This document shows positions 1-64,000 of a stretch of 64,000 nucleotides of DNA, piece by piece. Under the pieces are notes generated by a model, which saw only the letters and a list, made by a program, of their open reading frames with translations, was not told where the DNA came from and did not search any database. The DNA is from Opitutaceae bacterium (GTDB lineage Bacteria; Verrucomicrobiota; Verrucomicrobiia; Opitutales; Opitutaceae). The stretch is taken from NCBI GenBank assembly GCA_030648295.1, contig JAUSID010000074.1, forward strand, positions 1-64,000, written 5' to 3'. The number at the start of each line of letters is the position of its first letter. Position 1 is the stretch's first letter. The position numbers and the translations under genes were made by a program.

Positions 1-309
1 GTCGATGACGATTTTTTTGCGCCGGACCAGGCCCGTCAGATCAAAGCCGAGCGACGCGACGTTGGCCTTCAACTCCGCTTCCGTTTCTTCGAAAACCATC
101 ATCACACCCGGCTCGCCGAACTGCGCCGCGCCGCGCACGAGGAATTCCGCGGCCAGCAGCGTCTTGCCGCAACCCGCGCCGCCGCACACCAGCGTGGGCC
201 GCCCCCGTGGAAACCCGCCGTCGGTGATTTCATCGAGACCCTGGATGCCCGTAAGACACTTGGGCAAACGAGCGGCCGGGAAGGTGGATTTTGGGCCGAT
301 ATTTTTCAT
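1..309 (-). CDS. KaiC-like RecA-fold ATPase, N-terminal part (runs off the window)
   Basis: Reading leftwards from the ATG at 309, 103 codons stay open to the window edge, so only the N-terminus is present. The protein opens with a typical KaiC-domain start (a TGIQGLDEI segment near residues 20-28, then GGFPRGR) and a Walker A motif GGAGCGKT at residues 43-50. A paired-glutamate FEET follows near residue 75, where KaiC ATPases carry their catalytic glutamates. Proteins of this family are cytoplasmic ATPases, often linked to signalling; outside cyanobacteria they are usually not clock proteins. Whether this one has one or two KaiC domains cannot be seen. Family assignment is firm; role is unknown. 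Confidence 0.85.
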   Translation of the reverse strand, partial: MKNIGPKSTFPAARLPKCLTGIQGLDEITDGGFPRGRPTLVCGGAGCGKTLLAAEFLVRGAAQFGEPGVMMVFEETEAELKANVASLGFDLTGLVRRKKIVID

Positions 310-633
310 GCGCGATGGTGCTTGGAAGTGACGCGTATAAGACACCACACAATGGGGTCTGAACCTATGGGGTGTTCTACTCCCTTGAACGAAGGTTTCG
401 GCCAGAGGGTCGTGCAGGATTGCGACGATTTCAAAGTCCTGGATTTAGCCGCGAAAGAACACATAGAGCACAAGGATGAGTTCGATTCTCTGCGCTCTTT
501 GAGTTCTCTTGCGGCTAACTCCGTTTGATTGCGGCCACAGGCCGCGGTGGGAAACCCAGGCGGCCGCGGTTCCGGGAAAAGTGTCGTGTGTTCGAAACCC
601 CACAGGATGATTGGGAGCGCTCGTCGCTCCCGC
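310..633. repeat. Spacer between kaiC-like gene and engB with an imperfect inverted repeat
   Basis: This is the divergent upstream region of the KaiC-like gene and engB. About 445-519 forms an imperfect hairpin: the left arm starts ttagccgcgaaagaacaca and the right arm ends gagttctcttgcggctaac, each arm about 30 bp. Arms of this kind recur in other spacers of the window with different words. I see no convincing gene here. Confidence 0.6.
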
Positions 634-1245
634 ATGAAAATCAAAACCGCCGCCTTCGAGGTCAGTGCTCCGGACCTCCGCTCGTGCCCCAAATGGGCGC
701 TGCCCGAATTCGCGCTGATTGGACGCTCGAATGTCGGCAAGTCGTCACTCCTCAACCTGCTCACCGAGCGTCGCGAACTGGCGAAGGTTTCGGACACGCC
801 GGGCAAGACGAAGCTGATCAATTTTTTCGTCATCAATGGCGCGTGGTCGCTGGTCGATCTGCCCGGCTACGGCTACGCGGAGGTCGGCCGGCAGCGCCGG
901 CTGGAATTCAACGAAGCGGTGGCAAACTTTCTCTCCGGCCGGCGCAATCTGCGCTGCGTCTTTGTGCTGATCGATTCGCGGCTGCCGCCACAGCCGATCG
1001 ACCTCGAATTCCTGCGGTGGCTCGAGGGCGTCGGAGTGCCCTTCGCGCTGATCTTCACGAAGACGGACAAGCAATCGGCATCGCAAGGCCAGACGAACAT
1101 CGACGCGTTTATCCAGGCGACGCGCGAGTGGCGCGCGGAGCGGCCCGATGTTCTCGCGATTTCCTCGAAGACCGGCGCCGGCCGGACCGACATTCTCAAC
1201 TACATCTCGAGCGTGCTCGCGCGGCATAACCGCACCAGCGGTTGA
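634..1245 (+). CDS. engB: Ribosome biogenesis GTP-binding protein EngB/YsxC
   Basis: A 203-residue TRAFAC-class GTPase needed for large-subunit ribosome assembly in the cytoplasm. All G motifs are visible: G1 GRSNVGKS, a G2 threonine in the SDTPGKT region, G3 DLPGYGYA, G4 TKTDK and G5 SSKTGAG. The size is typical for the family. The open frame extends upstream to 529, but the ATG at 634 gives the family-standard N-terminus (MKIKTAAFEVS); the extra 35 residues look non-coding. It stands alone, with no obvious operon partner. Confidence 0.95.
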   Translation: MKIKTAAFEVSAPDLRSCPKWALPEFALIGRSNVGKSSLLNLLTERRELAKVSDTPGKTKLINFFVINGAWSLVDLPGYGYAEVGRQRRLEFNEAVANFLSGRRNLRCVFVLIDSRLPPQPIDLEFLRWLEGVGVPFALIFTKTDKQSASQGQTNIDAFIQATREWRAERPDVLAISSKTGAGRTDILNYISSVLARHNRTSG

Positions 1246-1326
1246 TTTTCCCAGGGCGCGTTCGCGACGTGCGTGCTTCGCCTAATCGGCGAAGCCCGAA
1301 AATGGCGAGGGAACACTGAATTCATC

Positions 1327-1353
1327 ATTAGCGTCAATTAGCGCAGATTAGCG
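1327..1353. repeat. Three exact ATTAGCG heptamers at 10-bp spacing
   Basis: The word attagcg occurs at 1327, 1337 and 1347, separated by different trinucleotides, between engB and the next gene. It looks like one arm of the heptamer-iteration hairpins found elsewhere in the window, here without a matching second arm. Confidence 0.6.
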
Positions 1354-1502
1354 GTTAAAACCGGCCTTGTATCAAAACTTCCACCAAGCCGCACGCGGCG
1401 CGCTAATGAAAGCGTGCGGGCAAACGCGCCCATCGCCAACCGGTCGTGACGTCGTCAATGTCGGCGATGCCAGCGCCCGATCGCGCACCGCGCATTCGCC
1501 CC

Positions 1503-3410
1503 ATGAAACTCATTCGTCTGCTCGTCCTCTCGGCCACCGTTCTGCTCGTGGCCGCCGCTTATTCCGCGCCCGCCCCGAAAAATTCCGCGACCAAAACGCC
1601 CGCGCCCAAGAACCCGAAGCAGCGCAACCGGCCCGACATCCCGGAGGTCGCGCGCAAGGACGCGATCTGTTTCGCCTATTACACGGTCAGCCAGGGCGTG
1701 CTCAAACTCACCGCGCAGTTGTACCCGCTGCGTGATGCCGAGAGCCGCGCCGCCGCGCTCGAAATCGAGGACGGCTCCGGCTGGAAACCGGTCGCCCGCA
1801 CGCGCGTGACGGAGGACGACTACAAGAATTACAAGCACGACAAGACGTGGACGGCGCACTTCCGGGTCGAGAAATGGGACGAGCGTCGCACGCTGCGTTA
1901 CCGCGTCGTTGCGCTGGATGGCGTGGCGACGTATCAGGGCGTGATTCGCGCGAATCCCATCGACCGGAAGCAGATCGTCGTCGCGGCGTTCACGGGCAAT
2001 TCGAGCAACGATCGCCGGCTGAAGCCGGACATGATCGCGAACCTGAAGGCGCAGGATCCGGACCTCTTGTTCTTTTCCGGCGACCAATCGTACGATCACG
2101 AGGATCATCTGGGCGCATGGCTGCTGTTCGGCCGGCAGTTCGGCGAGATCATCCGCGATCGACCGATGGTGAGCATCCCCGACGACCACGACGTCGGCCA
2201 CGGCAACTTGTGGGGCGCCGGGGGAAAAGCTTCCAAGAGCCCGGCGGGCGACGACGGCGGCTACTTCATGCCGGTCGAATACGTGAAGGCGGTCGAACGC
2301 GCGCAGAGCTGGCACCTGCCGGACCCGGTCGATCCCGCGCCGATCCAGCGCGGCATCGGCGTGTACTTCACGCGGCTGGAGTGGGGCGGGGTGAGCTTCG
2401 CCATCATCGAGGACCGGAAGTTCAAGACGGGGCCGAATGGGGCGGTTGACATCGTGCCGAAACTCGGACCGCGGGCCGACCATGTGACCGCGGAAGGTTA
2501 CGATCCGAAAGCGATCGATGTGCCGGGCGCGAAACTGCTCGGCGAGCGACAGGAAAAATTCCTCCAGGCGTGGGGCGAGGACTGGCGGGGCGCGGAGTTC
2601 AAGGTCGTCCTCTCGCAGACGATTTTCAGCTATGCCACAAATCTCTCGCGCGGGCAGCGGCTGCTGGCCGACCTTGATTCGAATGGGTGGCCGCAGTCCG
2701 GCCGGCGGCGCGCCGTCGACTTGATGCGGCGCAGCTTCGCCTTTCACATCAGCGGCGACCAACACCTCGCGGTCGTCGCCCAATACGGAGTGGATGACTG
2801 GCGCGATGCCGGCTTCGCGTTCTGTGTTCCCTCGACCGTCAATTATTATCCGCGCGAGTGGCAGCCGCTGGTGCCGCCGGCAAACCCGATCAAGGGGCCG
2901 CTGCCTCATCTCGGCGACTACACCGAGGGATTGGGCAACAAGCTGACGATGTACGCGTATGCCAACCCGAACACGTTTCCGGCGCCGCCGGACGATCTGT
3001 CCGCCAGCGCATCCGGTTACGGGCTGGCGCGCTTCGACAAGAGCACGCGGCGGATCACGATCGAGTGTTGGCCGCGCGGCGTCGATGCAACCCAGCCCGG
3101 CGCGAAACAATACCCCGGCTGGCCAATCACGGTGTCACAGGAAGACAATTACGGTCGGAAGCCCGTCGCGTATCTGCCTTCGCTCCGCATCGAGGGGATG
3201 ACCGACCCGGTGGTCCAGGTGATCGATGAAGCCACGAGCGAGGTCGTGTACACGCTGCGCATCAAAGGCAGCACGTTCCGGCCAAAAGTTTTCCGGTCGG
3301 GCAGCTACACGCTCAAGATTGGCGAACCGGGAACGTCGCGGCTGAAAGTGCTCCCCGGCATCAAGTCTCTCCCGCCCGAGCGCAGCGAGAACCTCACCGT
3401 CCGGCTCTGA
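1503..3410 (+). CDS. PhoD-like metallophosphatase, secreted
   Basis: A 635-residue protein with a signal peptide (MKLIRLLVLSATVLLVAAA, then Ala/Pro-rich linker), so exported. The central region matches the PhoD-type metallophosphatase fold: FSGDQSYDHED around residue 194, PDDHDVGHGN around 226-235 and SGDQHLAV further on supply the Asp/His metal ligands. PhoD enzymes are phosphodiesterases/alkaline phosphatases that release phosphate outside the cytoplasm. A beta-sandwich-like N-terminal part (residues about 55-155) precedes the catalytic domain. The frame is open from 1446 but the ATG at 1503 is the one with a proper signal peptide. The exact substrate is not deducible. No PhoB box was recognised. 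Confidence 0.85.
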   Translation: MKLIRLLVLSATVLLVAAAYSAPAPKNSATKTPAPKNPKQRNRPDIPEVARKDAICFAYYTVSQGVLKLTAQLYPLRDAESRAAALEIEDGSGWKPVARTRVTEDDYKNYKHDKTWTAHFRVEKWDERRTLRYRVVALDGVATYQGVIRANPIDRKQIVVAAFTGNSSNDRRLKPDMIANLKAQDPDLLFFSGDQSYDHEDHLGAWLLFGRQFGEIIRDRPMVSIPDDHDVGHGNLWGAGGKASKSPAGDDGGYFMPVEYVKAVERAQSWHLPDPVDPAPIQRGIGVYFTRLEWGGVSFAIIEDRKFKTGPNGAVDIVPKLGPRADHVTAEGYDPKAIDVPGAKLLGERQEKFLQAWGEDWRGAEFKVVLSQTIFSYATNLSRGQRLLADLDSNGWPQSGRRRAVDLMRRSFAFHISGDQHLAVVAQYGVDDWRDAGFAFCVPSTVNYYPREWQPLVPPANPIKGPLPHLGDYTEGLGNKLTMYAYANPNTFPAPPDDLSASASGYGLARFDKSTRRITIECWPRGVDATQPGAKQYPGWPITVSQEDNYGRKPVAYLPSLRIEGMTDPVVQVIDEATSEVVYTLRIKGSTFRPKVFRSGSYTLKIGEPGTSRLKVLPGIKSLPPERSENLTVRL

Positions 3411-3767
3411 CGGCTTGGGCGAGAGACGAGGGTGGTCTTCCCTGGGAGCGCGGGCGTCCGGTCCGCAATGTCGGGTTCGAGCCACGATCGTATCTCCGCC
3501 AACCGTGTGCATGCGTTTGAAGGTGGAGCCGCTTGACCTCAAGCGGCTGATCTAACGGTATCCGTCGCAAAGCGCGTTGGGGTCAACGCGCTCCACCTTT
3601 CAGTGCATTCGACCTCGCTGGAAAAACGCACTCCGTCTGCATCGTCAGCTCAGCCATTGTGGGCGAGACGCCCGCGCTCCCAGGATTGGCCATTGCAGCG
3701 TTGCGCCGCGTGAGCCATCCGGCAGCGTGAGGGTCGCGATCCCGGGTTCCCCTTCTCGATTCACCCC
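3411..3767. repeat. Spacer with nested GC-rich inverted repeats
   Basis: No gene is supported here. A gggagcgcgggcgtc-type element at 3442-3470 is answered by its reverse complement at about 3654-3683. Between them lies a second pair, aaggtggagc near 3519 and gctccacctt near 3592, which embed two short hairpins (gcttgacctcaagcgg and gcgcgttggggtcaacgcgc). The whole spacer is therefore a composite of nested palindromic units. Confidence 0.65.
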
Positions 3768-5708
3768 ATGAAAATCCTGCGCTTCATGTTTGCCGCCGTG
3801 CTCGCGTTGTCGGCCGCCCTGCTCGGCGCCGCGACCCCGCCGCTCACCCCGGACATCCGCGCGAAATTTACCCCGCCGACCGCGACGTACGATTACGTCA
3901 AACGCGAGGTCATGGTCCCGATGCGCGACGGCGTGAAGCTCTACACCTCGATTGTCGTGCCGCGTGCGGCGAAGGACGCGCCGATCCTGTTCACGCGGAC
4001 GCCCTACAACGCGAGCAAACGGACGCAGCGCAACCGCTCGCCTTACATGCTCGCCACCCTGCCGCAGGGTGACGACGTCTTCGCGACCGGCGATTACATT
4101 CGCGTGTTTCAGGACGTGCGCGGCAAATACAAGTCGCAAGGCGAGTACGTGATGACGCGTCCGCCGCGGGGTCCGCTCAACGACAGCGGCGTCGATCATG
4201 CCACGGATGCCTGGGACACGATCGACTGGCTGGTGAAAAACGTGCCCGAGTCCAACGGCCGTGTTGGCATGATCGGCTCGTCCTACGAGGGGTTCACCGT
4301 CGTGATGGCGCTGCTGGAACCGCACCCGGCGTTGAAAGTGGCGGCGCCGGAAAGCCCGATGATCGACGGCTGGATGGGCGACGACTGGTTTCACTACGGC
4401 GCGTTCCGCATGTACAATTTCGACTATTTCACGCGGCAGACTGTCGCGAAAGGCGAGGGGTACGAGGCGCCGCGGCGAGGGTACGATGATTATGAAAGTT
4501 TCCTGCGCGCGGGATCGGCGGGCGATTTCGCCAAGGCATCCGGTGTCGACCAGCTGCCGTGGTGGCGAAAAGTTTCCGAGCATCCCGCTTACGATGCGTT
4601 CTGGCGCGAGCAGGCGCTCGATCGGCTGCTCGAGCCGCGGCCGTTGACCGTGCCGACAATGTGGGTCCAGGGGCTGTGGGATCAGGAGGACATCTGGGGC
4701 ACGGTTCATTGTTATCCCGTGATGGAGCCGAAGGACGCCGCCAATGATCGAAACTTCCTCGTACTGGGCCCGTGGCGGCACAGCCAGGTTAACGTCGAGG
4801 GCAGCACGCTCGGGCCGCTGAAGTTCGAGGGCGACACGGCGCTGCAATTCCGGCGCGACGTGCTCAAGCCGTTCTTCGATCAATACCTCAAGACCGGCGC
4901 GCCCAAGGCCGCCACGCCGCCGGTCTTCATCTACAACACGGGCGGCAATCGCTGGGAACGGTTTCAGTCCTGGCCCGCCGCGCGGGATCCCGAATGGCAG
5001 CTGCAGTCGCGGCCCTTGTATCTGGATGCCGGATTCACCTTGCGGTTCACGGCGCCCACGGCGACCCCCGCGGGTTACGATGAATTCGTTTCCGACCCGG
5101 CCAAGCCCGTGCCCTACATCGCCCGGCCGGTTCGTTTTGGCGATCGTGACGGCTGGACGCGCTGGCTCGTCAACGACCAGCGGGCGTTTTCCGATCGGCC
5201 CGATGTGCTGACGTATGTCACCGAACCGCTGACCGCGCCGCTGCAAATCGGCGGTGCGGCGGTCGCGAACCTCGTCGCCTCGACGAGCGGAACCGACACC
5301 GACTGGGTGGTGAAGCTGATCGACGTGTATCCGGACGAGGTGCCGTCGCAGCCGGAAATGGGAGGTTATCAACTCTCGATCGCGATGGATATTTTCCGCG
5401 GCCGTTATCGCGAGAGCTTCGAGCATCCGAAGGCGATCGCAGCGGGCCAGCCGCTCGCTTATCGCTTCGCGCTGCCGCACGCGAATCACACGTTCCAGCG
5501 GGGGCACCGGATCATGGTGCAAATCCAATCGAGCTGGTTTCCGCTCTACGATCGCAACCCGCAGACGTTCGTGGAAAACATCTTCTTCGCGAAGCCGTCC
5601 GATTACGTGAAGGCAACGCAGCGCATCTACCGCGCGCCGGGTCCGGCGAGCTTCATCGAGTTGCCGGTTCTGCAGCGGCGGATCAACGGCAAGTCCCCGC
5701 AGACATGA
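3768..5708 (+). CDS. Alpha-amino acid ester hydrolase / CocE-NonD family acylase
   Basis: A 646-residue exported serine hydrolase of the X-Pro dipeptidyl-peptidase S15 superfamily. It follows the Xanthomonas alpha-amino acid ester hydrolase closely as I remember that protein. The nucleophile is Ser172 in GSSYEG, Asp305 lies in GLWDQED, and His338 in GPWRHSQ completes the triad. The acidic cluster that binds the substrate alpha-amino group in these enzymes is also present (Asp206, Glu307, Asp308), which separates it from plain cocaine-esterase-like members. A C-terminal jelly-roll domain (about residues 400-640) ends the protein. A signal peptide spans residues 1-22. Such enzymes hydrolyse and transfer acyl groups of alpha-amino esters, amides and beta-lactam side chains. 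The natural substrate here is unknown. Confidence 0.9.
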   Translation: MKILRFMFAAVLALSAALLGAATPPLTPDIRAKFTPPTATYDYVKREVMVPMRDGVKLYTSIVVPRAAKDAPILFTRTPYNASKRTQRNRSPYMLATLPQGDDVFATGDYIRVFQDVRGKYKSQGEYVMTRPPRGPLNDSGVDHATDAWDTIDWLVKNVPESNGRVGMIGSSYEGFTVVMALLEPHPALKVAAPESPMIDGWMGDDWFHYGAFRMYNFDYFTRQTVAKGEGYEAPRRGYDDYESFLRAGSAGDFAKASGVDQLPWWRKVSEHPAYDAFWREQALDRLLEPRPLTVPTMWVQGLWDQEDIWGTVHCYPVMEPKDAANDRNFLVLGPWRHSQVNVEGSTLGPLKFEGDTALQFRRDVLKPFFDQYLKTGAPKAATPPVFIYNTGGNRWERFQSWPAARDPEWQLQSRPLYLDAGFTLRFTAPTATPAGYDEFVSDPAKPVPYIARPVRFGDRDGWTRWLVNDQRAFSDRPDVLTYVTEPLTAPLQIGGAAVANLVASTSGTDTDWVVKLIDVYPDEVPSQPEMGGYQLSIAMDIFRGRYRESFEHPKAIAAGQPLAYRFALPHANHTFQRGHRIMVQIQSSWFPLYDRNPQTFVENIFFAKPSDYVKATQRIYRAPGPASFIELPVLQRRINGKSPQT

Positions 5709-5804
5709 AGAGCGATGCGGTCGGCTGCATTTGGCATTCCGAGACAACGAATCGGCGTCCGGCCGCTCGAGGTTTCTTCCCGATGAACTGTCGATCAGCC
5801 TGTC

Positions 5805-5886
5805 ATCCTGAGCGAAGCGAAGGATCCAGTATGATACGCGCATGCGGCCGCGCTTCTGAATTCTTCGCCTCGCTCAGAATGACAAA
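5805..5886. repeat. Inverted repeat hairpin between the hydrolase genes
   Basis: The left arm gtcatcctgagcgaagcgaa (about 5801) pairs with a right arm ending gcctcgctcagaatgac (about 5883), with a loop of roughly 30 bp. It is related to the gtcattctgag arms at 17149-17232 and 36743-36832. It lies 3 bp before the ceramidase-like start codon, so it is transcribed with or just ahead of that gene. Confidence 0.65.
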
Positions 5887-5889
5887 CAT

Positions 5890-7242
5890 ATGCTTCGAGT
5901 GAAAACCGCACTGGCCTTGGTTCTGATTCTCGGTGTCGGCGGCGCCGTCCGGGCGGCGGACGCCACCTTGTTTCATGTCGGCGTCGCGAAGGTCGACATC
6001 ACGCCCGACTATCCCGTGCGGCTGAATGGCTATCTTGCCCGCAAGGGCGAATCGGAGGGCGTCATCCAGCGCATCCACGCGAAGGCGCTGGCAATCGGCC
6101 GGGGCAACGACGCGCCGGCGGTCCTGGTCTCCGTCGACAACTGCATTATTCCCGAGGCGATTCGAACCACGCTGGCGGCGCGGCTGGCAAAGGCGGGAGT
6201 ACGCGACGAGCGGTTCTCGCTTTGCGCCTCGCACACGCATTCCGCGCCAAAGCTGGGCGGCGCGGCCGACAACATCTTTGGCGCGGATATTCCGCCCGAC
6301 CAGCAGACGAGAATCGATCGCTACACACGCGAGTTCGTGGACAAGCTGGAGCAGGTGGCGCTGGCGGCACTGCGGGATCGGCAACCCGCGAAGCTGCGCT
6401 GGGGACGCGCCCAGGCGGAGTTCGCGGCGAATCGGCGGACCAAGGGTGGCCCGGTCGACCATGCACTTCCCGTGCTCGTCGTCACCGCCGTCGATGGCGA
6501 CGTTCGCGCGCTCGTCACCAACTACGCCTGTCACTGCACGACGCTGGGTCCGGAACCGAATCAAATCTGCGGGGATTGGGCGGGCTACGCGCAGGAGTAC
6601 ATCGAGGCGGCGCATCCGGGCGTGATTGCGCTGACGCTGATCGGGTGCGGGGCCGACGCCAATCCGGCGCCGCGGCCTGGTGTCGACCTGGCCAAGCAGC
6701 ATGGGCGAACGATCGCCGATGCCGTCGAGTCGTTGTTCGGCCGGGAGTTGACGACGATCACCGCGAAGCTGGAGACACGCGTGGAGCGGATTTCGATTCC
6801 CTTCGACGCGCTGCCCTCCCGGGTGGAGTGGGAGGCTCGCGCGGCCAAGGACGATCCGACCGGTTATCACGCGCGGAAAAACCTGGCGCGGCTCGATCGC
6901 GGCGAAGCGCTGCCGACGGAGCTGCCCTATCTGATACAAGTGTGGAGTTTTGGACCGCAACTCGCGCTGGTTTTCCTGCCCGGCGAAGTCGTGGTCGATT
7001 ATGCGCTCCGGCTGAAAACCGAGTTCGATCCCTCGCGGCTTTGGGTCACGGCGTATGCCAATGGGGTTCCGTGTTACATTCCCTCGCGCCGGGTCTGGAA
7101 GGAAGGCGGCTACGAGGGTGGCAAGGCGATGATCTACTACGATCTTCCCACGCGGCTGGCGGAGGACACCGAGGACCGGATCGTCGGCGCGGTGCAGCGT
7201 TTGATGCCGCGAGATTATCGGACGTCGCCGCCGGCAAAGTAG
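5890..7242 (+). CDS. Neutral/alkaline non-lysosomal ceramidase-like protein
   Basis: A 450-residue exported protein (signal peptide MLRVKTALALVLILGVGGAVRA). It has the features of the neutral ceramidase N-terminal domain family: an opening GVAKVDITPDYPVRLNGY segment, ASHTHSAP for metal binding, NYACHCT and a C-terminal PGEVVVDY region. Characterised neutral ceramidases cut ceramide to sphingosine and fatty acid using zinc. Many short bacterial members of this Pfam family, common in Verrucomicrobia and Planctomycetes, have unproven substrates, so ceramidase activity is only a family-level guess. It follows two other secreted hydrolases on the same strand, 181 bp after the ester hydrolase. Confidence 0.8.
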   Translation: MLRVKTALALVLILGVGGAVRAADATLFHVGVAKVDITPDYPVRLNGYLARKGESEGVIQRIHAKALAIGRGNDAPAVLVSVDNCIIPEAIRTTLAARLAKAGVRDERFSLCASHTHSAPKLGGAADNIFGADIPPDQQTRIDRYTREFVDKLEQVALAALRDRQPAKLRWGRAQAEFAANRRTKGGPVDHALPVLVVTAVDGDVRALVTNYACHCTTLGPEPNQICGDWAGYAQEYIEAAHPGVIALTLIGCGADANPAPRPGVDLAKQHGRTIADAVESLFGRELTTITAKLETRVERISIPFDALPSRVEWEARAAKDDPTGYHARKNLARLDRGEALPTELPYLIQVWSFGPQLALVFLPGEVVVDYALRLKTEFDPSRLWVTAYANGVPCYIPSRRVWKEGGYEGGKAMIYYDLPTRLAEDTEDRIVGAVQRLMPRDYRTSPPAK

Positions 7243-7260
7243 CCGCATCGAAACGGCCCC

Positions 7261-7334
7261 GTAGCAGCCGAGGTGACGAGGCTGGACTCAGAGTGGCTCC
7301 CGCACAGCGCCAGCCTCCTGACGTCGGCTGCTAC
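7261..7334. repeat. Hairpin between convergent ceramidase-like and TonB receptor genes
   Basis: Arms of about 25 bp (gtagcagccgaggtgacgag at 7261 and cctgacgtcggctgctac ending at 7334) are nearly perfect inverted repeats with a loop of about 25 bp. The position between two convergent stop codons would suit a bidirectional terminator, but there is no clear T-run. Confidence 0.55.
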
Positions 7335-7362
7335 GCGATTATGGACCGTGTTTTCAAACCTT

Positions 7363-10300
7363 TCAGAACCGGCCGGAAATTCCCGCCTTGATGACTGGAC
7401 TGTACAGATCGTGCCCCATCTCCCGGGTTGGCACATATTGATATCGCCGCTGAATGGGGGAGCGGAACACGTTGATGACATCGCAATACACGCTGAACCG
7501 CGGGCCGAAGCTGTATTTGACGCTGAGATCGAGCGGGTTCTTCGAGTATTCGTACTGTCGGTTGGCCAGGTTGGAATTGAACCGGAACAACTGGCTGCCG
7601 GTGTAGTTCATCTGGGCACGGACCGACCACGGATGGGCGTTGTACGTGATCCCGATGTTGCCGGATTTCGGCACGAAACCGACGAGGTCCGCGGGGCCGG
7701 TGTTGACCCCGATGTCGCCGTAATCGCCCTTCGTTTCCAGCCGGGTGTAGTTGACGAAGATGCCAAATCCCTTCCAGAAGCCGGGCAGATTCGAGAACTG
7801 CTGCTGGTACGCGAGTTCCAGCCCGCGGACCGTGGCCGAGCCGCCATTCGCCTGCGTGCGCAGGATGTATCCGGCATAGTCGCCAGCGAATCCGTTGTCG
7901 GGCCCGGCGGGGATTTCGCCCATATCGGCGGTGAAGATGAAACTGCTGAGTTCCTTCAGGAAAACGCCGGCGGATAGCAGCCCGACGGGCTTGAAGTAGT
8001 ATTCCAGCGAGAGATCGAAATTGTCGGCATATTGTGGTTCGAGCGCCGTATTGCTGATCGTGGCGCGCTCGTTTTCGTCATCGATCCGATCGTTCGGGAT
8101 GATGGTGGCGAAGGCGGGACGGCCGATGCCGGTCGAGTAGCTGGCGCGTGCGAGTATGCCCTCGAAAAACTCGTAGCGAAAATGAACGCTCGGGAAGACG
8201 TCGCGATATTTCCCGCTGTTCGTCCGCGGTACATACTCGGCGCGAATCCGGCGCAGCCGCTCCTCCTCGGTCAGCGCGCCCGACCACGCCGCGCGCCGGG
8301 CCCGTTCCTCCGGGGTGAGGACTTGGACCGTTCCCTTGCCGGTGACATGCGTCTCCTCGACGCGCAACCCGGTGAGGATGTTCAGCCGGCCGAGCCGGGT
8401 GCTGCCCATGATATAGGCGGAATACACCTGCTCCTCCGCGCTGATATTGTTGCGCAGCGCCTGCGTCAGGGTGTTCACCGGGTCCTCGACGAAGTGTGCG
8501 GGCGAAGACGCCATGGTCGCCTCCAGCGTTGGCAGGTGCATCCAGGGCGCGGACGGGTAGAAGCCGTCGTACGAATGATAGCCATAGCCCTGGTCGACGA
8601 ACTGCGTCAGGTTGTCGTCATTGACGCCCGTCGCGGGATTGCGGCCCGCGACGCCATCGGGGCCGCGGAACGAAAAGAACCCGCGACCGAACCGCTGGAT
8701 GACGTCCTGCCCGCGCGCGCGGAGCCCGATTTTGGCGTAGGTCGGGGCGACGAACGCGAAGTTCTTCTTCAGGTTCACCTGTGCGCCCCAAATCCGATCG
8801 GTCTTCACGTCGTCGTTCGTGTTCACGCTCGTGAGGATCCGGTTGTCGATATCGTAGATGTCGGGCCCGCTGATTTGTGTATAGGAAGCGAGGGCGTTGC
8901 TGCCAGGAGTGTCGCGATCGAAGCGGAATCCTACGCCCGATACGGTCGAGGTGGGAATCAGGCGCAAGTTCGTGCCGCGCGAATGGGAGAAGCTGACGTT
9001 GTAATCCAGTTCCGCCGTCGGGAACTTGCGGTTGCCACCGGCCCGCAGGTTCCAGGTGCGAATGGCCCGCTCGCGCAGGTTTTGCGCGTACTCGAACCGG
9101 TGATTGATGGTCTCGGTAATCGTGTCGGTCCAGCCAGGCAGGACGGTGGCCGCGGCATTGGTCGCCGTGCGCGGCTGCCCGTTCGGCGCGAAAAAGCTGA
9201 ACACGTTGTTCAGGTTGACTCCCGCGAAGCGGCCCCAGTGGCGGTTCAGGCCGTCCTCGTAATGGGAAAACATGGTGTTGAAGTATACCGTCGAGTCCTC
9301 GCCCAGCTTGTAGTCGAAGCGGATCCCGGTGCCGGCCCGGGTATGCTTCAATTGATCTTCGCCATACGTGTTGATGATGAATGGGGCGGGCACGTCGGTG
9401 TTGGTGGTCGCGCGCCAGGTGAGGTTGCTCGAGTCTCGCGGCTTGTGCGTGCGGTTGAAGCTGGCCGTCACCATCACGCCGAGCTTCTGCTCCTGCCCGA
9501 GGATGTCCGAATACATGAAGCTCAACGCCGGCCGGAACGTGGAGCGATCGACGTTGTACGATGTGCCCGCCTGATAGGTGATGGTCCGGCCGCGGCGGTT
9601 GAAGGCGCTTTTCGTGACCAGGTTCACGGCGCCGCCGATCGAATCGGCGTCCATGTCCGGCGTCGGCGCCTTGGTGACCTCGATTGTCTCAATGAAGTCC
9701 GCGGGAATCTTGTCGATCTCGAACGCGCGGTTCATCCCCGCCTGCGGACCTCCGCTCGCGCCGCGCGATCCGTCCATCGTGACCGCGCTGAGATCGGCAT
9801 GGATTCCACGCACCTGCACGAAGACGATGTCGCCCTCCAGCACCTGGGTGCCCACCCCGGGCAGTCGCACCAGGAAGTTCCCGAGGTTTTCGTCCGCCAC
9901 GTTGCCGAAGGCGTCGGAGGAAAGCACGTTCTTCACGTTCGGGGCGTACCGCTGCTGCTGGATCGCGAGCGCGCTGCCCTCCCGCTCGCCCGCGACCACG
10001 AACTCACCGAGCGTGTACACGCCGGAGGTCAGTTCGATGTCCTCGGTGACGGTGGCGCCGGCCCCGACTGAGACGTCGTTCGTGCGGGTTTCGAGGCCGG
10101 TGTAGGCGGCGGAAAGGGTGTAACTTCCCGGCGGGACATTGCGAAAGACAAAGCGGCCGTCGCGCCCGGTCTGCGCCGTCCAACCCAATGGCCGCAAGGT
10201 GACCTCGACCTCTTCGAGGTACACCCGGGTGCCGGCATTGCTGACCCGGCCGGCGATGGTTCCGGCCGATTGGGCATATCCGCTGGTGGCGAATAGAAAC

Positions 10301-10371
10301 CAGAGTGCCAGTCCAAGGAGGGGAAGGAGGCGCCGCGTGGGGCGGCGACCTGCAGCAGGGGTTGTATTCAT
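7363..10371 (-). CDS. TonB-dependent receptor 1
   Basis: A 1002-residue outer-membrane receptor. A signal peptide (residues about 1-35) is followed by a carboxypeptidase-regulatory-like beta-sandwich (GTIAGRVSNAGTRVYLEEV, about residues 36-120), a plug domain (FVVAGEREG, then NLGNFLVRLPGV and KAPTPDMDADSIGGAVNL) and a long beta-barrel ending in a terminal phenylalanine, as expected for BAM-assembled barrels. Such receptors import large or rare nutrients using TonB energy. No susD-like lipoprotein gene is nearby. The frame is open to 10587, but the ATG at 10371 gives the signal peptide. The substrate is unknown; the setting of secreted hydrolases suggests an organic nutrient rather than iron. 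Confidence 0.92.
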   Translation of the reverse strand: MNTTPAAGRRPTRRLLPLLGLALWFLFATSGYAQSAGTIAGRVSNAGTRVYLEEVEVTLRPLGWTAQTGRDGRFVFRNVPPGSYTLSAAYTGLETRTNDVSVGAGATVTEDIELTSGVYTLGEFVVAGEREGSALAIQQQRYAPNVKNVLSSDAFGNVADENLGNFLVRLPGVGTQVLEGDIVFVQVRGIHADLSAVTMDGSRGASGGPQAGMNRAFEIDKIPADFIETIEVTKAPTPDMDADSIGGAVNLVTKSAFNRRGRTITYQAGTSYNVDRSTFRPALSFMYSDILGQEQKLGVMVTASFNRTHKPRDSSNLTWRATTNTDVPAPFIINTYGEDQLKHTRAGTGIRFDYKLGEDSTVYFNTMFSHYEDGLNRHWGRFAGVNLNNVFSFFAPNGQPRTATNAAATVLPGWTDTITETINHRFEYAQNLRERAIRTWNLRAGGNRKFPTAELDYNVSFSHSRGTNLRLIPTSTVSGVGFRFDRDTPGSNALASYTQISGPDIYDIDNRILTSVNTNDDVKTDRIWGAQVNLKKNFAFVAPTYAKIGLRARGQDVIQRFGRGFFSFRGPDGVAGRNPATGVNDDNLTQFVDQGYGYHSYDGFYPSAPWMHLPTLEATMASSPAHFVEDPVNTLTQALRNNISAEEQVYSAYIMGSTRLGRLNILTGLRVEETHVTGKGTVQVLTPEERARRAAWSGALTEEERLRRIRAEYVPRTNSGKYRDVFPSVHFRYEFFEGILARASYSTGIGRPAFATIIPNDRIDDENERATISNTALEPQYADNFDLSLEYYFKPVGLLSAGVFLKELSSFIFTADMGEIPAGPDNGFAGDYAGYILRTQANGGSATVRGLELAYQQQFSNLPGFWKGFGIFVNYTRLETKGDYGDIGVNTGPADLVGFVPKSGNIGITYNAHPWSVRAQMNYTGSQLFRFNSNLANRQYEYSKNPLDLSVKYSFGPRFSVYCDVINVFRSPIQRRYQYVPTREMGHDLYSPVIKAGISGRF

Positions 10372-10664
10372 GAAAAGGCTACCGAGGTGCAACCCGGCGG
10401 TCGCGACGTGCCCGGCCTGGCGTGGTGACCGCATCCAGGCAGCGGAACGCGGCGGCGGGAGACGCGCCGGGAAAGTGCGAGGGTCGAGGCATCGGGAGGG
10501 GCATGCCCTGCCGGGGGGACCGTGCCGGCAGGGTGGAAACTCCGGTCGTTTGTGACCGTTGCGCGGAAGAGGACACAGCGTTGGCACTCCGGCAAGCGGC
10601 TCCGCCTTACATTACCGTCAGTTCGCGCCGCGCCAGCTCCGGCCGCGGGGACGCTTGAAGCGTT

Positions 10665-10932
10665 TCATTCGCCCACGGGACGGTAACCATAGGCGCGAAA
10701 CCGCTCCGAAACCCGTGCGATTTCCGCCGCGTCGAGCAGGACCGGCGGCGTGCCGGTGGCGAGCGTCGCGAGATAAAGCCGCGCGAGCTGTTCCGCCTCG
10801 ACCGTGAGCGCCACGGCATGCGCCAGCGTTTCGCCGACGACCACGAGCCCGTGGTTCGCCATCAATGCCGCGCGTCGGCCCGCCAGCGCATGGACGAGAT
10901 TGGCCGAGAGTTCGTCCGTGCCGAACGTTATT
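10665..10932 (-). pseudogene. C-terminal remnant of a FucA-type class II aldolase
   Basis: The frame reads [19 protein letters not shown] and then ANHGLVVVGE, matching the C-terminal ~85 residues of FucA-type class II aldolases (E. coli FucA, as remembered, has YATFGTRELS and HHGLIAC here). The first ~130 residues, including the zinc-binding HxH pair and catalytic Glu, are missing; only the C-terminal metal-ligand His (ANHG) survives. The remnant abuts the mtnA stop codon in a different frame and has no ATG near the junction; only TTG/ATG codons at 10865/10862 could start a 65-67 residue peptide. It is best read as a deletion product that cannot be active. Confidence 0.8.
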
Positions 10933-12019
10933 GCTCGGGAAATAATTTCTTCAGCGCCGCGGCATTGGCCGCCGCCACGCCGCGCTCGGTGATGATGCCG
11001 GTGACGAGCCGCGCCGGCGTGACATCGAAGGCGTAATTCGCGGCCGCACTGCCTTCCGGCAGCAACGCGACGTTGGCGGTGTTTCCATCCGGAAGCCGTC
11101 CGCTGATGTGGGAGACCTCGCGCGCGTCCCGCTCCTCGATCGGAATTTCGCGCCGGCCATCATGCAAGGTCCAGTCGATGCTCGGCGACGGTGCGGCCAC
11201 ATAGAACGGCACGCCATTGTCGTGCGCGGCGAGCGCCTTGAGATAGGTCCCGATTTTGTTGCACACGTCGCCGGTTGCGGTCGTGCGATCGGTGCCGACG
11301 ATGACGAGGTCGACGAGGCCGTGTTGCATGAGATGGCCACCGGCGTTGTCGGCGATGACGGTATGCGGCACGCCATGGTTGAGCAGCTCCCATGCGGTCA
11401 GGCTGGCGCCCTGGTTGCGCGGCCGGGTTTCGTCGACCCAGACGTGCAGCGGAATTCCGGAATCGTGGGCCGCATAGATTGGCGCCGTCGCCGTGCCGAC
11501 GTCCACGGTCGCGAGCCAGCCGGCGTTGCAATGGGTGAGAACGTTGACGCGCTCGCCTGGTTTCTTGCTTGCCGCGATCGCCTCGATCAGCGGCAACCCG
11601 GCGGTGGCGATTCCTCGATTCAGCCCAACGTCCTCGTCGCAGATTTCGATGGCGAGCCGGCGCGCGGCGGTCACGCGAGTGGCAGGCGCGAGGGGTGCGA
11701 CTTCGGCGCGCACGCGATCAAGCGCCCAGCGCAGGTTCACCGCGGTCGGCCGCGTGGCCAGCAGAGTTGCGTGGGCGTGCGCGAGTGCCGCATCGGAGGG
11801 ATCGGCGCGGAGCGCCAGCCACATGCCCCAGCCGGCGGTGGCGCCGATGAGCGGAGCGCCGCGGACGAACATGGCGCGAATTGCGTGCGCCGCATCGTCG
11901 AGCGTCGCGAGCCGGGCGGTGACAAATTCGTGCGGCAGCCGCGTCTGGTCGATAATTTCGACGGCCGTGCCATCGGCCGATGGCCAGATCGTGCGAGTAG
12001 GGCGGCCGTGGACGTTCAT
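10928..12019 (-). CDS. mtnA: S-methyl-5-thioribose-1-phosphate isomerase
   Basis: A 363-residue cytoplasmic isomerase that converts 5-methylthioribose-1-phosphate to methylthioribulose-1-phosphate in recycling of methylthioadenosine. Family hallmarks are RGAPLIGA (residues 53-60), Cys164 in LTHCNAG and Asp244 in [15 protein letters not shown], the catalytic pair of the family. Length is typical. The open frame extends to 12070 but the ATG at 12019 fits the family N-terminus. The usual partners (mtnB, mtnC, mtnD, mtnK, mtnP) are not in this window. The 3' neighbour is a truncated class II aldolase, which recalls the mtnA-aldolase pairing of the dihydroxyacetone-phosphate shunt. Confidence 0.93.
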
Positions 12020-12039
12020 GCTTGGGCGCGTGGAGATGC

Positions 12040-12140
12040 TAATAGTGCTAGCAGCCCGTCGGACTTGCAATATTCAGCCCAGGTTGCGGCCAAACAATTT
12101 TTTGAGCAAATCGCGCGCCGCCCCAGACGGGCTGCTAACC
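12040..12140. repeat. Small inverted-repeat element upstream of mtnA
   Basis: Ends of about 17 bp (tgctagcagcccgtcgga near 12045 and ccagacgggctgctaacc near 12123) are inverted relative to each other and enclose some 60 bp, giving a MITE- or REP-like unit of about 95 bp. It encodes nothing. It lies immediately 5' of mtnA and could influence its transcription. Confidence 0.5.
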
Positions 12141-12174
12141 GGGACATTTCACAGGCTGAATGAAAAAAAACCTT

Positions 12175-12330
12175 TTTGGTCACAGAGCGCACAGAGCTCC
12201 GACACAGAGTTCACAGAGGAAAACCCTTCGATCCAATTTGGAATGCCTGCCCATTCGCATCAGGCGCGTCCAAACACCCTGTGGTCTCCTGCTGCCTCTG
12301 TGTCCGAGCTCTGTGTCCTCTGTGACCCAT
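12175..12330. repeat. Inverted arms built from iterated CACAGAG heptamers
   Basis: The word cacagag occurs at 12181, 12190, 12203 and 12212. About 80 bp later the complementary word ctctgtg is iterated in the opposite arm (about 12295-12327), so ggtcacagag at one end pairs with ctctgtgacc at the other. The spacer between mtnA and the HEAT gene (12020-12438) contains nothing else recognisable. Confidence 0.7.
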
Positions 12331-12438
12331 GCCTTGGTTCGTCTGGCTATGAAATAACCGGGCTAAATGCCGCGCAGCGCGGCAAAGCGGGTGGCCATGC
12401 CGGTCAAGAAGCAGTTCGTCCGCCAATCATGGATGTAT

Positions 12439-14205
12439 CTAGCGCGACTGTTTTTCCAGTTCCTCTGCGGTCGCTACGGCCTTCGGATTCTTGAGTCCGC
12501 GGAGCGCGGTGAGAACCGCGTTTTTTTCCGCCGGATTTTCCGCGACGCTCCACACCTGCCGCAGGCCCGTGATCGCCGCGGAAACGGCTTCGGGGGCCGG
12601 CGTCGATCTAGCTCCGGCTGCGCTCTTCGCATACAACGTCGTAACCGAGCGGACGGCCAGCGCGCGCACGCCGGCATCCGAGTCTTCCCGCGCCACCGCC
12701 AGCAGCTTCGCCGCGGGACGAAGATCCCGCCAGCTCCCCAATGCGCGCAATGCGACCCTGCGCGTTTCGATCACGTCGGACTTCAGCAGGCCGGCCAGCG
12801 AGTTGAAGGCGGCGTCGCCGCCGATCCCGGCGAGCATCACGAAGAGGGGAGTGCCTTCGGCGACCGGAAGTTTTTCGGCAGCGTCGAAGATCAACTTTGC
12901 CGCTTCGTCCGGGGATGGATGTTTAACCGCGAGCCGGCGCAGCGCGTTCTCCAAATTTCCGCGCTGGCTCGCTGGCAGCCGATGATGCAACTCGAGCACC
13001 GCGCCGAGGTTGCGGCCGGTCCCGAGCGTCATGACCGCGTTCGCGGCGAGCCGGCCGAAATCGGCATCCGCGTAAACTTCCGGCTGCAACAGCTCCGGCA
13101 CCAACGCGCGATGACCGCGGCTCACCAGCACGTCGAGGGCGGCTTCGCGGGCATCACCACCACTGCGAAATGACTCGAGCAGCCGCGCGGTCACCTCGTC
13201 TCCCGCAATACGTGAAAGCGCCAGTCGCGCTGAAACCGCCGGCTCGTCCGTTCCGATCATCAGCGGCAGCAGCGCGGCGACGTCGGACGGATCGCCAATA
13301 ACCGAAAGCAGTCTGGCCGCGGCGGCGCGCACGGCCGTGTCTTTCGACTTGAGCGCTCCGCGGGCAAGCGGCGCCGCCGCACGGTCCCCGCGATCAAATA
13401 AAACGGAGAGGACTTGCACCTGCGCTTCGGCGGACAGCGACGGAAACACGCGACCGACCGCACCAGTGAGTTTTGATCCGAACTCGCCCGAGCGGATGAG
13501 CGCGAGCGCGGCCATGCGAGACACCGGTTCGTTCGACGTGAGAGCGGCCACGACGGCGGCGCCGGGATCGCCCGAGCGTCGCGCCAGACTCAGGGTCGCG
13601 GCCGTCACTTGGGCCGGAGATCCATTTGTCGCCACCCGGCGCAGGAGTTCGAGCGACCTGGCGTGCTCCGACGGCGGCAAGAGCTCGGCGACGCGGAGCA
13701 GCGCGTCACCCCACGCCGTCCGCAGTGCAGGGGGAGGCTCATCACGGGCGAGTGCGCTGGCGGCCGCAACCGACCCGATGTTGCCGAGCGCATTCACCGC
13801 CGCGTCGACGAGCATCGAATCCGGTGACGTCATCAGCTTCGCGAGCGCAGGCACCGCGGCCGCGCTCCGACGGTTTCCGAGCGAGTTGATCACTCCAGCC
13901 CTCAACCTGGAATCGCCAATGGAATCCAACGCATCGAGCAGTGCGCGATCGCACGCGGCTCCCGGAATGTTCTCGAGGACGGATCGCGCGGAAAACGACC
14001 ACGCCGGATCCTTCAACAATGTCGCCAGGACCGGAATTAATCGCTCGGTGGCGACAGCGCGCAAATCCGCAAAGGCACGCGTCCGCTCAACTGTGCCCGC
14101 ATTTCCATCCAGCGCGACTTTCAGCGCCGCGTCTTCCGACGGCGCGGCACCGCGCAGTGAAGCGGCAAGAACCATGGTTACCGCAAGGTGTGGGAAGCAT
14201 TTCAT
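12439..14205 (-). CDS. HEAT-repeat protein (paired with Gfo/Idh oxidoreductase)
   Basis: A 588-residue exported protein (signal peptide MKCFPHLAVTMVLAASLRGA) made almost entirely of short alpha-helical HEAT-like repeats, seen as recurring units such as AVPALAKLM, AAVNALGNIGS and VALRALGSWRD about 30-40 residues apart. No catalytic motif is visible, so a scaffold or binding role is likely. The gene starts 64 bp after the stop of the Gfo/Idh/MocA oxidoreductase on the same strand, and the same order recurs at 27821-31170. The frame is open to 14289, but the ATG at 14205 supplies the signal peptide. Confidence 0.8.
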   Translation of the reverse strand: MKCFPHLAVTMVLAASLRGAAPSEDAALKVALDGNAGTVERTRAFADLRAVATERLIPVLATLLKDPAWSFSARSVLENIPGAACDRALLDALDSIGDSRLRAGVINSLGNRRSAAAVPALAKLMTSPDSMLVDAAVNALGNIGSVAAASALARDEPPPALRTAWGDALLRVAELLPPSEHARSLELLRRVATNGSPAQVTAATLSLARRSGDPGAAVVAALTSNEPVSRMAALALIRSGEFGSKLTGAVGRVFPSLSAEAQVQVLSVLFDRGDRAAAPLARGALKSKDTAVRAAAARLLSVIGDPSDVAALLPLMIGTDEPAVSARLALSRIAGDEVTARLLESFRSGGDAREAALDVLVSRGHRALVPELLQPEVYADADFGRLAANAVMTLGTGRNLGAVLELHHRLPASQRGNLENALRRLAVKHPSPDEAAKLIFDAAEKLPVAEGTPLFVMLAGIGGDAAFNSLAGLLKSDVIETRRVALRALGSWRDLRPAAKLLAVAREDSDAGVRALAVRSVTTLYAKSAAGARSTPAPEAVSAAITGLRQVWSVAENPAEKNAVLTALRGLKNPKAVATAEELEKQSR

Positions 14206-14269
14206 TCGCGTGTAGTCGCGTCCATGCGCGGTTGTCGCTGCTCGGGTTGGTGGCTGGCCTCCGGCAACA

Positions 14270-15553
14270 TCACAAGTGCCAAGGCTCACGCATGGCGCGC
14301 GCCCGCAGCCGGTTGGCGGCCTCGTCGCCGACGAACTCCTCCTGGTCGGGATTCCAGTTCAGCTTGCGTCCGAGTTTCAGGCAGATGTTGCCGCAGTGCA
14401 GCAGCGAGCCCAGCCGGTGCAGTTTCTCGACCGGGAAATATGGGTCGCGCCGTGACCGCACGCAATCGATGAAGTTGCGGTGCTCGCGCGCCGGCTCGGT
14501 GTACAGGTGCACGCCGTCCGGCGGAACGATCGCATCGAGAATCTCCGGGCTGCTGGCCTCGACCGGGCGCCGCCACGCGGTGTTGCCCACCCAGCCCTTG
14601 TCGCCCTCGAACCGCAGCCCGGTGCCGGTGTTCTCAATCCGCAGCTGCACGCCATTGCGGTAAACATATTTCAGCTCGAAGTCCCACGCCGTGTCGTAAA
14701 GCCCCTCGCCAAACACGCACGTGCCTTCGACCGACACCGGACCGGTGTGCTCGGTGTTGTTCGCCCACTGCGCCGTATCGACCTGGTGGCACCCCCAATC
14801 CGTGAGCATTCCGCCCGAGTAAGCCTGAATCCAGCGGAAGTTGAAATGCACGCGCTCCGGTTGATAGGGCGCAAGCGGTGCGGGCCCGAGCCACATATCG
14901 TAGTCGAGCTCGGGTGGCACGGGATCTTCGCGGATGGGAACAACGCGGCGCGCCAGATTCCCGGACGGAAGCTGCACGCGGATTGTGTGCAGCCGGCCGA
15001 TCGCGCCATTGCGCACCAGTTCCGCCATCCGGTGATACATCGGGAGCGCGCGATCCTCGGTCGAAGCCTGGTAAACCCGGCCGTAGCGGCGCACGGCGGC
15101 GGCGAGCAATTGGCCCTCGCGAATCGTGACCGTCGGCTTCTCGCACAGCACATCCTTGCCCGCGCGCAACGCCGCCATCGCGATCGGCGTGTGCCAGTGG
15201 TCCGGCGTCGAAATGCAGACGGCGTCGATGTCGGGCCGGGCGATCACGTCACGCCAATCCCGATACAGCGCGCGTTCCGGCGGCGCGGCACCCGAGCGCG
15301 TGACCATTTCCGCCGCGAGTCCGAGGTGCTTCCGGTCGACATCGCACAACGCGACGACCTCGACGTCCGCCAGGGTGAGGATCGAGGCGAGATTGACGGC
15401 CCGGCCGTGATCGCCGGTGCCGACGAACCCGACGGTGATTTTGTTCGACGGCGAGACCGTTCCGTTCGCGCCGAAAATGTGCGCGGGCAGAAACAGCGGT
15501 GCCGAGCCAGCAGCGAGGATCCCGCGCAGAAAATCGCGACGTGTGGGGTTCAT
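14270..15553 (-). CDS. Tat-exported Gfo/Idh/MocA family oxidoreductase
   Basis: A 427-residue NAD(P)-dependent dehydrogenase with a twin-arginine signal (TRRDFLRG near residue 4), so folded with cofactor before export. The Rossmann motif GFVGTGDHG is at about residues 42-50, and the family signature CEKP follows near residue 137. The C-terminal half is the GFO_IDH_MocA-type alpha/beta domain with WGCHQVDTAQW, where the family often carries metal- or substrate-binding His/Asp. Relatives oxidise sugars, inositols or glycosides, often at C3. It lies between a TIM-barrel isomerase and a HEAT protein on the same strand, a combination usual in 3-keto-sugar metabolism of Planctomycetes and Verrucomicrobia; the substrate is inferred only as a sugar. 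Confidence 0.88.
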   Translation of the reverse strand: MNPTRRDFLRGILAAGSAPLFLPAHIFGANGTVSPSNKITVGFVGTGDHGRAVNLASILTLADVEVVALCDVDRKHLGLAAEMVTRSGAAPPERALYRDWRDVIARPDIDAVCISTPDHWHTPIAMAALRAGKDVLCEKPTVTIREGQLLAAAVRRYGRVYQASTEDRALPMYHRMAELVRNGAIGRLHTIRVQLPSGNLARRVVPIREDPVPPELDYDMWLGPAPLAPYQPERVHFNFRWIQAYSGGMLTDWGCHQVDTAQWANNTEHTGPVSVEGTCVFGEGLYDTAWDFELKYVYRNGVQLRIENTGTGLRFEGDKGWVGNTAWRRPVEASSPEILDAIVPPDGVHLYTEPAREHRNFIDCVRSRRDPYFPVEKLHRLGSLLHCGNICLKLGRKLNWNPDQEEFVGDEAANRLRARAMREPWHL

Positions 15554-15616
15554 GGTGGGCTGCGTTTAAGAGCTATACGGCAATCTTGGATATTCCGGCG
15601 GGTTAGGCAGTACCAA

Positions 15617-15690
15617 GCCATTTGACAGGAGGAAACGGAGATAATGGAGGATAATTCTGTCCTCTCTGTTTCCTCCGTTTGCTCCTGTAA
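15617..15690. repeat. Hairpin upstream of the Gfo/Idh gene
   Basis: The left arm acaggaggaaacggagataa (about 15625) pairs imperfectly with a right arm ending tcctccgtttgctcctgt (about 15687), with a loop of under 15 bp. It has the same build as the other word-like hairpins but uses a different word. It sits in the 207-bp spacer between the isomerase and the oxidoreductase. Confidence 0.65.
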
Positions 15691-15760
15691 GAATTCCGAG
15701 GTTTGAAAGCATCAACCAAGGCAAAAGGCATGAATGGACATAGAAGGCATAACGTCCGGG

Positions 15761-16639
15761 CTATTGCGCGGACGCCTGCATCCGTTTCCACGCCTCCATC
15801 GTCTTTGCCAGCACCTCGCGCGGCGGCGCCTTGATGCCGTAGCCCTGAAATCCAATCGGGCCGGTGTAGCCGGCGGCGCGCACTTTCCGCAGGAACGCGC
15901 CGACATCGTAGCTGCCTTCGCCGAGCGGAAGAATCAACCGCGTCCAATTCATCGCCTTCGTGTCACCGGTGTCGGCGCCATTGATCGTGACAAACATCAA
16001 TCGCGGAAGCGCGGCTTTCAGCAGCGGCGCCGGGTCGCGCTCCGATCCTTCGACTTTCAACCAGTGGCAAAGGTTGAAGGTGACGCCGACGGCCGGATGA
16101 TTGAGCCGCTCGGCCATTTGGATGGCGTCCTCGAAGTGCGCCAGATATTGCCCGGTGTGCGGATACAACGCGACTTTCACGCCGCGCGCTTTGGCGTAGT
16201 CGGCTATTTCCTTCAACCGGGCGGCAACGATGTTGTCATTCGCGCCGGAGCGCGACATCGGCGGCGCGCCTTCACGTTGGAGCTTTGACACTGCGAGCCA
16301 TAGCACCGTGTCGAATCCCTTCATCGCATCGAGCTGCGCACGGAGCTTGTCGTCGAGCGCCGGCCGGTCGGGATGAAGCGCCAGCGTCAGGTAACCATTG
16401 AAGAACTTCAGGCCGGCCTGCTTCAGCGCCTCGGCCATCGGGCGATCGCCGGCGGCGCCGCCGAGTCCGGCGTAGCCGAGTTCCTTGAGCAGCGGCACGA
16501 CCACGTCGGGTCCGCCTTTCGCGATCGTATTCATCGCGAAGAACGGACTCTCCGCCGCCCGGCCCAGCGCCGTGAGGCTGAGGATGCAACACACCACGGC
16601 GAACGGGCGGATTTTCATGAGGTAGCCGGGAAATTTCAC
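15761..16639 (-). CDS. Secreted sugar phosphate isomerase/epimerase-like TIM barrel
   Basis: A protein of about 290 residues with a signal peptide (PFAVVCCILSLTALGRAAES). It follows the xylose-isomerase-like AP-endonuclease-2 TIM-barrel family: YAGLGGAAGD, a VALYPHTGQYLAHFED segment with the usual His/Glu-rich metal site, GVTFNLCHWLKVEG and GPIGFQGYG near the C-terminus. Members with signal peptides often lie next to Gfo/Idh/MocA genes and are thought to epimerise or isomerise oxidised sugars. The start is either the GTG at 16639, preceded by a GGAG at good spacing, or the ATG at 16618 seven codons later. The substrate is unknown. Confidence 0.8.
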   Translation of the reverse strand: MKFPGYLMKIRPFAVVCCILSLTALGRAAESPFFAMNTIAKGGPDVVVPLLKELGYAGLGGAAGDRPMAEALKQAGLKFFNGYLTLALHPDRPALDDKLRAQLDAMKGFDTVLWLAVSKLQREGAPPMSRSGANDNIVAARLKEIADYAKARGVKVALYPHTGQYLAHFEDAIQMAERLNHPAVGVTFNLCHWLKVEGSERDPAPLLKAALPRLMFVTINGADTGDTKAMNWTRLILPLGEGSYDVGAFLRKVRAAGYTGPIGFQGYGIKAPPREVLAKTMEAWKRMQASAQ

Positions 16640-17050
16640 CCTCTGCTCCGCTGCGAATGCACCGTGTGTTCGCTTGTGCCGTGCGCCGGCGCGCGCTCCA
16701 CGATTTCCCGGCTAAGGGCAAAACCCGCCGAAGGCGGGTAAACTGCGGCGGCTTGTGCGCCTCCGGCGCATTTTGCATTTAGCCCGCATGAACGCGGGGC
16801 GCTCGCCGGAACATTGGGATGTTGGCGGTCAGACACGGGTGAAGACCAATTCAAGGGTGAAAAATGCGGGCTAGGCGGACGAGCGCAGGGGCGAACCGCG
16901 CCACCCCAGCCATGTCTTACCGGGGTCGCAATGAAAATGAGTCTGCGAGGGGCGGTGCCTCTGCAGCACCGGCCTGCCCGCCGCAGTGGCTGCGGCATCC
17001 CTTCGACAAGCTCAGGGCAAGCTCTGCCGCAGATTGATTCGAAAGCGCGC

Positions 17051-17263
17051 TAGACTCCTTGAACTCCCAAACTCGTTGTGAACAGGTCAAGCTTGCCCGC
17101 CTCCGGCGGCGCCGAAGGCGACCAGGGTTCTCGAAAATTCCTAAACTGTCATTCTGAGGGCCGCCGAAGAATCCAGTGGCGCGTCCGGCTGCGAGCATCT
17201 TACTGGATTCTTCGCCAAGCCTCAGAATGACAAACCGGGAATTGTGTCGGGTCTGAGGCTGCG
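17051..17263. repeat. Long intergenic repeat, copy A
   Basis: It begins ctagactccttgaactccc and runs through gtcattctgagggccgccga, its inverted counterpart ending caagcctcagaatgac, and a tail gtcgggtctgaggctgcgcc. A second, nearly identical but shorter copy is at 36683-36860 in the same orientation. Copy A has about 35 extra bases near 17090-17127. The inner arms form a hairpin. Confidence 0.85.
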
Positions 17264-17442
17264 CCTCGTGGTTAGGAAGATCTTCCGGCAAGGAAGCCGC
17301 AGCCACTTCTGGAGCGAATCGTCGGGGCTCGTCCCGTCGTGCGAAACGGCCGGATTCGACCATTTGCATGTCACAGGTGTGACAGAAAACTGGTCGATCT
17401 CCGGCGCCCTGAGTAATCTGGCCGAGGGAATCTTGAAAAATC

Positions 17443-17486
17443 TGCTGCCAGTTCTTTGTCACACGTGTGACAAAGAACTGGCAGCA
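17443..17486. repeat. 44-bp perfect palindrome
   Basis: Positions 17443-17464 are the exact reverse complement of 17465-17486 with no spacer; the centre is gtcacacgtgtgac. A partial relative of the centre (gtcacaggtgtgac) lies about 80 bp upstream near 17370. It is downstream of the GH16 gene. It could be a cruciform/hairpin repeat or a dimeric-regulator site. Confidence 0.9.
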
Positions 17487-17652
17487 CGGCAAGGGCGGTC
17501 CGCCCATGATTTGGCGCCCGGATCGCGGGCAAGATGCCCGTGCCACGCCGGCGGCAACGGGTTTGGAAGTGGCATGGGCGTCTCGCCCATGATGGGCTGC
17601 CCGGATCACGGGCAGGATGCCCGTGCCACTTCGAACTCACGTTACGCGAAGC

Positions 17653-18396
17653 TCATTTTCGTTCGTAGAATCGCACGTACTCGAAAACCGCATACACGGG
17701 CAGCCGGCTCTCGTCCACCGTCTGGGTTTTCCCGAGGTGCGACGCAATCGAGGTGAGCCAGATGTGCTGGTCACTATGCTCGCCGAGTTTCGTCGCCTCG
17801 ACCGTCAGGACGGGCTTTCCCTCGAAATAGTAGACGATTTTTTCGGCCGTGAACTCGCAGCCCCAGACGTGGAAGTCGGCGGACAGATCCGGCGTCGTCA
17901 CCGCTTTCCCGCTGACGCCCACATGAGTTGGCAGCCATCGATGCGTGTTCGCACCGTAGCGGCGCGGATTGATTGAATCGTTTTCGCACACATCAAGCTC
18001 CTGCACTGACTCGCTGGTGTCGGTTGAGCCCGAACGATTGTGCTTCATCATCCAGAAAGAGGTATGCCAGCCAGCGGTCGGCGGCACCTTGAAGCGTGCC
18101 TCGTAGTAGCCGTACTTGAACGCGCGCTTGGAGATGACACCGGCGCCGGTGTATTCCTTGTCGCCGGATTTTTGTTTTTTCAGCGCCAGCCAGAGGCAGC
18201 CATCGCGCACGGACACATTGGCCGGAAGTTGCGTGCTCCAATGTTTGCTGTCCGTCCGGTAATCCCAGCGCGCGGGATCGAGGCGCGATTGGTCGAACTC
18301 GTCGGCCCACGCGAGCACGTACGCTTTGTCGGGCGGCTTGGCGTGCAATCCGGCGGTGGCAAGTCCGAGCGCGGCGAGAATCCAGGAGAGTTTCAT
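17653..18396 (-). CDS. Secreted GH16-family glycoside hydrolase
   Basis: A 247-residue protein consisting of a signal peptide (MKLSWILAALGLATAGLHA) and a single jelly-roll GH16 domain. The catalytic signature ExDxxE is present as ELDVCE, giving Glu133 nucleophile, Asp135 and Glu138 acid/base. The N-terminal WADEFDQSRLDPARW is also typical. GH16 enzymes cut beta-1,3/1,4-glucans or galactans such as laminarin, agarose, carrageenan and porphyran; the subfamily is not certain from reading alone. Its location next to a TonB receptor and close to two sulfatases favours a marine- or algal-type, possibly sulfated, galactan, but this is inference. The frame is open to 18447; the ATG at 18396 is the signal-peptide start. 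Confidence 0.9.
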   Translation of the reverse strand: MKLSWILAALGLATAGLHAKPPDKAYVLAWADEFDQSRLDPARWDYRTDSKHWSTQLPANVSVRDGCLWLALKKQKSGDKEYTGAGVISKRAFKYGYYEARFKVPPTAGWHTSFWMMKHNRSGSTDTSESVQELDVCENDSINPRRYGANTHRWLPTHVGVSGKAVTTPDLSADFHVWGCEFTAEKIVYYFEGKPVLTVEATKLGEHSDQHIWLTSIASHLGKTQTVDESRLPVYAVFEYVRFYERK

Positions 18397-18469
18397 CGTG
18401 GTGTCAGCGCGACCTTGCCGCCCCGCTCGAGCCGCGGCAACGAGCATTCCGGGCGACGATTCCTCGCCG

Positions 18470-18505
18470 GCCAGATACGTGATACGATCGTATCACGTAT
18501 CTGGC
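18470..18505. repeat. 36-bp perfect palindrome upstream of the GH16 gene
   Basis: The half gccagatacgtgatacga is followed directly by its exact reverse complement. It lies about 75 bp upstream of the GH16 start codon and could be an operator or a hairpin repeat. It is one of two long perfect palindromes that bracket the GH16 gene. Confidence 0.9.
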
Positions 18506-18529
18506 TCGATCACTTATTCGGCCTTAGAT

Positions 18530-18677
18530 GTAGGAGCCTGCTTGCCGGCGACTGGGAGCGCGACCGCCCCCGGTCGCTTTGGTCATTGCGACCGAGGGCG
18601 GTCGCGCTCCCAATCGCCTGTCCCTCGACCCGGCTCGGGACCCTGAGCTTGTCGAACGGGCAAGCAGGCTCCTAAAA
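18530..18677. repeat. Large imperfect inverted repeat between GH16 and TonB receptor 2
   Basis: Outer arms taggagcctgcttgcc (about 18530) and gggcaagcaggctccta (ending about 18676) enclose inner arms tgggagcgcgaccgccc (about 18554) and gggcggtcgcgctccca (about 18594). It contains no gene and belongs to the GC-rich hairpin class common in this window. Confidence 0.75.
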
Positions 18678-18725
18678 AACAGCACGTATTGCGCCGGCCG
18701 CTACGCTTGCGGCCGGCAGTTCCGG

Positions 18726-21698
18726 TCAGAACCGTCCGTTCACCCCGGCCGTGATCGTCGTGCCGCCAAAGAGCTTGAACTGCATCTGGTCCGGGATGCC
18801 ACGATACGCCGCCTGGGGTGCGTTGGTGAGATTGTTCACGTCGATCGAAAACGTGACCGCCGGGCGCCACTGGTAGCCGATGCCGGCATTGATGACCGTG
18901 CGCGAAAACAAATAACGATTCCGGCCCGGCGTTCCTTCGAAGTAATCAGTGATGTGTTCGCCCGTGTAATTCCATATTACGCGCGAGGTGAACCCGCGAT
19001 ACCGCCAGAAAAGACTCGCGTTCGCGATCCGCGGCACAAAGCCGTCGACGTCGCGCGTCCCGAGCCGGCCGCTGCCGCCAAAGTCGCCGTGCGCCTTCAG
19101 CAGCGTGAAATTCATCGTCGTGCCGAGGCCTTTCAGCGGGCCCGGCAGGCCGGTGAACTGTTGCTGATAGCTCACTTCCCAGCCCTCCGCGAAGGCCGTG
19201 CCGGCGTTGGCACTGGTCAGCCGCGTGAACCCGCCATATTCGCCGTCATAACCGTTGTCCGTCTCGGTGCCGATCGTGCCCGTGTTGATCCCGGACACGA
19301 TGAAATCCTTGATTTTCTTGTGGAACCAGCCGACGGAAACGCTGCCGACCGGCTCGAAATAATATTCGAGCGACGCATCCCAGTTCTGAGCCGACTGCGG
19401 CAGCAGCGACGGATTGTTCACCGTGAGTGTCTGCGCGCCTTCGTTGATCGACTCGTTGGGCAGGAAATTTCCCATCCCCGGCCGCCCGAAGCTCGTCGAC
19501 CAGCTCAGCCGCGCCTTCCAGTTCGGCGTGATGTCCTGCGTCAGGTGCACGCTCGGAAATGATTTGGTGTAGCCGCCGTGCAGTTCGCGCTTCGTGTCGC
19601 CGTAATCCCGCCCTGCCGCGCCGATCGGATCGGCCGCCTGCTGGGCCGCCGTGCTGGCGGAACGCCTCCGCACCCAGCCCCAGCTCTCCGTATCCGTTTT
19701 CTCGGTGCGTACACCCGCGAGGAAACCCGTGTTGCGAATCCGGCCCTGCGCCATCACGTAGCCGGCGGTCACCGCCTCGGTCACGCGGCGCGTGCCGGTG
19801 TATTGGATCTGCTGCCCCCAGTAGAGATCCTCGTTCCAGAGTGCGGGATCGATCGGGTTGCGGTCGTGGAAAAACTGCGACGCGTACCAGAAGGGGACCA
19901 CGCGACCCGTCTTGCGCGAGTTGACGATCGTGATGGTTGGATCCGATGGCAGCGTCGTGCCCAGATAGCGCCACCGGCGGTTGCGATTGAGGTCGTGGGC
20001 GAACTGCTCGCGCCAGTGGACGCCGGTCTTGAAGAACGTGTTCAGCGCGGGCACGGTGAACTTCAGGTTCGCGCGGCCCTCCCGCACCTCGTGGTCGTTG
20101 TTGATATTGTTGTTCTGGAAGAAACCGTTCAGCCGGTAATTTTCCGGGCGCGAGATGTCCGGGCCGGCGGTCTGGATGAAGCGCGGAAAAAGATCCGACT
20201 CGGTGCGATCGAGAATCCAGCCGAGGTTGTTCACGCGCATGGTGAAGATGCCGCCCTCGTTGCCGCTGCCGTTGTTGATGTGGGTGCGGCTCCAGAGCGC
20301 GCCATAATCGACCTGCAGCCGTTCCCACTCGTGTTCCGCGCCAAGATCGATGTGCCGCATCCGCAGGAAAAAATTGTTCGGCCCCTGCGTGGACGCGTCG
20401 AAGTTCGACGCGGTGGACTGCCGCACCTCCGTGATGCGGTTCGTGAAGCCGGGCAGGATTCCGGCGGTGCCGGTCGTGCCGACGACCTGATTGGTGAACG
20501 CGCGGGTTTCAAAGCGCAGTTTGCCCATCTCGTTGGCGTCGTTATACACCGCGTTCAGCGTGAGCTTGGTGGTGCGCGACAGCCGGTAGTCGACCTTCAC
20601 ATTCACGCTCGCCTGCTTCCGGTTGTTGAACTGGTCGAACGTGCGGTAATCCCACAGGAATGCCGGCTGGTTCGTGGTGTTCTGGAAGTCGCGCGTGGTG
20701 CTGTGCGAACCGGCCACGTTCTCGCTGTAGAACGTGTTCACGGCGATGCCGAGGTTCCGGCTGCCGCCGGCAACGTCGAAGACCTCCCAGTAGCCGATGT
20801 TCAGCAGCGGATGGATGCGATGCTCCTCGCGCAGCGGGATGGTTTCAAAAAACGGCGGTGCCCAGCGCGCGGCGAAATTGTACGTCACGCGGCGTTTTTC
20901 CTTCATGCTGAGCGGGGAGCGGCTCTTCAGGTTGATGGTGCCGCCGAGCGAGTCGGCCCCCTTGTCCGGCGTGTGACCCTTCGTCAGTTCCAGCCCCTCG
21001 AACATCGCGCCGGTGAGGTTGTTGATCCGGCTCTGCCGGTTCATTGCGCCCTGGGTCGAGAGCATCGCGCCGTCGAGCGTGATGTTGTTCAACGTCGGCC
21101 CCATGCCGCGGACGGTGAACCCATCGATGCCATTCTCGAGGTTCAGCGCGGCCGTCACGCCGGGCAGGAGAATCGCGAGTTCGCTCGCGCTCATGTTCGG
21201 CAGGTTGCCGTAGGAATCCATCGCGACCACGTTCTTCGTGTTCGGCGCATTGCGCTGCGCCGTGATGGCGGCCGCGCCGCCCTCGCGCTCGCCGGCGACC
21301 GTGAAGGCCTCGAGCTTGTAGACTCCCGTGGTCAGCTCGAAATCGCGTGCCGCCGGTTGGCTGGCCACGACCGTCACGACGTGCTTCAGCGGGTCGAGCC
21401 CGGTGTACGTTGCCGTGATCTCATGGCTGCCGGTGGGCACTCCCGCCAGGACATAGCGTCCGGTGTTGTCGGTCAGGGCGGTCAGTCCAAGTCCGGCCAC
21501 GGTGATGCGTGCACCCTCGAGGTTGTCGCCCGTGGCGGCGTTGTTCACGGAGCCGGAAATCGTACCCGTCGCGGTTTCGGCCGCGAAGCCGGAGGTCAGA
21601 GCGCCGCCTGCGAACAAGGCGACAATCCACGCCGCGGGGCGGAAAAATTTTCGGCAACAGTCGGAAAACGAAGACAGGGTTGCAGCAGGTGATTTCAT
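18726..21698 (-). CDS. TonB-dependent receptor 2
   Basis: A 990-residue outer-membrane receptor. A long hydrophobic signal region (about residues 20-40) is followed by a carboxypeptidase-regulatory-like domain (GTISGSVNNAATGDNLEGAR), a plug domain (FTVAGEREGG, LLPGVTAALNLENGIDGF, KGHTPDKGADSLGGTINL) and a beta-barrel ending ITAGVNGRF with terminal Phe. It is divergent from sulfatase 1 at 21978 and lies downstream of nothing on its strand, so may have its own promoter. The GH16 gene follows on the same strand after the repeat spacer. The frame extends to 21755, but the ATG at 21698 gives the better signal peptide. Confidence 0.92.
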   Translation of the reverse strand: MKSPAATLSSFSDCCRKFFRPAAWIVALFAGGALTSGFAAETATGTISGSVNNAATGDNLEGARITVAGLGLTALTDNTGRYVLAGVPTGSHEITATYTGLDPLKHVVTVVASQPAARDFELTTGVYKLEAFTVAGEREGGAAAITAQRNAPNTKNVVAMDSYGNLPNMSASELAILLPGVTAALNLENGIDGFTVRGMGPTLNNITLDGAMLSTQGAMNRQSRINNLTGAMFEGLELTKGHTPDKGADSLGGTINLKSRSPLSMKEKRRVTYNFAARWAPPFFETIPLREEHRIHPLLNIGYWEVFDVAGGSRNLGIAVNTFYSENVAGSHSTTRDFQNTTNQPAFLWDYRTFDQFNNRKQASVNVKVDYRLSRTTKLTLNAVYNDANEMGKLRFETRAFTNQVVGTTGTAGILPGFTNRITEVRQSTASNFDASTQGPNNFFLRMRHIDLGAEHEWERLQVDYGALWSRTHINNGSGNEGGIFTMRVNNLGWILDRTESDLFPRFIQTAGPDISRPENYRLNGFFQNNNINNDHEVREGRANLKFTVPALNTFFKTGVHWREQFAHDLNRNRRWRYLGTTLPSDPTITIVNSRKTGRVVPFWYASQFFHDRNPIDPALWNEDLYWGQQIQYTGTRRVTEAVTAGYVMAQGRIRNTGFLAGVRTEKTDTESWGWVRRRSASTAAQQAADPIGAAGRDYGDTKRELHGGYTKSFPSVHLTQDITPNWKARLSWSTSFGRPGMGNFLPNESINEGAQTLTVNNPSLLPQSAQNWDASLEYYFEPVGSVSVGWFHKKIKDFIVSGINTGTIGTETDNGYDGEYGGFTRLTSANAGTAFAEGWEVSYQQQFTGLPGPLKGLGTTMNFTLLKAHGDFGGSGRLGTRDVDGFVPRIANASLFWRYRGFTSRVIWNYTGEHITDYFEGTPGRNRYLFSRTVINAGIGYQWRPAVTFSIDVNNLTNAPQAAYRGIPDQMQFKLFGGTTITAGVNGRF

Positions 21699-21836
21699 GG
21701 TAACGGTGGGAGGAAGTTCGCAACCCGTGCGCGCGTCACGCACGGATGCGGTCATTTAGGAGCCTCCCGCCGCACGTTGACCAGAGAATTTCGGGACGGG
21801 GTTGCGCGGCCGCCGCGCCAGTGTCGCGTATGCATT

Positions 21837-21899
21837 CCTGGGAGCGCGGGCCTCCGGCCCGCTCCGAGATATTGCGGGCGAGACGCCCGCGCTCCCAGG
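21837..21899. repeat. GC-rich double hairpin of the gggagcgcgggcg class
   Basis: It opens cctgggagcgcgggcctccg and closes with gcgggcgagacgcccgcgct plus cccagg, so the outer ends are inverted repeats and each half is itself a short palindrome. It lies in the divergent spacer between TonB receptor 2 and sulfatase 1. Confidence 0.75.
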
Positions 21900-21966
21900 C
21901 CAGCAGTTCAAACTACATTACTGCTTTGCGGGCCTCGTGCCGGCATCGCATAACACTCCGGCTCAA

Positions 21967-21976
21967 CCCCCCCCCC
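21967..21976 (+). repeat. C10 homopolymer directly upstream of the sulfatase start
   Basis: Ten consecutive C residues end one base before the ATG of sulfatase 1, in the place of a Shine-Dalgarno sequence. Such tracts are slippage-prone in replication and error-prone in sequencing. Confidence 0.85.
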
Positions 21977-21977
21977 A

Positions 21978-23459
21978 ATGACCAACGTACTCGCGTTAAT
22001 CCTCCGCCAGCTTCGCCGCTCGGCCGCGGCAATTTTGATTTCGGCCCCGCTGCTTGCGGCGGACGCGCCCAAGAACGTCCTGCTCTTGGTCAGTGACAAC
22101 CATAGCGCGCGGGACCTCGGCTGTTACGGGCACCCGCAGCTCGCGACGCCGAACCTCGATGCGCTCGCGCGCGCCGGGACCCGCTTCTCGCACGCCTACG
22201 CCACGGTGGCCTCCTGCGGTCCGAGCCGCGCGGTGATCTACACCGGGCTGCTCACGCATGCGAACGGACAGTTCACCCACGGCCACTCGTACCACAACGG
22301 CGTGCTCGCAAAGGACGTGACCACGATTTTCGACCTGGTGAAAAAAGGTGGTTACCGGACGGCGCTGTTCGGCAAGACCTCCTTTGATCCGCGTGCCGGA
22401 CAGTACGAGATCGATCAGGTCGAGACGCGTGTCGGTCGCAACGGACCGGGCCAGGCGAAACTCGCGGAAGAGTTCATCCGCGAGGGCGGCAATCGGCCGT
22501 TTCTCATCGCCGTGACCACGCTCGATCCGCAGCCGACCGATCAGCCCGCCGACGTGCGCCGCCGCGCCGCGGGGGTGAAACCGCCCCGGGAACTGGATCC
22601 TGCCAGGGTCGTCGTACCCCCGCATCTGCCCGACCGGCCGGACGTGCGCGTGAGCCTGGCGGAGTATTACGAGCTGATCGAGCGGCTCGACGCCGGGTTC
22701 GGGCTCGTGCTGGAGGCGTTGCAGCGCACGGGCCAGGCGAAGAACACGCTCGTGCTGGCCTTCTCCGACCAGGGCGCTCCGTACCCAAATGGTGGTTACA
22801 GCCAGTATGAACCGGGCGTGCACGTGCCGCTGATCGTGCTGAGCCCCGTCGCCCGCCGGCACGGCGTCGTGTCCGACGCGCTCGTGACGCTGGCGGACAT
22901 CACGCCGACCATTCTCGAATGGACCGGCGTCAAGCCGCCGCCCTACCGCCTCCATGGCCGCAGCCTGCTGCCGGTGCTCGAGCGGGAGCACGCGGAGGGC
23001 TGGGATTCAGTCGTGCTCAGCCATGTCATGCACGAGGTCACGATGTATTATCCGATGCGCACAATCCGCGAACGGCGCTACAAGCTGATTTGGAATCTCT
23101 GTTACCGGCAGCCCTGGGCCGACGCGTCGGAGGTGACGCGCTGGTCGACGTGGGCGGAGACCTGGCGGCGGGGCGACAAGTTCATCGGCAAGCGTTCGAT
23201 GGAAAAATACATCTGGCGCGATCCGATCGAGTTGTACGATCTGCAAACCGATCCCGAGGAAGTGGTGAACCTGGCCGACGAGCCGCGTTTCGCGGAAACA
23301 CGCCGCGCGCTGAGCGAAAAACTCTTGGTGCGGTTGCGCGAGACGGGCGACAACTGGCTCGAGCGTTATCAGCTGCCGATGCCGGGCGAGCAGGCGAAAA
23401 TCGGCGTGATGTCGCCGCCGGGCTACGCGCCGGATCGACGTCGCGGCAAAGCAAACTGA
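21978..23459 (+). CDS. Sulfatase 1 (formylglycine-dependent, sulfamidase-like)
   Basis: A 493-residue exported sulfatase with signal peptide (about residues 1-28). The Cys80-Gly-Pro-Ser-Arg motif is the C-type site matured to formylglycine. Overall order resembles the heparan N-sulfatase branch. Two expected calcium ligands are changed: the usual DD pair is Asp40-Asn41 (LLLVSDNHSA) and the late motif is SDQG (Asp264-Gln265) where Asn or His is normal. Substrates of the family are sulfate esters or sulfamates of glycans. No maturing anaerobic sulfatase or FGE gene is in the window. The start is preceded by a C10 tract and lacks a Shine-Dalgarno sequence. Confidence 0.88.
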   Translation: MTNVLALILRQLRRSAAAILISAPLLAADAPKNVLLLVSDNHSARDLGCYGHPQLATPNLDALARAGTRFSHAYATVASCGPSRAVIYTGLLTHANGQFTHGHSYHNGVLAKDVTTIFDLVKKGGYRTALFGKTSFDPRAGQYEIDQVETRVGRNGPGQAKLAEEFIREGGNRPFLIAVTTLDPQPTDQPADVRRRAAGVKPPRELDPARVVVPPHLPDRPDVRVSLAEYYELIERLDAGFGLVLEALQRTGQAKNTLVLAFSDQGAPYPNGGYSQYEPGVHVPLIVLSPVARRHGVVSDALVTLADITPTILEWTGVKPPPYRLHGRSLLPVLEREHAEGWDSVVLSHVMHEVTMYYPMRTIRERRYKLIWNLCYRQPWADASEVTRWSTWAETWRRGDKFIGKRSMEKYIWRDPIELYDLQTDPEEVVNLADEPRFAETRRALSEKLLVRLRETGDNWLERYQLPMPGEQAKIGVMSPPGYAPDRRRGKAN

Positions 23460-23497
23460 CCTGGTTCCGCTCAACAAGGCGAAGCGCAATTCTTCCG

Positions 23498-23547
23498 AGT
23501 GGCTGCAGCATCCCTTCGACAAGTTCAGGGCAAACCTTGCCGCAGTG
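23498..23547. repeat. Inverted-repeat element related to 16987-17036
   Basis: The unit reads gtggctgcagcatcccttcg and then acaagttcagggcaaacctt, and matches the element at about 16985-17036 with a few changes. The ctgc...gcag ends pair. It follows the sulfatase stop codon in a 358-bp spacer that contains no gene. Confidence 0.6.
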
Positions 23548-23616
23548 ACATTCGAATGACCATTGCTCCCAGCTGCGGCTGCCCCTCGACGGGCCTCTCG
23601 ACAAGCCTCTCGACAC

Positions 23617-23725
23617 GCTCGAGGCCTTTCAGTCGAAATCACAGATGGCCGTGAGCTCGTCGAATCGGCTCGAGGCCTTTCAGTCGAAATCACAGATGGC
23701 CGTGAGCCTGTCGAATCGGCTCGGG
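23617..23725. repeat. Tandem repeat, 51-bp period, two full copies plus a partial third
   Basis: The unit begins gctcgaggcctttcagtcga and contains aatcacagatggccgtgagc. Copy 1 starts at 23617 and copy 2 at 23668, with about two differences between them; a degraded third copy begins gctcggggccc at 23719. It is upstream of the S4-domain gene. Confidence 0.85.
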
Positions 23726-23817
23726 GCCCTAGGCTTGCCGAATGGGGAAGCCACAGCCACTTCTGCGACCCGCCACAGATTATTCGACTCATCGAATCTT
23801 CGCGTCGAAGGTGTGGC

Positions 23818-24054
23818 ATGCCGAACGAGAGTTCCTCCCAACCGCGTGACGTCATGGTCCGCGACGTGCCGATCGAACTGTGCCAGTTCATCAAGTTTGG
23901 TGGACTGGCGGAAAGTGGCGGCGCGGCGAAACAGCTCGTGGCCGAGGGTGGGGTGTTGGTCAACGACGTCGTCGAGACGCGCAAGCGCAAGCAGCTACTG
24001 GCCGGCGACAAGGTCACGGTGGATGGGAAGACGATCGTCGTGCGAGTGCGGTGA
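23818..24054 (+). CDS. S4-domain RNA-binding protein (YbcJ-like)
   Basis: A 78-residue single S4-domain protein. The pattern IELCQFIKFGGLAESGGAAK, then VLVNDVVETRKRKQLLAGDK and VTVDG is the alpha-L RNA-binding fold of the small YbcJ/RQC-like family. Such proteins bind structured RNA, often rRNA, in the cytoplasm. A GAAGG lies at good distance before the ATG at 23818. The open frame runs back to 23563 only through the tandem repeat. The next gene-like stretch downstream is a fragment. Confidence 0.85.
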   Translation: MPNESSSQPRDVMVRDVPIELCQFIKFGGLAESGGAAKQLVAEGGVLVNDVVETRKRKQLLAGDKVTVDGKTIVVRVR

Positions 24055-24082
24055 GCGGCAGGTGGCGCGATGGTGGCTGCGA

Positions 24083-24224
24083 ACTGACTCTCACGCCCGA
24101 AATGAAGCCCGAGTGGGCTGACTACGCCGACCGCACGGAGAGTGGCTGGAGAACTATTCTCGATGCGCTCGCGGCGAATCTCGGCGAAAAGACCAACAGT
24201 CGAAAACCCAACGCCCCCAAATAA
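24083..24224 (+). pseudogene. Fragment resembling the C-terminus of an AHSA1/SRPBCC-family protein
   Basis: In one frame the sequence reads GGCELTLTPEM followed by DYADRTESGWRTILDALA and ends at the TAA at 24222. The LTLT strand followed by a GW helix is typical of the last 40-50 residues of AHSA1-like SRPBCC proteins. There is no upstream domain, so it is either a decayed remnant or chance. A 40-codon ORF from the ATG at 24102 is the only possible product. Confidence 0.4.
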
Positions 24225-24248
24225 ACGCGAGGTCGACTGCTGGATTGT

Positions 24249-24281
24249 CCTGGGAGCGCGGGCGTCTCGCCCGCAATGGCT
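24249..24281. repeat. GC-rich hairpin of the gggagcgcgggcg class
   Basis: The unit cctgggagcgcgggcgtctc, then gcccgcaatgg, is a single half of the composite hairpins seen at 3442, 21837, 33568 and 61138. The core gcgggcg...cgcccgc is self-complementary. It lies upstream of the phosphoesterase gene. Confidence 0.65.
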
Positions 24282-24389
24282 TCCCATCTGTTGAGAAAAT
24301 TGCTCGCGAAGCCGCGAGAGGCCGGTCGCCGCTGAATCGCGTTGCGTGCTCGGGTCGATGCCAATTGGACTGACTCCGCTCGCCCCGCC

Positions 24390-25301
24390 ATGCCGATTTA
24401 CCTTCCGCCCCTTTCCCGCCGCCAATTTCTCGCCCGCACGCTCGCCGCCGGTGCCGGCCTTGCGCTGTTCCGATCCCGGCTGCTCGCCGCGACGCGAGAC
24501 CAAGACCCGCACGCCTGGGCGCTGATCTCGGACCCGCATATCGCGGCGGATCGCGCGAAAATGGCGCGCGGCATCAACATGGCGGGGCAGCTGACGATCG
24601 TCGTCCAGGACGTGTTAAGCCAGCCACGCCGGCCGGCCGCAGCGCTGATCAATGGCGACCTCGCGTTCAATTCGGGTGAGACCGCGGATTACGGCACGTT
24701 CACCGCATTGGTCGAACCACTGCGTGGCGCGCGGATTCCGCTGCAGCTCGCGCTGGGAAATCACGATCATCGCGAACGTTTCTGGGCCGCGCTGAACAAT
24801 GACAAGTCGATCGTGCGGCCGCTCGAGGACCGACAGATTGCGATCCTGCCGGCGGCGCGCGCGAACTGGTTCATGCTGGACTCGCTCGACAAGACCCTTT
24901 CGACGCCGGGGTTGATCGGTGAGGCGCAACTCGCGTGGCTGGCGCAGTCGCTCGATGCGCGCAAGGACAAGCCGGCGCTCGTGATGCTGCACCACAATCC
25001 GTCGCTCGCTCCGGGCAAGGTCAGCATCATCGATGAAGCCGCGTTGTTCGAGGTGTTGCGGCCGCGCCGGCACGTGCAGGCTTACTTTTTTGGGCATTCG
25101 CATCGCTGGAGTGTCACCCGCGACCCGAGCGGGCTGCACCTGATCAACCTGCCGACGACGGCGTATCCGTTCGACGCGGCGCAGCCAATCGGCTGGGTGA
25201 TGGCGCAGCTCCAACCCCGCGGAATGCGGTTGAATTTGCGGTGCGTCGATACGAAACGCGCCGACCACGACCAGAAGATTGATCTCGAGTGGCGGAGCTA
25301 G
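24390..25301 (+). CDS. Tat-exported calcineurin-like metallophosphoesterase
   Basis: A 303-residue protein with a twin-arginine signal (SRRQFLAR, residues about 8-15). The metallophosphoesterase motifs appear in order: ISDPHIA, NGDLAFN, GNHDH, LHHNPS and GHSHRW, supplying all the Asp/Asn/His ligands of the dinuclear metal centre. The family covers phosphodiesterases such as GpdQ- and CpdA-like enzymes; the exact substrate is not readable. The open frame runs to 24342, but the ATG at 24390 directly precedes the Tat motif. It is convergent with sulfatase 2, ending 42 bp from its stop. Confidence 0.88.
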   Translation: MPIYLPPLSRRQFLARTLAAGAGLALFRSRLLAATRDQDPHAWALISDPHIAADRAKMARGINMAGQLTIVVQDVLSQPRRPAAALINGDLAFNSGETADYGTFTALVEPLRGARIPLQLALGNHDHRERFWAALNNDKSIVRPLEDRQIAILPAARANWFMLDSLDKTLSTPGLIGEAQLAWLAQSLDARKDKPALVMLHHNPSLAPGKVSIIDEAALFEVLRPRRHVQAYFFGHSHRWSVTRDPSGLHLINLPTTAYPFDAAQPIGWVMAQLQPRGMRLNLRCVDTKRADHDQKIDLEWRS

Positions 25302-25343
25302 CGGGACGCTCGGGTCGCATCGGTGTCCTCGATCGCGAAAACG

Positions 25344-26744
25344 TCATTTCTCCCTTTTCCGTTTCTGGCCATGGTCGTACGTTTTCCACCACTTCGGACC
25401 TTCGGCCTCGATCTCCGCGTTTAACCTGGTCAGCGCGCGCTTCATCTCGGCCAGCTTCGCCGGTTCTGCGGCGCTGAGGTCGTTCGTCTCGCGCGGATCG
25501 CGCTGAAGATGGTAGAGCTCGAATTTCGTCAGCGGCTCGTCGGCGAGAATCTTCCAATCGCCAATCCGCATGGCGGTCTTCAACGGTTCAGGGGCGATGA
25601 CGCAACGCCAGTAGAGCGGCCGGGCGCGCTCGACCGGTCGCCCTTCGAGCGCGGGAAGAAAATTCCCGCCGTCGAGCACGCGATCCTCCGGTAGTCTGGC
25701 ACCGGCAATCTTCGCGGCCGTGACGAAAAGGTCGGATCCGATCACCGGTACGTCGCTGGTCGTGCCGGGCTTCGTCGTACCGGGCCAGCGGACGATGCCC
25801 GGCACGCGAATACCACCCTCGTAAACGGCGCGCTTCCGCCCGCGCAAGCCACCGGTGGAGCCTCGGCCGGGCGTCCGGATGCCATCACCCTCGGGCCCGT
25901 TGTCGGAGGTGAAAATGACCATCGTGTTCCCGGTGAGTTGCAGCTCGTCGAGCGCGCGCATGAGCTGGCCAAAGGCGTGGTCCAGCTGGGTCACGTTCGC
26001 GTGATGCTCGCGTTGCACGTCGTCCGTCAAGTTCGGATACAGCGCCTTGAACTGCGGCGCGGATTTGATCGGGTAATGCGGCTCATGGGTCCAGACCGAC
26101 AGCAGGAACGGCTTGCCCGGGTCGCGGCGCTCCTTGAGCCAGGTGATGGCCTCTTTCACGATGAACGGCGCCGCGTAATCGTCGGTTTGGCCGACCGGCG
26201 AGCCGTTGCGCACAAAATTGGTCGGATGATCGTGGCTCGGCGCGGTGTTGTTCTGGGTCGCGAGCCACCAGTCGTAGCCATGGTCGTTCGGCTGCGGCTG
26301 CGAGGGTTGGTTGAAGTGAGAGTTAAGATGCCACTTGCCGACGTGGCAGGTCGCGTAACCGCGGGACTTGAGCAGCCGCGGCAGTGCAATCTCGCTCGGG
26401 CGAAGGTGGAGATCGCGGTTTTCGGGAATCCAGGTGAAAACACCGTTTCGATATGGGGTGCGGCCGGTGAGAATCGCAGAACGGGAGGGACTGCAAACAC
26501 CGCTGGCGGCGTAACACTGCTTCAGTCGGACGCCCTGCCTGGCAAAGGCATCGAGGTTCGGCGTCTGGATCATCGGATGCCCGAAACAACCGAGGTCGCC
26601 ATAACCGAGATCGTCGGCGAGGAAGATTACGATATTCGGTGCGGCCGTCGCAGCGCGGGCGGTGCCAGCATGGAGGCAAAGCGATGCCGCGCCCGCGAGG
26701 AGCAACGCACGCAGCGAGGTGTTCACAAGAGGTTTGGGAGTCAT
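25344..26744 (-). CDS. Sulfatase 2 (formylglycine-dependent arylsulfatase A-like)
   Basis: A 466-residue exported sulfatase. After a signal peptide (about residues 1-32) come ADDLGYGDLGCFG with the Asp44-Asp45 calcium ligands, Cys84-Ser-Pro-Ser-Arg for formylglycine conversion, KWHLNSHF with the active-site Lys/His, a THEPHYP segment and TSDNGPEGD for the last ligands. All canonical residues are present, unlike in sulfatase 1. It should remove sulfate from glycans in the periplasm or outside the cell after activation. The frame extends to 26882 but the ATG at 26744 gives the signal peptide. It is divergent from the half-ferritin gene, sharing a 168-bp spacer. Confidence 0.92.
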   Translation of the reverse strand: MTPKPLVNTSLRALLLAGAASLCLHAGTARAATAAPNIVIFLADDLGYGDLGCFGHPMIQTPNLDAFARQGVRLKQCYAASGVCSPSRSAILTGRTPYRNGVFTWIPENRDLHLRPSEIALPRLLKSRGYATCHVGKWHLNSHFNQPSQPQPNDHGYDWWLATQNNTAPSHDHPTNFVRNGSPVGQTDDYAAPFIVKEAITWLKERRDPGKPFLLSVWTHEPHYPIKSAPQFKALYPNLTDDVQREHHANVTQLDHAFGQLMRALDELQLTGNTMVIFTSDNGPEGDGIRTPGRGSTGGLRGRKRAVYEGGIRVPGIVRWPGTTKPGTTSDVPVIGSDLFVTAAKIAGARLPEDRVLDGGNFLPALEGRPVERARPLYWRCVIAPEPLKTAMRIGDWKILADEPLTKFELYHLQRDPRETNDLSAAEPAKLAEMKRALTRLNAEIEAEGPKWWKTYDHGQKRKREK

Positions 26745-26912
26745 GATCGGGCGGGGCGGGGCTGAACGAGCCGGGCACCAATCCCGTGGCGGCCGGCCCG
26801 TGCGCGCAAGCCAGCGGAATTTTTGGACTCTGCGCAAGCGCGGGTGCGGCGGCCGGCCGGCATCATTCCTCCTTGCCCTCATGCCAGGCGCAGCTCATCG
26901 GGCGCGAGGACG

Positions 26913-27158
26913 GTGAACGTTGTTCCCACGGTGAAGCTCTCGGACCAGCCGGAAGAGATGCTCCGGTTCGACCTCGAGAACGAGCGCGTCACGATTCTGA
27001 ACCACCGGGAGCGGATCCGGCAGGCGGAGGCGATGGGCGAGTTCGCGCTGAGCGAGGTGCTCCGCGAAATCATCGCGCAGGAACAGGAACATCTCACCGA
27101 TCTCGCGGATGCGCTCGGCATCGACACGCCGAGCCTGGAGGAACGCGGCCATGGCTGA
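26913..27158 (+). CDS. Half-ferritin: stand-alone two-helix bacterioferritin-like protein
   Basis: An 81-residue product from a GTG at 26913. It resembles only the last two helices of bacterioferritin-type proteins: helix C (PEEMLRFDLENERVTILNH) and helix D (LSEVLREIIAQEQEHLTDLA) with the ferroxidase ExxH motif as EQEH. The first two helices of a ferritin are absent in all frames upstream. It could be the remnant of a longer gene or a two-helix protein that dimerises, as encapsulated ferritins do. The start is uncertain; the open frame extends to 26823. Confidence 0.6.
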   Translation: MNVVPTVKLSDQPEEMLRFDLENERVTILNHRERIRQAEAMGEFALSEVLREIIAQEQEHLTDLADALGIDTPSLEERGHG

Positions 27159-27820
27159 AGGCGCAGCGCCAGCCGGGAAAGCCGACGCCGCCGGCCTGGG
27201 CGTGCGGCCCGCCGTCCGGGAAGCTCGGCGTGCCGGCGGGGAAGCGCGCGCATCCGCGCGGAAGCGCACGCGTTGGCCGGGAAGCGCACGCGTCCGCTTG
27301 GAACCGCGGCTCCTCACTGGCAACCTCCTCACGGGAGCCTGAGCGCAACGGTTTCACCCGCTTGCCGATTGCGTGAAGCACCTGCGTCATCGAATCGGCA
27401 AGCGGTGCCATTGCGGCCGGTGATCCGTGGTTCACCAAATTGGGCCGATGCGAGGAGATTGGGTCATGTTGCCGCTCCAACGGTGAAGACGGCCCATTTC
27501 ACCAAATACCAAAAGGCGCCCACCCTCGGCCAAGTTTCGCGCAGAGCCTCAGCCGCAGACGTGTTAGCCTCCGGGCACGCCGTCGAGTTACCCCAGCCAT
27601 TCCGCCCATTGCCGTGACGACAGCCGTCGTCGCGGGTGGGTGTTGCCTGGCGCAATTGCGCGGATGGACCGGTGCGGCGCGGCTTCGCCGAATTCCTCGA
27701 GTTTACCGAATCGCGGCCCGGACCACGGGCGCCGGCCGCGATGATTTTTCCCTCAACCGCTCTCCTCAACTCCGCGTTCAAAGCGATTGAGCTCCGACGC
27801 GCCAAGGAAAACGTTCAACC
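27159..27820. other. 662-bp spacer, low-complexity GC-rich, no credible gene
   Basis: The first ~180 bp contain a degenerate repeat of ccgggaag-like and gaagcgcacgcg words (about 27174-27300), which creates open frames in several directions with alanine/arginine-rich products and no family match. Further on, cttgccgatt (27361) pairs with aatcggcaag (about 27396). No promoter or RNA was recognised. Confidence 0.5.
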
Positions 27821-29107
27821 ATGAAAACGAAACTCACCTCCCGGCACGGCCTGACGCGCCGTTCGTTTCTCAAGAAATCACTCGTTGCGGGCGGCGGGGT
27901 CATGCTGCCGATGATTGTGCCGGGACGCGTCCTTGGCCGTGACGGCGGCGTCGCCCCGAGCAACCGGGTTGTCATGGGCGGTTTCGGCATCGGCCGGCGC
28001 GGTGGCAGCGATCTCGAAGTTCTGCTCCACGAACCCGACGTGCAATTCATCGCCATCGCGGACGTCCGTGACGAACGGCGCAAGGCGGTGAAGGAGATGG
28101 CCGACCAGAAGAACGGCAACAAGGACTGCGCGATGTACCGCGATTTCCGCGAGCTGCTCGCGCGAAGGGACATCGACGCGCTGCTCATCGCCACGGGTGA
28201 TCGGTGGCACTCGCTCGCCTCGATCCTGACCGCGAAGGCGGGCAAGGACATGTATTGCGAGAAACCCTGCTCGACCAACATCGCCGACAGTGTCGCCCTC
28301 GCGGAAACGATGCGCCGCTACGGTCGCGTGTATCAGGCGGGCACGCAGCGGCGCAACGTGGGCAACTTCGTTTTTGCCGCGGAGCTCGCGCGCTCGGGCA
28401 AGCTGGGCAAGCTGCACACCGTTCACGCCAACACGCTCGCCCCCGGCACGAAGCTGGAGTGGCTGCCGGCCGAGCCGCTGCCGGCCAGAGAGGTCTGCGA
28501 TTGGGACATGTGGCTCGGTCCCTGTCCGTGGCGGCCGTATAACTCCCGGTACGTCGCGGGAGGGTGGCGCAATCACTTCGATTTCCACGGCGGCGGGATC
28601 CTCGAGTGGGGATCGCACACGATCGACTTGTGCCAGTGGGCGAACGACGCGGACAAGACCGTGCCGATCGAATACGAGCCCACGGCGCAGGGCTGCATCG
28701 CACGGTATGCGAATGGCGTGAAACTCGTCATGCGCGAATCCGGCTGGATGGGCCTCGGCACGTGCAGCGTGCGATACGAGGGCGACGAAGGGTGGGTCGA
28801 GACGGGCGATCGCGGCGAGTTCAAGGTCTATCCCGAATCGTTGCGCGGTGAACGCGTGATCAAGGCCGGTGCCGGGACGCATCCGGGCAGTCATCTCCGC
28901 GAATTCCTCGACTGCGTCAAATCAAGGGCGCTCACCTCCGCGAATGGCGACGTCGCCTGCCAGTCGCACATCGCCAGTCACGCGGCTTACATCTCGTGGC
29001 AGCTCGGCCGCAAGCTCAGTTACGATCCGGTGAAGAACGAATTCATCCGCGACGAGGAGGCGAACCGCATGCGCGCCCGCGCGAAGCGTGAGCCATGGCG
29101 GGTCTGA
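27821..29107 (+). CDS. Tat-exported Gfo/Idh/MocA family oxidoreductase (second copy)
   Basis: A 428-residue oxidoreductase with a twin-arginine signal (TRRSFLKKSLVAGGG) and the Rossmann motif GGFGIGRRGG near residues 53-62. The CEKP motif follows at about 146-149 and a GSHTIDLCQW segment corresponds to the metal/substrate region. It ends with the conserved RMRARAKREPW tail that the first copy (14270-15553) also has, so the two are paralogues. It is followed 50 bp downstream by a HEAT protein, repeating the gene order of the first copy. The predicted function is oxidation of a sugar or sugar derivative in the periplasm. Confidence 0.88.
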   Translation: MKTKLTSRHGLTRRSFLKKSLVAGGGVMLPMIVPGRVLGRDGGVAPSNRVVMGGFGIGRRGGSDLEVLLHEPDVQFIAIADVRDERRKAVKEMADQKNGNKDCAMYRDFRELLARRDIDALLIATGDRWHSLASILTAKAGKDMYCEKPCSTNIADSVALAETMRRYGRVYQAGTQRRNVGNFVFAAELARSGKLGKLHTVHANTLAPGTKLEWLPAEPLPAREVCDWDMWLGPCPWRPYNSRYVAGGWRNHFDFHGGGILEWGSHTIDLCQWANDADKTVPIEYEPTAQGCIARYANGVKLVMRESGWMGLGTCSVRYEGDEGWVETGDRGEFKVYPESLRGERVIKAGAGTHPGSHLREFLDCVKSRALTSANGDVACQSHIASHAAYISWQLGRKLSYDPVKNEFIRDEEANRMRARAKREPWRV

Positions 29108-29157
29108 CGATCGCCGCACGAGCAACCATCATCATCACGAGGAAAGAAAGGATCAAA

Positions 29158-31170
29158 ATGTCTTTTACAAAAACCAGTCTGAAACTCGCCGTGGCCGCGC
29201 TGCTCGCGGTGTCGGCGCCGTCGTTCGTTGCTGCCCAGGGCGAACCGATCAAGAGCAGCGTTCCGCGGCCGCAGGAGGTGCGCGCGCTGATTGCCACGCT
29301 CCAGTCCGCGAGCACCACGCAGCATGAGAAGGTCGTGGCCTGCCATCGTCTGGCCATCATTGGCACGAAGGAGGCGGTGCCCGCGCTGGCGGCGCTGCTG
29401 GGCGACGAAAAACTCGCGCACTACGCGCGGCACGCGCTCGAGCCGATGACGGAGCCCGAGGCCGGCGCCGCGCTGCGCGGCGCGCTCGGCCAGCTCCAGG
29501 GATCGCTGCTGATCGGCGTCGTGAACACGATCGGATTCCGGCGCGACGCGCAGGCGACGGCGGCACTCGTGCGGCTGCTGGACCATGGCGATGAAGGCAT
29601 TTCCACGGCGGCCGCGGCGGCGTTGGGCCGGATTGGGAGTGTCGAAGCGGCGAAAAAACTTCAGGACACGCTCGGCCACGCGACCGGTGCCCGCCAGCTG
29701 GCCCTGGCGGACGCGAGTCTCACCTGTGCGGATACGCTGGTCGTGAATCGGAAGCGAACCGAAGCGGCGGCGATTTATGATCGCATGTGCGGTTCGGGAT
29801 TCCCCCATCACATCCGCACTGCGGCGATGTGCGGCGCGATTACGTCGCGCGAATCCGGGGGGATTCCGCTGCTGGTGAAACAGCTCCAGGGCCAGGATAG
29901 GGCGATGCTGGCGGCGGGCTGGCGTGCGGCCCGCGAGTTGAAGGGCGCAAACGTGACCAGGGCGCTGGCAGCGGAACTGCCGAAACTTCCGGCGGAAAAA
30001 CAGGTGCTGCTCGTCCAGGTGCTGGGTGACCGCAACGATAGAACCGCGCTGCCGGCGGTGCTCGAGGCGGCCAACAGCAGGGCGGAAAATGTCCGCGTGG
30101 TCGCGCTTCAGGTTTTGCCCCGCGTTGACGACGGCAAGTCCGGCCAGGCCGTGCTGCTGCGCGCCGCCACGGCGGGACGCAGCCCGGCGGAAACGAATGC
30201 GGCCCTCGCGAGCCTCGCCCAGATAGGCGGCGCGGACACGGACGCGAAAATTCTTGCCATCCTTGGCGCGGTCCAGCCGGCAATGCGCGTGAAACTAATC
30301 GCGCTGCTCGGGCAGCGGCGCGCGCAGAGCGCCACGGGCGAGCTGCTGAAGCTCGCCGGCGGCAACGACGCCGAAATCAGCAAGGCGGCGTTTCGGGCGT
30401 TGGCGCAGGTCGCGCCGCCGTCGCAGCTGCCCGAGCTGATCCGCCTCTCGACCGCGTGCAAGGACGATGCGGTCAAGGTGCCGGCCGACCTCGCGGTTTA
30501 TGCCGTGTCGATGAAAATCACCCCGGCGGAGAAGCGCGCCGAGCCGGTCCTCGCGGCGCTGCGGTCCGCGCCCGATGCGCCGGCGAAGTGTTCGTTGTTG
30601 CGGCCACTGGGTGCGATCGTGAAGGCGACGGGGGGCAGTGCGCAGGCTTTGGATACGATCACCGCGGCGTTGAACGATCGCGATCCGCAGGTGCGCACCG
30701 CGGCCCTCCGCTGCGTGGCCGACTGGCCGGATGCCCGGCCCGCCGCGCTCATGCTCGACATCTTCAAAGGCGACCCGGATCCCGTGCATCGCGAGCTGGC
30801 CTTGCGCGGTGGAGTACGGATGGCTGCGAGCGTGGCGGCGGGCCGCGACTCGACGAAGCTCGATGCGCTCGCCTGGCTGACGCAGGCGAACCGCGGTGTC
30901 CGCTCGAAGGAGGAGAAGCTGGTGATCGTGTCGGGGCTGGGCAGCCTCAACCGGATTGAAGGGCTGCAGATGCTTCAGCCTTACCTGGCCGAACCGGCGG
31001 TGCAGACCGAAGCGGAACTTGCGGTGATGGAGCTGGCGCAGTCACTCGCCGCCACGCCGCATGCCGCAACCGCCAGGAGCGCGCTGGAAAAGATCACGAA
31101 GACGACGAAGGACGCGGACGTCCGCCGTAGAGCCGGCAAGATGGCGAAGGGCATGCAGCCAAGAACGTGA
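29158..31170 (+). CDS. HEAT-repeat protein (paired with second Gfo/Idh oxidoreductase)
   Basis: A 670-residue exported protein (signal peptide SLKLAVAALLAVSAPSFVAA) of repeated helical HEAT/PBS-lyase-type units, for example AVPALAALLG, AAAAALGRIGS and TAALRCVADW. No catalytic residues are evident. A good ribosome site (AGGAAAGAAAGG) precedes the ATG at 29158. The 51-bp spacing from the oxidoreductase suggests one transcript, which would end at the terminator at 31227-31250. It is longer than its analogue at 12439-14205 but built the same way. Confidence 0.82.
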   Translation: MSFTKTSLKLAVAALLAVSAPSFVAAQGEPIKSSVPRPQEVRALIATLQSASTTQHEKVVACHRLAIIGTKEAVPALAALLGDEKLAHYARHALEPMTEPEAGAALRGALGQLQGSLLIGVVNTIGFRRDAQATAALVRLLDHGDEGISTAAAAALGRIGSVEAAKKLQDTLGHATGARQLALADASLTCADTLVVNRKRTEAAAIYDRMCGSGFPHHIRTAAMCGAITSRESGGIPLLVKQLQGQDRAMLAAGWRAARELKGANVTRALAAELPKLPAEKQVLLVQVLGDRNDRTALPAVLEAANSRAENVRVVALQVLPRVDDGKSGQAVLLRAATAGRSPAETNAALASLAQIGGADTDAKILAILGAVQPAMRVKLIALLGQRRAQSATGELLKLAGGNDAEISKAAFRALAQVAPPSQLPELIRLSTACKDDAVKVPADLAVYAVSMKITPAEKRAEPVLAALRSAPDAPAKCSLLRPLGAIVKATGGSAQALDTITAALNDRDPQVRTAALRCVADWPDARPAALMLDIFKGDPDPVHRELALRGGVRMAASVAAGRDSTKLDALAWLTQANRGVRSKEEKLVIVSGLGSLNRIEGLQMLQPYLAEPAVQTEAELAVMELAQSLAATPHAATARSALEKITKTTKDADVRRRAGKMAKGMQPRT

Positions 31171-31226
31171 GCTGATCCAGGGCGCCCAATCACACCCGAA
31201 ATACGTTCCTCTCGTCGCAAGATGCG

Positions 31227-31250
31227 CGGCGGAGTTTTCTCCGCCGTTTT
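31227..31250 (+). terminator. Rho-independent terminator after the HEAT gene
   Basis: An 8-bp GC stem (cggcggag/ctccgccg) with a TTTT loop is followed by TTTT. It lies 57 bp after the stop codon of the HEAT-repeat gene. Confidence 0.85.
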
Positions 31251-31261
31251 CAGAATCAATC

Positions 31262-31335
31262 CGCCACGGATTACACGGATCGACACGGACAGGCAGCGGT
31301 GGTTTTGTCCGCGAAATCCGTGCCATCCGTGGTCG
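31262..31335. repeat. Inverted arms built from iterated CACGGAT heptamers
   Basis: The word cacggat occurs at 31265 and 31274 and as cacggac at 31284. The opposite arm (about 31307-31335) carries the complementary atccgtg words. The arms are about 29 bp with a 16-bp loop. It sits between the terminator and the YchF-like gene's stop codon. Confidence 0.7.
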
Positions 31336-31356
31336 TGTTGGTTTGAACGGCGCCCG

Positions 31357-32058
31357 CTACTTGTTCACCCGGAAGTTCACCACGTCGTAGTCCTGAATCA
31401 CATACGCGCGTTGCTCGAGGCGAAGCTTGCCCGCGTGCTTGGCTTCCTTCTCGCCGCCGGCGGTAATGAAGTCGTCCCAGCCGATCACCTCGGCGCGAAT
31501 GAAACTCTTGAGCAGGTCGGTGTGAATCGTGGCTGCCGCTTCGGGCGCGGTCAGCCCACGCTTGATCGGCCACGCGCGGTTCTCGATCCCACCGACCGTC
31601 AGGAAGCAAATCTGTCCACTCTCCGCCAGCACCCGCACGAGGAATTCATCGAAGTGGGCGAGCTCCTCTGCGGTGGCGACGACCACGGGCTTCGCGGTTA
31701 GAAACGCATGCGCTTCCGTCGCCTGCCACTCGGCGGCGGTCAGGCCCGCGTCCGTGAGAAAGTGATCGGCCTCGAGTGCGGCCTTCATCTTCTGCAATAC
31801 GGCGGCCTCGGCGGGCGCCGGATTCCGCGCCAGCCGCGTCTCCACGAATTCCAAATCCTGCAGCACCAATTCGAGCCGGCTGTCGGCCGACGTCACGATC
31901 ACGTCCGCGGTGAGCGAATCCTCGGGGCCGACGACGTCCACCTGCGCGTACACTTTTTTCTTCGCCTCGACCAGTTTGTCGGCCTGATCCAGTCGCGGAT
32001 CCTTCACGTTGTGCTTGCCGGGGTGAACGCCACTGACGCCGTAAATGCAGATTTTCAT
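31357..32058 (-). CDS. YchF/Obg-like protein lacking the GTPase core (DUF933/TGS C-terminus)
   Basis: A 233-residue protein. The C-terminal third (about residues 150-233: GIENRAWPIKRGLTAPEAA, IHTDLLKSFIRAEVI, AGKLRLEQRAYVIQDYDVV) is clearly the TGS-like DUF933 domain of the ATPase/GTPase YchF. The middle keeps YchF landmarks (DPRLDQADKLV at about 20-30, DLEFVETRL at 68-76 and FLTAKPVVVA at 119-128). The N-terminus has no P-loop: the GLPNVGKS motif is replaced by a GVSGVHPGKHN stretch and the G3 segment is absent. It likely cannot bind nucleotide. It follows two beta-propeller genes on the same strand, 92 bp after the nearer one. Confidence 0.8.
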   Translation of the reverse strand: MKICIYGVSGVHPGKHNVKDPRLDQADKLVEAKKKVYAQVDVVGPEDSLTADVIVTSADSRLELVLQDLEFVETRLARNPAPAEAAVLQKMKAALEADHFLTDAGLTAAEWQATEAHAFLTAKPVVVATAEELAHFDEFLVRVLAESGQICFLTVGGIENRAWPIKRGLTAPEAAATIHTDLLKSFIRAEVIGWDDFITAGGEKEAKHAGKLRLEQRAYVIQDYDVVNFRVNK

Positions 32059-32150
32059 GAAAGCAGACGCGAAGCGTGACGGGCGCGTGTCGCGCCGGCA
32101 ATCGAAGATGTGGCCGGAAGACGCGGAAGACGCCGGTTCTCCCGGCCGAC

Positions 32151-33545
32151 TTACTTTTCGGCCGCGATCGCGTACAGCTTTCGCTGGCCGGTGATGTAGA
32201 GGACGCCGTTGGCGGCGACCGGTGTGCCGTGGCCGACATCCGAAAGTCCCTCGTTTTTCGCCAGCAGCTTTTCCTCCCGGCCCGCCTCAAATACGAACAC
32301 GGCTCCTTCGCCCATCTGCACGTACACCTTGCCATCGGCAACGAGCGGCGAACCCCAGATGTTGGCCAGGACATCGTGTGACCACAGCCGTTTTCCCGTG
32401 GTGGCATCGATGCAGCACACATATCCCTGCGTGTCGGCCGCAAACACCAGCCCATCGTGAACCGCGACGGTGGAGAGGCTGTCGTGAAATTCCTCGTCGC
32501 CCAGCCGCCATACCTCCGCGGTGCGCGTCACATCGCCGCGTTGGCGGGCATCGATGCAACGCAACGCCCCCGGTCCGCTGCTCGCCTCCGGCTCTCCCAC
32601 GGCAACAAACACGCGCCCGTTCAAGAACACCGGCGCGGCGGCGAGATTGAAGGTGGTCTCGGGATCGCCGGCGGCGGAGATCTTCTCGTGCGCCTTGGTG
32701 TTGAACTTCCAAAGCAGTTTTCCCGTCGGCGGCTCGAAGCTGTAGAGCCAGCCGTCGCCGCCCGGAAACGCCACCTGCGGCTGGCCGTCGACGACGCCGT
32801 ATCCGGGAGAGCCCCACTGACCGGTCAGAATTTTTCCCCCCGGTGAGTTGTCCTGCCACACGACTTTGCCGGTCGCCCGATCGACCGCGATGAAACTCGG
32901 TGCGGACGGATTTTTCACCGAGCCCGTGCGGTAATTGGTGCCGTGGCCCGTGACGACGTAAACGAGTTCGCCACTGACGAGCGGCGAGGACGCCGACGCC
33001 TGGTTCGGTGAAACCCCCAGCTTCTGCCGCATGTCGAGCACCCAAATCTCCCGCCCATCCTTCGCCGCCCGGCAAACGAGTTCGCCGCGATTGCTCACAT
33101 AATAGACGCGTTCGTCGGCGATACATGGCGTGGAGCAAATCCCGATGCCACTATCGTCCTCGCTCGCATCGCTGAGTTTTTCGTGCGTGGCGCGCCAGAG
33201 GAGCCGCCCATCCTTTTCGGAAAAACATTTCAGGACTCCGCGCTTCTGTTTCACCGCCGGGTCGTCGTTGTCGGTGCCAATGAAAACGCGTCCGCCGCCA
33301 ATCACCGGAGCGCCGTAAGTCACCTGCCCGAGGTCCGCGACCCACTTGATGTTCTTCCGCGGATTTTTGCCGCCTTCATTCCACTCGAGCGGAAGCCCCT
33401 TCTCGGTCGAAACCATGTTGCGATCCGGCCGGCCGCCCAGCATCGGCCAGTCCGCCGCGCGCAGTGCGGCTGCGGTTAAAACGAAAAACGCGGCGAGGAT
33501 TCGCGTCGCAGGCAGCGCGGCCGGCCGGCGGCCGGCCGAAATCAA
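32151..33545 (-). CDS. PQQ-like beta-propeller protein (BamB/PQQ-dehydrogenase-like)
   Basis: An exported protein of about 464 residues. WPMLGGRPDRNMVS opens the propeller and repeated blades follow, such as RVFIGTDNDD, GVLKCFSEKDGRLLW, SFIAVDRATGKVVWQ, SFEPPTGKLLWKF and VCCIDATTGKRLWS, the last several carrying the tryptophan-docking AxTGKxxW pattern. Members bind PQQ or act as scaffolds; catalytic residues of true PQQ dehydrogenases are not apparent. The chosen TTG at 33545 starts a good signal peptide (MISAGRRPAALPATRILAAF). The frame is open to an ATG at 33728, but that leader is encoded by a GC-rich intergenic repeat. It lies between another propeller gene and the YchF-like gene on the same strand. 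Confidence 0.8.
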   Translation of the reverse strand: MISAGRRPAALPATRILAAFFVLTAAALRAADWPMLGGRPDRNMVSTEKGLPLEWNEGGKNPRKNIKWVADLGQVTYGAPVIGGGRVFIGTDNDDPAVKQKRGVLKCFSEKDGRLLWRATHEKLSDASEDDSGIGICSTPCIADERVYYVSNRGELVCRAAKDGREIWVLDMRQKLGVSPNQASASSPLVSGELVYVVTGHGTNYRTGSVKNPSAPSFIAVDRATGKVVWQDNSPGGKILTGQWGSPGYGVVDGQPQVAFPGGDGWLYSFEPPTGKLLWKFNTKAHEKISAAGDPETTFNLAAAPVFLNGRVFVAVGEPEASSGPGALRCIDARQRGDVTRTAEVWRLGDEEFHDSLSTVAVHDGLVFAADTQGYVCCIDATTGKRLWSHDVLANIWGSPLVADGKVYVQMGEGAVFVFEAGREEKLLAKNEGLSDVGHGTPVAANGVLYITGQRKLYAIAAEK

Positions 33546-33567
33546 TCCCCGGGAGGAGCGCCCGTCA

Positions 33568-33630
33568 CCTGGGAGCGCGGGCGTCTCGCCCGCAAAGCCT
33601 CGAAGCGGGCCGGAGGCCCGCGCTCCCAGG
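33568..33630. repeat. GC-rich double hairpin of the gggagcgcgggcg class
   Basis: It starts cctgggagcgcgggcgtctc and ends with gaggcccgcgctcccagg, so the ends pair. The same sequence class lies in many spacers. Here it falls inside the longest open frame of the neighbouring propeller gene, which argues for a start downstream of it. Confidence 0.75.
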
Positions 33631-33709
33631 AAAACGCTGTTTCTTCCGGTCGAGAGCAAAACGCGGAGATCGCCACGAGTACGTTCGATCAGCGACATCG
33701 CGCCGCTTC

Positions 33710-34960
33710 TCATTTTCGGCCGATGCATACGAGATGGGTGAAGGTTTTGATATACAGCCGCCCGTCATCGACGCACGGCGTGCTGCGCGTGCCCTCGCCG
33801 ATCGGATTCCGCGCCAGCAGCTGAAACGCGTCGCCGACCGCGAGCACGATCATCTCACCGTTGGACGTCGGGCAATAAATCCGGCCATCAATCAGCACCG
33901 GTGATCCGAAAAACTCCGCGCCGAGCCGCCCGCTCCAGATCTCGCGGCCGGTCGAGGGCTCGATCGCACTCGCGATCCCGCCGTCGCTGATCAGGTAAGC
34001 GCGGCCATCGACATAAAGCGGTGTCGGCACGTACGGCGTCGCCTTCTTCAGCGTGTAGGCGACATGCGTTTTGCTCACGTCGCCCTTGCCCCCGAGTTTC
34101 ACGGCGGAAAGGTAATTTCCCGCGCCGCCGCCCTGGCCGCAGCTTCCGATCACCACGTCGCCTGCCACCACCGGCGAAGCGACCATTCGTTTGTCGTAGA
34201 CCGGCGCCTCCCAGTTCAGGGCGCCGGTTTTCGGATCGAGGCTGGAAATCCCGTGGCCCTGGCTCGCGAGCAGAAGCTCGGGTTCGGCTCCCGGCCGCGG
34301 ATGAATGCACGGAGTGGCGTAGGCGGTTCCGCCTTTCACGGACCGGCGTGGCGTCCTCCACACCGGCCGGCCGCTCTCGAGGTCGAATGCCGCGACGAAG
34401 CTTTCGCCATCCTGATCGTTCGTCACGATTACCGTGTTCTCGTAAATCATCGGCGAGGCACCGTGGCCGTGCTGCGACTCGAAGGTCCCGAGATCGTGGC
34501 TCCAGAGTTCCCTGCCGGCGTGATCAAAACAGCGCACCCAGAAATGATCGCGTGAAACGAAAGACGCGATCACGCGCTTGCCGTCGACGACCGGCGATCC
34601 GTTCGCATAGCTGGCGTTTCGATTCTGCGGACGATGCGTCGGCAGATCGTATTTCCTCGACCAGACTTCCTTCCCGTCCGCCTTGTCCAGGCAGAGCATC
34701 GCCCGCTGTTTTCCCGCATCGATCGCGCTCGTCAGGAAAATTCGATTTCCCCAGATGACGGGCTGCGAATGGCTCTCGCCCGGAATGGCGACGCGCCAGC
34801 GAAAATCGTTCTCGGTCCACGTGACCGGAATGCGTTTGTCAGCGCTGATCCCCGTGCCATTCGGCCCGCGAAAACGCGTCCACTCCTGGCCGGCGGCGAT
34901 ATTCGAGCCGAGCGCCGCCACAAGGAGGAACATCGACGTCCCACTGCGAAGGATTTTCAT
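33710..34960 (-). CDS. PQQ-like beta-propeller protein, exported
   Basis: A 416-residue protein with a signal peptide (MKILRSGTSMFLLVAALGS, cleavage near residue 24). The mature part begins EWTRFRGPNGTGIS, a common opening of PQQ-like propellers in Planctomycetes and Verrucomicrobia. It has repeated blades with the docking tryptophan: AMLCLDKADGKEVWS, VAAFDLESGRPVWR, ISSLDPKTGALNWE and SAIEPSTGREIWSG. No enzyme motif is apparent; assembly-scaffold or substrate-binding roles are possible. It is first in a minus-strand set with the second propeller and the YchF-like gene. The 425-bp spacer on its upstream side holds no clear gene. Confidence 0.85.
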   Translation of the reverse strand: MKILRSGTSMFLLVAALGSNIAAGQEWTRFRGPNGTGISADKRIPVTWTENDFRWRVAIPGESHSQPVIWGNRIFLTSAIDAGKQRAMLCLDKADGKEVWSRKYDLPTHRPQNRNASYANGSPVVDGKRVIASFVSRDHFWVRCFDHAGRELWSHDLGTFESQHGHGASPMIYENTVIVTNDQDGESFVAAFDLESGRPVWRTPRRSVKGGTAYATPCIHPRPGAEPELLLASQGHGISSLDPKTGALNWEAPVYDKRMVASPVVAGDVVIGSCGQGGGAGNYLSAVKLGGKGDVSKTHVAYTLKKATPYVPTPLYVDGRAYLISDGGIASAIEPSTGREIWSGRLGAEFFGSPVLIDGRIYCPTSNGEMIVLAVGDAFQLLARNPIGEGTRSTPCVDDGRLYIKTFTHLVCIGRK

Positions 34961-35385
34961 AGGGTGATGGCGGCCGGGGGAGGTGGCCGGGGAACAAGCC
35001 CGGGAGCACAGCGGCCGCCGGTTTTGTCGTCAAAGAGATTAGAACGGCCAGTAACGCAAGGAATGCATACGGCTCGGCAACTGATGCACAGCCGGTGCAT
35101 CGGCCCGAAAGTGGTTGGGAGCCTTCCTACGTTCCGCTTCTGCCGGGCCAATCGGCGCCGCAGGGAACGCTCCGGCAGGGCCCGTCCGTGGCCGATCTGG
35201 CTGGTCCAGGCGTGGTCGCGCTCGTGCGCGATCGCGAAGAACGCTGGTACCTCCGGGTCCTGAAGCCCGGGCAAAACTAAACCCGCAAACCCACGTAGTG
35301 ATTGCGTGTCGGAGTCGGCTGCGAAAAGCTGCTGCCCGTCGGCGTCGCGACCTTCTCCCGGCTTCGCCGCCGGCCCTTCCCCCCC
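34961..35385. other. 425-bp spacer upstream of the enolase-superfamily gene; weak ORF only
   Basis: A frame from the GTG at 35095 to 35280 encodes 61 residues ending ALVRDREERWYLRVLKPGQN. The frame is open well upstream, so it may be a remnant of a longer gene, but I do not recognise it. No RNA or clear promoter is seen. Confidence 0.35.
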
Positions 35386-36669
35386 ATGAGCACCCCTCGC
35401 AGATTTTCATCGCTGCCCCGTCGCGCGTTTTTGCGGAACTCCGCCGCGCTCGCGTTGCTCGGCGCCACCCGCGCCGCCGCGTCCGCGGCTCCTTCCGGCC
35501 GCATCGTGCCGTCGGCGGAAGAGCTCAAGCGAATCATGGACGCGCCGGTGCTGAACCTCGAGTTCGTGAAATCGCCCGTGACGGTCGCGTCGCTCGAACT
35601 CCTGCAGAATGGGCGGAATTACCTCGTGCGCGCCCGCTCCACCGACGGCGTGGAGGCGATCACGGTGCCGAATCCCGCGATCATGACGAAGGCGTATCCC
35701 GTGCTGCTCGGCTCGGTGATCAACACGTTCCTGAAGCAGGATGCGCGGAAGCTCGAGCAGCTGCACTGGGACGTCTACCGCGGCGGCAGCAATTACAAGA
35801 TGCAGGGGCAGCTCTACTGGGTTTCGGTGATGGCGGTCGAGCAGGCGCTGCTCGAATTGATGGGGCAGACCACGAAGCGGCCGGTCGCGGACTTCTTCGG
35901 CGGGTCGAAGCGGCGCGATGTGCCGGTGTACTATGCGAGCGGCAATCGCGGCAACACGCCCGAGGCCGAAATCGAATACCTGCAAAAACTCGTGGCCGGC
36001 TCGGGCGTCAAGGCGATCAAGTTCCGGCTCGGCGGCCGGATGAACCACAATGCCGACTCGCTGCCCGGCCGCACGGAGAAGCTGATTCCACTGGTGCGAA
36101 AAACCTTTGGCGACGGCATGACGCTGTACGCCGACTCGAACAGTTCCTACGACGTGAAGGAGGCGATCCGGATCGGCCGGATCATGGAGGCGCATCGTTT
36201 TGGATTCTACGAGGAGCCGTGCGAGTTCGACGATCTCTGGAGCACCAAGGCGGTGGCGGATGCGCTCACCATCCCGATCGCCGGCGGCGAGCAGGAATAC
36301 AGCCTTCACCGCTGGCACTGGATGGTGGCGAACCGCGGCGTTGACATCGTGCAACCAGATTTGCACTACGGCGGCGGATTCATCCGCGCGACCAAGGTGG
36401 CGCGGATGGCCGCGGCAGCGGGAATGACGGTCGTGCCGCACATGTCGGGCGGCGGGCTCGGTTACCTCGATGTCGTGCAGTTCGCCTCGTTCACGCCCAA
36501 CATCGGGCCCTTCCAGGAATTCAAGGGCAACGTGACGATCCCGGTGTCCTGCCCGACGTCATCGCTGAAATGCGAAAATGGCATGGTGCGCTGCCCGACC
36601 GGTCCGGGCTTCGGTGTCACCGTCGATCCCGACTTCGTGAAAAAGGCGCACGTGGTGAAGCTCGGCTGA
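35386..36669 (+). CDS. Tat-exported enolase-superfamily (mandelate racemase-like) enzyme
   Basis: A 427-residue protein with a twin-arginine signal (PRRAFLRN, residues 11-18). The C-terminal TIM barrel has the superfamily's catalytic set: Lys212-x-Arg214 in KFR, metal ligands Asp250 (YADSNSSYD), Glu276/277 (YEEPCEF) and Glu302 (GGEQEYS), and His352 in VPHMSGGG. This places it in the mandelate racemase group, which dehydrates or epimerises acid sugars. Export by Tat is unusual for this superfamily but is found in Verrucomicrobia. The substrate is probably an aldonate-type acid sugar, which is inferred only. The frame is open to 35302; the ATG at 35386 immediately precedes the signal. Confidence 0.88.
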   Translation: MSTPRRFSSLPRRAFLRNSAALALLGATRAAASAAPSGRIVPSAEELKRIMDAPVLNLEFVKSPVTVASLELLQNGRNYLVRARSTDGVEAITVPNPAIMTKAYPVLLGSVINTFLKQDARKLEQLHWDVYRGGSNYKMQGQLYWVSVMAVEQALLELMGQTTKRPVADFFGGSKRRDVPVYYASGNRGNTPEAEIEYLQKLVAGSGVKAIKFRLGGRMNHNADSLPGRTEKLIPLVRKTFGDGMTLYADSNSSYDVKEAIRIGRIMEAHRFGFYEEPCEFDDLWSTKAVADALTIPIAGGEQEYSLHRWHWMVANRGVDIVQPDLHYGGGFIRATKVARMAAAAGMTVVPHMSGGGLGYLDVVQFASFTPNIGPFQEFKGNVTIPVSCPTSSLKCENGMVRCPTGPGFGVTVDPDFVKKAHVVKLG

Positions 36670-36682
36670 GCGAGGGCGGCGC

Positions 36683-36860
36683 TAGACTCCTTGAACTCCG
36701 CAACTCGTTTTGAACAGGTCAAGTTTTCGAAAATTCCCAAACTGTCATTCTGAGGGCCGCCGAAGAATCCAGTGGCGCGTCCGGCTGCGAGCATCGGGCT
36801 GGATTCTTCGCCAAGCCTCAGAATGACAAACCGGGAATTGGGTCGGGTCGGAGGCTGCGC
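36683..36860. repeat. Long intergenic repeat, copy B
   Basis: It matches copy A (17051-17263) from ctagactccttgaactccg through the gtcattctgagggccgccga hairpin to gtcgggtcggaggctgcgcc, differing by a deletion of about 35 bases and a few substitutions. It lies between the enolase-type gene and TonB receptor 3, which converge on it. Confidence 0.85.
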
Positions 36861-36864
36861 CGGG

Positions 36865-39800
36865 CTAGAAATTCCCCTTCACGCCGAACGTCCACATCGC
36901 GCCGAACTGGTTCACCTGGAACTCGCGCGGGCCGTTCTGCGTCATCGTGCGCGTCACCTGGTATTTGTTCGTGATGTTTTTGCCCTGGCAGAAGAGCGCG
37001 AACTTGTCCGTCAGCCGGTAGTTGGCGCTTACATCGTACTTGGCTTCGTCCTCGCGGTAGCGGCCGCTCGTCGTCGTGAGCGGCACTTCCGGATACCACA
37101 CGGCGTTGAACACGCCGTTGAACCGCCGGTAGCGGTAACTCAAGCCGCACTTGACGTGATGCGGCGCCGTGCCCGGCCGCCGCCCCGTGGTAATCGTGCG
37201 CGTATAGTTGCCAAACACGCCGGTGCCCTGGAGCACGCCGGGCAGAAACGAGAGCTGCTGCCGGTAATCGACTTCATAGCCCTTGAACCGCTTCGTGCCC
37301 GAGCCGCTCGTCTGGGTGATGAACGTGTACTCGGAATAAAACGGATCGTCACCGAAGCCGAATTCCTCGGCGGTGAGTTCGTCCCGTTCCCGCAGGTTCT
37401 TGAATTGATTATAGAAACCGCCGATCCCGAACTGGCCCACCGGTTCGAAATAGCGTTCGAACCGGACCAGGAATTTTTCCGACTGTTCGGGCAGCAGGCC
37501 GGGGTTCGGCACCGTGACGCGGGCGTTCACCTCGTCGATCGCCCAAAGTCCGCTGATGTGATTGAAGCCCGGCCGCAGGATCGACTTGTTGTACCCGAAA
37601 TGCCCGACGAGGTTGGGCCGGATGTCGTACTTGGCGGAGAAGCTCGGAAAGAGATTGTCGTACCTGGCCGAGCGAACCACGCGCGGGCGGGTTTGATACT
37701 GATAGATCATTCCGGGCACCGTCGTGGCGATACCGCCGGACACCGGGAACCCGGCCGCCAGCACCTGTGATCCCGGCAGTGGATCGTACTCGAGCGAGGA
37801 CGTGTTCGTTTGCTCCCACCGCACGCCTGTTTGCATGCGCAGGCCTTTGATGTTCGTGAATCCCGTGAGGTAGGCCGCGTTGATTTGCTCCTTGTAATCT
37901 TTCATGTTGCGGACGTTGGCCGTGAGCCAGTTCGCCGCCGTCGCATTGGGCACGAACCAGTCGGGATGCTCCTGGAACGCCTCGGTCAGCCGCTTCCGGT
38001 TGAAGTAAACCGGCGGCCCGCCGGACGTGATGCCCTGTATCTTGATGCCGTATGCCTTCAGATCGATCGGCGTCGGCGACTCGTAACCCACAAAGCTGGT
38101 GGCGTTGCGGTTCGGGCCCACGTACTGCCACGACCGCGCGACCGACGTGTCCTCGTAGTCGCGAATCCGCTCCTGCACCTTGAAGCCGGTCTTGAACCAC
38201 GTCGTCGTTTTCCACGGCATTACCAGTTTTGCGCTGAGCTCGCCGGTGTAGTTCTGATCCTTGCCGTCGCGGTATTCATCGCCGAGGACCGGATTGCGAT
38301 AGTTCGAGAGATCGGACCAGTCATTGCCGCTGAGTTGAGAGACCTTCCAGTCGGTCGCCCACGGGCCGGAGCGCTCGGCACGAAAGTCGACGCCGGTATA
38401 GGCGCTCGTGCGCGTGTAGCTCGCGGCTCCCTCGTCGATGCCGCGGACGTGGCTGATCGAGCGCGACATGCCGCCTTTGCCTTCGACGAGCAGCGGTCCG
38501 CGCTTGTATTCGAAGCTCGGGAAAATGTTGGTCGTGGTGCTGAGCTTGTTGAAGCCGCGCGCGCTCGCCGCGGCCACCGCGCGCGACGAACCGCCGGCGG
38601 CGGACGTTTGCAGCGTCGTCAGCCCGTCTCCAAGCACCGACGAGCGGCCGGTGGCGGAGGTGTTGTTGGCGGCGAAAGTAAACTGCAGCGTCCGGTTCGA
38701 GGAGCGGAGCGCGTACTCGTTCATGCTGGTGTGGAGTGACACCGCGAGATTGGGCGAAACCTTGTAGTCGATGGTGATCGAGCCCGACGTGCGCTCGGTG
38801 AAGCGCGGATTGTCGAGGAACTCCAGCCGGGTGATCACCACCGGGCGGGGATCGGTGGCGCTGGGCGTTTGCTGCAGCGTCGGACTAACCCGCTGTTCCG
38901 GCCAAAACATGTTGGACTGGCTGACGTTGACGACGATGCCGAGCCGGTTGTTGAAAAACACATCCGAATAATCCAGCAGCGCGCCGGGCCGATACTTGTG
39001 GTGCTTGTCGTCGCCGGGGCCGTAGGTCTCGCGCAGGTGGAAATCCGTCGAATTGATCATCGCGCTTACCTGCCAGCCGATCCGGCGCCCCTTGCGATCG
39101 AAGGCGCGCTTGGTCTTCAGGTTGATCGTGCCGGCCGGCGCGTCCGCGTCCATGTCGGCGCTGTTGGTCTTGAACACCTCCACCGCCTCGAGGTTGTTGA
39201 GTGACACCTCGGAGAAGTTGAACATGCGCGAGCCTTCGCCGGCATCGACGTTCTGGGTGCCGAGAAAATGCGTGTAGGCATCGCCGCTGGCGAGCCGCAT
39301 GCCGTTCATCGTCACCGCGGCGTATTGTGGATCCATGCCGTGGATACGCGGTGCGCGCGCCTCGCCGCCGTTCAGCTCAATATCGACGCCGGGCAGGAAT
39401 TTCACGAACTCGCCGAGGTTGCCCTCGGAGATGTCGCCAAACAGGTCGGACGCGACGACGTTGGTGATGTTCTGGTTCCGCCGCTGATCCATGAGCGCCT
39501 TCGCATTTCCCTCGCGTTCGGCGGAGACGACAAACTGGTCCAGCTTGATCGGCGCGCCGTCGACGGAACGCTTTTGCTCGGTGCTGACGAGATTGAAGTC
39601 GCGGACGGCGGTCTGGCCTGGCGCGACCATCAAGGATGCGGGTGGCGCCTCGTATCCGGTATAGTTGACGGCGATCGTGACCTCGCCCGCCGGCACATTC
39701 CGCAGGCTGTAGTAGCCGCCGTCTTCGGAAATGGCCGCCATGTCGGTGCCGCGCACCACGACTTGGGCGTTGCGAACGTACTCGCGCGTGGCGGGATTGA

Positions 39801-39909
39801 AGATCCGGCCGGTGATGACACCGGTGGGGCTGGTCTGGGCGGACAGGCTGGTCACGAGGACGAGCGTCGTCCCGACGAAAGCGCGAAGCGCGCGGTGTAC
39901 GGTTTGCAT
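36865..39909 (-). CDS. TonB-dependent receptor 3
   Basis: A 1014-residue outer-membrane receptor. Signal peptide (MQTVHRALRAFVGTTLVLVT), then a carboxypeptidase-regulatory-like domain (GVITGRIFNPATREYVRNAQ), the shared plug signature (QFVVSAEREG, NITNVVASDLFGD, NLGEFVKFLPGV), and an acidic/Ala-rich plug loop (FKTNSADMDADAPAGTINL). The barrel runs to the terminal Phe (FGVKGNF). It is divergent from receptor 4 and from a small proline-rich ORF. The frame is open to 40098, but the ATG at 39909 is the signal-peptide start. The ligand is unknown. Confidence 0.92.
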   Translation of the reverse strand: MQTVHRALRAFVGTTLVLVTSLSAQTSPTGVITGRIFNPATREYVRNAQVVVRGTDMAAISEDGGYYSLRNVPAGEVTIAVNYTGYEAPPASLMVAPGQTAVRDFNLVSTEQKRSVDGAPIKLDQFVVSAEREGNAKALMDQRRNQNITNVVASDLFGDISEGNLGEFVKFLPGVDIELNGGEARAPRIHGMDPQYAAVTMNGMRLASGDAYTHFLGTQNVDAGEGSRMFNFSEVSLNNLEAVEVFKTNSADMDADAPAGTINLKTKRAFDRKGRRIGWQVSAMINSTDFHLRETYGPGDDKHHKYRPGALLDYSDVFFNNRLGIVVNVSQSNMFWPEQRVSPTLQQTPSATDPRPVVITRLEFLDNPRFTERTSGSITIDYKVSPNLAVSLHTSMNEYALRSSNRTLQFTFAANNTSATGRSSVLGDGLTTLQTSAAGGSSRAVAAASARGFNKLSTTTNIFPSFEYKRGPLLVEGKGGMSRSISHVRGIDEGAASYTRTSAYTGVDFRAERSGPWATDWKVSQLSGNDWSDLSNYRNPVLGDEYRDGKDQNYTGELSAKLVMPWKTTTWFKTGFKVQERIRDYEDTSVARSWQYVGPNRNATSFVGYESPTPIDLKAYGIKIQGITSGGPPVYFNRKRLTEAFQEHPDWFVPNATAANWLTANVRNMKDYKEQINAAYLTGFTNIKGLRMQTGVRWEQTNTSSLEYDPLPGSQVLAAGFPVSGGIATTVPGMIYQYQTRPRVVRSARYDNLFPSFSAKYDIRPNLVGHFGYNKSILRPGFNHISGLWAIDEVNARVTVPNPGLLPEQSEKFLVRFERYFEPVGQFGIGGFYNQFKNLRERDELTAEEFGFGDDPFYSEYTFITQTSGSGTKRFKGYEVDYRQQLSFLPGVLQGTGVFGNYTRTITTGRRPGTAPHHVKCGLSYRYRRFNGVFNAVWYPEVPLTTTSGRYREDEAKYDVSANYRLTDKFALFCQGKNITNKYQVTRTMTQNGPREFQVNQFGAMWTFGVKGNF

Positions 39910-40097
39910 GGTGGCACTGGTTGATTCGCCGCTGGAGGCGCGAAACATTTCCCGCGTGTAGTTGAGGCGGGGCGACAACGGCATAGCGCGTGACATGAGC
40001 GCGAGCAACGAACATTGATTCCGCGGAGCGTCCGGACGCCGCGCGAAAGCGTGCATTAGGGAGCCCGGCCCTGGAGGGGCCGGCCGGGGCATCGTCA

Positions 40098-40325
40098 TCA
40101 GTGCCGGATCGTGGCGTCGACCGGCCGCACGTCCGTGCGGGGAGGAGACTGTTCCTCGGTGCGCGGAGGAGCGATGATGGGTAATTCACCGAACGGGGAT
40201 GATGTCGCCGCGGGAGGTCCCGACGGCTCCGCCAGTGGCAATTCGTCGGGCGCCGGCATCTCACCGGCGGGCAAAGCGGGCATGTCATCCGCCGGATCGT
40301 CGAGTTCGGGGTCGGGGTGGTTCAT
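40098..40325 (-). CDS. Small acidic proline-rich protein upstream of receptor 3
   Basis: A 75-residue ORF from the ATG at 40325, about 190 bp upstream of receptor 3 on the same strand. It is rich in Pro, Asp and Glu (NHPDPELDDPADDMPALP) and has no signal or membrane segment. The codons look coding-like but proline-rich frames arise by chance in this GC-rich DNA. I recognise no family. Confidence 0.4.
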   Translation of the reverse strand: MNHPDPELDDPADDMPALPAGEMPAPDELPLAEPSGPPAATSSPFGELPIIAPPRTEEQSPPRTDVRPVDATIRH

Positions 40326-40519
40326 TGGGGCAGGGTGACGCAAAGGGACGGGCGTCAACTTCCGTTGGTTGAGAAACGCACGGTGCTATGGCGGCGCGAC
40401 AGGTCGCGCCGAAAAAAAGTGCGACGGACTGGCATCCTGGAGTAACCGGGGAAAGCGGGAGGCGGGCAAAGTGCCCGCACTCGCGGCGGAGTAAGACGAA
40501 TCGGTCCGCCACACGCGAC

Positions 40520-40690
40520 GCGAAAATTTGAGGAAGAACGCGAGAAGCGGAAGATGGGAAGAACGCGAGACGCGAAAGACCCAGGCAAACGGCAGAAAGA
40601 AGAAATGGTGGAAGAAGAAACCCGGGAGAAGACGGGGAGACGTGGGAGAACGCGAGAACGCGACATGACGGAAAACGGGGGAAACGTGGT
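40520..40690. repeat. Purine-rich repeat array, left of receptor 4
   Basis: The + strand is made of degenerate units such as gaagaacgcgagacgcgaaa, gacccaggcaaacggcag and aaagaagaaatggtggaaga, over 90 percent of which are A/G in long stretches. Nearly the same order of units recurs after receptor 4 at 44113-44360. The surrounding spacer (40326-40933) contains no other gene-like signal. Confidence 0.8.
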
Positions 40691-40933
40691 TTGAAGTGGC
40701 ACGGGCATCTTGCCCGTGATGCCCGCAGCCATAGGCGAGATGTGCAGGCCTGAGCAGCCGTGGCGAATTTTCGTTGCGCCTCGAACGGGGTTGTCCGAAT
40801 TAGGGCGCGACCCCTCGCATACGCGTTCTGCTCGCCGGCCGCTTTCTTCCTGGCGCGTGTTCGTGAGCCTAACCCCAATTCGCGCTTCATCCCGAAGCGT
40901 CCAATCCGCCTCCCCGAGGCGCACCTCCGTCGC

Positions 40934-43900
40934 ATGACCCCTGCCACCGCGCTTCACCGCCGCACCGTTTGCTTACTCATTTGCTGCGTGACCGCCGCAA
41001 TGACGTGTATTCATGCCGCCACGACCGCAGAGCCGGCGACCACACGCTCGCCTGTGCCGGCAGCCGGAAGCATCACCGGTCGGATCCAGAACGCGGTCAT
41101 TGGCCGGTATCTCACCAACGCCCGGATTTCGATCAAAGGCACCGACATTGTCGGGTTCACCGACGAGTTCGGCGTCTATCGGCTTCCTGCTGTCCCCGCT
41201 GGTCCGGTGGTCGTCGAGGTGTTCTATACCGGCATGGATCCGCGGCAAACCGCGCTCGATGTCGCGCCGGGGCAGACGCTCGTGCACGACGTCAACCTCA
41301 CCAATGTGGCGCTCTACGGACCGGCATCGGACACCGTCAAGCTCGGCGCGTTCGTGGTCTCCACGTCCAAGGAAACCGAGGGCGAGGCGCTCGCGACCAA
41401 CGAGCAGCGTTTCGCCGCGAACATCAAGAATGTCGTCGCCACCGACACGTTCGGCGACGTCCAGGAGGGAAACCTCGGCGAGTTCATCAAGTTTCTGCCC
41501 GGCGTCGCGGTGAATTATGGAGACGCCGAGGCGCTCTCGATCTCGTTGCGCGGATTCTCGCCCAACCTCACCGGCATCACGACGGACGGCGCCCAGATCT
41601 CCAACGCGAACTACGGCGGCTCGTCGCGCGCGCCATTCCTTTCGCAGACTTCCATCAACAACATCTCGCGGGTGGAAGTCTCGAAGGTGCCGACGCCCTC
41701 CTCGGCCGCCGATTCGCTGGGCGGCTCGATCAACATGGTCAGCAAGAGTGCGTTCGAGCGCAGCCGGGCGGAACTGCGGTATCGATTTTATCTCACCGGC
41801 AATTCGCACCGTTTGAAGATCAAGGATCCGTACACCTTCGACAACGAGACGTACAAAATCCTCCCGAGCTTCGATTTCGATTACACGCTGCCAGTGAACA
41901 AGGATTTCGGCGTCGTCATCACGGGGCTGACGACGAACTTCTACAATGAACAGCGGATTCACCCAACGGCGTGGACCGAGACGGGGACCGGCACCGGTGC
42001 TTCGATCAGCCAGTCGTTTCGCTCGACGGACGTCATTGTCGATGCGCCGCGCTATACGTGGCGAAAAGCCGCCGGCTTGAACGCCGACTGGCGCGTCGCC
42101 GCCAACTCGGTGCTCTCGGTCGGTTTCGATCTCAGTTATTTCCACTCGCAGGTCGCCAACGTCCAGCGCAACGCCCAGACCGGCACCAACGGCACGCCCA
42201 CCATCGCCGTCGCCAGTGGTGGCGTGCCGTTTAACCACAGCCCGACGCATACCACGGGGGCCACGGGACGCGGCGCGGTGAATCTCTCGGGCAATTCCAC
42301 CAATCGCTACGAGCAGACGCGGGCGGGCAAGGTTCGCTACCGGTTCGACAACGGCGACTGGAGAATCAACGCGGGGCTGAGCCGGTCCGCCTCGTCGACG
42401 AAATTCCGCGGCGGCTCGGACGGCTGGGTTTTCTCCAGCATCGCCGGCAGCCTCGACGTGCCGGCCCGGGTGTCCTTCTCGAACATCTCCCCCGTGGGCA
42501 AAGGCGATTCGACGACGGTCGTCGAGGCATTCGACAATTCCGGCCGGCCGCTCGAGCTGAACGATATGGCGAATTACCGCGTGACGACCGCCACGATCGC
42601 GACACGCGACATCACGGACAACATGGCGTTCGGCGACCTGAACGTCCGCCGGCGGCTCGGGTTCCTCAGCTTTCCCGCGGCCGTGCAGCTCGGCGGGCTG
42701 CATCGGATCCAGAAGCGCGACAGCCGGATTCCCTCGGTCGCCTACACCTACAATGGCAGCAACGGCAGCCGGTCGGCGAAGCCGTATCAATATCAGACGT
42801 ACGTCAACCAGGATTCGGGCTTCGGTGCCCGCAACATCCCGTTCCTCAACGTCGGCCGGGCGTCGCGCGCGTTCAAGGCCGACTCCTCGCTGTTTGCCCA
42901 GACGCCGGCACAGGTTGTGTCCGGCCGCACCTCGGGAATCACGACGTCGGAATACATCCGCGAGGCGGTGACGGCGGGTTACGCGCAGGCGGAGATGCAG
43001 CTTTTCAGCAACCGGCTCCGCCTCCTGACCGGCGTGCGCTACGAAACGACCACGGGCGAGGGCGAGGGGCCGTTGAACGATCCGGGGGCGGCGTTCGTGC
43101 GCAACGCGAACGGCACGTTCACGCGCAACGCGGCGGGACAACGTATCCGTAAACCGGAGGCGGGCGCCGTCAATTCGATCGAGGAACTGCTGCTGACGCG
43201 GACGCAGCGGGGCAATCGCGCCAAGGGTACGTACGACGGCTATTTTCCGAGCCTTCACGTCACCTACCATGTGACGGACAATTTTCAGGCGCGCGCGGCT
43301 TATGCGAAAACCTACGGCCGGCCGAATTTCAACGAGATCATCCCCAACGTGGTGATCAACGAGCGCGATTTGGACGAGAGCCAGCTGGCCGATCCAAGCG
43401 TGATCCCCGGGTTCATCACCCTGCGCAATCCGCGGTTGAAGCCATGGACGGCGGACAACTTTGATGTCTCGCTCGAATATTACACGGCCCAGGGTGGAGT
43501 CTTCACCGCCGGCGTGTTCGTGAAGGACATCAAGGATTTTTTTGGCAATGACGTCCGGCGGATCACCCCGGCCGAGGCGGAGGAATACGGCCTCGACCCG
43601 CGCTATGCCGGGTTTCAGGTCACGACCAAGATGAACGCGGGCGATGCGCGGGTTTCAGGGGTGGAGGTGAGCCTGCGCCACTCGCTCGCGCGGCTGGGTT
43701 CCTGGGGCCGGCCTTTCTCGGTGTTCTTCAACGCGACCAAGCTTCGGCTCGAGGGGGAGCGCCAGGCGGACTTCAGCGGATTCATCGATGATACCCGGAG
43801 CTGGGGTGTGACGTTCGCCCGTCACCCGCTGACGCTCATGGCAAAATGGAACTGGCGCGGAGAGCAGAAGAACGCCGCCTATCCCAACGCGGGGCCGGAT

Positions 43901-44113
43901 GGCTACAATTACACGGGAGCGCGGACACACCTCGATCTAAACGCGGACTACCAATTCGGGAAGCGCATGTCGTTTTTCGTGAATGCGCGGAATATCTTTG
44001 ATGTGCGCAATGAATCGCTGCGCTACGGTTCGCAAACGCCCGGTTACGCGAAAGTGATTTCGTCGGCGGAATACGGTGTGCAGCTCGGCGCCGGAGTGAA
44101 GGGGAGTTTCTGA
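40934..44113 (+). CDS. TonB-dependent receptor 4
   Basis: A 1059-residue outer-membrane receptor, longest of the four. A signal region (CLLICCVTAAMTCIHAATTA) is followed by a carboxypeptidase-regulatory-like domain (GSITGRIQNAVIGRYLTNAR), the plug (AFVVSTSKETEG, NIKNVVATDTFGD, NLGEFIKFLPGV, KVPTPSSAADSLGGSINM) and a barrel with C-terminal Phe (GAGVKGSF). The frame begins at 40760, but the ATG at 40934 is the plausible start. It is unusual in lying between two purine-rich repeat arrays in direct orientation. The ligand is unknown. Confidence 0.92.
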   Translation: MTPATALHRRTVCLLICCVTAAMTCIHAATTAEPATTRSPVPAAGSITGRIQNAVIGRYLTNARISIKGTDIVGFTDEFGVYRLPAVPAGPVVVEVFYTGMDPRQTALDVAPGQTLVHDVNLTNVALYGPASDTVKLGAFVVSTSKETEGEALATNEQRFAANIKNVVATDTFGDVQEGNLGEFIKFLPGVAVNYGDAEALSISLRGFSPNLTGITTDGAQISNANYGGSSRAPFLSQTSINNISRVEVSKVPTPSSAADSLGGSINMVSKSAFERSRAELRYRFYLTGNSHRLKIKDPYTFDNETYKILPSFDFDYTLPVNKDFGVVITGLTTNFYNEQRIHPTAWTETGTGTGASISQSFRSTDVIVDAPRYTWRKAAGLNADWRVAANSVLSVGFDLSYFHSQVANVQRNAQTGTNGTPTIAVASGGVPFNHSPTHTTGATGRGAVNLSGNSTNRYEQTRAGKVRYRFDNGDWRINAGLSRSASSTKFRGGSDGWVFSSIAGSLDVPARVSFSNISPVGKGDSTTVVEAFDNSGRPLELNDMANYRVTTATIATRDITDNMAFGDLNVRRRLGFLSFPAAVQLGGLHRIQKRDSRIPSVAYTYNGSNGSRSAKPYQYQTYVNQDSGFGARNIPFLNVGRASRAFKADSSLFAQTPAQVVSGRTSGITTSEYIREAVTAGYAQAEMQLFSNRLRLLTGVRYETTTGEGEGPLNDPGAAFVRNANGTFTRNAAGQRIRKPEAGAVNSIEELLLTRTQRGNRAKGTYDGYFPSLHVTYHVTDNFQARAAYAKTYGRPNFNEIIPNVVINERDLDESQLADPSVIPGFITLRNPRLKPWTADNFDVSLEYYTAQGGVFTAGVFVKDIKDFFGNDVRRITPAEAEEYGLDPRYAGFQVTTKMNAGDARVSGVEVSLRHSLARLGSWGRPFSVFFNATKLRLEGERQADFSGFIDDTRSWGVTFARHPLTLMAKWNWRGEQKNAAYPNAGPDGYNYTGARTHLDLNADYQFGKRMSFFVNARNIFDVRNESLRYGSQTPGYAKVISSAEYGVQLGAGVKGSF

Positions 44114-44362
44114 AGACGGGAAGACGCGGAAGAACGCGAGACGCGGAAGACCCGGGCAAACGGCAAAGAGAAGAAACGGGTGAGGAAGACGGGGAAGACT
44201 TGGAAGAACGCGAGACGCTCGAAGACGGGGAGACGGGGGAGAACGCGAGACGTGGGAGACGCTCGAAGACGGGAAGACTTGGGAGAACGCGAGACGCGGA
44301 AGACCTGGCAAACGACAGAAAGAAGAAACGGCAGAAAGAAGAAATCGAGGAAACGAGGTGGC
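44113..44362. repeat. Purine-rich repeat array, right of receptor 4
   Basis: Units gaagaacgcgagacgcggaa, gacccgggcaaacggcaaag and agaagaaacgg repeat several times, with the block near 44131-44178 almost identical to 40560-40610 left of the receptor and copied again near 44283-44340. The array starts right at the receptor's stop codon. It encodes no recognisable protein. Confidence 0.8.
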
Positions 44363-44423
44363 GCGCTCGTCGCGCCACGGGCGGCCGCGGGGCTCGCGTT
44401 GCGGACCCGTCGCGACGCCGCGA

Positions 44424-46415
44424 TTAGGGGAGTTCGAAAATTTCCAGGAGGACGGCGCCACTCGTGCCATTTGCGCCGGTGGCCTGAACCGTATACGCGC
44501 CGGGACTGAGCGCGGTGAGGATCGCGCTATCGGAGCTGGCTTCGGCCAGGGCGAATGCGCCCACCTGTTGCGCGGCGATTCGGATGGCGGCGGCGTTCGG
44601 CGCGTTGTTCCAGCGGGTATTGGTGTGGAACGATTCGCTGCCGGCGAAGAGCGTCACGACCGGCGCGGCCAGCAATGGACCCGCCACGCCGAAAGCGGCA
44701 AGTCCGGGCCCGACCGCGCGGATGAGCACGGTCTTCATTGCGCCGGGACCGACGACAAGCCCGGACACGACGACCGAGGCACCAGGACCGGCGATGCCAC
44801 GCACGGAGGTGTTCACCAGCGCGGCCGAGCCCATCGTCGCGGTCTCCGCGTCGTAGACCTCGAGCAGCGTGGCACCCGCCGTGTTGTCGGCACTCGCGAT
44901 GTGAGCGGTGTAGGCGCCAGCGGGGAGCGTCACGAGCGCGGCGGAATCCGTGCCCGCCTCGGCGAGAGCAAAAGCCCCGACGCGTGCGGCCGCCGAACGA
45001 ATGTCGGCCGAGTTCGCGGCCGTATTCCAGCGGGTGTTGTTCACGATGGCACGACCAGTCGCGTCAAAGACCGTGAGCACCGGCGACGCGAGTGCCGCAT
45101 TCACGTCGAATCCGCGAAGTCCCGGGCCGACGGCGCGCACCAACACCAGTCGCGGCATACCCGGAGCGAGTACGAAGCCGGTGATGACGGTGCCGGCTGT
45201 ACCGCCGGCCTGCGCGCGCGCCGACAGGTTCAGCAGCCGGCTCGCCGGCAGTCGAAGCGCCAACGCCGCGATCCATTCCTTCAGCAGGGACTCGGCGGCG
45301 AAGTCGCGTTCGCTCGTGGCGAGCGGAGGCATCTGCGCCGCGCCGCGGGTGGAGATTCGCGCGAGCAATTGCGAACGGGTGTTCGCGCCAGCGACCACCA
45401 CGCGATGTGCCGGATCGCCGACGGGGAAACTGAGCGGACCGTCGATGATCCCGGCGAGGGAAAGCGGAGTCGACGCCCGGGCATCGAACGCTCCCGTGTC
45501 GCCCAGCAGCTCGAATCCACCTGCGCCGGCGATACCGGGCCGGTGACACTGCGCGCAATTGACGTCGAGGTAGGAGCGGATGCGGCGCTCGAGCGGCTGG
45601 CTCTCATCCGCCGCGTTGACGAGCGCGGGCAGCGTCGCCGGCGCGGGCACGCTGCTTACGTCGAGGTATCCCGCCTGGGCGAGTGCGGCGATTTGATTGA
45701 CTGTTCCCGTGGCGCCCGCGCGGTTCAACTGGCGTGAATTGAAGCTGAGGATCGGACCGCCGGCGGCATTGTGACACATCTGACAATCGAGGCGCGAAGG
45801 AAAGGTCCAGGTCTGCGGTCGGGTGACGCCATTTTCGGTCACTTGAAAGATCTGCTGGGCTCCTCCTACGGGGACGAGGGTCGCATCGGTTTGCTCGTCG
45901 TTCCAGCGGTAGGTATACGCGGTCACCCGGCCTTCCGCGTCCGATGCCTGCCGAACGAGGAAGCGTGTTTCGACGCGGCGCGTGCTCGTCGGATCGCCGC
46001 GACGCAGTTCGAGATCGAAGTGCTTCACCCAGACGGCGCCGACGGGAAGCACCCAGCTGCCGTCGGGGCGAAATCCAAACGTCGAGTTCGGAACGGTCAG
46101 CGCGAACCAGCGCGTTTTTTTCGCATGGTCGCTCCAAAGGATCGCGTTCGGTTCGTAGGCGACCAGACCACGCGCAGGAGCGAGCCGCGCGAGATCGGTG
46201 AATGCTCCCGTTTGTGAAAGCGTGGGAGGAAGAATCGTCGTGCCGGCGCCCGCGCCCATGCTGCTGCCGCCGCCGGTGCCGGTGCCGGGAACGGGCAGCA
46301 CGAGGGTCGTGGGAGTTTCACGCGTGAGAGTTTGAGCGACGAGCCGGGGCTCGGTCGCGAGTAACAGTGCAGCGAGCAGCGAAATGCTCGCGCACGTCGT
46401 GGGCCGTGCTTGCAT
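44424..46415 (-). CDS. Exported diheme cytochrome-like protein with two C-terminal repeat domains
   Basis: A 663-residue protein with a signal peptide (about residues 1-28). The central part has two CXXCH heme-attachment motifs, CQMCH at about 211 and CAQCH at about 287, with sequence between them typical of the diheme cytochromes of Planctomycetes and Verrucomicrobia. From about residue 397 come two tandem repeats of about 130 residues, each with GFVLAPGMPRLVLVRAVGPG-type and NTRWN motifs, a beta-rich module common in Opitutaceae exported proteins. It probably transfers electrons in the periplasm or on the cell surface. Its partners are not evident. Confidence 0.85.
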   Translation of the reverse strand: MQARPTTCASISLLAALLLATEPRLVAQTLTRETPTTLVLPVPGTGTGGGSSMGAGAGTTILPPTLSQTGAFTDLARLAPARGLVAYEPNAILWSDHAKKTRWFALTVPNSTFGFRPDGSWVLPVGAVWVKHFDLELRRGDPTSTRRVETRFLVRQASDAEGRVTAYTYRWNDEQTDATLVPVGGAQQIFQVTENGVTRPQTWTFPSRLDCQMCHNAAGGPILSFNSRQLNRAGATGTVNQIAALAQAGYLDVSSVPAPATLPALVNAADESQPLERRIRSYLDVNCAQCHRPGIAGAGGFELLGDTGAFDARASTPLSLAGIIDGPLSFPVGDPAHRVVVAGANTRSQLLARISTRGAAQMPPLATSERDFAAESLLKEWIAALALRLPASRLLNLSARAQAGGTAGTVITGFVLAPGMPRLVLVRAVGPGLRGFDVNAALASPVLTVFDATGRAIVNNTRWNTAANSADIRSAAARVGAFALAEAGTDSAALVTLPAGAYTAHIASADNTAGATLLEVYDAETATMGSAALVNTSVRGIAGPGASVVVSGLVVGPGAMKTVLIRAVGPGLAAFGVAGPLLAAPVVTLFAGSESFHTNTRWNNAPNAAAIRIAAQQVGAFALAEASSDSAILTALSPGAYTVQATGANGTSGAVLLEIFELP

Positions 46416-46697
46416 GGGAATAAAGCTGACGTTGGAGAAGCGGACGTCCGTCTCGTGGGGAGGGGACGGCCGTGGGGTGACTGTTCCCCTAGGCGCCGTC
46501 GGGGCGGTTGGCAATCCTGCGATGTGGCGCCCTCGGGTGGACGGAGCATCTCACGTTCTGGCAGAATCAGCGCCTGGCATCGCAGCCGCCTATCCGTGAC
46601 GCGAGGAGATTCCGCTGGAGCAAGAAAGCGGGATGCGAACTCGGGTGGAGCGCAGCCGTCCGCGTCCGCCATTTAGAAAATCGAACCGCAGGCCCGG
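46416..46697. other. 282-bp spacer between nitrilase and diheme-protein genes
   Basis: Both flanking genes are on the minus strand. I see no gene, strong promoter or terminator here; small open frames look like shadows. Confidence 0.4.
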
Positions 46698-47645
46698 CTA
46701 TTTGGGATTCGAAGAACCCACCGTGCTTGTGGGTGGTGTGCGGCCGAGCCAGTGATTCTTTGCCCGATAGCGGCGCTGCATTTCGCCGGCGCGCCAGGTC
46801 AGAAACTCGCGTTCCGTCGCATCGCGTTCGGGCGCGTTGATTTGGCGCGGCGCCGGAATGGTCATTTCGGCGAACACGATGCCCTCGCGTTCGCGCTTCA
46901 CGGCCGCGATTTGACCGCCACTCACCACCAGCGACACGCCCACGTTCGCTTCCACGATGGGCAGATCCGTTTCGCGCGCGCGGCTCAGCACCGCGTCGTC
47001 CTGGCGGGGCGAGGTCGATCCAAACGCGGGGATAACGAGAAACTGCGCACCGTCGAGCGCGGGGATGCGTGCGAGCTCGGGATTCCAGCGGTCGTTGCAA
47101 ATCAGGATTCCGCAGCGGCCAAAGGGCGTCTCGAACGCGCGGCTTTGCCGGCCGAGCCGGTTGAACCACCAGCCGTCATGATAACCTTCCTCGAAAATCA
47201 TCTTGTGATATTTTCCGCGAATCGCGCCGGCGTGATCGATAAACACGGCGGTGTTGAAGATTTCACCGCCGATCCGTTCGGCAAAACCGAAGACGACGCA
47301 TAGATCGAGCGTGTCGGCCAGCGCCTGAAAACGGCGGATCAACGGATCGTCGATCGCCACCGCCACGCGCTCCGTTTCCGCCACAGGAGTTTTTCCTGCG
47401 AGCACCTCGTTGATGAGGTATCCATCCAACGTGCCCTCGGGTGCGACCGCGAGCTTCGCGCCGCCAGCGGCCGCCTGCCGGAATGCCTGCTCGAGTCGAT
47501 CGGCATTCGCGGTGAGATCGCCTTTGGTCGGAACGAATGAAATCGCGGCGACCCGGATGCGCGTCGCCGGCGCGCTCGCCGTTTCACCGGCGGCGAGCCC
47601 AGCCACAGTGGCGAGGAACAGGCACGCGTGACGCAGGAATCTCAT
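46698..47645 (-). CDS. Exported carbon-nitrogen hydrolase (nitrilase superfamily)
   Basis: A 315-residue protein with a signal peptide (residues 1-25). The nitrilase catalytic triad Glu70 (VAPEGTLDGY), Lys148 (GKYHKMIFEE) and Cys183 (GILICNDRWNPE) is complete. The family hydrolyses C-N bonds of amides, nitriles or N-acyl compounds; an exported member suggests scavenging of extracellular amides. The precise branch is not clear. It precedes the diheme protein on the same strand after 282 bp. Confidence 0.87.
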   Translation of the reverse strand: MRFLRHACLFLATVAGLAAGETASAPATRIRVAAISFVPTKGDLTANADRLEQAFRQAAAGGAKLAVAPEGTLDGYLINEVLAGKTPVAETERVAVAIDDPLIRRFQALADTLDLCVVFGFAERIGGEIFNTAVFIDHAGAIRGKYHKMIFEEGYHDGWWFNRLGRQSRAFETPFGRCGILICNDRWNPELARIPALDGAQFLVIPAFGSTSPRQDDAVLSRARETDLPIVEANVGVSLVVSGGQIAAVKREREGIVFAEMTIPAPRQINAPERDATEREFLTWRAGEMQRRYRAKNHWLGRTPPTSTVGSSNPK

Positions 47646-47751
47646 GGGGTGCAGCCGATCGTGTCGCTGCGACGGCAGGTGGAAAGCCCAAAGCGGATTT
47701 GATCCCGCGGGTCACTTGACCGCTTCGCCGTGGTCCGCCACGCTCGCGGGC

Positions 47752-47997
47752 ATGCCGGACCAGCCCCACGACGAGGAGATTGGGCCGTTCCAGTTCGTCA
47801 TCCTGGGATTGTTCGGCGCGATGAGCGGCGTGGTCGCATCCGTGCTGCTTGGTTCAGACAGGAAGGAAGACAACGAATTGCTGACCGAGATCCGCGCGTT
47901 GCGGGTTGAAGTCGCACGGCTGGCGGAGGCGGAGCGCAGCGGTGCGGGCCGGCGCGCGGGTTCGCGCGACCGGCCCGATGTGACCTCGCCGTCATAG
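47752..47997 (+). CDS. Small membrane protein with one TM helix and a cytoplasmic coil
   Basis: An 81-residue protein: an acidic N-terminus, one predicted membrane helix (FQFVILGLFGAMSGVVASVL) and a charged helical tail (LLTEIRALRVEVARLAEAE) with heptad-like spacing, suggesting a single-span membrane anchor for a coiled-coil. I recognise no family. It is divergent from the nitrilase. Confidence 0.55.
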   Translation: MPDQPHDEEIGPFQFVILGLFGAMSGVVASVLLGSDRKEDNELLTEIRALRVEVARLAEAERSGAGRRAGSRDRPDVTSPS

Positions 47998-48049
47998 TTT
48001 CGCACCGGGTGACTTGCAGTTCGCGCGGGCTTGCGAACGGTGAAAACGC

Positions 48050-48295
48050 ATGAATCTCGACCGGCAGGCGCGCGAACTTCTGCGGGGCATCAGAACCTAC
48101 ATCGACACCCTGCCGGAAGGGCAGCGGCTCAACGCGCTGCTGAAGTTCGTCGCGGTGATGCTCGACTATCTCACGCGTGAACAGGTGCTCAGCATCCGGG
48201 CGGAGATGATCGAAACGTATGGAGAGGAGAATCTCACCGAGGCATTGAACCTGCTCGACGGCCACCTCGCGTTCCGCGATCTGCAGGGCGAATAA
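48050..48295 (+). CDS. Small alpha-helical protein of unknown function
   Basis: An 81-residue soluble helical protein (LDRQARELLRGIRTYIDTLP, then LLKFVAVMLDYLTREQVLSI). It has no signal, cysteine motif or known family that I can see. It lies 52 bp after the small membrane protein on the same strand and may be in one transcript with it. Confidence 0.55.
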   Translation: MNLDRQARELLRGIRTYIDTLPEGQRLNALLKFVAVMLDYLTREQVLSIRAEMIETYGEENLTEALNLLDGHLAFRDLQGE

Positions 48296-48458
48296 CCGGC
48301 GGGAGGGTGGCGCCGCCGACGCGGCCAAGCGGGCAACAACTTTACGCGCATCGACCTATTCCGGCGGCGGTTCGACGCGTGCCGCCAGATCCACCGAACT
48401 CGCTTCACCCGCGGCGACGGGCCGGTCATACCAGTCGCCGATGACCGCTTTCCCACCG

Positions 48459-50882
48459 ATGAAAACCGTCCGCTGTTTTTGGTTATTCGTCTTTCCTGGA
48501 CTCATGCCGGCAGCCACCGCCGTCGGCGCGGAACCGGCGGGCGTTCTACTCGAGGCGGAGCATCACCAGCAGCGCGTGCCAAATGACAACACCTTCGCCA
48601 CCACGATCAAGTCGGCGTCCGCGAGCGGCGGTGCGGCCCTGTCCCGGTTTTTTGGCCAGGGATACGTGGCGTACGATCTGACCGCCGGGCGCGCGGGCAC
48701 GTATCACCTGTGGGTGCGTTACAGCTCGAACCAGCCTCATGCGCTGTCCTACGCCGTGGACGCCACCAAACCGGGCGACCCCGCTGGCGTAGCGAAGGCA
48801 ACGCTTCCGGCCACGACCGATCTGGACACGTGGAACTGGGCGCCGCTCGGTGAAGTGACGCTCAGGTCTGGCCGGCATCGGCTGACGGTCCATGCCGCGG
48901 CGCTGCGGCTCGATTGTTTCTGGGTCACCCTGACGGGGCAGCGGCCACCCGAGCAGCCGAAGGAAGTGTTCTCGCGGGAGAAAACCCGCGAGCATCTCCG
49001 GAATCCGATTGAGCCAATCACGCCCGGGTGGCTCGTGGAGGCGGACGCTTACCAGTTGCCAGCGTGGTATGAGGGCATCCGCGTCAGCGCCCACACGCGA
49101 CTGTCCTGGCCGATGCGCACCCGGATGCCGGATACGTTCGCCCATGCGGGCCGGCTGCTGCACTCGATCGGTTTCAAGGAGATCTCGCGGCATATCAAAT
49201 CGGGCAGCGAACCCGCATGGTGGCCCAGCGCCGTCGGCGCGGTGATGGAGGACGCGCGGACGCGGAATGTGGCGCGGGAAATAATCGAGGAGGCGCACGC
49301 GAACGGGTGCCGAATCATGGTTTACAGCCGGCACATGGAGGACGACTTCATGGCGAAGACGCATCCCGAGTGGCACGCGCAGGACGAGAAGGGGCCGAAG
49401 CTGAGCAAGCGCGGCGACATGATGTGCCTCAACACCCCGTATGCCGCGTTCATGGAAACGCGGCTGGTGGAGCTGGCGCGAATGGGCGCGGACGGATTTT
49501 ACTTCGACGAGGTGCACATGCCGAAACCGATTTGCTACTGCGACACGTGCCGCCGCGGATTCAAGCAGGCGACCGGGCTCGATTATCCGGCGGGCAGCCA
49601 GCCCGCGGATCCGGTTTTTCAAAAGGCGATCGAGTACCGAAACACCGTGCTCGAGCGCGTGTTTCGGCAATGGCGCACTGCGATTCACCGCGTGAACCCG
49701 GAATGTGTCATGCTCATCGGCTCGAACACGTATCCGGCGATGAACGACCGGCACACGACGCACCGGCTCTGGCGCGTGGCGGATGCGATGAAGAGCGAGT
49801 TCAACCTGGCCGCGCGCGTCGGCAACAATCGCATCTTCGCCGTCGATCGCAGCCTCGCCGCGCCCGAGGTCGATGCGCGGCTCGCGCTTGCGTACACGCT
49901 GGATCGTGACGCGTGCGACGGCCGTCCGCCGCACGTTTGGGCGCACGGGATCACGGACGCGACCCAGATGACGTTCGCTGCGGCCGGCATGATCACACAC
50001 GGCCAGGTGGCGAACCTCGATCACAGCGAGGCTGCCATCCCGGATCCCGCGCGATTTGGTCCGGCCGTCGCGCTCGGGAATCGCGTCGCGCCGGCGTTCG
50101 CCGGCGCGCGGCCGCTGCGCTGGGCCGCCGTGCATTTTAGCGAGTACGCGCGCGACCATTACGTGCCGGACGAAGCGGCGATGTGGAAACAGGTGCTGTA
50201 TCCGGTTTATGGAGCATTCACGGCGTTGCTGCGGGCGCATCTGCCGGTCGGCATCGTGACCGACAGCCAGCTCGAGCAGGGCCGGCTCGATGGTTATCGC
50301 GTGCTGTTTCTGCCCGCGGCGCAGCACCTGACGGAGCGGATGCGGCAGGCGGTCGCTGCGTTCGAGGCGCGCGGCGGGTTGGTGGTACGGCAGAAACCGG
50401 AATGGGTGTGGCACCAGCCGGTCACCGGTATGAAGGAGGGGTCAGCCGGATTTCTGTCTGCGATTGGCAGCGCGGTCAAAGAGGCGCCGGTGCAGGCGAC
50501 CGGCGGCCCGGAGAAAATGCACATGGTCGCGTTTTCCACCCGCGATGGGAAACGGCTGACGATTTCGCTGGTGAACGATTTCAGCTGGGTGAAAACCGGC
50601 GCGGCCGCAGAGCCACGGGCGAAGGGCGGGAAGGCCAAGACTCCCGCACCGAAAGCGAAATCGAAAAGTGCGGAAGGCGAGGACGAGCCGACGATTGGCG
50701 CGGCCAATGACAAGGCGCCGCCCCCGTGTCGCGATGTCCGCGTGTTCGTGTACGGCCGCGGGCTGCCCGCAACCGCCAAAGACATGGTGACCGGCGTCGT
50801 GCTGCAGCCCGAGCCGGTGCCTGGCGGTTTTGCCCTGCGCGTGCCGGCGTTCGCGTGCATGAGCGTCATCGTGCTGGAGTAA
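48459..50882 (+). CDS. Large exported putative glycoside hydrolase
   Basis: An 807-residue protein with a signal peptide (residues 1-24). An N-terminal beta-sandwich resembling CBM6/35 carbohydrate-binding modules (VLLEAEHHQQRV, YVAYDLTAGRAGTYHLWVRY, about residues 25-165) is followed by a TIM-barrel-like region with MADGFYFDEVHMP-type DGF-x-FDE motif (about 340) and a cysteine pair CYCDTC. A beta-galactosidase-trimerisation/amidotransferase-like region follows (VGIVTDSQLEQGRLDGYRVL, about 575-640). It is close to the GHL6/GH42-like hypothetical glycosidases. A lysine-rich disordered stretch (about 710-740) precedes the C-terminal strand domain. The substrate is unknown. The frame extends to 48441. 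Confidence 0.75.
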   Translation: MKTVRCFWLFVFPGLMPAATAVGAEPAGVLLEAEHHQQRVPNDNTFATTIKSASASGGAALSRFFGQGYVAYDLTAGRAGTYHLWVRYSSNQPHALSYAVDATKPGDPAGVAKATLPATTDLDTWNWAPLGEVTLRSGRHRLTVHAAALRLDCFWVTLTGQRPPEQPKEVFSREKTREHLRNPIEPITPGWLVEADAYQLPAWYEGIRVSAHTRLSWPMRTRMPDTFAHAGRLLHSIGFKEISRHIKSGSEPAWWPSAVGAVMEDARTRNVAREIIEEAHANGCRIMVYSRHMEDDFMAKTHPEWHAQDEKGPKLSKRGDMMCLNTPYAAFMETRLVELARMGADGFYFDEVHMPKPICYCDTCRRGFKQATGLDYPAGSQPADPVFQKAIEYRNTVLERVFRQWRTAIHRVNPECVMLIGSNTYPAMNDRHTTHRLWRVADAMKSEFNLAARVGNNRIFAVDRSLAAPEVDARLALAYTLDRDACDGRPPHVWAHGITDATQMTFAAAGMITHGQVANLDHSEAAIPDPARFGPAVALGNRVAPAFAGARPLRWAAVHFSEYARDHYVPDEAAMWKQVLYPVYGAFTALLRAHLPVGIVTDSQLEQGRLDGYRVLFLPAAQHLTERMRQAVAAFEARGGLVVRQKPEWVWHQPVTGMKEGSAGFLSAIGSAVKEAPVQATGGPEKMHMVAFSTRDGKRLTISLVNDFSWVKTGAAAEPRAKGGKAKTPAPKAKSKSAEGEDEPTIGAANDKAPPPCRDVRVFVYGRGLPATAKDMVTGVVLQPEPVPGGFALRVPAFACMSVIVLE

Positions 50883-51232
50883 TCGCCCCGAGCCGAACCA
50901 AGTCGGGCGGCGTTCCACCTCACTTCACGCGCGTGCCGGCTGCGCTGCGCTACGTAGTATTGTGAGGCTCACTGCGCAATGGTTTCCGGATTCGAACGGG
51001 ATGAACTCCGTTTTTCATACTCAATTATGCGCCTGTCCGCCTTCAGAAAGCGGCTCGGTGATTTCCCACCGGTCTCCGTACACTTTTGCCACAGTCGAAG
51101 CCTCGTGAGCTGTCGATGAAACTGCAATCGCGGTCTATGGCGCCTTCACCCTCGTCGCCTGGATCGGCGCGCTCGCTCGAAGAAGGTGAATGGAAGGCCT
51201 GAGGTATTCACCTCCGCCCCGAGCGGCTGCCA
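50883..51232. other. 350-bp spacer between putative glycosidase and beta-helix gene
   Basis: The two genes converge here. I find no stem with T-run terminator, no gene and no repeat of the GC-rich classes. Short frames are not supported. Confidence 0.45.
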
Positions 51233-53419
51233 TCACCGCGCAACCGACGGGTGCTCGCGGGCGCCTTCCGCCTCGACGATCGGCCAGGAGGCGCGGTCGC
51301 CGCTGGCATACGGGCCGATCCGGTCGACCGGAATCGGCTGGAATCCGAGCGCGAACGCGGGCGAGTCGGGTTGCAGCCGGTAATCATCCCTCGCGGCGTC
51401 GACGAACTTCGGATCGGCGATCACGGAATTGCGATCCATTCCGGCAGCCTGCCAAGCCGCCCACTCGTTGCCGTCCGCCGCTTTCAGGCCGGTGCGCAGC
51501 GACGCGCCGCCATGCCAGATCAGGTTTCGGTCGATCGAGTTGTGCGCGAAGGAAAAACTCCGCACGGCTACGTACGCCGCCGCGGGATTGCGCCAATATA
51601 CGATGTTTTTCGAAAAACGGTTGCCGGCCATGATGGTGTGGTCCGGGAGCACGGCATCGCGCGGGTGGAGTTCCATGTGCGGCATCGCCCGCCACGCGGG
51701 CTGGTCCTTCACCGATTCGTACGCGGCGATCATCGACGGTGAGTGCGTGGTCCAGTAGCGGTGCTTGTCCGTCCAGCCGCTGAGCTGGATCTGCTGCTGC
51801 GCGGACTCGATGAAGATGTTGTTCTCGACCGTATTGTCGCGGCCGTTGTGCAGGTGAATCCCGCCGCGGACGGCGCGCGCGACGATGTTGCCGAAGACAG
51901 TGACGCCGCCGGTGTTGTCGTCGAGATACACGCCCCAGGCGAAGTGCGGCGAAACCCATTTCCCCTTCTCCAGGCCGAAGCCAAGCATGTCATGGAAAAA
52001 ATTATACCGGATCACGCTGCCGCGCGCGCCGAGCCAGTCACGACCGCCGGTGTAGATCGCGCCGGTGTCGGCCGTCTCCAGATTCACATGACGGACGTGA
52101 TTGAACTCGATCACGTGGTTGTTGCCCATGAACTGAATCGCGAAGCGCGGACAGTCATGGATGAGGTTGTGGGCCGCGCGCTGGCCGACGCCATTGAGGG
52201 AGACGCCGACGCCCTGCTTGTACCACACGCCGGTGTGATGGAGGTAGTTGTTTTCGGCGAAGTTTCCCGCGCCCGTGAGGGTCTTCTGGTCGCCCCCGGC
52301 GAGCGTGATCGCGCTCCGACCGATGTGGTGGAGATCGCAGCCGATCACGCCGTTGTCCGAGCCGCCGTCGATCGCGATGCCGGAACCCTGGTAGTCGCCG
52401 ACGTTGCGAATCGTCGAGCCGATGATCCGGCAGTGCGCGGTGTTCTTCAGGGTGATCGCGGTGCCCTCGCAGCCTTCAAAGACGAAGCCGCGGAAGGTGA
52501 CGTGCTCGGTGCCGGGAGCAAACTCCACCAGCGTTCGGAGCGCCGGCGCAAATACCGTGGCGAGATCAGCGCCCTGCGGCGGCCAGAAATAAAGCACGCC
52601 GGCGGAGCGATCGAGGTACCACTCGCCGGGGGCGTCGAGCTCCTCGCGGACATTGCGGACGTAGTAGCGGTCGCCGGGGCGGATCGGGTAGGAGCAATCG
52701 GCCGCGAGCTTGATCGTGCGGGTCACGGGATCGAGCGAGGTTATGCGCACGAGATTGTTCCACCAGTTGTACCGGGGAAAGACCATGACCTCCGCCTCGG
52801 TCGGCTGCGACCACGCGCGCGCATCGGCGTCGGCGAACTGCAGCGTGCGTTTGTCCTCGCCCGGAACGTCGGTGTACATAGGCACGGGTTTGCCCGGCAC
52901 GTAGGCCCAGCCGCCGCCGTAGGGATTCTGCGGATCGAAGTTGGGATAACGGGCGAGAATCTGCTGCTGCCCGTCGCAGAGGAGCATCCGAAATGCCGCG
53001 CCTTTCATCCCCTGCGCGTTCACATCGGCTTTCAGAATATTGCCGGCGTGAGCGACAAAGCCGGTGATGGGCCGGCCGCCGGCGATGAGCGGATGTTCGT
53101 TGCGATAACCGCGCCAGACGATCGGCGCGGCCGCACTGCCCGAGTCGCGACGATCAAGCTGCAGCGGACGGGTGAGCGCGAACCGGCCGGCGCGGACGTG
53201 GACGGTGAACGGCTCGCCGGGCTGCGCGGCGCGGCGCCGGCGAATTTCGTCGCGGGCGCGCTCCAGCGTCGCGAAGGGCCCGTCGGTGCGGGCGGCGTTG
53301 ACGTCGGCGAGGGTGCCGCTCCAGCCATCGTTGCCGCGGTTGGAGACATGGAGATTGGCCGCAGACAGCCACCGGACGAGGCTGAGCAGCAGGGCAACAT
53401 GAAGCAGCGATGATTTCAT
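51233..53419 (-). CDS. Exported right-handed parallel beta-helix protein
   Basis: A 728-residue secreted protein (signal peptide MKSSLLHVALLLSLVRWLSA). The opening LHVSNRGNDGWSGTLADVNA, with the GPFATLERARDEIRRRRAAQ stretch, is typical of Pectate-lyase-3-like beta-helix proteins of the GH141-type and related families. The body shows stacked beta-helix coils with repeated NxI/NNxF patterns (VIGCDLHHIGRSAITLAGGD, FAENNYLHHTGVWYKQGVGV, NTVENNIFIESAQQQIQL). It probably binds and cuts a polysaccharide side chain. The catalytic site cannot be fixed from reading. It is convergent with the putative glycosidase. Confidence 0.8.
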   Translation of the reverse strand: MKSSLLHVALLLSLVRWLSAANLHVSNRGNDGWSGTLADVNAARTDGPFATLERARDEIRRRRAAQPGEPFTVHVRAGRFALTRPLQLDRRDSGSAAAPIVWRGYRNEHPLIAGGRPITGFVAHAGNILKADVNAQGMKGAAFRMLLCDGQQQILARYPNFDPQNPYGGGWAYVPGKPVPMYTDVPGEDKRTLQFADADARAWSQPTEAEVMVFPRYNWWNNLVRITSLDPVTRTIKLAADCSYPIRPGDRYYVRNVREELDAPGEWYLDRSAGVLYFWPPQGADLATVFAPALRTLVEFAPGTEHVTFRGFVFEGCEGTAITLKNTAHCRIIGSTIRNVGDYQGSGIAIDGGSDNGVIGCDLHHIGRSAITLAGGDQKTLTGAGNFAENNYLHHTGVWYKQGVGVSLNGVGQRAAHNLIHDCPRFAIQFMGNNHVIEFNHVRHVNLETADTGAIYTGGRDWLGARGSVIRYNFFHDMLGFGLEKGKWVSPHFAWGVYLDDNTGGVTVFGNIVARAVRGGIHLHNGRDNTVENNIFIESAQQQIQLSGWTDKHRYWTTHSPSMIAAYESVKDQPAWRAMPHMELHPRDAVLPDHTIMAGNRFSKNIVYWRNPAAAYVAVRSFSFAHNSIDRNLIWHGGASLRTGLKAADGNEWAAWQAAGMDRNSVIADPKFVDAARDDYRLQPDSPAFALGFQPIPVDRIGPYASGDRASWPIVEAEGAREHPSVAR

Positions 53420-53617
53420 GGGGAAGGGGCGAAGAGCGCCGGGAGCCGGAGTCAGGCGAAGAAGGTGTGCGGTGCGCGGCGAATGTTAAATCCAGTGAAA
53501 ACTCGAAATCCAACTGCGCCTGTGAAATATCTCGGCTAGGCGGGATGGTGCGATTCTGCGCGACGATCGCACTCTCGCGCGATTAGTCGTGACGGATGGT
53601 TCACGCCCACGTTGGTC

Positions 53618-53689
53618 CACTCGCTCACGCTCGCAGCTCCAAGCCGCACGTAGCTACAGGGCTCCCGTGGCTCCGAGCGTGAGCAAGTG
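53618..53689. repeat. Hairpin between the beta-helix gene and gcvP
   Basis: The left arm cactcgctcacgctcgcagc (53618-53637) pairs with gctccgagcgtgagcaagtg (53670-53689) with few mismatches. It starts 12 bp downstream of the gcvP stop codon and may help to end gcvP transcription, though no T-run is obvious. It lies in the 282-bp spacer upstream of the beta-helix gene. Confidence 0.65.
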
Positions 53690-53701
53690 AAAATGTTTCC
53701 C

Positions 53702-56617
53702 TCACTCCGCGTACGCTTCCATGCCCGCGCACGAACAGACGAGATTCCGATCACCGTAGACGTTGTCGACGCGGCCGACGCTCGGCCAGAATTTGCCCGC
53801 GCGGGTATAGCGATCCGGAAACGCCGCGGTCTCGCGCGAGTACGGATGATCCCATCCCTCCGCGCACACCACCTTCGCCGTGTGCGGGGCATGCTTCAGC
53901 GGATTGTTGAGCTTGTCGGATTCGCCGTTTGCGACCGCCTGCATCTCACCGTGAATCGAAATCATCGCGTCGCAGAAACGATCGAGCTCGGCCTTCGATT
54001 CGCTCTCCGTCGGCTCGATCATCAACGTGCCCGGAACGGGGAACGACATCGTGGGCGCATGGTAACCGTAATCCATCAGCCGCTTCGCCGCATCCTCCAC
54101 TTCGACGCCGTGTTTTTTCCAGGCGCGGAAATCAACGATGCATTCGTGCGCGATTAGCCCCGCGTTGCCCCGGTAAAGCACCGGGAAAAACCGCTCCAGC
54201 CGCCGCGCCACATAGTTGGCGTTGAGAATCGCGATCTTCGTCGCGAGCGTCAGCCCGTCGGCGCCCATCATCCGGATATACATCCAGGAAATCACGAGGA
54301 TGGAGGCGGAACCATAGGGCGCGGCGCTGACGGCGCCAACTGCCATCGGTTTTGGGTTCTGGGTTTTGAGTTCTGAGTTATTCCCGCACACGTGAGTCGG
54401 CAGGAACGGTACCAAATGTTTGGCCACGCCGATCGGACCCATCCCCGGGCCGCCGCCTCCGTGCGGAATGCAGAACGTCTTGTGCAGATTCAGATGGCAG
54501 ACGTCGGCGCCGATGTGCCCGGGCGAGGTCAGCCCAACCTGCGCATTCATGTTCGCGCCATCCATGTAAACCTGGCCGCCGTGCTGGTGCGTGAGGGCGC
54601 AGATTTCCTTGATGCCGACCTCGAACACGCCGTGGGTCGACGGATACGTGACCATCAGGGCGGCGAGATTGGCCGCGTGCTGTTCGGCCTTGGCGCGGAG
54701 ATCCGCGAGATCGATGTTGCCATTCGCATCGCAGGCGACCGCGACCACCTTGAGCCCGCACATCGCGGCGCTCGCCGGGTTGGTGCCGTGCGCGCTGGTG
54801 GGGATGAGGCAGACATTGCGGTGACCTTCGTGTCGGGATTCATGATACGCGCGAATCACGAGCAGGCCGGCGTATTCGCCCTGCGAGCCGGCGTTGGGTT
54901 GCAGGGACACGGCCGCGAACCCCGTGATTTCGCCGAGCCACGTTTCGAGGTCGCGGAAGAGTTTCTGGTAGCCGCGCGTCTGCTCCGCCGGCGCGAACGG
55001 GTGCAGCCGGCCGAACTCCGGCCACGACACCGGGAACATCTCGCTCGTGGCATTGAGCTTCATGGTGCACGACCCGAGGGAGATCATCGAGTGCACCAGC
55101 GAAAGATCCCTGGTCTCGAGCCGTTTGATGTAGCGGAGCATCTCGTGCTCGGTGTGGTAGCGGTTGAAGGTGGCGTGCTCGAGAAACGTGCTCCGCCGGT
55201 CGTGCGGCGCGGGAAACCGCGCGAGCGCCTCGTATTCGGCCGCACTCCTGACGCCCGGACCCGTGATCGGCCGCCGTTCCTCGCTGCGAAAGAACGAGAG
55301 CAGCGTCTCGATGTCCTCGACCGTGGTCGTTTCGTCGAGCGAGATGCCGACGTTGTAATCATCAATCTGCCGCACGTTGAATTTGCGCGCCTCGGCCGCG
55401 GCGTGCACACGCGCCGCGGCGACACCGCCGATCGTGAGCGTGTCGAACACGGGCTCGGCGTTGACCGTCGCGCCGGCGTCCCGCAGTCCGGCGGCGAGCA
55501 ACTCGGTCAGCAGTTTCACGTGCCGTGCGATCCGCTTCAGCCCTTCCGGCCCATGATACACGGCGTACATCGACGCCATGACGGCGAGCAACACCTGGGC
55601 AGTGCAGATGTTGGACGTGGCCTTGTCCCGCCGGATGTGCTGCTCGCGCGTGCCGAGGGCCAGCCGCATTGCGGGATCACCCTGCGCGTCCTTTGACACG
55701 CCCACGAGCCGGCCCGGCATCTGGCGCTTGAACGCATCCTTGGTGGCCAGGAAACCGGCGTGCGGTCCGCCGAAACCCATGGGCACGCCGAATCGCTGCG
55801 CCGAGCCGATGGCGACGTCGGCGCCGAATTCGCCCGGCGCGCGCAACAGGGTCAGCGCCAGCAAATCCGCCGCGACGATGGTGAACGCGCCCGCGGCATG
55901 CGCGGCGGCAAAGAAGACCTCGAAGGCGTGCACCGAGCCCGTCGTATCCGGATACTGGACGAGCACGCCGAAACATTGTTCGCGCGGGGTGAATGACGCG
56001 TGATCGCCGACCACCACCTCGATGCCGAGCGGCTTCGCCCGCGTCTGCACGATGTCGATCGTCTGCGGGTGACACTTTTCCGAGACGAAAAACAGGCGGT
56101 GTCCCGCGCCTGCGGGATCGCCTTCCTTCAGCCGGTGGCACATCATCATCGCCTCGGCGGCCGCGGTGCCTTCATCGAGCATCGACGCGTTGGCAATCTC
56201 GAGCCCGCACAGCTCGGTGACGAGGGTCTGGAAATTCAACAAGGCCTCGAGCCGGCCCTGTGAAATTTCCGCCTGATAGGGCGTGTACGCGGTATACCAG
56301 CCGGGATTCTCGAGGATGTTGCGCTGAATGACCGGCGGGGTGTGCGTGTCATAGTAGCCGGTCCCGATGAAGCTGCGGAACGCTTTGTTGTCGCTCGCGA
56401 TTGCGCGCAGCTCCGTCAGTGCCGCGCTTTCGCCGAGCGGCGCGGGGAGGTCCAGGGCGCCGCGCCGGATTGCCGTTGGCACCGCCGCATCGACCAGCCC
56501 ATCGACCGACGCATGACCAAGCACTTCGAGCATGGCAGCCGTATCGGCGGCATTGTCACCAAGATGCCGGCGGGCAAACGTGTCGGTGGGGGCGAGGAGA
56601 TCGCGAGGCGAGGACAT
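53702..56617 (-). CDS. gcvP: Glycine dehydrogenase (P-protein of glycine cleavage system)
   Basis: A 971-residue PLP enzyme that decarboxylates glycine and passes the aminomethyl group to the lipoyl H-protein. It is the single-chain homodimeric form. The PLP lysine is Lys713 in [18 protein letters not shown]. Other strong matches are [20 protein letters not shown] near residues 85-105 and [10 protein letters not shown] in the second half. An odd stretch [12 protein letters not shown] (about residues 746-757), between THVCG and [12 protein letters not shown], is encoded by a ttttgggttctgggttttga-type sequence and looks like an in-frame insertion. gcvT and gcvH are not in the window. The frame is open to 57115, but the family start is the ATG at 56617. 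No glycine riboswitch was recognised upstream. Confidence 0.95.
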
Positions 56618-56766
56618 GAGTTTTGCGCACGCTAGGCGACGGCGATGGCTGCGCAATCGCGATTTGGGGCCCGGTTGCGATCCCGCTCGCCCTGGGCAAT
56701 CATTTGCAGTGCAACATCGGACGCGCTCGCGCGTCCGTATAACGTTACCTTTCACCCGCCGACCTC

Positions 56767-57810
56767 GTGAATGCTTCCACTCGACGCCGTTGGCTGCCGT
56801 TCGCGGTCGGGATCCTGATGGGTGCAATCGGCGCGGCGCTGTTGTGGTGGCAGCCTGCCTCGAGTCCTCCCGTGGCGGCGGCTCCGAAAGCGCAGCGACC
56901 AGCGACGAAGTTGCCCGTCCCCGCACCCCCGGTGACGGAACCGCCCGCACCCGCAACTCCCGCAGAGTTGCAGGCCGCATTCCTCGAGGCGCTGAAGCGG
57001 CGGAATGCCGCGGAGCGGGACCGCGAGGCCGCGCGGACATTGCGCGAGTGGCTCGCGAAGGATTTCGAGGGTGCTTTTGCGCAAGTGTCCGCGATGCCCG
57101 CGGGCGCGCTGCCAATCGTCACCGCGCCCGAAGTGGCGCGCGCCTTCGCCGGACGTGATCCCGCTGCAGCGCTGGCGTGGGTGAAGACCATAACCGACCC
57201 GCACGTCCAGCGGCTCGCGTTGCACCACGCGCTCGAAGTCTGGGCCGAAAAAGATGCCGTGGCCGCCGGTCGCCACGTGGCGGAAATGGAGCCGGGTCCA
57301 ACGCAAATGTCGGCGGCGGCCGAGGTCGCGCGGGCCATGGCGGTGACGGACGCGGCGAACGCGATCGCGTGGGCACAAAAACTGTCGAACAGCTCGGCGC
57401 GGGATTTCGCGCTGACGGGCATCGCATCGGCTTGGGCGCAGCGCGAGCCGGCGGCGGCGGCCAAGTGGGCGAGCGAATTGCCGGCGGGAGAGACGCGTGC
57501 CGAGGCGCTGAACGGCGCGCTCACCTACTGGGTGTTGAACGATGCTCCGGCCGCGCAAAAATTTGTGGCCGGGCTGACCGGTGAAGTACAGACGCGCGCC
57601 GCGGCCTTCATCGCGCCCATGCTGGTGCAGACGAATCCGCGGACGGCCGCGGAGTGGTCGCGGAGCCTGGCGCATCCCGACGCGCGCGAAGCGGCGCTGG
57701 CGGCGGTCTACGAGCGTTGGCGCGACCTCGCCCCGAAGGAAGCCGAGGACTGGCTGAAGGCCGCAAACCTTCCGGCGACGACGAAGACAAAGCTGCAAAA
57801 GCGGCGTTGA
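56767..57810 (+). CDS. Membrane-anchored helical-repeat protein of unknown function
   Basis: A 347-residue protein from a GTG at 56767: short cytoplasmic RRRW stretch, one N-terminal membrane helix ([19 protein letters not shown]), a proline-rich linker (residues about 33-65) and then alanine-rich helices in repeated pairs ([57 protein letters not shown]) at roughly 30-residue spacing, resembling TPR/Sel1-like solenoids. It would be anchored with the solenoid outside the cytoplasm. I recognise no family. It is divergent from gcvP and ends 60 bp before nth. Confidence 0.7.
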
Positions 57811-57870
57811 CCAGCTCCGGCGCGGTGGCGCGCATTGCGTTTTCCCGCCGCGTCCTTTCCGTCGCTGCCG

Positions 57871-58524
57871 ATGACCCGAGCCGAACGCGCCGCCCACATC
57901 GATCGCCGACTGGAGGAGCTTTATCCGAACCCGGCGATTCCACTCGAGCACAGGGACGCGTACACGCTCATGGTCGCCGTGTTGCTTTCGGCGCAGTGCA
58001 CGGACAAGCGCGTGAATCTTACGACGCCGCAGTTGTTCGCGCTCGCTGATACGCCGGAGGCGATGCTCAATCTGTCGGTCGATGAGATTAACCGAATCGT
58101 GCGCCCGTGTGGCCTGGCGCCGCGAAAAGCGCAGGCGATCCACGCCCTGTCCGCGCTGCTGGTGGCGAAGCATGGCGGGAAAGTGCCGCGCTCGTTCGAG
58201 GCGCTCGAGGAGCTGCCGGGCATCGGCCACAAGTCGGCCAGCGTGGTGATGACGCAGGCGTTCGGCGTGCCGTCTTTTCCGGTGGATACGCACATTCACC
58301 GGCTGGCGCAGCGCTGGAAACTCACGAATGGCCGCAGCGTGGCGCAGACCGAGGCGGATCTAAAGAAGCTGTTCCCGCGGGAGCGTTGGAATCCGCTGCA
58401 TCTTCGGATTATTTATTATGGACGTGAGCACTGTACCGCCTGGGGCTGCGACGGCACGAAATGCCTGATTTGCCGTGAATTGTTTCCGAACCGCAAAACG
58501 CCGGTGAAGACGCGGAAGGCCTAG
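57871..58524 (+). CDS. nth: Endonuclease III (base-excision DNA glycosylase/AP lyase)
   Basis: A 217-residue DNA repair enzyme. The helix-hairpin-helix LPGIGHKSA contains catalytic Lys121, followed by Asp139 in FPVDTH, the two key residues of bifunctional glycosylases. C-terminal cysteines at 188, 193, 198 and 201 should hold the [4Fe-4S] cluster, but the spacing (C-x4-C-x4-C-x2-C) differs from the canonical C-x6-C-x2-C-x5-C. The frame begins at 57835; the ATG at 57871 gives the family start (MTRAERAAHI). The tRNA-Val gene follows 68 bp downstream. Confidence 0.93.
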   Translation: MTRAERAAHIDRRLEELYPNPAIPLEHRDAYTLMVAVLLSAQCTDKRVNLTTPQLFALADTPEAMLNLSVDEINRIVRPCGLAPRKAQAIHALSALLVAKHGGKVPRSFEALEELPGIGHKSASVVMTQAFGVPSFPVDTHIHRLAQRWKLTNGRSVAQTEADLKKLFPRERWNPLHLRIIYYGREHCTAWGCDGTKCLICRELFPNRKTPVKTRKA

Positions 58525-58592
58525 CGTGGAAATCCGCGAAAACAGGGTTGATTCGTCGCGGTGTGCGCTCCACGTTGCCGGCTCCACTTTTT

Positions 58593-58669
58593 GGACGCTT
58601 AGCTCAGTTGGTTAGAGCACTAGTATCACACACTAGGGGTCCCCGGTTCGAGCCCGGGAGCGTCCACCA
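58593..58669 (+). tRNA. tRNA-Val, anticodon CAC
   Basis: A full cloverleaf of 77 nt with an encoded CCA end: acceptor ggacgct/agcgtcc, D arm gctc/gagc, anticodon arm ctagt/actag with loop atcacac (anticodon CAC), T arm cccgg-ttcgagc-ccggg. CAC reads GUG valine codons. Confidence 0.96.
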
Positions 58670-58757
58670 GCCTTCGCTCCTGCGCTGCGCTTCGGCCGGT
58701 CCGCCGTAGCCTTGGCGAAGGTGGAAGCTACGGCTGGCAGGCCACGGACGCCCGGCA

Positions 58758-58794
58758 TTGACACCGGCGCGATGTGCTACACAGTGTAGCACAT
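58758..58794 (+). promoter_or_regulatory. Likely operator/promoter of the toxin-antitoxin pair
   Basis: A 23-bp perfect palindrome, atgtgctacac-a-gtgtagcacat (58772-58794), overlaps the first two bases of the antitoxin start codon. A TTGACA hexamer lies just upstream at 58758-58763. The arrangement suggests autorepression by the antitoxin and possibly a leaderless transcript, since no Shine-Dalgarno sequence precedes the ATG. Confidence 0.7.
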
Positions 58795-59038
58795 GAAATC
58801 GACGACGGTTCGCGAGCTGCGAAACAACTATTCCAAGGTGCTAAAGTGGGTTTCGAAAGGAGAGGAAGTGGAGGTGACGCGGCGAGGAAAAGTCGTGGCC
58901 AAAGTGATACCTCCCGGCTCGACCAGGCATGCCAAGGTCGATTGGACGCAGAGCGCCGCGCTGACCCGTGCGGCCTGGGTTCCGGCGCTGACATCGGAAC
59001 AGAGCGCCGCGATTTTGACCGATAGCCAGGGGAACTGA
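58793..59038 (+). CDS. Antitoxin of Phd/YefM family
   Basis: An 81-residue antitoxin: VRELRNNYSKVLKWVSKGEE and VTRRGKVVAKVIPP are the Phd/YefM N-terminal DNA-binding fold; the C-terminal third (TRAAWVPALTSEQSAAIL) should be the toxin-neutralising tail. It binds its own operator and blocks the VapC-like PIN toxin encoded next. The start codon lies inside the palindromic operator. The toxin gene begins one base after its stop codon. Only 123 bp separate it from tRNA-Val. Confidence 0.9.
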   Translation: MKSTTVRELRNNYSKVLKWVSKGEEVEVTRRGKVVAKVIPPGSTRHAKVDWTQSAALTRAAWVPALTSEQSAAILTDSQGN

Positions 59039-59039
59039 C

Positions 59040-59477
59040 GTGGCGGTTATTGTCGCAGATACCAGCTTTCTCTTCTCGCTGTTTGGCAACGACGGACACA
59101 CCGCCGCGGCCCAAAGCTGGGCACGCCAGGCAAAGCAACCGATCACGATAAGCGTGCTCAACCGCTACGAATTCGGAAACGCGATTCGTTTCGCAGCCTT
59201 TCGAAAAGCGATCACGCAGGCCGATGCGCTGGGATCTCTAGCGGCCTTCGAAACGGATCTAAAAAACGGGCATCTCGAGCTGGCCTTCTGCGATCTGGCG
59301 GCGGTTGTTGCCGAGGCTTCACGCCTGTCGGACTTGCACACGTTGAAGGGCGGCCATCGGTCCCTCGATATTCTGCATGTCGCGACCGCAAAGCTTCTCA
59401 ACGCAACTTTGTTTCTCACGTTCGACGCGAATCAGCGAATCCTGGCAAACACAGCGCGACTGGGTGCCGGGCCGTGA
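59040..59477 (+). CDS. VapC-like PIN-domain toxin
   Basis: A 145-residue PIN-domain ribonuclease. Acidic metal-binding residues are in VADTSFLFSL (Asp6 or so), NRYEFGNA (Glu), HRSLDILHVATA (Asp) and LTFDANQ (Asp). Such toxins cut tRNA or rRNA when freed from the antitoxin. It uses a GTG start at 59040 with AGGGGA before it, one base after the antitoxin stop, so the two are translationally linked. Pairing with a Phd-type antitoxin rather than VapB is common. Confidence 0.88.
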   Translation: MAVIVADTSFLFSLFGNDGHTAAAQSWARQAKQPITISVLNRYEFGNAIRFAAFRKAITQADALGSLAAFETDLKNGHLELAFCDLAAVVAEASRLSDLHTLKGGHRSLDILHVATAKLLNATLFLTFDANQRILANTARLGAGP

Positions 59478-59714
59478 AACGTGAGCGCGTCGCCGACGCA
59501 CGGGTGATGACTCGCGCTGCACTTCGGGCACCGATCGTCGCGATCGCGGTCGATGATGCTATTCATCGCAGAACATCACCTCCGCGTCATCGTGCGGAGG
59601 GCCTCGTCAATCAAGCTCCTGAAATCGGAAAACGTCCGGGTTTGGACTCGGGCGTATGCCGGACCGCAGGGGCCATGCTGTGCCTGATTTCGCGCCGCGG
59701 AGGACTCGGGTAGG

Positions 59715-61133
<1,419 letters not shown>

Positions 61134-61137
61134 GCGC

Positions 61138-61276
61138 TGGGAGCGCGGGCGTCTCGCCCGCAGGGCTGGGTGTGGCACGGGCGTCCCGCCCGTGGGTTGC
61201 AGTGGCTGCGGCATCATGCCGCAGGGACGTTCGAACGAACTTTCGATCCCATCTGCGGCTGGAAGCCGCAGCCACT
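61138..61276. repeat. Two GC-rich inverted-repeat units after the sigma-54 activator
   Basis: A gggagcgcgggcgtctcgcc element (61140) and its neighbour tggcacgggcgtcccgcccg form the first unit. The second has gtggctgcggcatc (61202) and ggctggaagccgcagccac (about 61256), which pair around a loop. The spacer holds no gene. Confidence 0.65.
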
Positions 61277-61317
61277 TTACCGGCTCACATTCTCGGATCA
61301 TCCAGATGAGCCCGCAC

Positions 61318-61345
61318 AAAAAAGCGCGTTGGAAATCCAACGCGC
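61318..61345 (-). terminator. Rho-independent terminator of the two-component operon
   Basis: Read on the minus strand, a 10-bp stem gcgcgttgga/tccaacgcgc with a two-base loop is followed by six T. It is about 32 bp after the response-regulator stop codon. Confidence 0.92.
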
Positions 61346-61376
61346 CTTCCGCCGAAGAAAAACAATCCGCGCGCCC

Positions 61377-62132
61377 CTACATCGCGCCCTCGTTGCGCGC
61401 CCACTGGATCGCATGGCGCACGAGCTCGGCTCCGGAATCGAGGTTCAGCTTCAACTTCAGGTGCTCGCGATACGAATCGATCGTCTTCGAGCTGAGGTTC
61501 AGCTTCTGGGCGATCTGTCGCGTGCTGTAGCCGTTGCCGATGAGCTGGAAGACCTCCATCTCGCGATCGCTCAGCGTGTCGATCGAGAAGACCATGTTGT
61601 CACCCTTCTTGTTCACGAAGCGGTGCAGCATCTTCTCCTTGATCTTGTCGCTCAGGTAAATCTCGCCCTGGAGCAGCCGCTGGATCGCCGCGATGATCTT
61701 CTCGCCCGCCTCCTGCTTCATCAGGTAGCCCATCGCGCCGGCCCGCAGCGCACGCTCGGCATACAGGCCCTCGTCGTGCATCGAAACAATCAATACGGGC
61801 AGGTTGGGCGCCTGCACCTTGATGTTCTTGGTGAGCTCGATGCCGTTCGTCGTCTTTAGCGCGATGTCGACGATGGCGAGATCGGGCTGCAGCTTGCCGA
61901 CGAGCTCGATCGCGTAGGGGGCGTTGTCGGCCTCGCCGCAGACTTCGAGATTCGGCTGCTGGTTGACCAGGGCCTTCATGCCCTGGCGGGTGATAGGGTG
62001 GTCGTCGACGAGCAGGACCTTCAGCTTGTTGGAAGCCGGGACTTGCTCCGGTTCGAGCACCGCGGTGGTGGTGGATGAGGTCATCGGAGCGGCGATGGAT
62101 GAAGCGGGTTTTTTCTTCGGAGTGGCTTTCAT
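61377..62132 (-). CDS. NarL/FixJ-type response regulator
   Basis: A 251-residue regulator. After an unusual lysine/serine-rich leader (about residues 1-33), the receiver has VLLVDDHPITRQG with Asp43/Asp44, phospho-acceptor Asp89 in AIVDI and Lys in YLMKQE. A LuxR-type helix-turn-helix follows (LSDREMEVFQLIGNGYSTRQ, then IAQKLNLSSKTIDSYREHLK). It should be phosphorylated by the upstream kinase, whose stop codon is 4 bp away. Alternative starts are at 62213 (overlapping the kinase) and 62081. Confidence 0.9.
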   Translation of the reverse strand: MKATPKKKPASSIAAPMTSSTTTAVLEPEQVPASNKLKVLLVDDHPITRQGMKALVNQQPNLEVCGEADNAPYAIELVGKLQPDLAIVDIALKTTNGIELTKNIKVQAPNLPVLIVSMHDEGLYAERALRAGAMGYLMKQEAGEKIIAAIQRLLQGEIYLSDKIKEKMLHRFVNKKGDNMVFSIDTLSDREMEVFQLIGNGYSTRQIAQKLNLSSKTIDSYREHLKLKLNLDSGAELVRHAIQWARNEGAM

Positions 62133-62136
62133 TTTG

Positions 62137-64000
62137 TCAGGAAGGGTAGACGAAACGGCAATCGACTTTCGTGCCGGCGTCGGGGTGGGAAGTAACAGTG
62201 AGGGTGCCGCCAATCATCGCGGCCCGATATGGCATCAAGCTCATACCGGAACTGGGACCGTGTGCAACGTTCGGATCAAAGCCGCAGCCGTCGTCCTCGA
62301 TGTCCAGCGTCTTGTTTTCGCGGGTGAAATCGAGCGTCACCTTGATGCGCCTGGCCGAGGCATGCTTGATCGCGTTCGTGATCGCCTCCTGCGCGATGCG
62401 GTAAAGGTGGATCGCCACGCTCGTCTCGCACACGCCGACCGGCCCTTTCGACTCGAACTCGCATTCCAGCCCGTGCAACCGCTGAACCTGATACGTTAGA
62501 TCCTCCAGCGCGGTTTCGAGCCCGCTCGTCTCGAGCTGCACCGGGCACAGGCCGCGGGCGAGCGCGCGCGTCTGCGCGATCGCCTCCTGCACCAGCGAGG
62601 AGATGGTCGCGGCGTCCTCCGCTTCCGGCTTCTTCTGCACCTGCAGCTTGTCCCGGAGGGCCGCGCTCAGGCAGGAGATCCCCGTCAGGTACTGGCCGAG
62701 CCCGTCGTGCAGGTCGCTGCCAATCCGGTTTTTCTCCGCGTCGCTCACGCGCAGCAGCTCGCGCTCGATCAATTTGCGCTGCGTGATGTCCGTGCCGAAG
62801 AAGAGTGCGCCGCGGCCAAATTCGCGGTCGAAGAAGATGAAGTAATCGGCAAACCACTCGCGGCCCTCGTGCCGCGCGGTGAGCACGGAGTTGACCGCGC
62901 CGCCCTTCAACGCCTCGGCCACCGCCGGCTTGAGTTGCGGATAAAGTTCCGCGAGGCATTCGCCGACCATCGAGTCTGGCGTCATCCCGTAGGTCTCCAG
63001 CTTCTGACCCTGCGCTTCGACAATCCGGCCGTCCGGGTCGAGTCGTCCGACGATCGTCGGCAGGTTCTCCAGCAGGCCGTTGAGCAGCTGGCTCTTTTGC
63101 TTGATCACCTTCTCCGCCTCGATACGCGCGGTGATGTCGATCGAGAAACCCATCGCGCCGGAGCCGCGGGAGCGATCGAACCGGTAATAATTGTCGAAGT
63201 GCGAGGTCCGGCCCGCCTGCTTGATCTCCGAGGTGAAATTCACCGAGCCACCCGCGAGCGCCTGCCGGATCGATTCCGCCGCCTCGGGGAAGAGCGACAG
63301 GATGGTGTCGCCCGTCAGCTCGTTTTCCCGCAGGCCCAGGGCCGCGAGCGCCTGGCCGCGCGCCTCGCGAATCATGCCCTGTGCGTCAACGCGGGCCACG
63401 GCGACGGGCAGCGTCGCCAGCATGCCGTTGAGGAACTCGGACGTCTTGCGCAGCGCCTCCTCGGCGTTAATGCGCGTGGTGATGTCAATGGCCGCGATGC
63501 CCTGGAGATGCCGCCCGGTCTTCTCGACCATGGGAAAGCTGCTCAGCAACCAGTGGCGGTTCGCGTGATAGTAGTGCGTCGGCGTGCCCGGCGTCGCCGC
63601 GGTTTCCTGGAACTTCAGGACCGCGTCGATCGAGAAGTGTTTGCTGAAAATGTCGTTTTGGAAAAGCAGCGAGCCGGCGGAGTCATGGATGCAAACCGCG
63701 CAGGGCACGCTGCGCATGAACAATTGCAGCTGGGCCTGGCTCTCGCGCAGCGCCGAGAGCATCTGGGCGTGGCTGATCGAGTAACGGATTGCGCGCTCCA
63801 GCCGCGTTGTATCCAGAGAGCCCTTGCAGAGGTAGTCCGCCGCGCCCGCGTCCAGCGCCGCCTGATCGATTTCCGGATTCTCGGAGCCCGTGAGCAGGAT
63901 GATCGGCATCTCGCACTGCTGGCTGTGCAGGGTCCGCAGGATCTCGAGGCCGGTCGTGCCGCCGAGCTTGTAGTCGAACAAGCCGACATCGAAGCCCCCG
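62137..64000 (-). CDS. Hybrid-type sensor histidine kinase (REC-PAS-PAS-PAS-HisKA_3), 5' end missing
   Basis: About 621 residues of an open frame that runs off the window's right edge. It begins inside a receiver domain (VGLFDYKLGGTTGLEIL with phospho-acceptor Asp, LLTGSENP and DYLCKGS with Lys). Three PAS-like segments follow, separated by TTRINAEEALRK, TARIEAEKVIKQ and TQRKLIERELLR linkers. The kinase core is of the NarX/DegS class: histidine in GSDLHDGLGQ (codon at 62707-62709), then NAIKHASA and DDGCGFDP of the ATPase domain. No transmembrane helix is seen, so it is a cytoplasmic sensor receiving input through its N-terminal receiver. It is in an operon with the NarL-type regulator. Confidence 0.9.
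   Translation of the reverse strand, partial: GGFDVGLFDYKLGGTTGLEILRTLHSQQCEMPIILLTGSENPEIDQAALDAGAADYLCKGSLDTTRLERAIRYSISHAQMLSALRESQAQLQLFMRSVPCAVCIHDSAGSLLFQNDIFSKHFSIDAVLKFQETAATPGTPTHYYHANRHWLLSSFPMVEKTGRHLQGIAAIDITTRINAEEALRKTSEFLNGMLATLPVAVARVDAQGMIREARGQALAALGLRENELTGDTILSLFPEAAESIRQALAGGSVNFTSEIKQAGRTSHFDNYYRFDRSRGSGAMGFSIDITARIEAEKVIKQKSQLLNGLLENLPTIVGRLDPDGRIVEAQGQKLETYGMTPDSMVGECLAELYPQLKPAVAEALKGGAVNSVLTARHEGREWFADYFIFFDREFGRGALFFGTDITQRKLIERELLRVSDAEKNRIGSDLHDGLGQYLTGISCLSAALRDKLQVQKKPEAEDAATISSLVQEAIAQTRALARGLCPVQLETSGLETALEDLTYQVQRLHGLECEFESKGPVGVCETSVAIHLYRIAQEAITNAIKHASARRIKVTLDFTRENKTLDIEDDGCGFDPNVAHGPSSGMSLMPYRAAMIGGTLTVTSHPDAGTKVDCRFVYPS

Follow-up and report, generated by a model that had tools for sequence, protein, structure and literature searches.

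YchF/OLA1 (TIGR00092) is a member of the Obg family of TRAFAC P-loop NTPases. It is called universally conserved in the accessible part of PMC8779481, yet its role and the purpose of its ATPase cycle are described there as unsettled. The same text has the helical arm and the TGS domain forming a positively charged cleft that is thought to favour RNA (their exact roles being given as unknown), and describes the N-terminal ATPase domain of Escherichia coli YchF as a major ribosome contact. According to the available portion of PMC9748339, the TGS domain of rice YchF1 binds 26S rRNA, and in AtYchF1 ppGpp occupies the normal nucleotide site and inhibits rRNA binding. For the E. coli protein, the excerpted text of PMC8138138 reports cross-links of uS5 and uS8 with N20, which is close to the ATP site, and none of these with the helical-arm positions R146 and A160. 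A 2025 survey of ribosome biogenesis factors treats YchF as broadly conserved, and Verrucomicrobia and Kiritimatiellae are not mentioned in the part of it that was accessible (PMC12641178); terms for ATPase-mutant data were not found in the accessible text of PMC11237923. No description of a reduced YchF of the kind reported here was found in the open-access PMC literature on YchF, OLA1 or DUF933, represented mostly by titles and the beginnings of abstracts.

A reduced YchF in the window

The first-pass annotation of the window (the whole stretch of DNA analysed, 64,000 nucleotides of an Opitutaceae genome) had described a YchF-like protein in which the C-terminal DUF933/TGS domain and several YchF landmarks are intact. 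This is borne out: residues 150–232 of the protein, which we call mini-YchF, match PF06071 (YchF-GTPase_C/DUF933) with E 2.4e-30 and 104.9 bits, above the Pfam gathering score of 27, and the protein contains the landmarks DPRLDQADK, DLEFVETRL and FLTAKPV, each aligned to its counterpart in canonical YchF. The Pfam TGS model gives a weak match of 17.1 bits, below its cut-off of 22.2, and the NCBIfam equivalog TIGR00092 scores 124.3 bits, short of its cut-off of 279.2. Seven of the eight distinct sequences matched in the PDB are YchF/OLA1, the eighth being a weak match (E 0.38) to an unrelated chain; an NCBIfam match to succinate-CoA ligase (E 0.063) was taken as chance and rejected as the identity of the protein. 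A normal ychF was sought elsewhere in the genome and was found as its one other PF06071 gene, a full-length 367-aa gene with GLPNVGKS on contig C245, so that mini-YchF is a paralogue in its own genome. A pseudogene, a frameshift or an assembly error, the last two of which had been named as what could undo the annotation, was ruled out by this intact canonical copy together with the 29 mini rows of near-constant length and the dN/dS values given below; no sign of a frameshift or misassembly was seen. We conclude that the window gene is a real, conserved gene for a reduced YchF.

Relative to the intact YchF of the same genome, which served as the reference for the gap map, six internal gaps account for 133 missing aa, in addition to the initial Met, with gap borders that are alignment-dependent (Table 1).

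Table 1. Features of the mini-YchF gene, its protein and the adjoining genes (positions in the window)
Feature	Position	Strand	Description and basis
Mini-YchF gene	31357..32058	-	233 aa, ATG start (ORF, PF06071 match, relatives in genome collection)
G-domain remnant, residues 1-57	31888..32058	-	strands 1-4 and DPRL helix, without P-loop and switches (model secondary structure, alignment)
Gap 1 junction, after residue 9	32031..32032	-	canonical 11-37 missing: P-loop, alpha1, switch I, FCTI cysteine (alignment)
GKHNV, residues 14-18	32005..32019	-	forms strand 2 in the model; no Walker A motif (model, alignment)
Gap 2 junction, after residue 47	31917..31918	-	canonical 76-93 (switch II) missing (alignment)
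Gap 3 junction, after residue 56	31890..31891	-	canonical 103-124, segment after beta4, missing (alignment)
Helical (coiled-coil) arm, residues 58-118	31705..31887	-	kept except tip (model, alignment)
Gap 4 junction, after residue 81	31815..31816	-	canonical 150-158, coiled-coil tip, missing (alignment)
Gap 5 junction, after residue 129	31671..31672	-	canonical 207-244, G4 through G5, missing (alignment)
Gap 6 junction, after residue 138	31644..31645	-	canonical 254-272 missing (alignment)
YchF C-terminal DUF933/TGS domain, residues 150-232	31363..31611	-	kept (PF06071, structure comparison)
HEAT-repeat gene adjoining mini-YchF	29095-31170		
Oxidoreductase-like gene next to HEAT-repeat gene	27821-29107		

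The first-pass annotation had the P-loop and G3 regions replaced or deleted; in the alignment this extends to G1, G2, G3, G4 and G5, all of which lie in gaps or replaced stretches, and the five motifs are absent from 29/29 mini rows. The rows were compared with 16 divergent rows (described below) and with 42 canonical rows; the latter had been selected on their P-loop (GLPNVGKST), so that only FCTI and DIAGL are independent there. On this footing the G1 P-loop GxxxxGK[ST] occurs in 0/29 minis, 9/16 divergent rows and 42/42 canonical rows, and the G3/switch II motif DxAGL in 0/29, 0/16 and 42/42 (as DIAGL), respectively. G4 (NxxE) is an alignment gap in all 29 minis, as is the Cys35 redox switch (FCTI), which is present in all 42 canonical rows. 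GKH was considered as a Walker A relic and rejected, since it aligns with canonical GVVTVPDPRL, past switch I, and forms strand 2 of the model. A basic residue directly follows G14 in 27/29 mini rows (T in the two others) and is common to both mini types; it is rare in the other groups, one divergent row (L057) having R there. The C-terminal residues T154, G156, E159, W163, H179, D181, F186, I187 and Y219 are common to all four groups at 85% or more. Net charge is negative (−8 for the window protein, its C-terminal part being +1; median −5 for the minis and −14.5 for canonical YchF). At the sequence level mini-YchF has none of the five nucleotide-binding motifs and neither switch region, and it retains the strand scaffold, helical arm and TGS domain.

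An AlphaFold2 model of the window protein, built from 9 sequences, has a mean pLDDT of 80.1 and a pTM of 0.76; ten-residue means reach at least 90 at residues 1–20 and 41–110, and are low (43–68) over much of the C-terminal domain. The nearest solved structures are YchF/OLA1 (1jal_B, Foldseek TM 0.72 by query length), with VIA giving Z 16.3 for 1jal_B (228 aligned, 3.3 Å) and Z 15.2 for 8kie_y (233 aligned, 3.5 Å). The model shows the three-part fold of YchF/OLA1 (G-like core, helical arm, TGS), at low confidence in the C-terminal part. The earlier description of a protein that has lost its GTPase core thus needs to be divided: the nucleotide site of YchF is absent, but the strands remain and the model still matches YchF. 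The same holds for the question, raised in that description, of whether a model could accommodate a nucleotide site, as the G-like core keeps its strands but the site known in YchF is absent from it.

Distribution and selection

The wide scan of the genome collection relied on short peptides taken from the window protein, which restricts it to close relatives; it gave 8 loci with 58–86% identity over the full length, all titled Verrucomicrobiota, a similarity well outside what chance would produce. Profile searches were made within the phylum. A full-length mini-YchF is present in 9/100 genomes of the window's family (its own included), each of which contains a further match too, located in an open frame at least 369 aa long; these second genes were sequence-checked in two genomes (the window's own and G039/G461, apparently one genome) and both carry GLPNVGKS and DIAGL. 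With a profile of the N-terminal half, 85 of 387 genomes of the phylum matched at E 1e-4. Matches in 14 of these cover positions 1–147 or more with E 1.6e-24 or better, and the next match (E 2.0e-11) covers positions 55–129 only, separating the minis from the rest. A broader profile gave 13 matches in the 387 genomes and no new mini, the window's own genome not being among the matches listed. No relative of mini-YchF was found in the viral collection. Plasmids gave 75 matching records, all below 60% identity and one covering at least 80% of the query; the 20 that were listed are annotated as ychF or lack annotation.

In all, 29 distinct mini rows (window included) of 229–235 aa were obtained, 16 of the window's type and 13 of another type, after leaving out two identical copies (L094 and L099) and two cut fragments (L096 and L122, dropped before alignment). 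Whole-gene dN/dS (NG86), which had been suggested as a check of conservation, is 0.049–0.141 in 18 of 19 pairs, the remaining pair being saturated; the values are rough because dS is 0.67–2.0 in the computed pairs, and they indicate purifying selection. Separate values for the N-terminal and C-terminal parts exist for 18 pairs; in 17 of them, all but L075–L074, the C-terminal part has the lower dN/dS. By these estimates purifying selection maintains the strand scaffold, the helical arm and the TGS domain.

Mini-YchF as the only YchF of a genome

A different situation is found in an order belonging to another class of the same phylum (that of genome G317). Of 100 genomes, 6 lack a PF06071 match and the other 94 have exactly one each; the single match is a mini in 13 and another form in 81, and the two occur together in 0/100. 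Eighty of the 81 non-mini genes lie in open frames of at least 366 aa and one is cut at 222 aa; 30 of the 81 were fetched, 29 being frames with GLPNVGKS and the thirtieth (L122) the cut one. The mini-only state is concentrated in particular families (f47, 8/8 sampled genomes; f60, 3/4; f32, 2/3). When the 13 mini-only genomes were searched with a canonical G domain as probe, nothing close came up (best E from 2.5e-11 to 3.9e-5), against 4.7e-52 or better in 5/5 controls, one of which is the probe's own source. A G domain encoded as a separate gene was rejected for the mini-only genomes, where the probe finds weak matches alone, similar to weak matches in the controls; these are presumably Obg and other GTPases. 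The mini-only genomes are drafts of 72–95% completeness, so that a single absence of canonical ychF would be weak, but 13 out of 13 is not. The first-pass annotation had taken mini-YchF as a paralogue that might act as a decoy. The paralogue part stands for the window's own genome, where a normal ychF is present, but not for the 13 genomes in which mini-YchF is the only PF06071 gene and in which it is therefore not a decoy beside YchF.

Among the 8 genomes behind named loci, 5 have a mini and a full canonical YchF, 2 a mini and YchF fragments, and 1 (Limisphaera, G460, completeness not given) a mini only. A UBA693 genome, which has a mini and a fragment of another YchF, also holds a 133-aa frame (L117:1312-1713, + strand) in which the TGS domain follows immediately on the YchF P-loop and FCTI region; an internal deletion may account for this, or a fault of assembly.

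Divergent forms and phylogeny

Of the 85 profile-matching genomes, 71 are non-mini, and from these the 16 next-best matches (L056-L071; INTERMEDIATES) were read. They are YchF-like and near-full length (341–357 aa after trimming). A G....GK loop is present in 16/16, followed by K or R in 7/16, and the altered P-loops include GAPRAGKT and GLPQVGKK; DxAGL is found in none, and we refer to them as switch II-less. The divergent gene is the only PF06071 gene in 15/16 genomes, G389 having a canonical one as well.

The tree of G-domain-less members in Verrucomicrobia that the first-pass annotation had suggested was built over 221 shared columns from 81 rows, the original 87 less six canonical near-copies. 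It places the mini and divergent rows together opposite the canonical rows (100/96), with each mini type as one clade (100/100) on a long stem branch (1.25 and 1.6). The window's type groups with exactly the seven divergent rows that have K or R in the loop (83/93, not starred); support for the seven as a group is only 81/15. Forcing all minis into one clade costs 1.66 log-likelihood units (p-AU 0.41), so that one origin is not rejected, and neither is a single clade of divergent rows (p-AU 0.19); holding the window's type with the canonical rows is disfavoured (p-AU 0.029). The series canonical, switch II-less, mini suggests a stepwise dismantling, with long branches in play. Synteny gave no sign of reduction in situ: in comparisons of four canonical with mini loci, some on short contigs, only ychF itself and weak matches were shared.

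Gene neighbourhood

Upstream of mini-YchF, and on its strand, the window has two PQQ_2 propeller genes; the HEAT-repeat gene converges on mini-YchF. The propeller setting had been singled out as unusual, but tblastn with both propellers found them at 0/26 other mini loci (some with short flanks), and a functional link to them was rejected on this count. The HEAT-repeat and oxidoreductase-like genes adjoin mini-YchF in 1/26 loci, that of a close relative (L005:9197-12536), where the pair is inverted relative to mini-YchF as compared with the window. From the list of neighbour clusters (25 clusters of at least three loci) no neighbourhood common to the whole mini family was found, and none conserved that points to translation; absence of neighbours at several mini loci is weak, because their contigs are cut short (4.5–13 kb). 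Neighbours are partly shared inside single genera (L072, L075 and L077; also L082, L084, L087 and L153). A superoxide dismutase gene lies just downstream of mini-YchF in L004 (8746-9447), and a Fur-family gene and ferritin lie nearby in L090 (3108-4153); such oxidative-stress neighbours were named at 2/27 loci with few neighbours typed, and were not used as evidence. Two distant lineages have a PF01008 gene adjoining mini-YchF, in one pointing the same way and in the other converging on it (L088:8666-9736, tested; L072:9755-10885, L075:10230-11363 and L077:7228-8379, assigned by clustering with L088).

Discussion

Mini-YchF may be a nucleotide-independent YchF that keeps RNA/ribosome binding without control by ATP, ppGpp or the cysteine, a reading of the sequences on which our judgement is evenly balanced. 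In its favour are the intact C-terminal domain and the residues it has in common with the other groups, the gap map, the constant length and low dN/dS, the YchF-like model, the published rRNA binding by the rice TGS domain with its ppGpp-inhibited counterpart in AtYchF1, and the pattern of replacement in the other order. It keeps the parts that form the cleft and loses the nucleotide site and the cysteine, from which we infer that the helical arm and TGS domain would still bind RNA or a ribosomal target; with neither the ATP/ppGpp site nor the Cys35-type redox switch left, that binding would now be constitutive. A mini that sits beside a YchF-length gene, as in the window's family, would then be a competitor of canonical YchF or provide a baseline of its activity free of regulation, and in the other order the lone mini would carry whatever YchF function needs no hydrolysis. 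The E. coli N20 cross-links count against such binding: the N20 stretch is missing from mini-YchF in the alignment, so that the known 30S contacts may be lost. Further points against it are the description of the N-terminal ATPase domain as a major ribosome contact, the negative net charge of the minis, the lack of a conserved neighbourhood pointing to translation, and the low confidence of the model over much of the C-terminal domain. For that one order we suggest, more tentatively, that the YchF ATPase has been replaced by a protein that has no nucleotide site and does YchF's indispensable work, the three forms being steps of one dismantling. Were this so, the core function would need no nucleotide, and ATP hydrolysis would be a regulatory layer on top of it.

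The missing N20 stretch (by alignment; the residue as reported in the accessible part of PMC8138138) also speaks for a different reading, in which the RNA/ribosome role has been lost and mini-YchF has taken a new partner and role, for example as a dedicated protein adaptor or as a regulator pairing with canonical YchF. The long stems of both mini clades point the same way, as does the patchy occurrence in the window's family (9/100 genomes), each time with a YchF-length gene alongside, but pairing with YchF cannot be the general role of mini-YchF because of the 13 genomes without a detected canonical YchF, and the C-terminal part has the lower dN/dS in nearly all pairs; we regard this reading as rather doubtful. 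Continued binding of a nucleotide or alarmone by mini-YchF, at a rebuilt site, is improbable: the strands persist in a confidently modelled scaffold and G14 is nearly always followed by a basic residue, but no phosphate, Mg2+ or base motif is left, and the normal nucleotide site, where AtYchF1 takes up ppGpp (PMC9748339, available portion), is absent. A relic decaying toward loss after the ATPase role became dispensable would fit the existence of several states and the internally deleted copy L117, but is already disfavoured and very improbable in view of dN/dS of 0.05–0.14, 29 distinct open-frame rows of 229–235 aa from many assemblies, and the basic residue after G14 that is rare in other groups.

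Mini-YchF is the only YchF found in some related bacteria, and so provides a natural test of the purpose of YchF's ATP switch. As a selected natural form without the known nucleotide site, sometimes the sole copy detected, it separates binding from the switch. Counts of PF06071 matches can also overstate the universality of the YchF ATPase.

Comparison with known systems

Mini-YchF is a reduced variant of the known YchF. It is homologous to YchF/OLA1 along its length and has, by model, the same fold (Z 16.3 to 1jal_B) with the same DUF933/TGS domain and helical arm, but differs in having no G1–G5 motifs, no switch I or II and no Cys35-type cysteine, and in missing 133 aa of internal sequence. 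The switch II-less proteins (L056-L071) come from the same phylum and share with the minis the side of the tree away from canonical YchF, whereas they are 341–357 aa long and all keep a G....GK loop, the minis having no P-loop. The degenerate septins described as pseudoGTPases (accessible part of PMC10731463) are similar in that the GTPase fold is kept and the GTPase function lost; unlike these eukaryotic proteins, mini-YchF misses whole motif segments and can be the sole copy in a genome.
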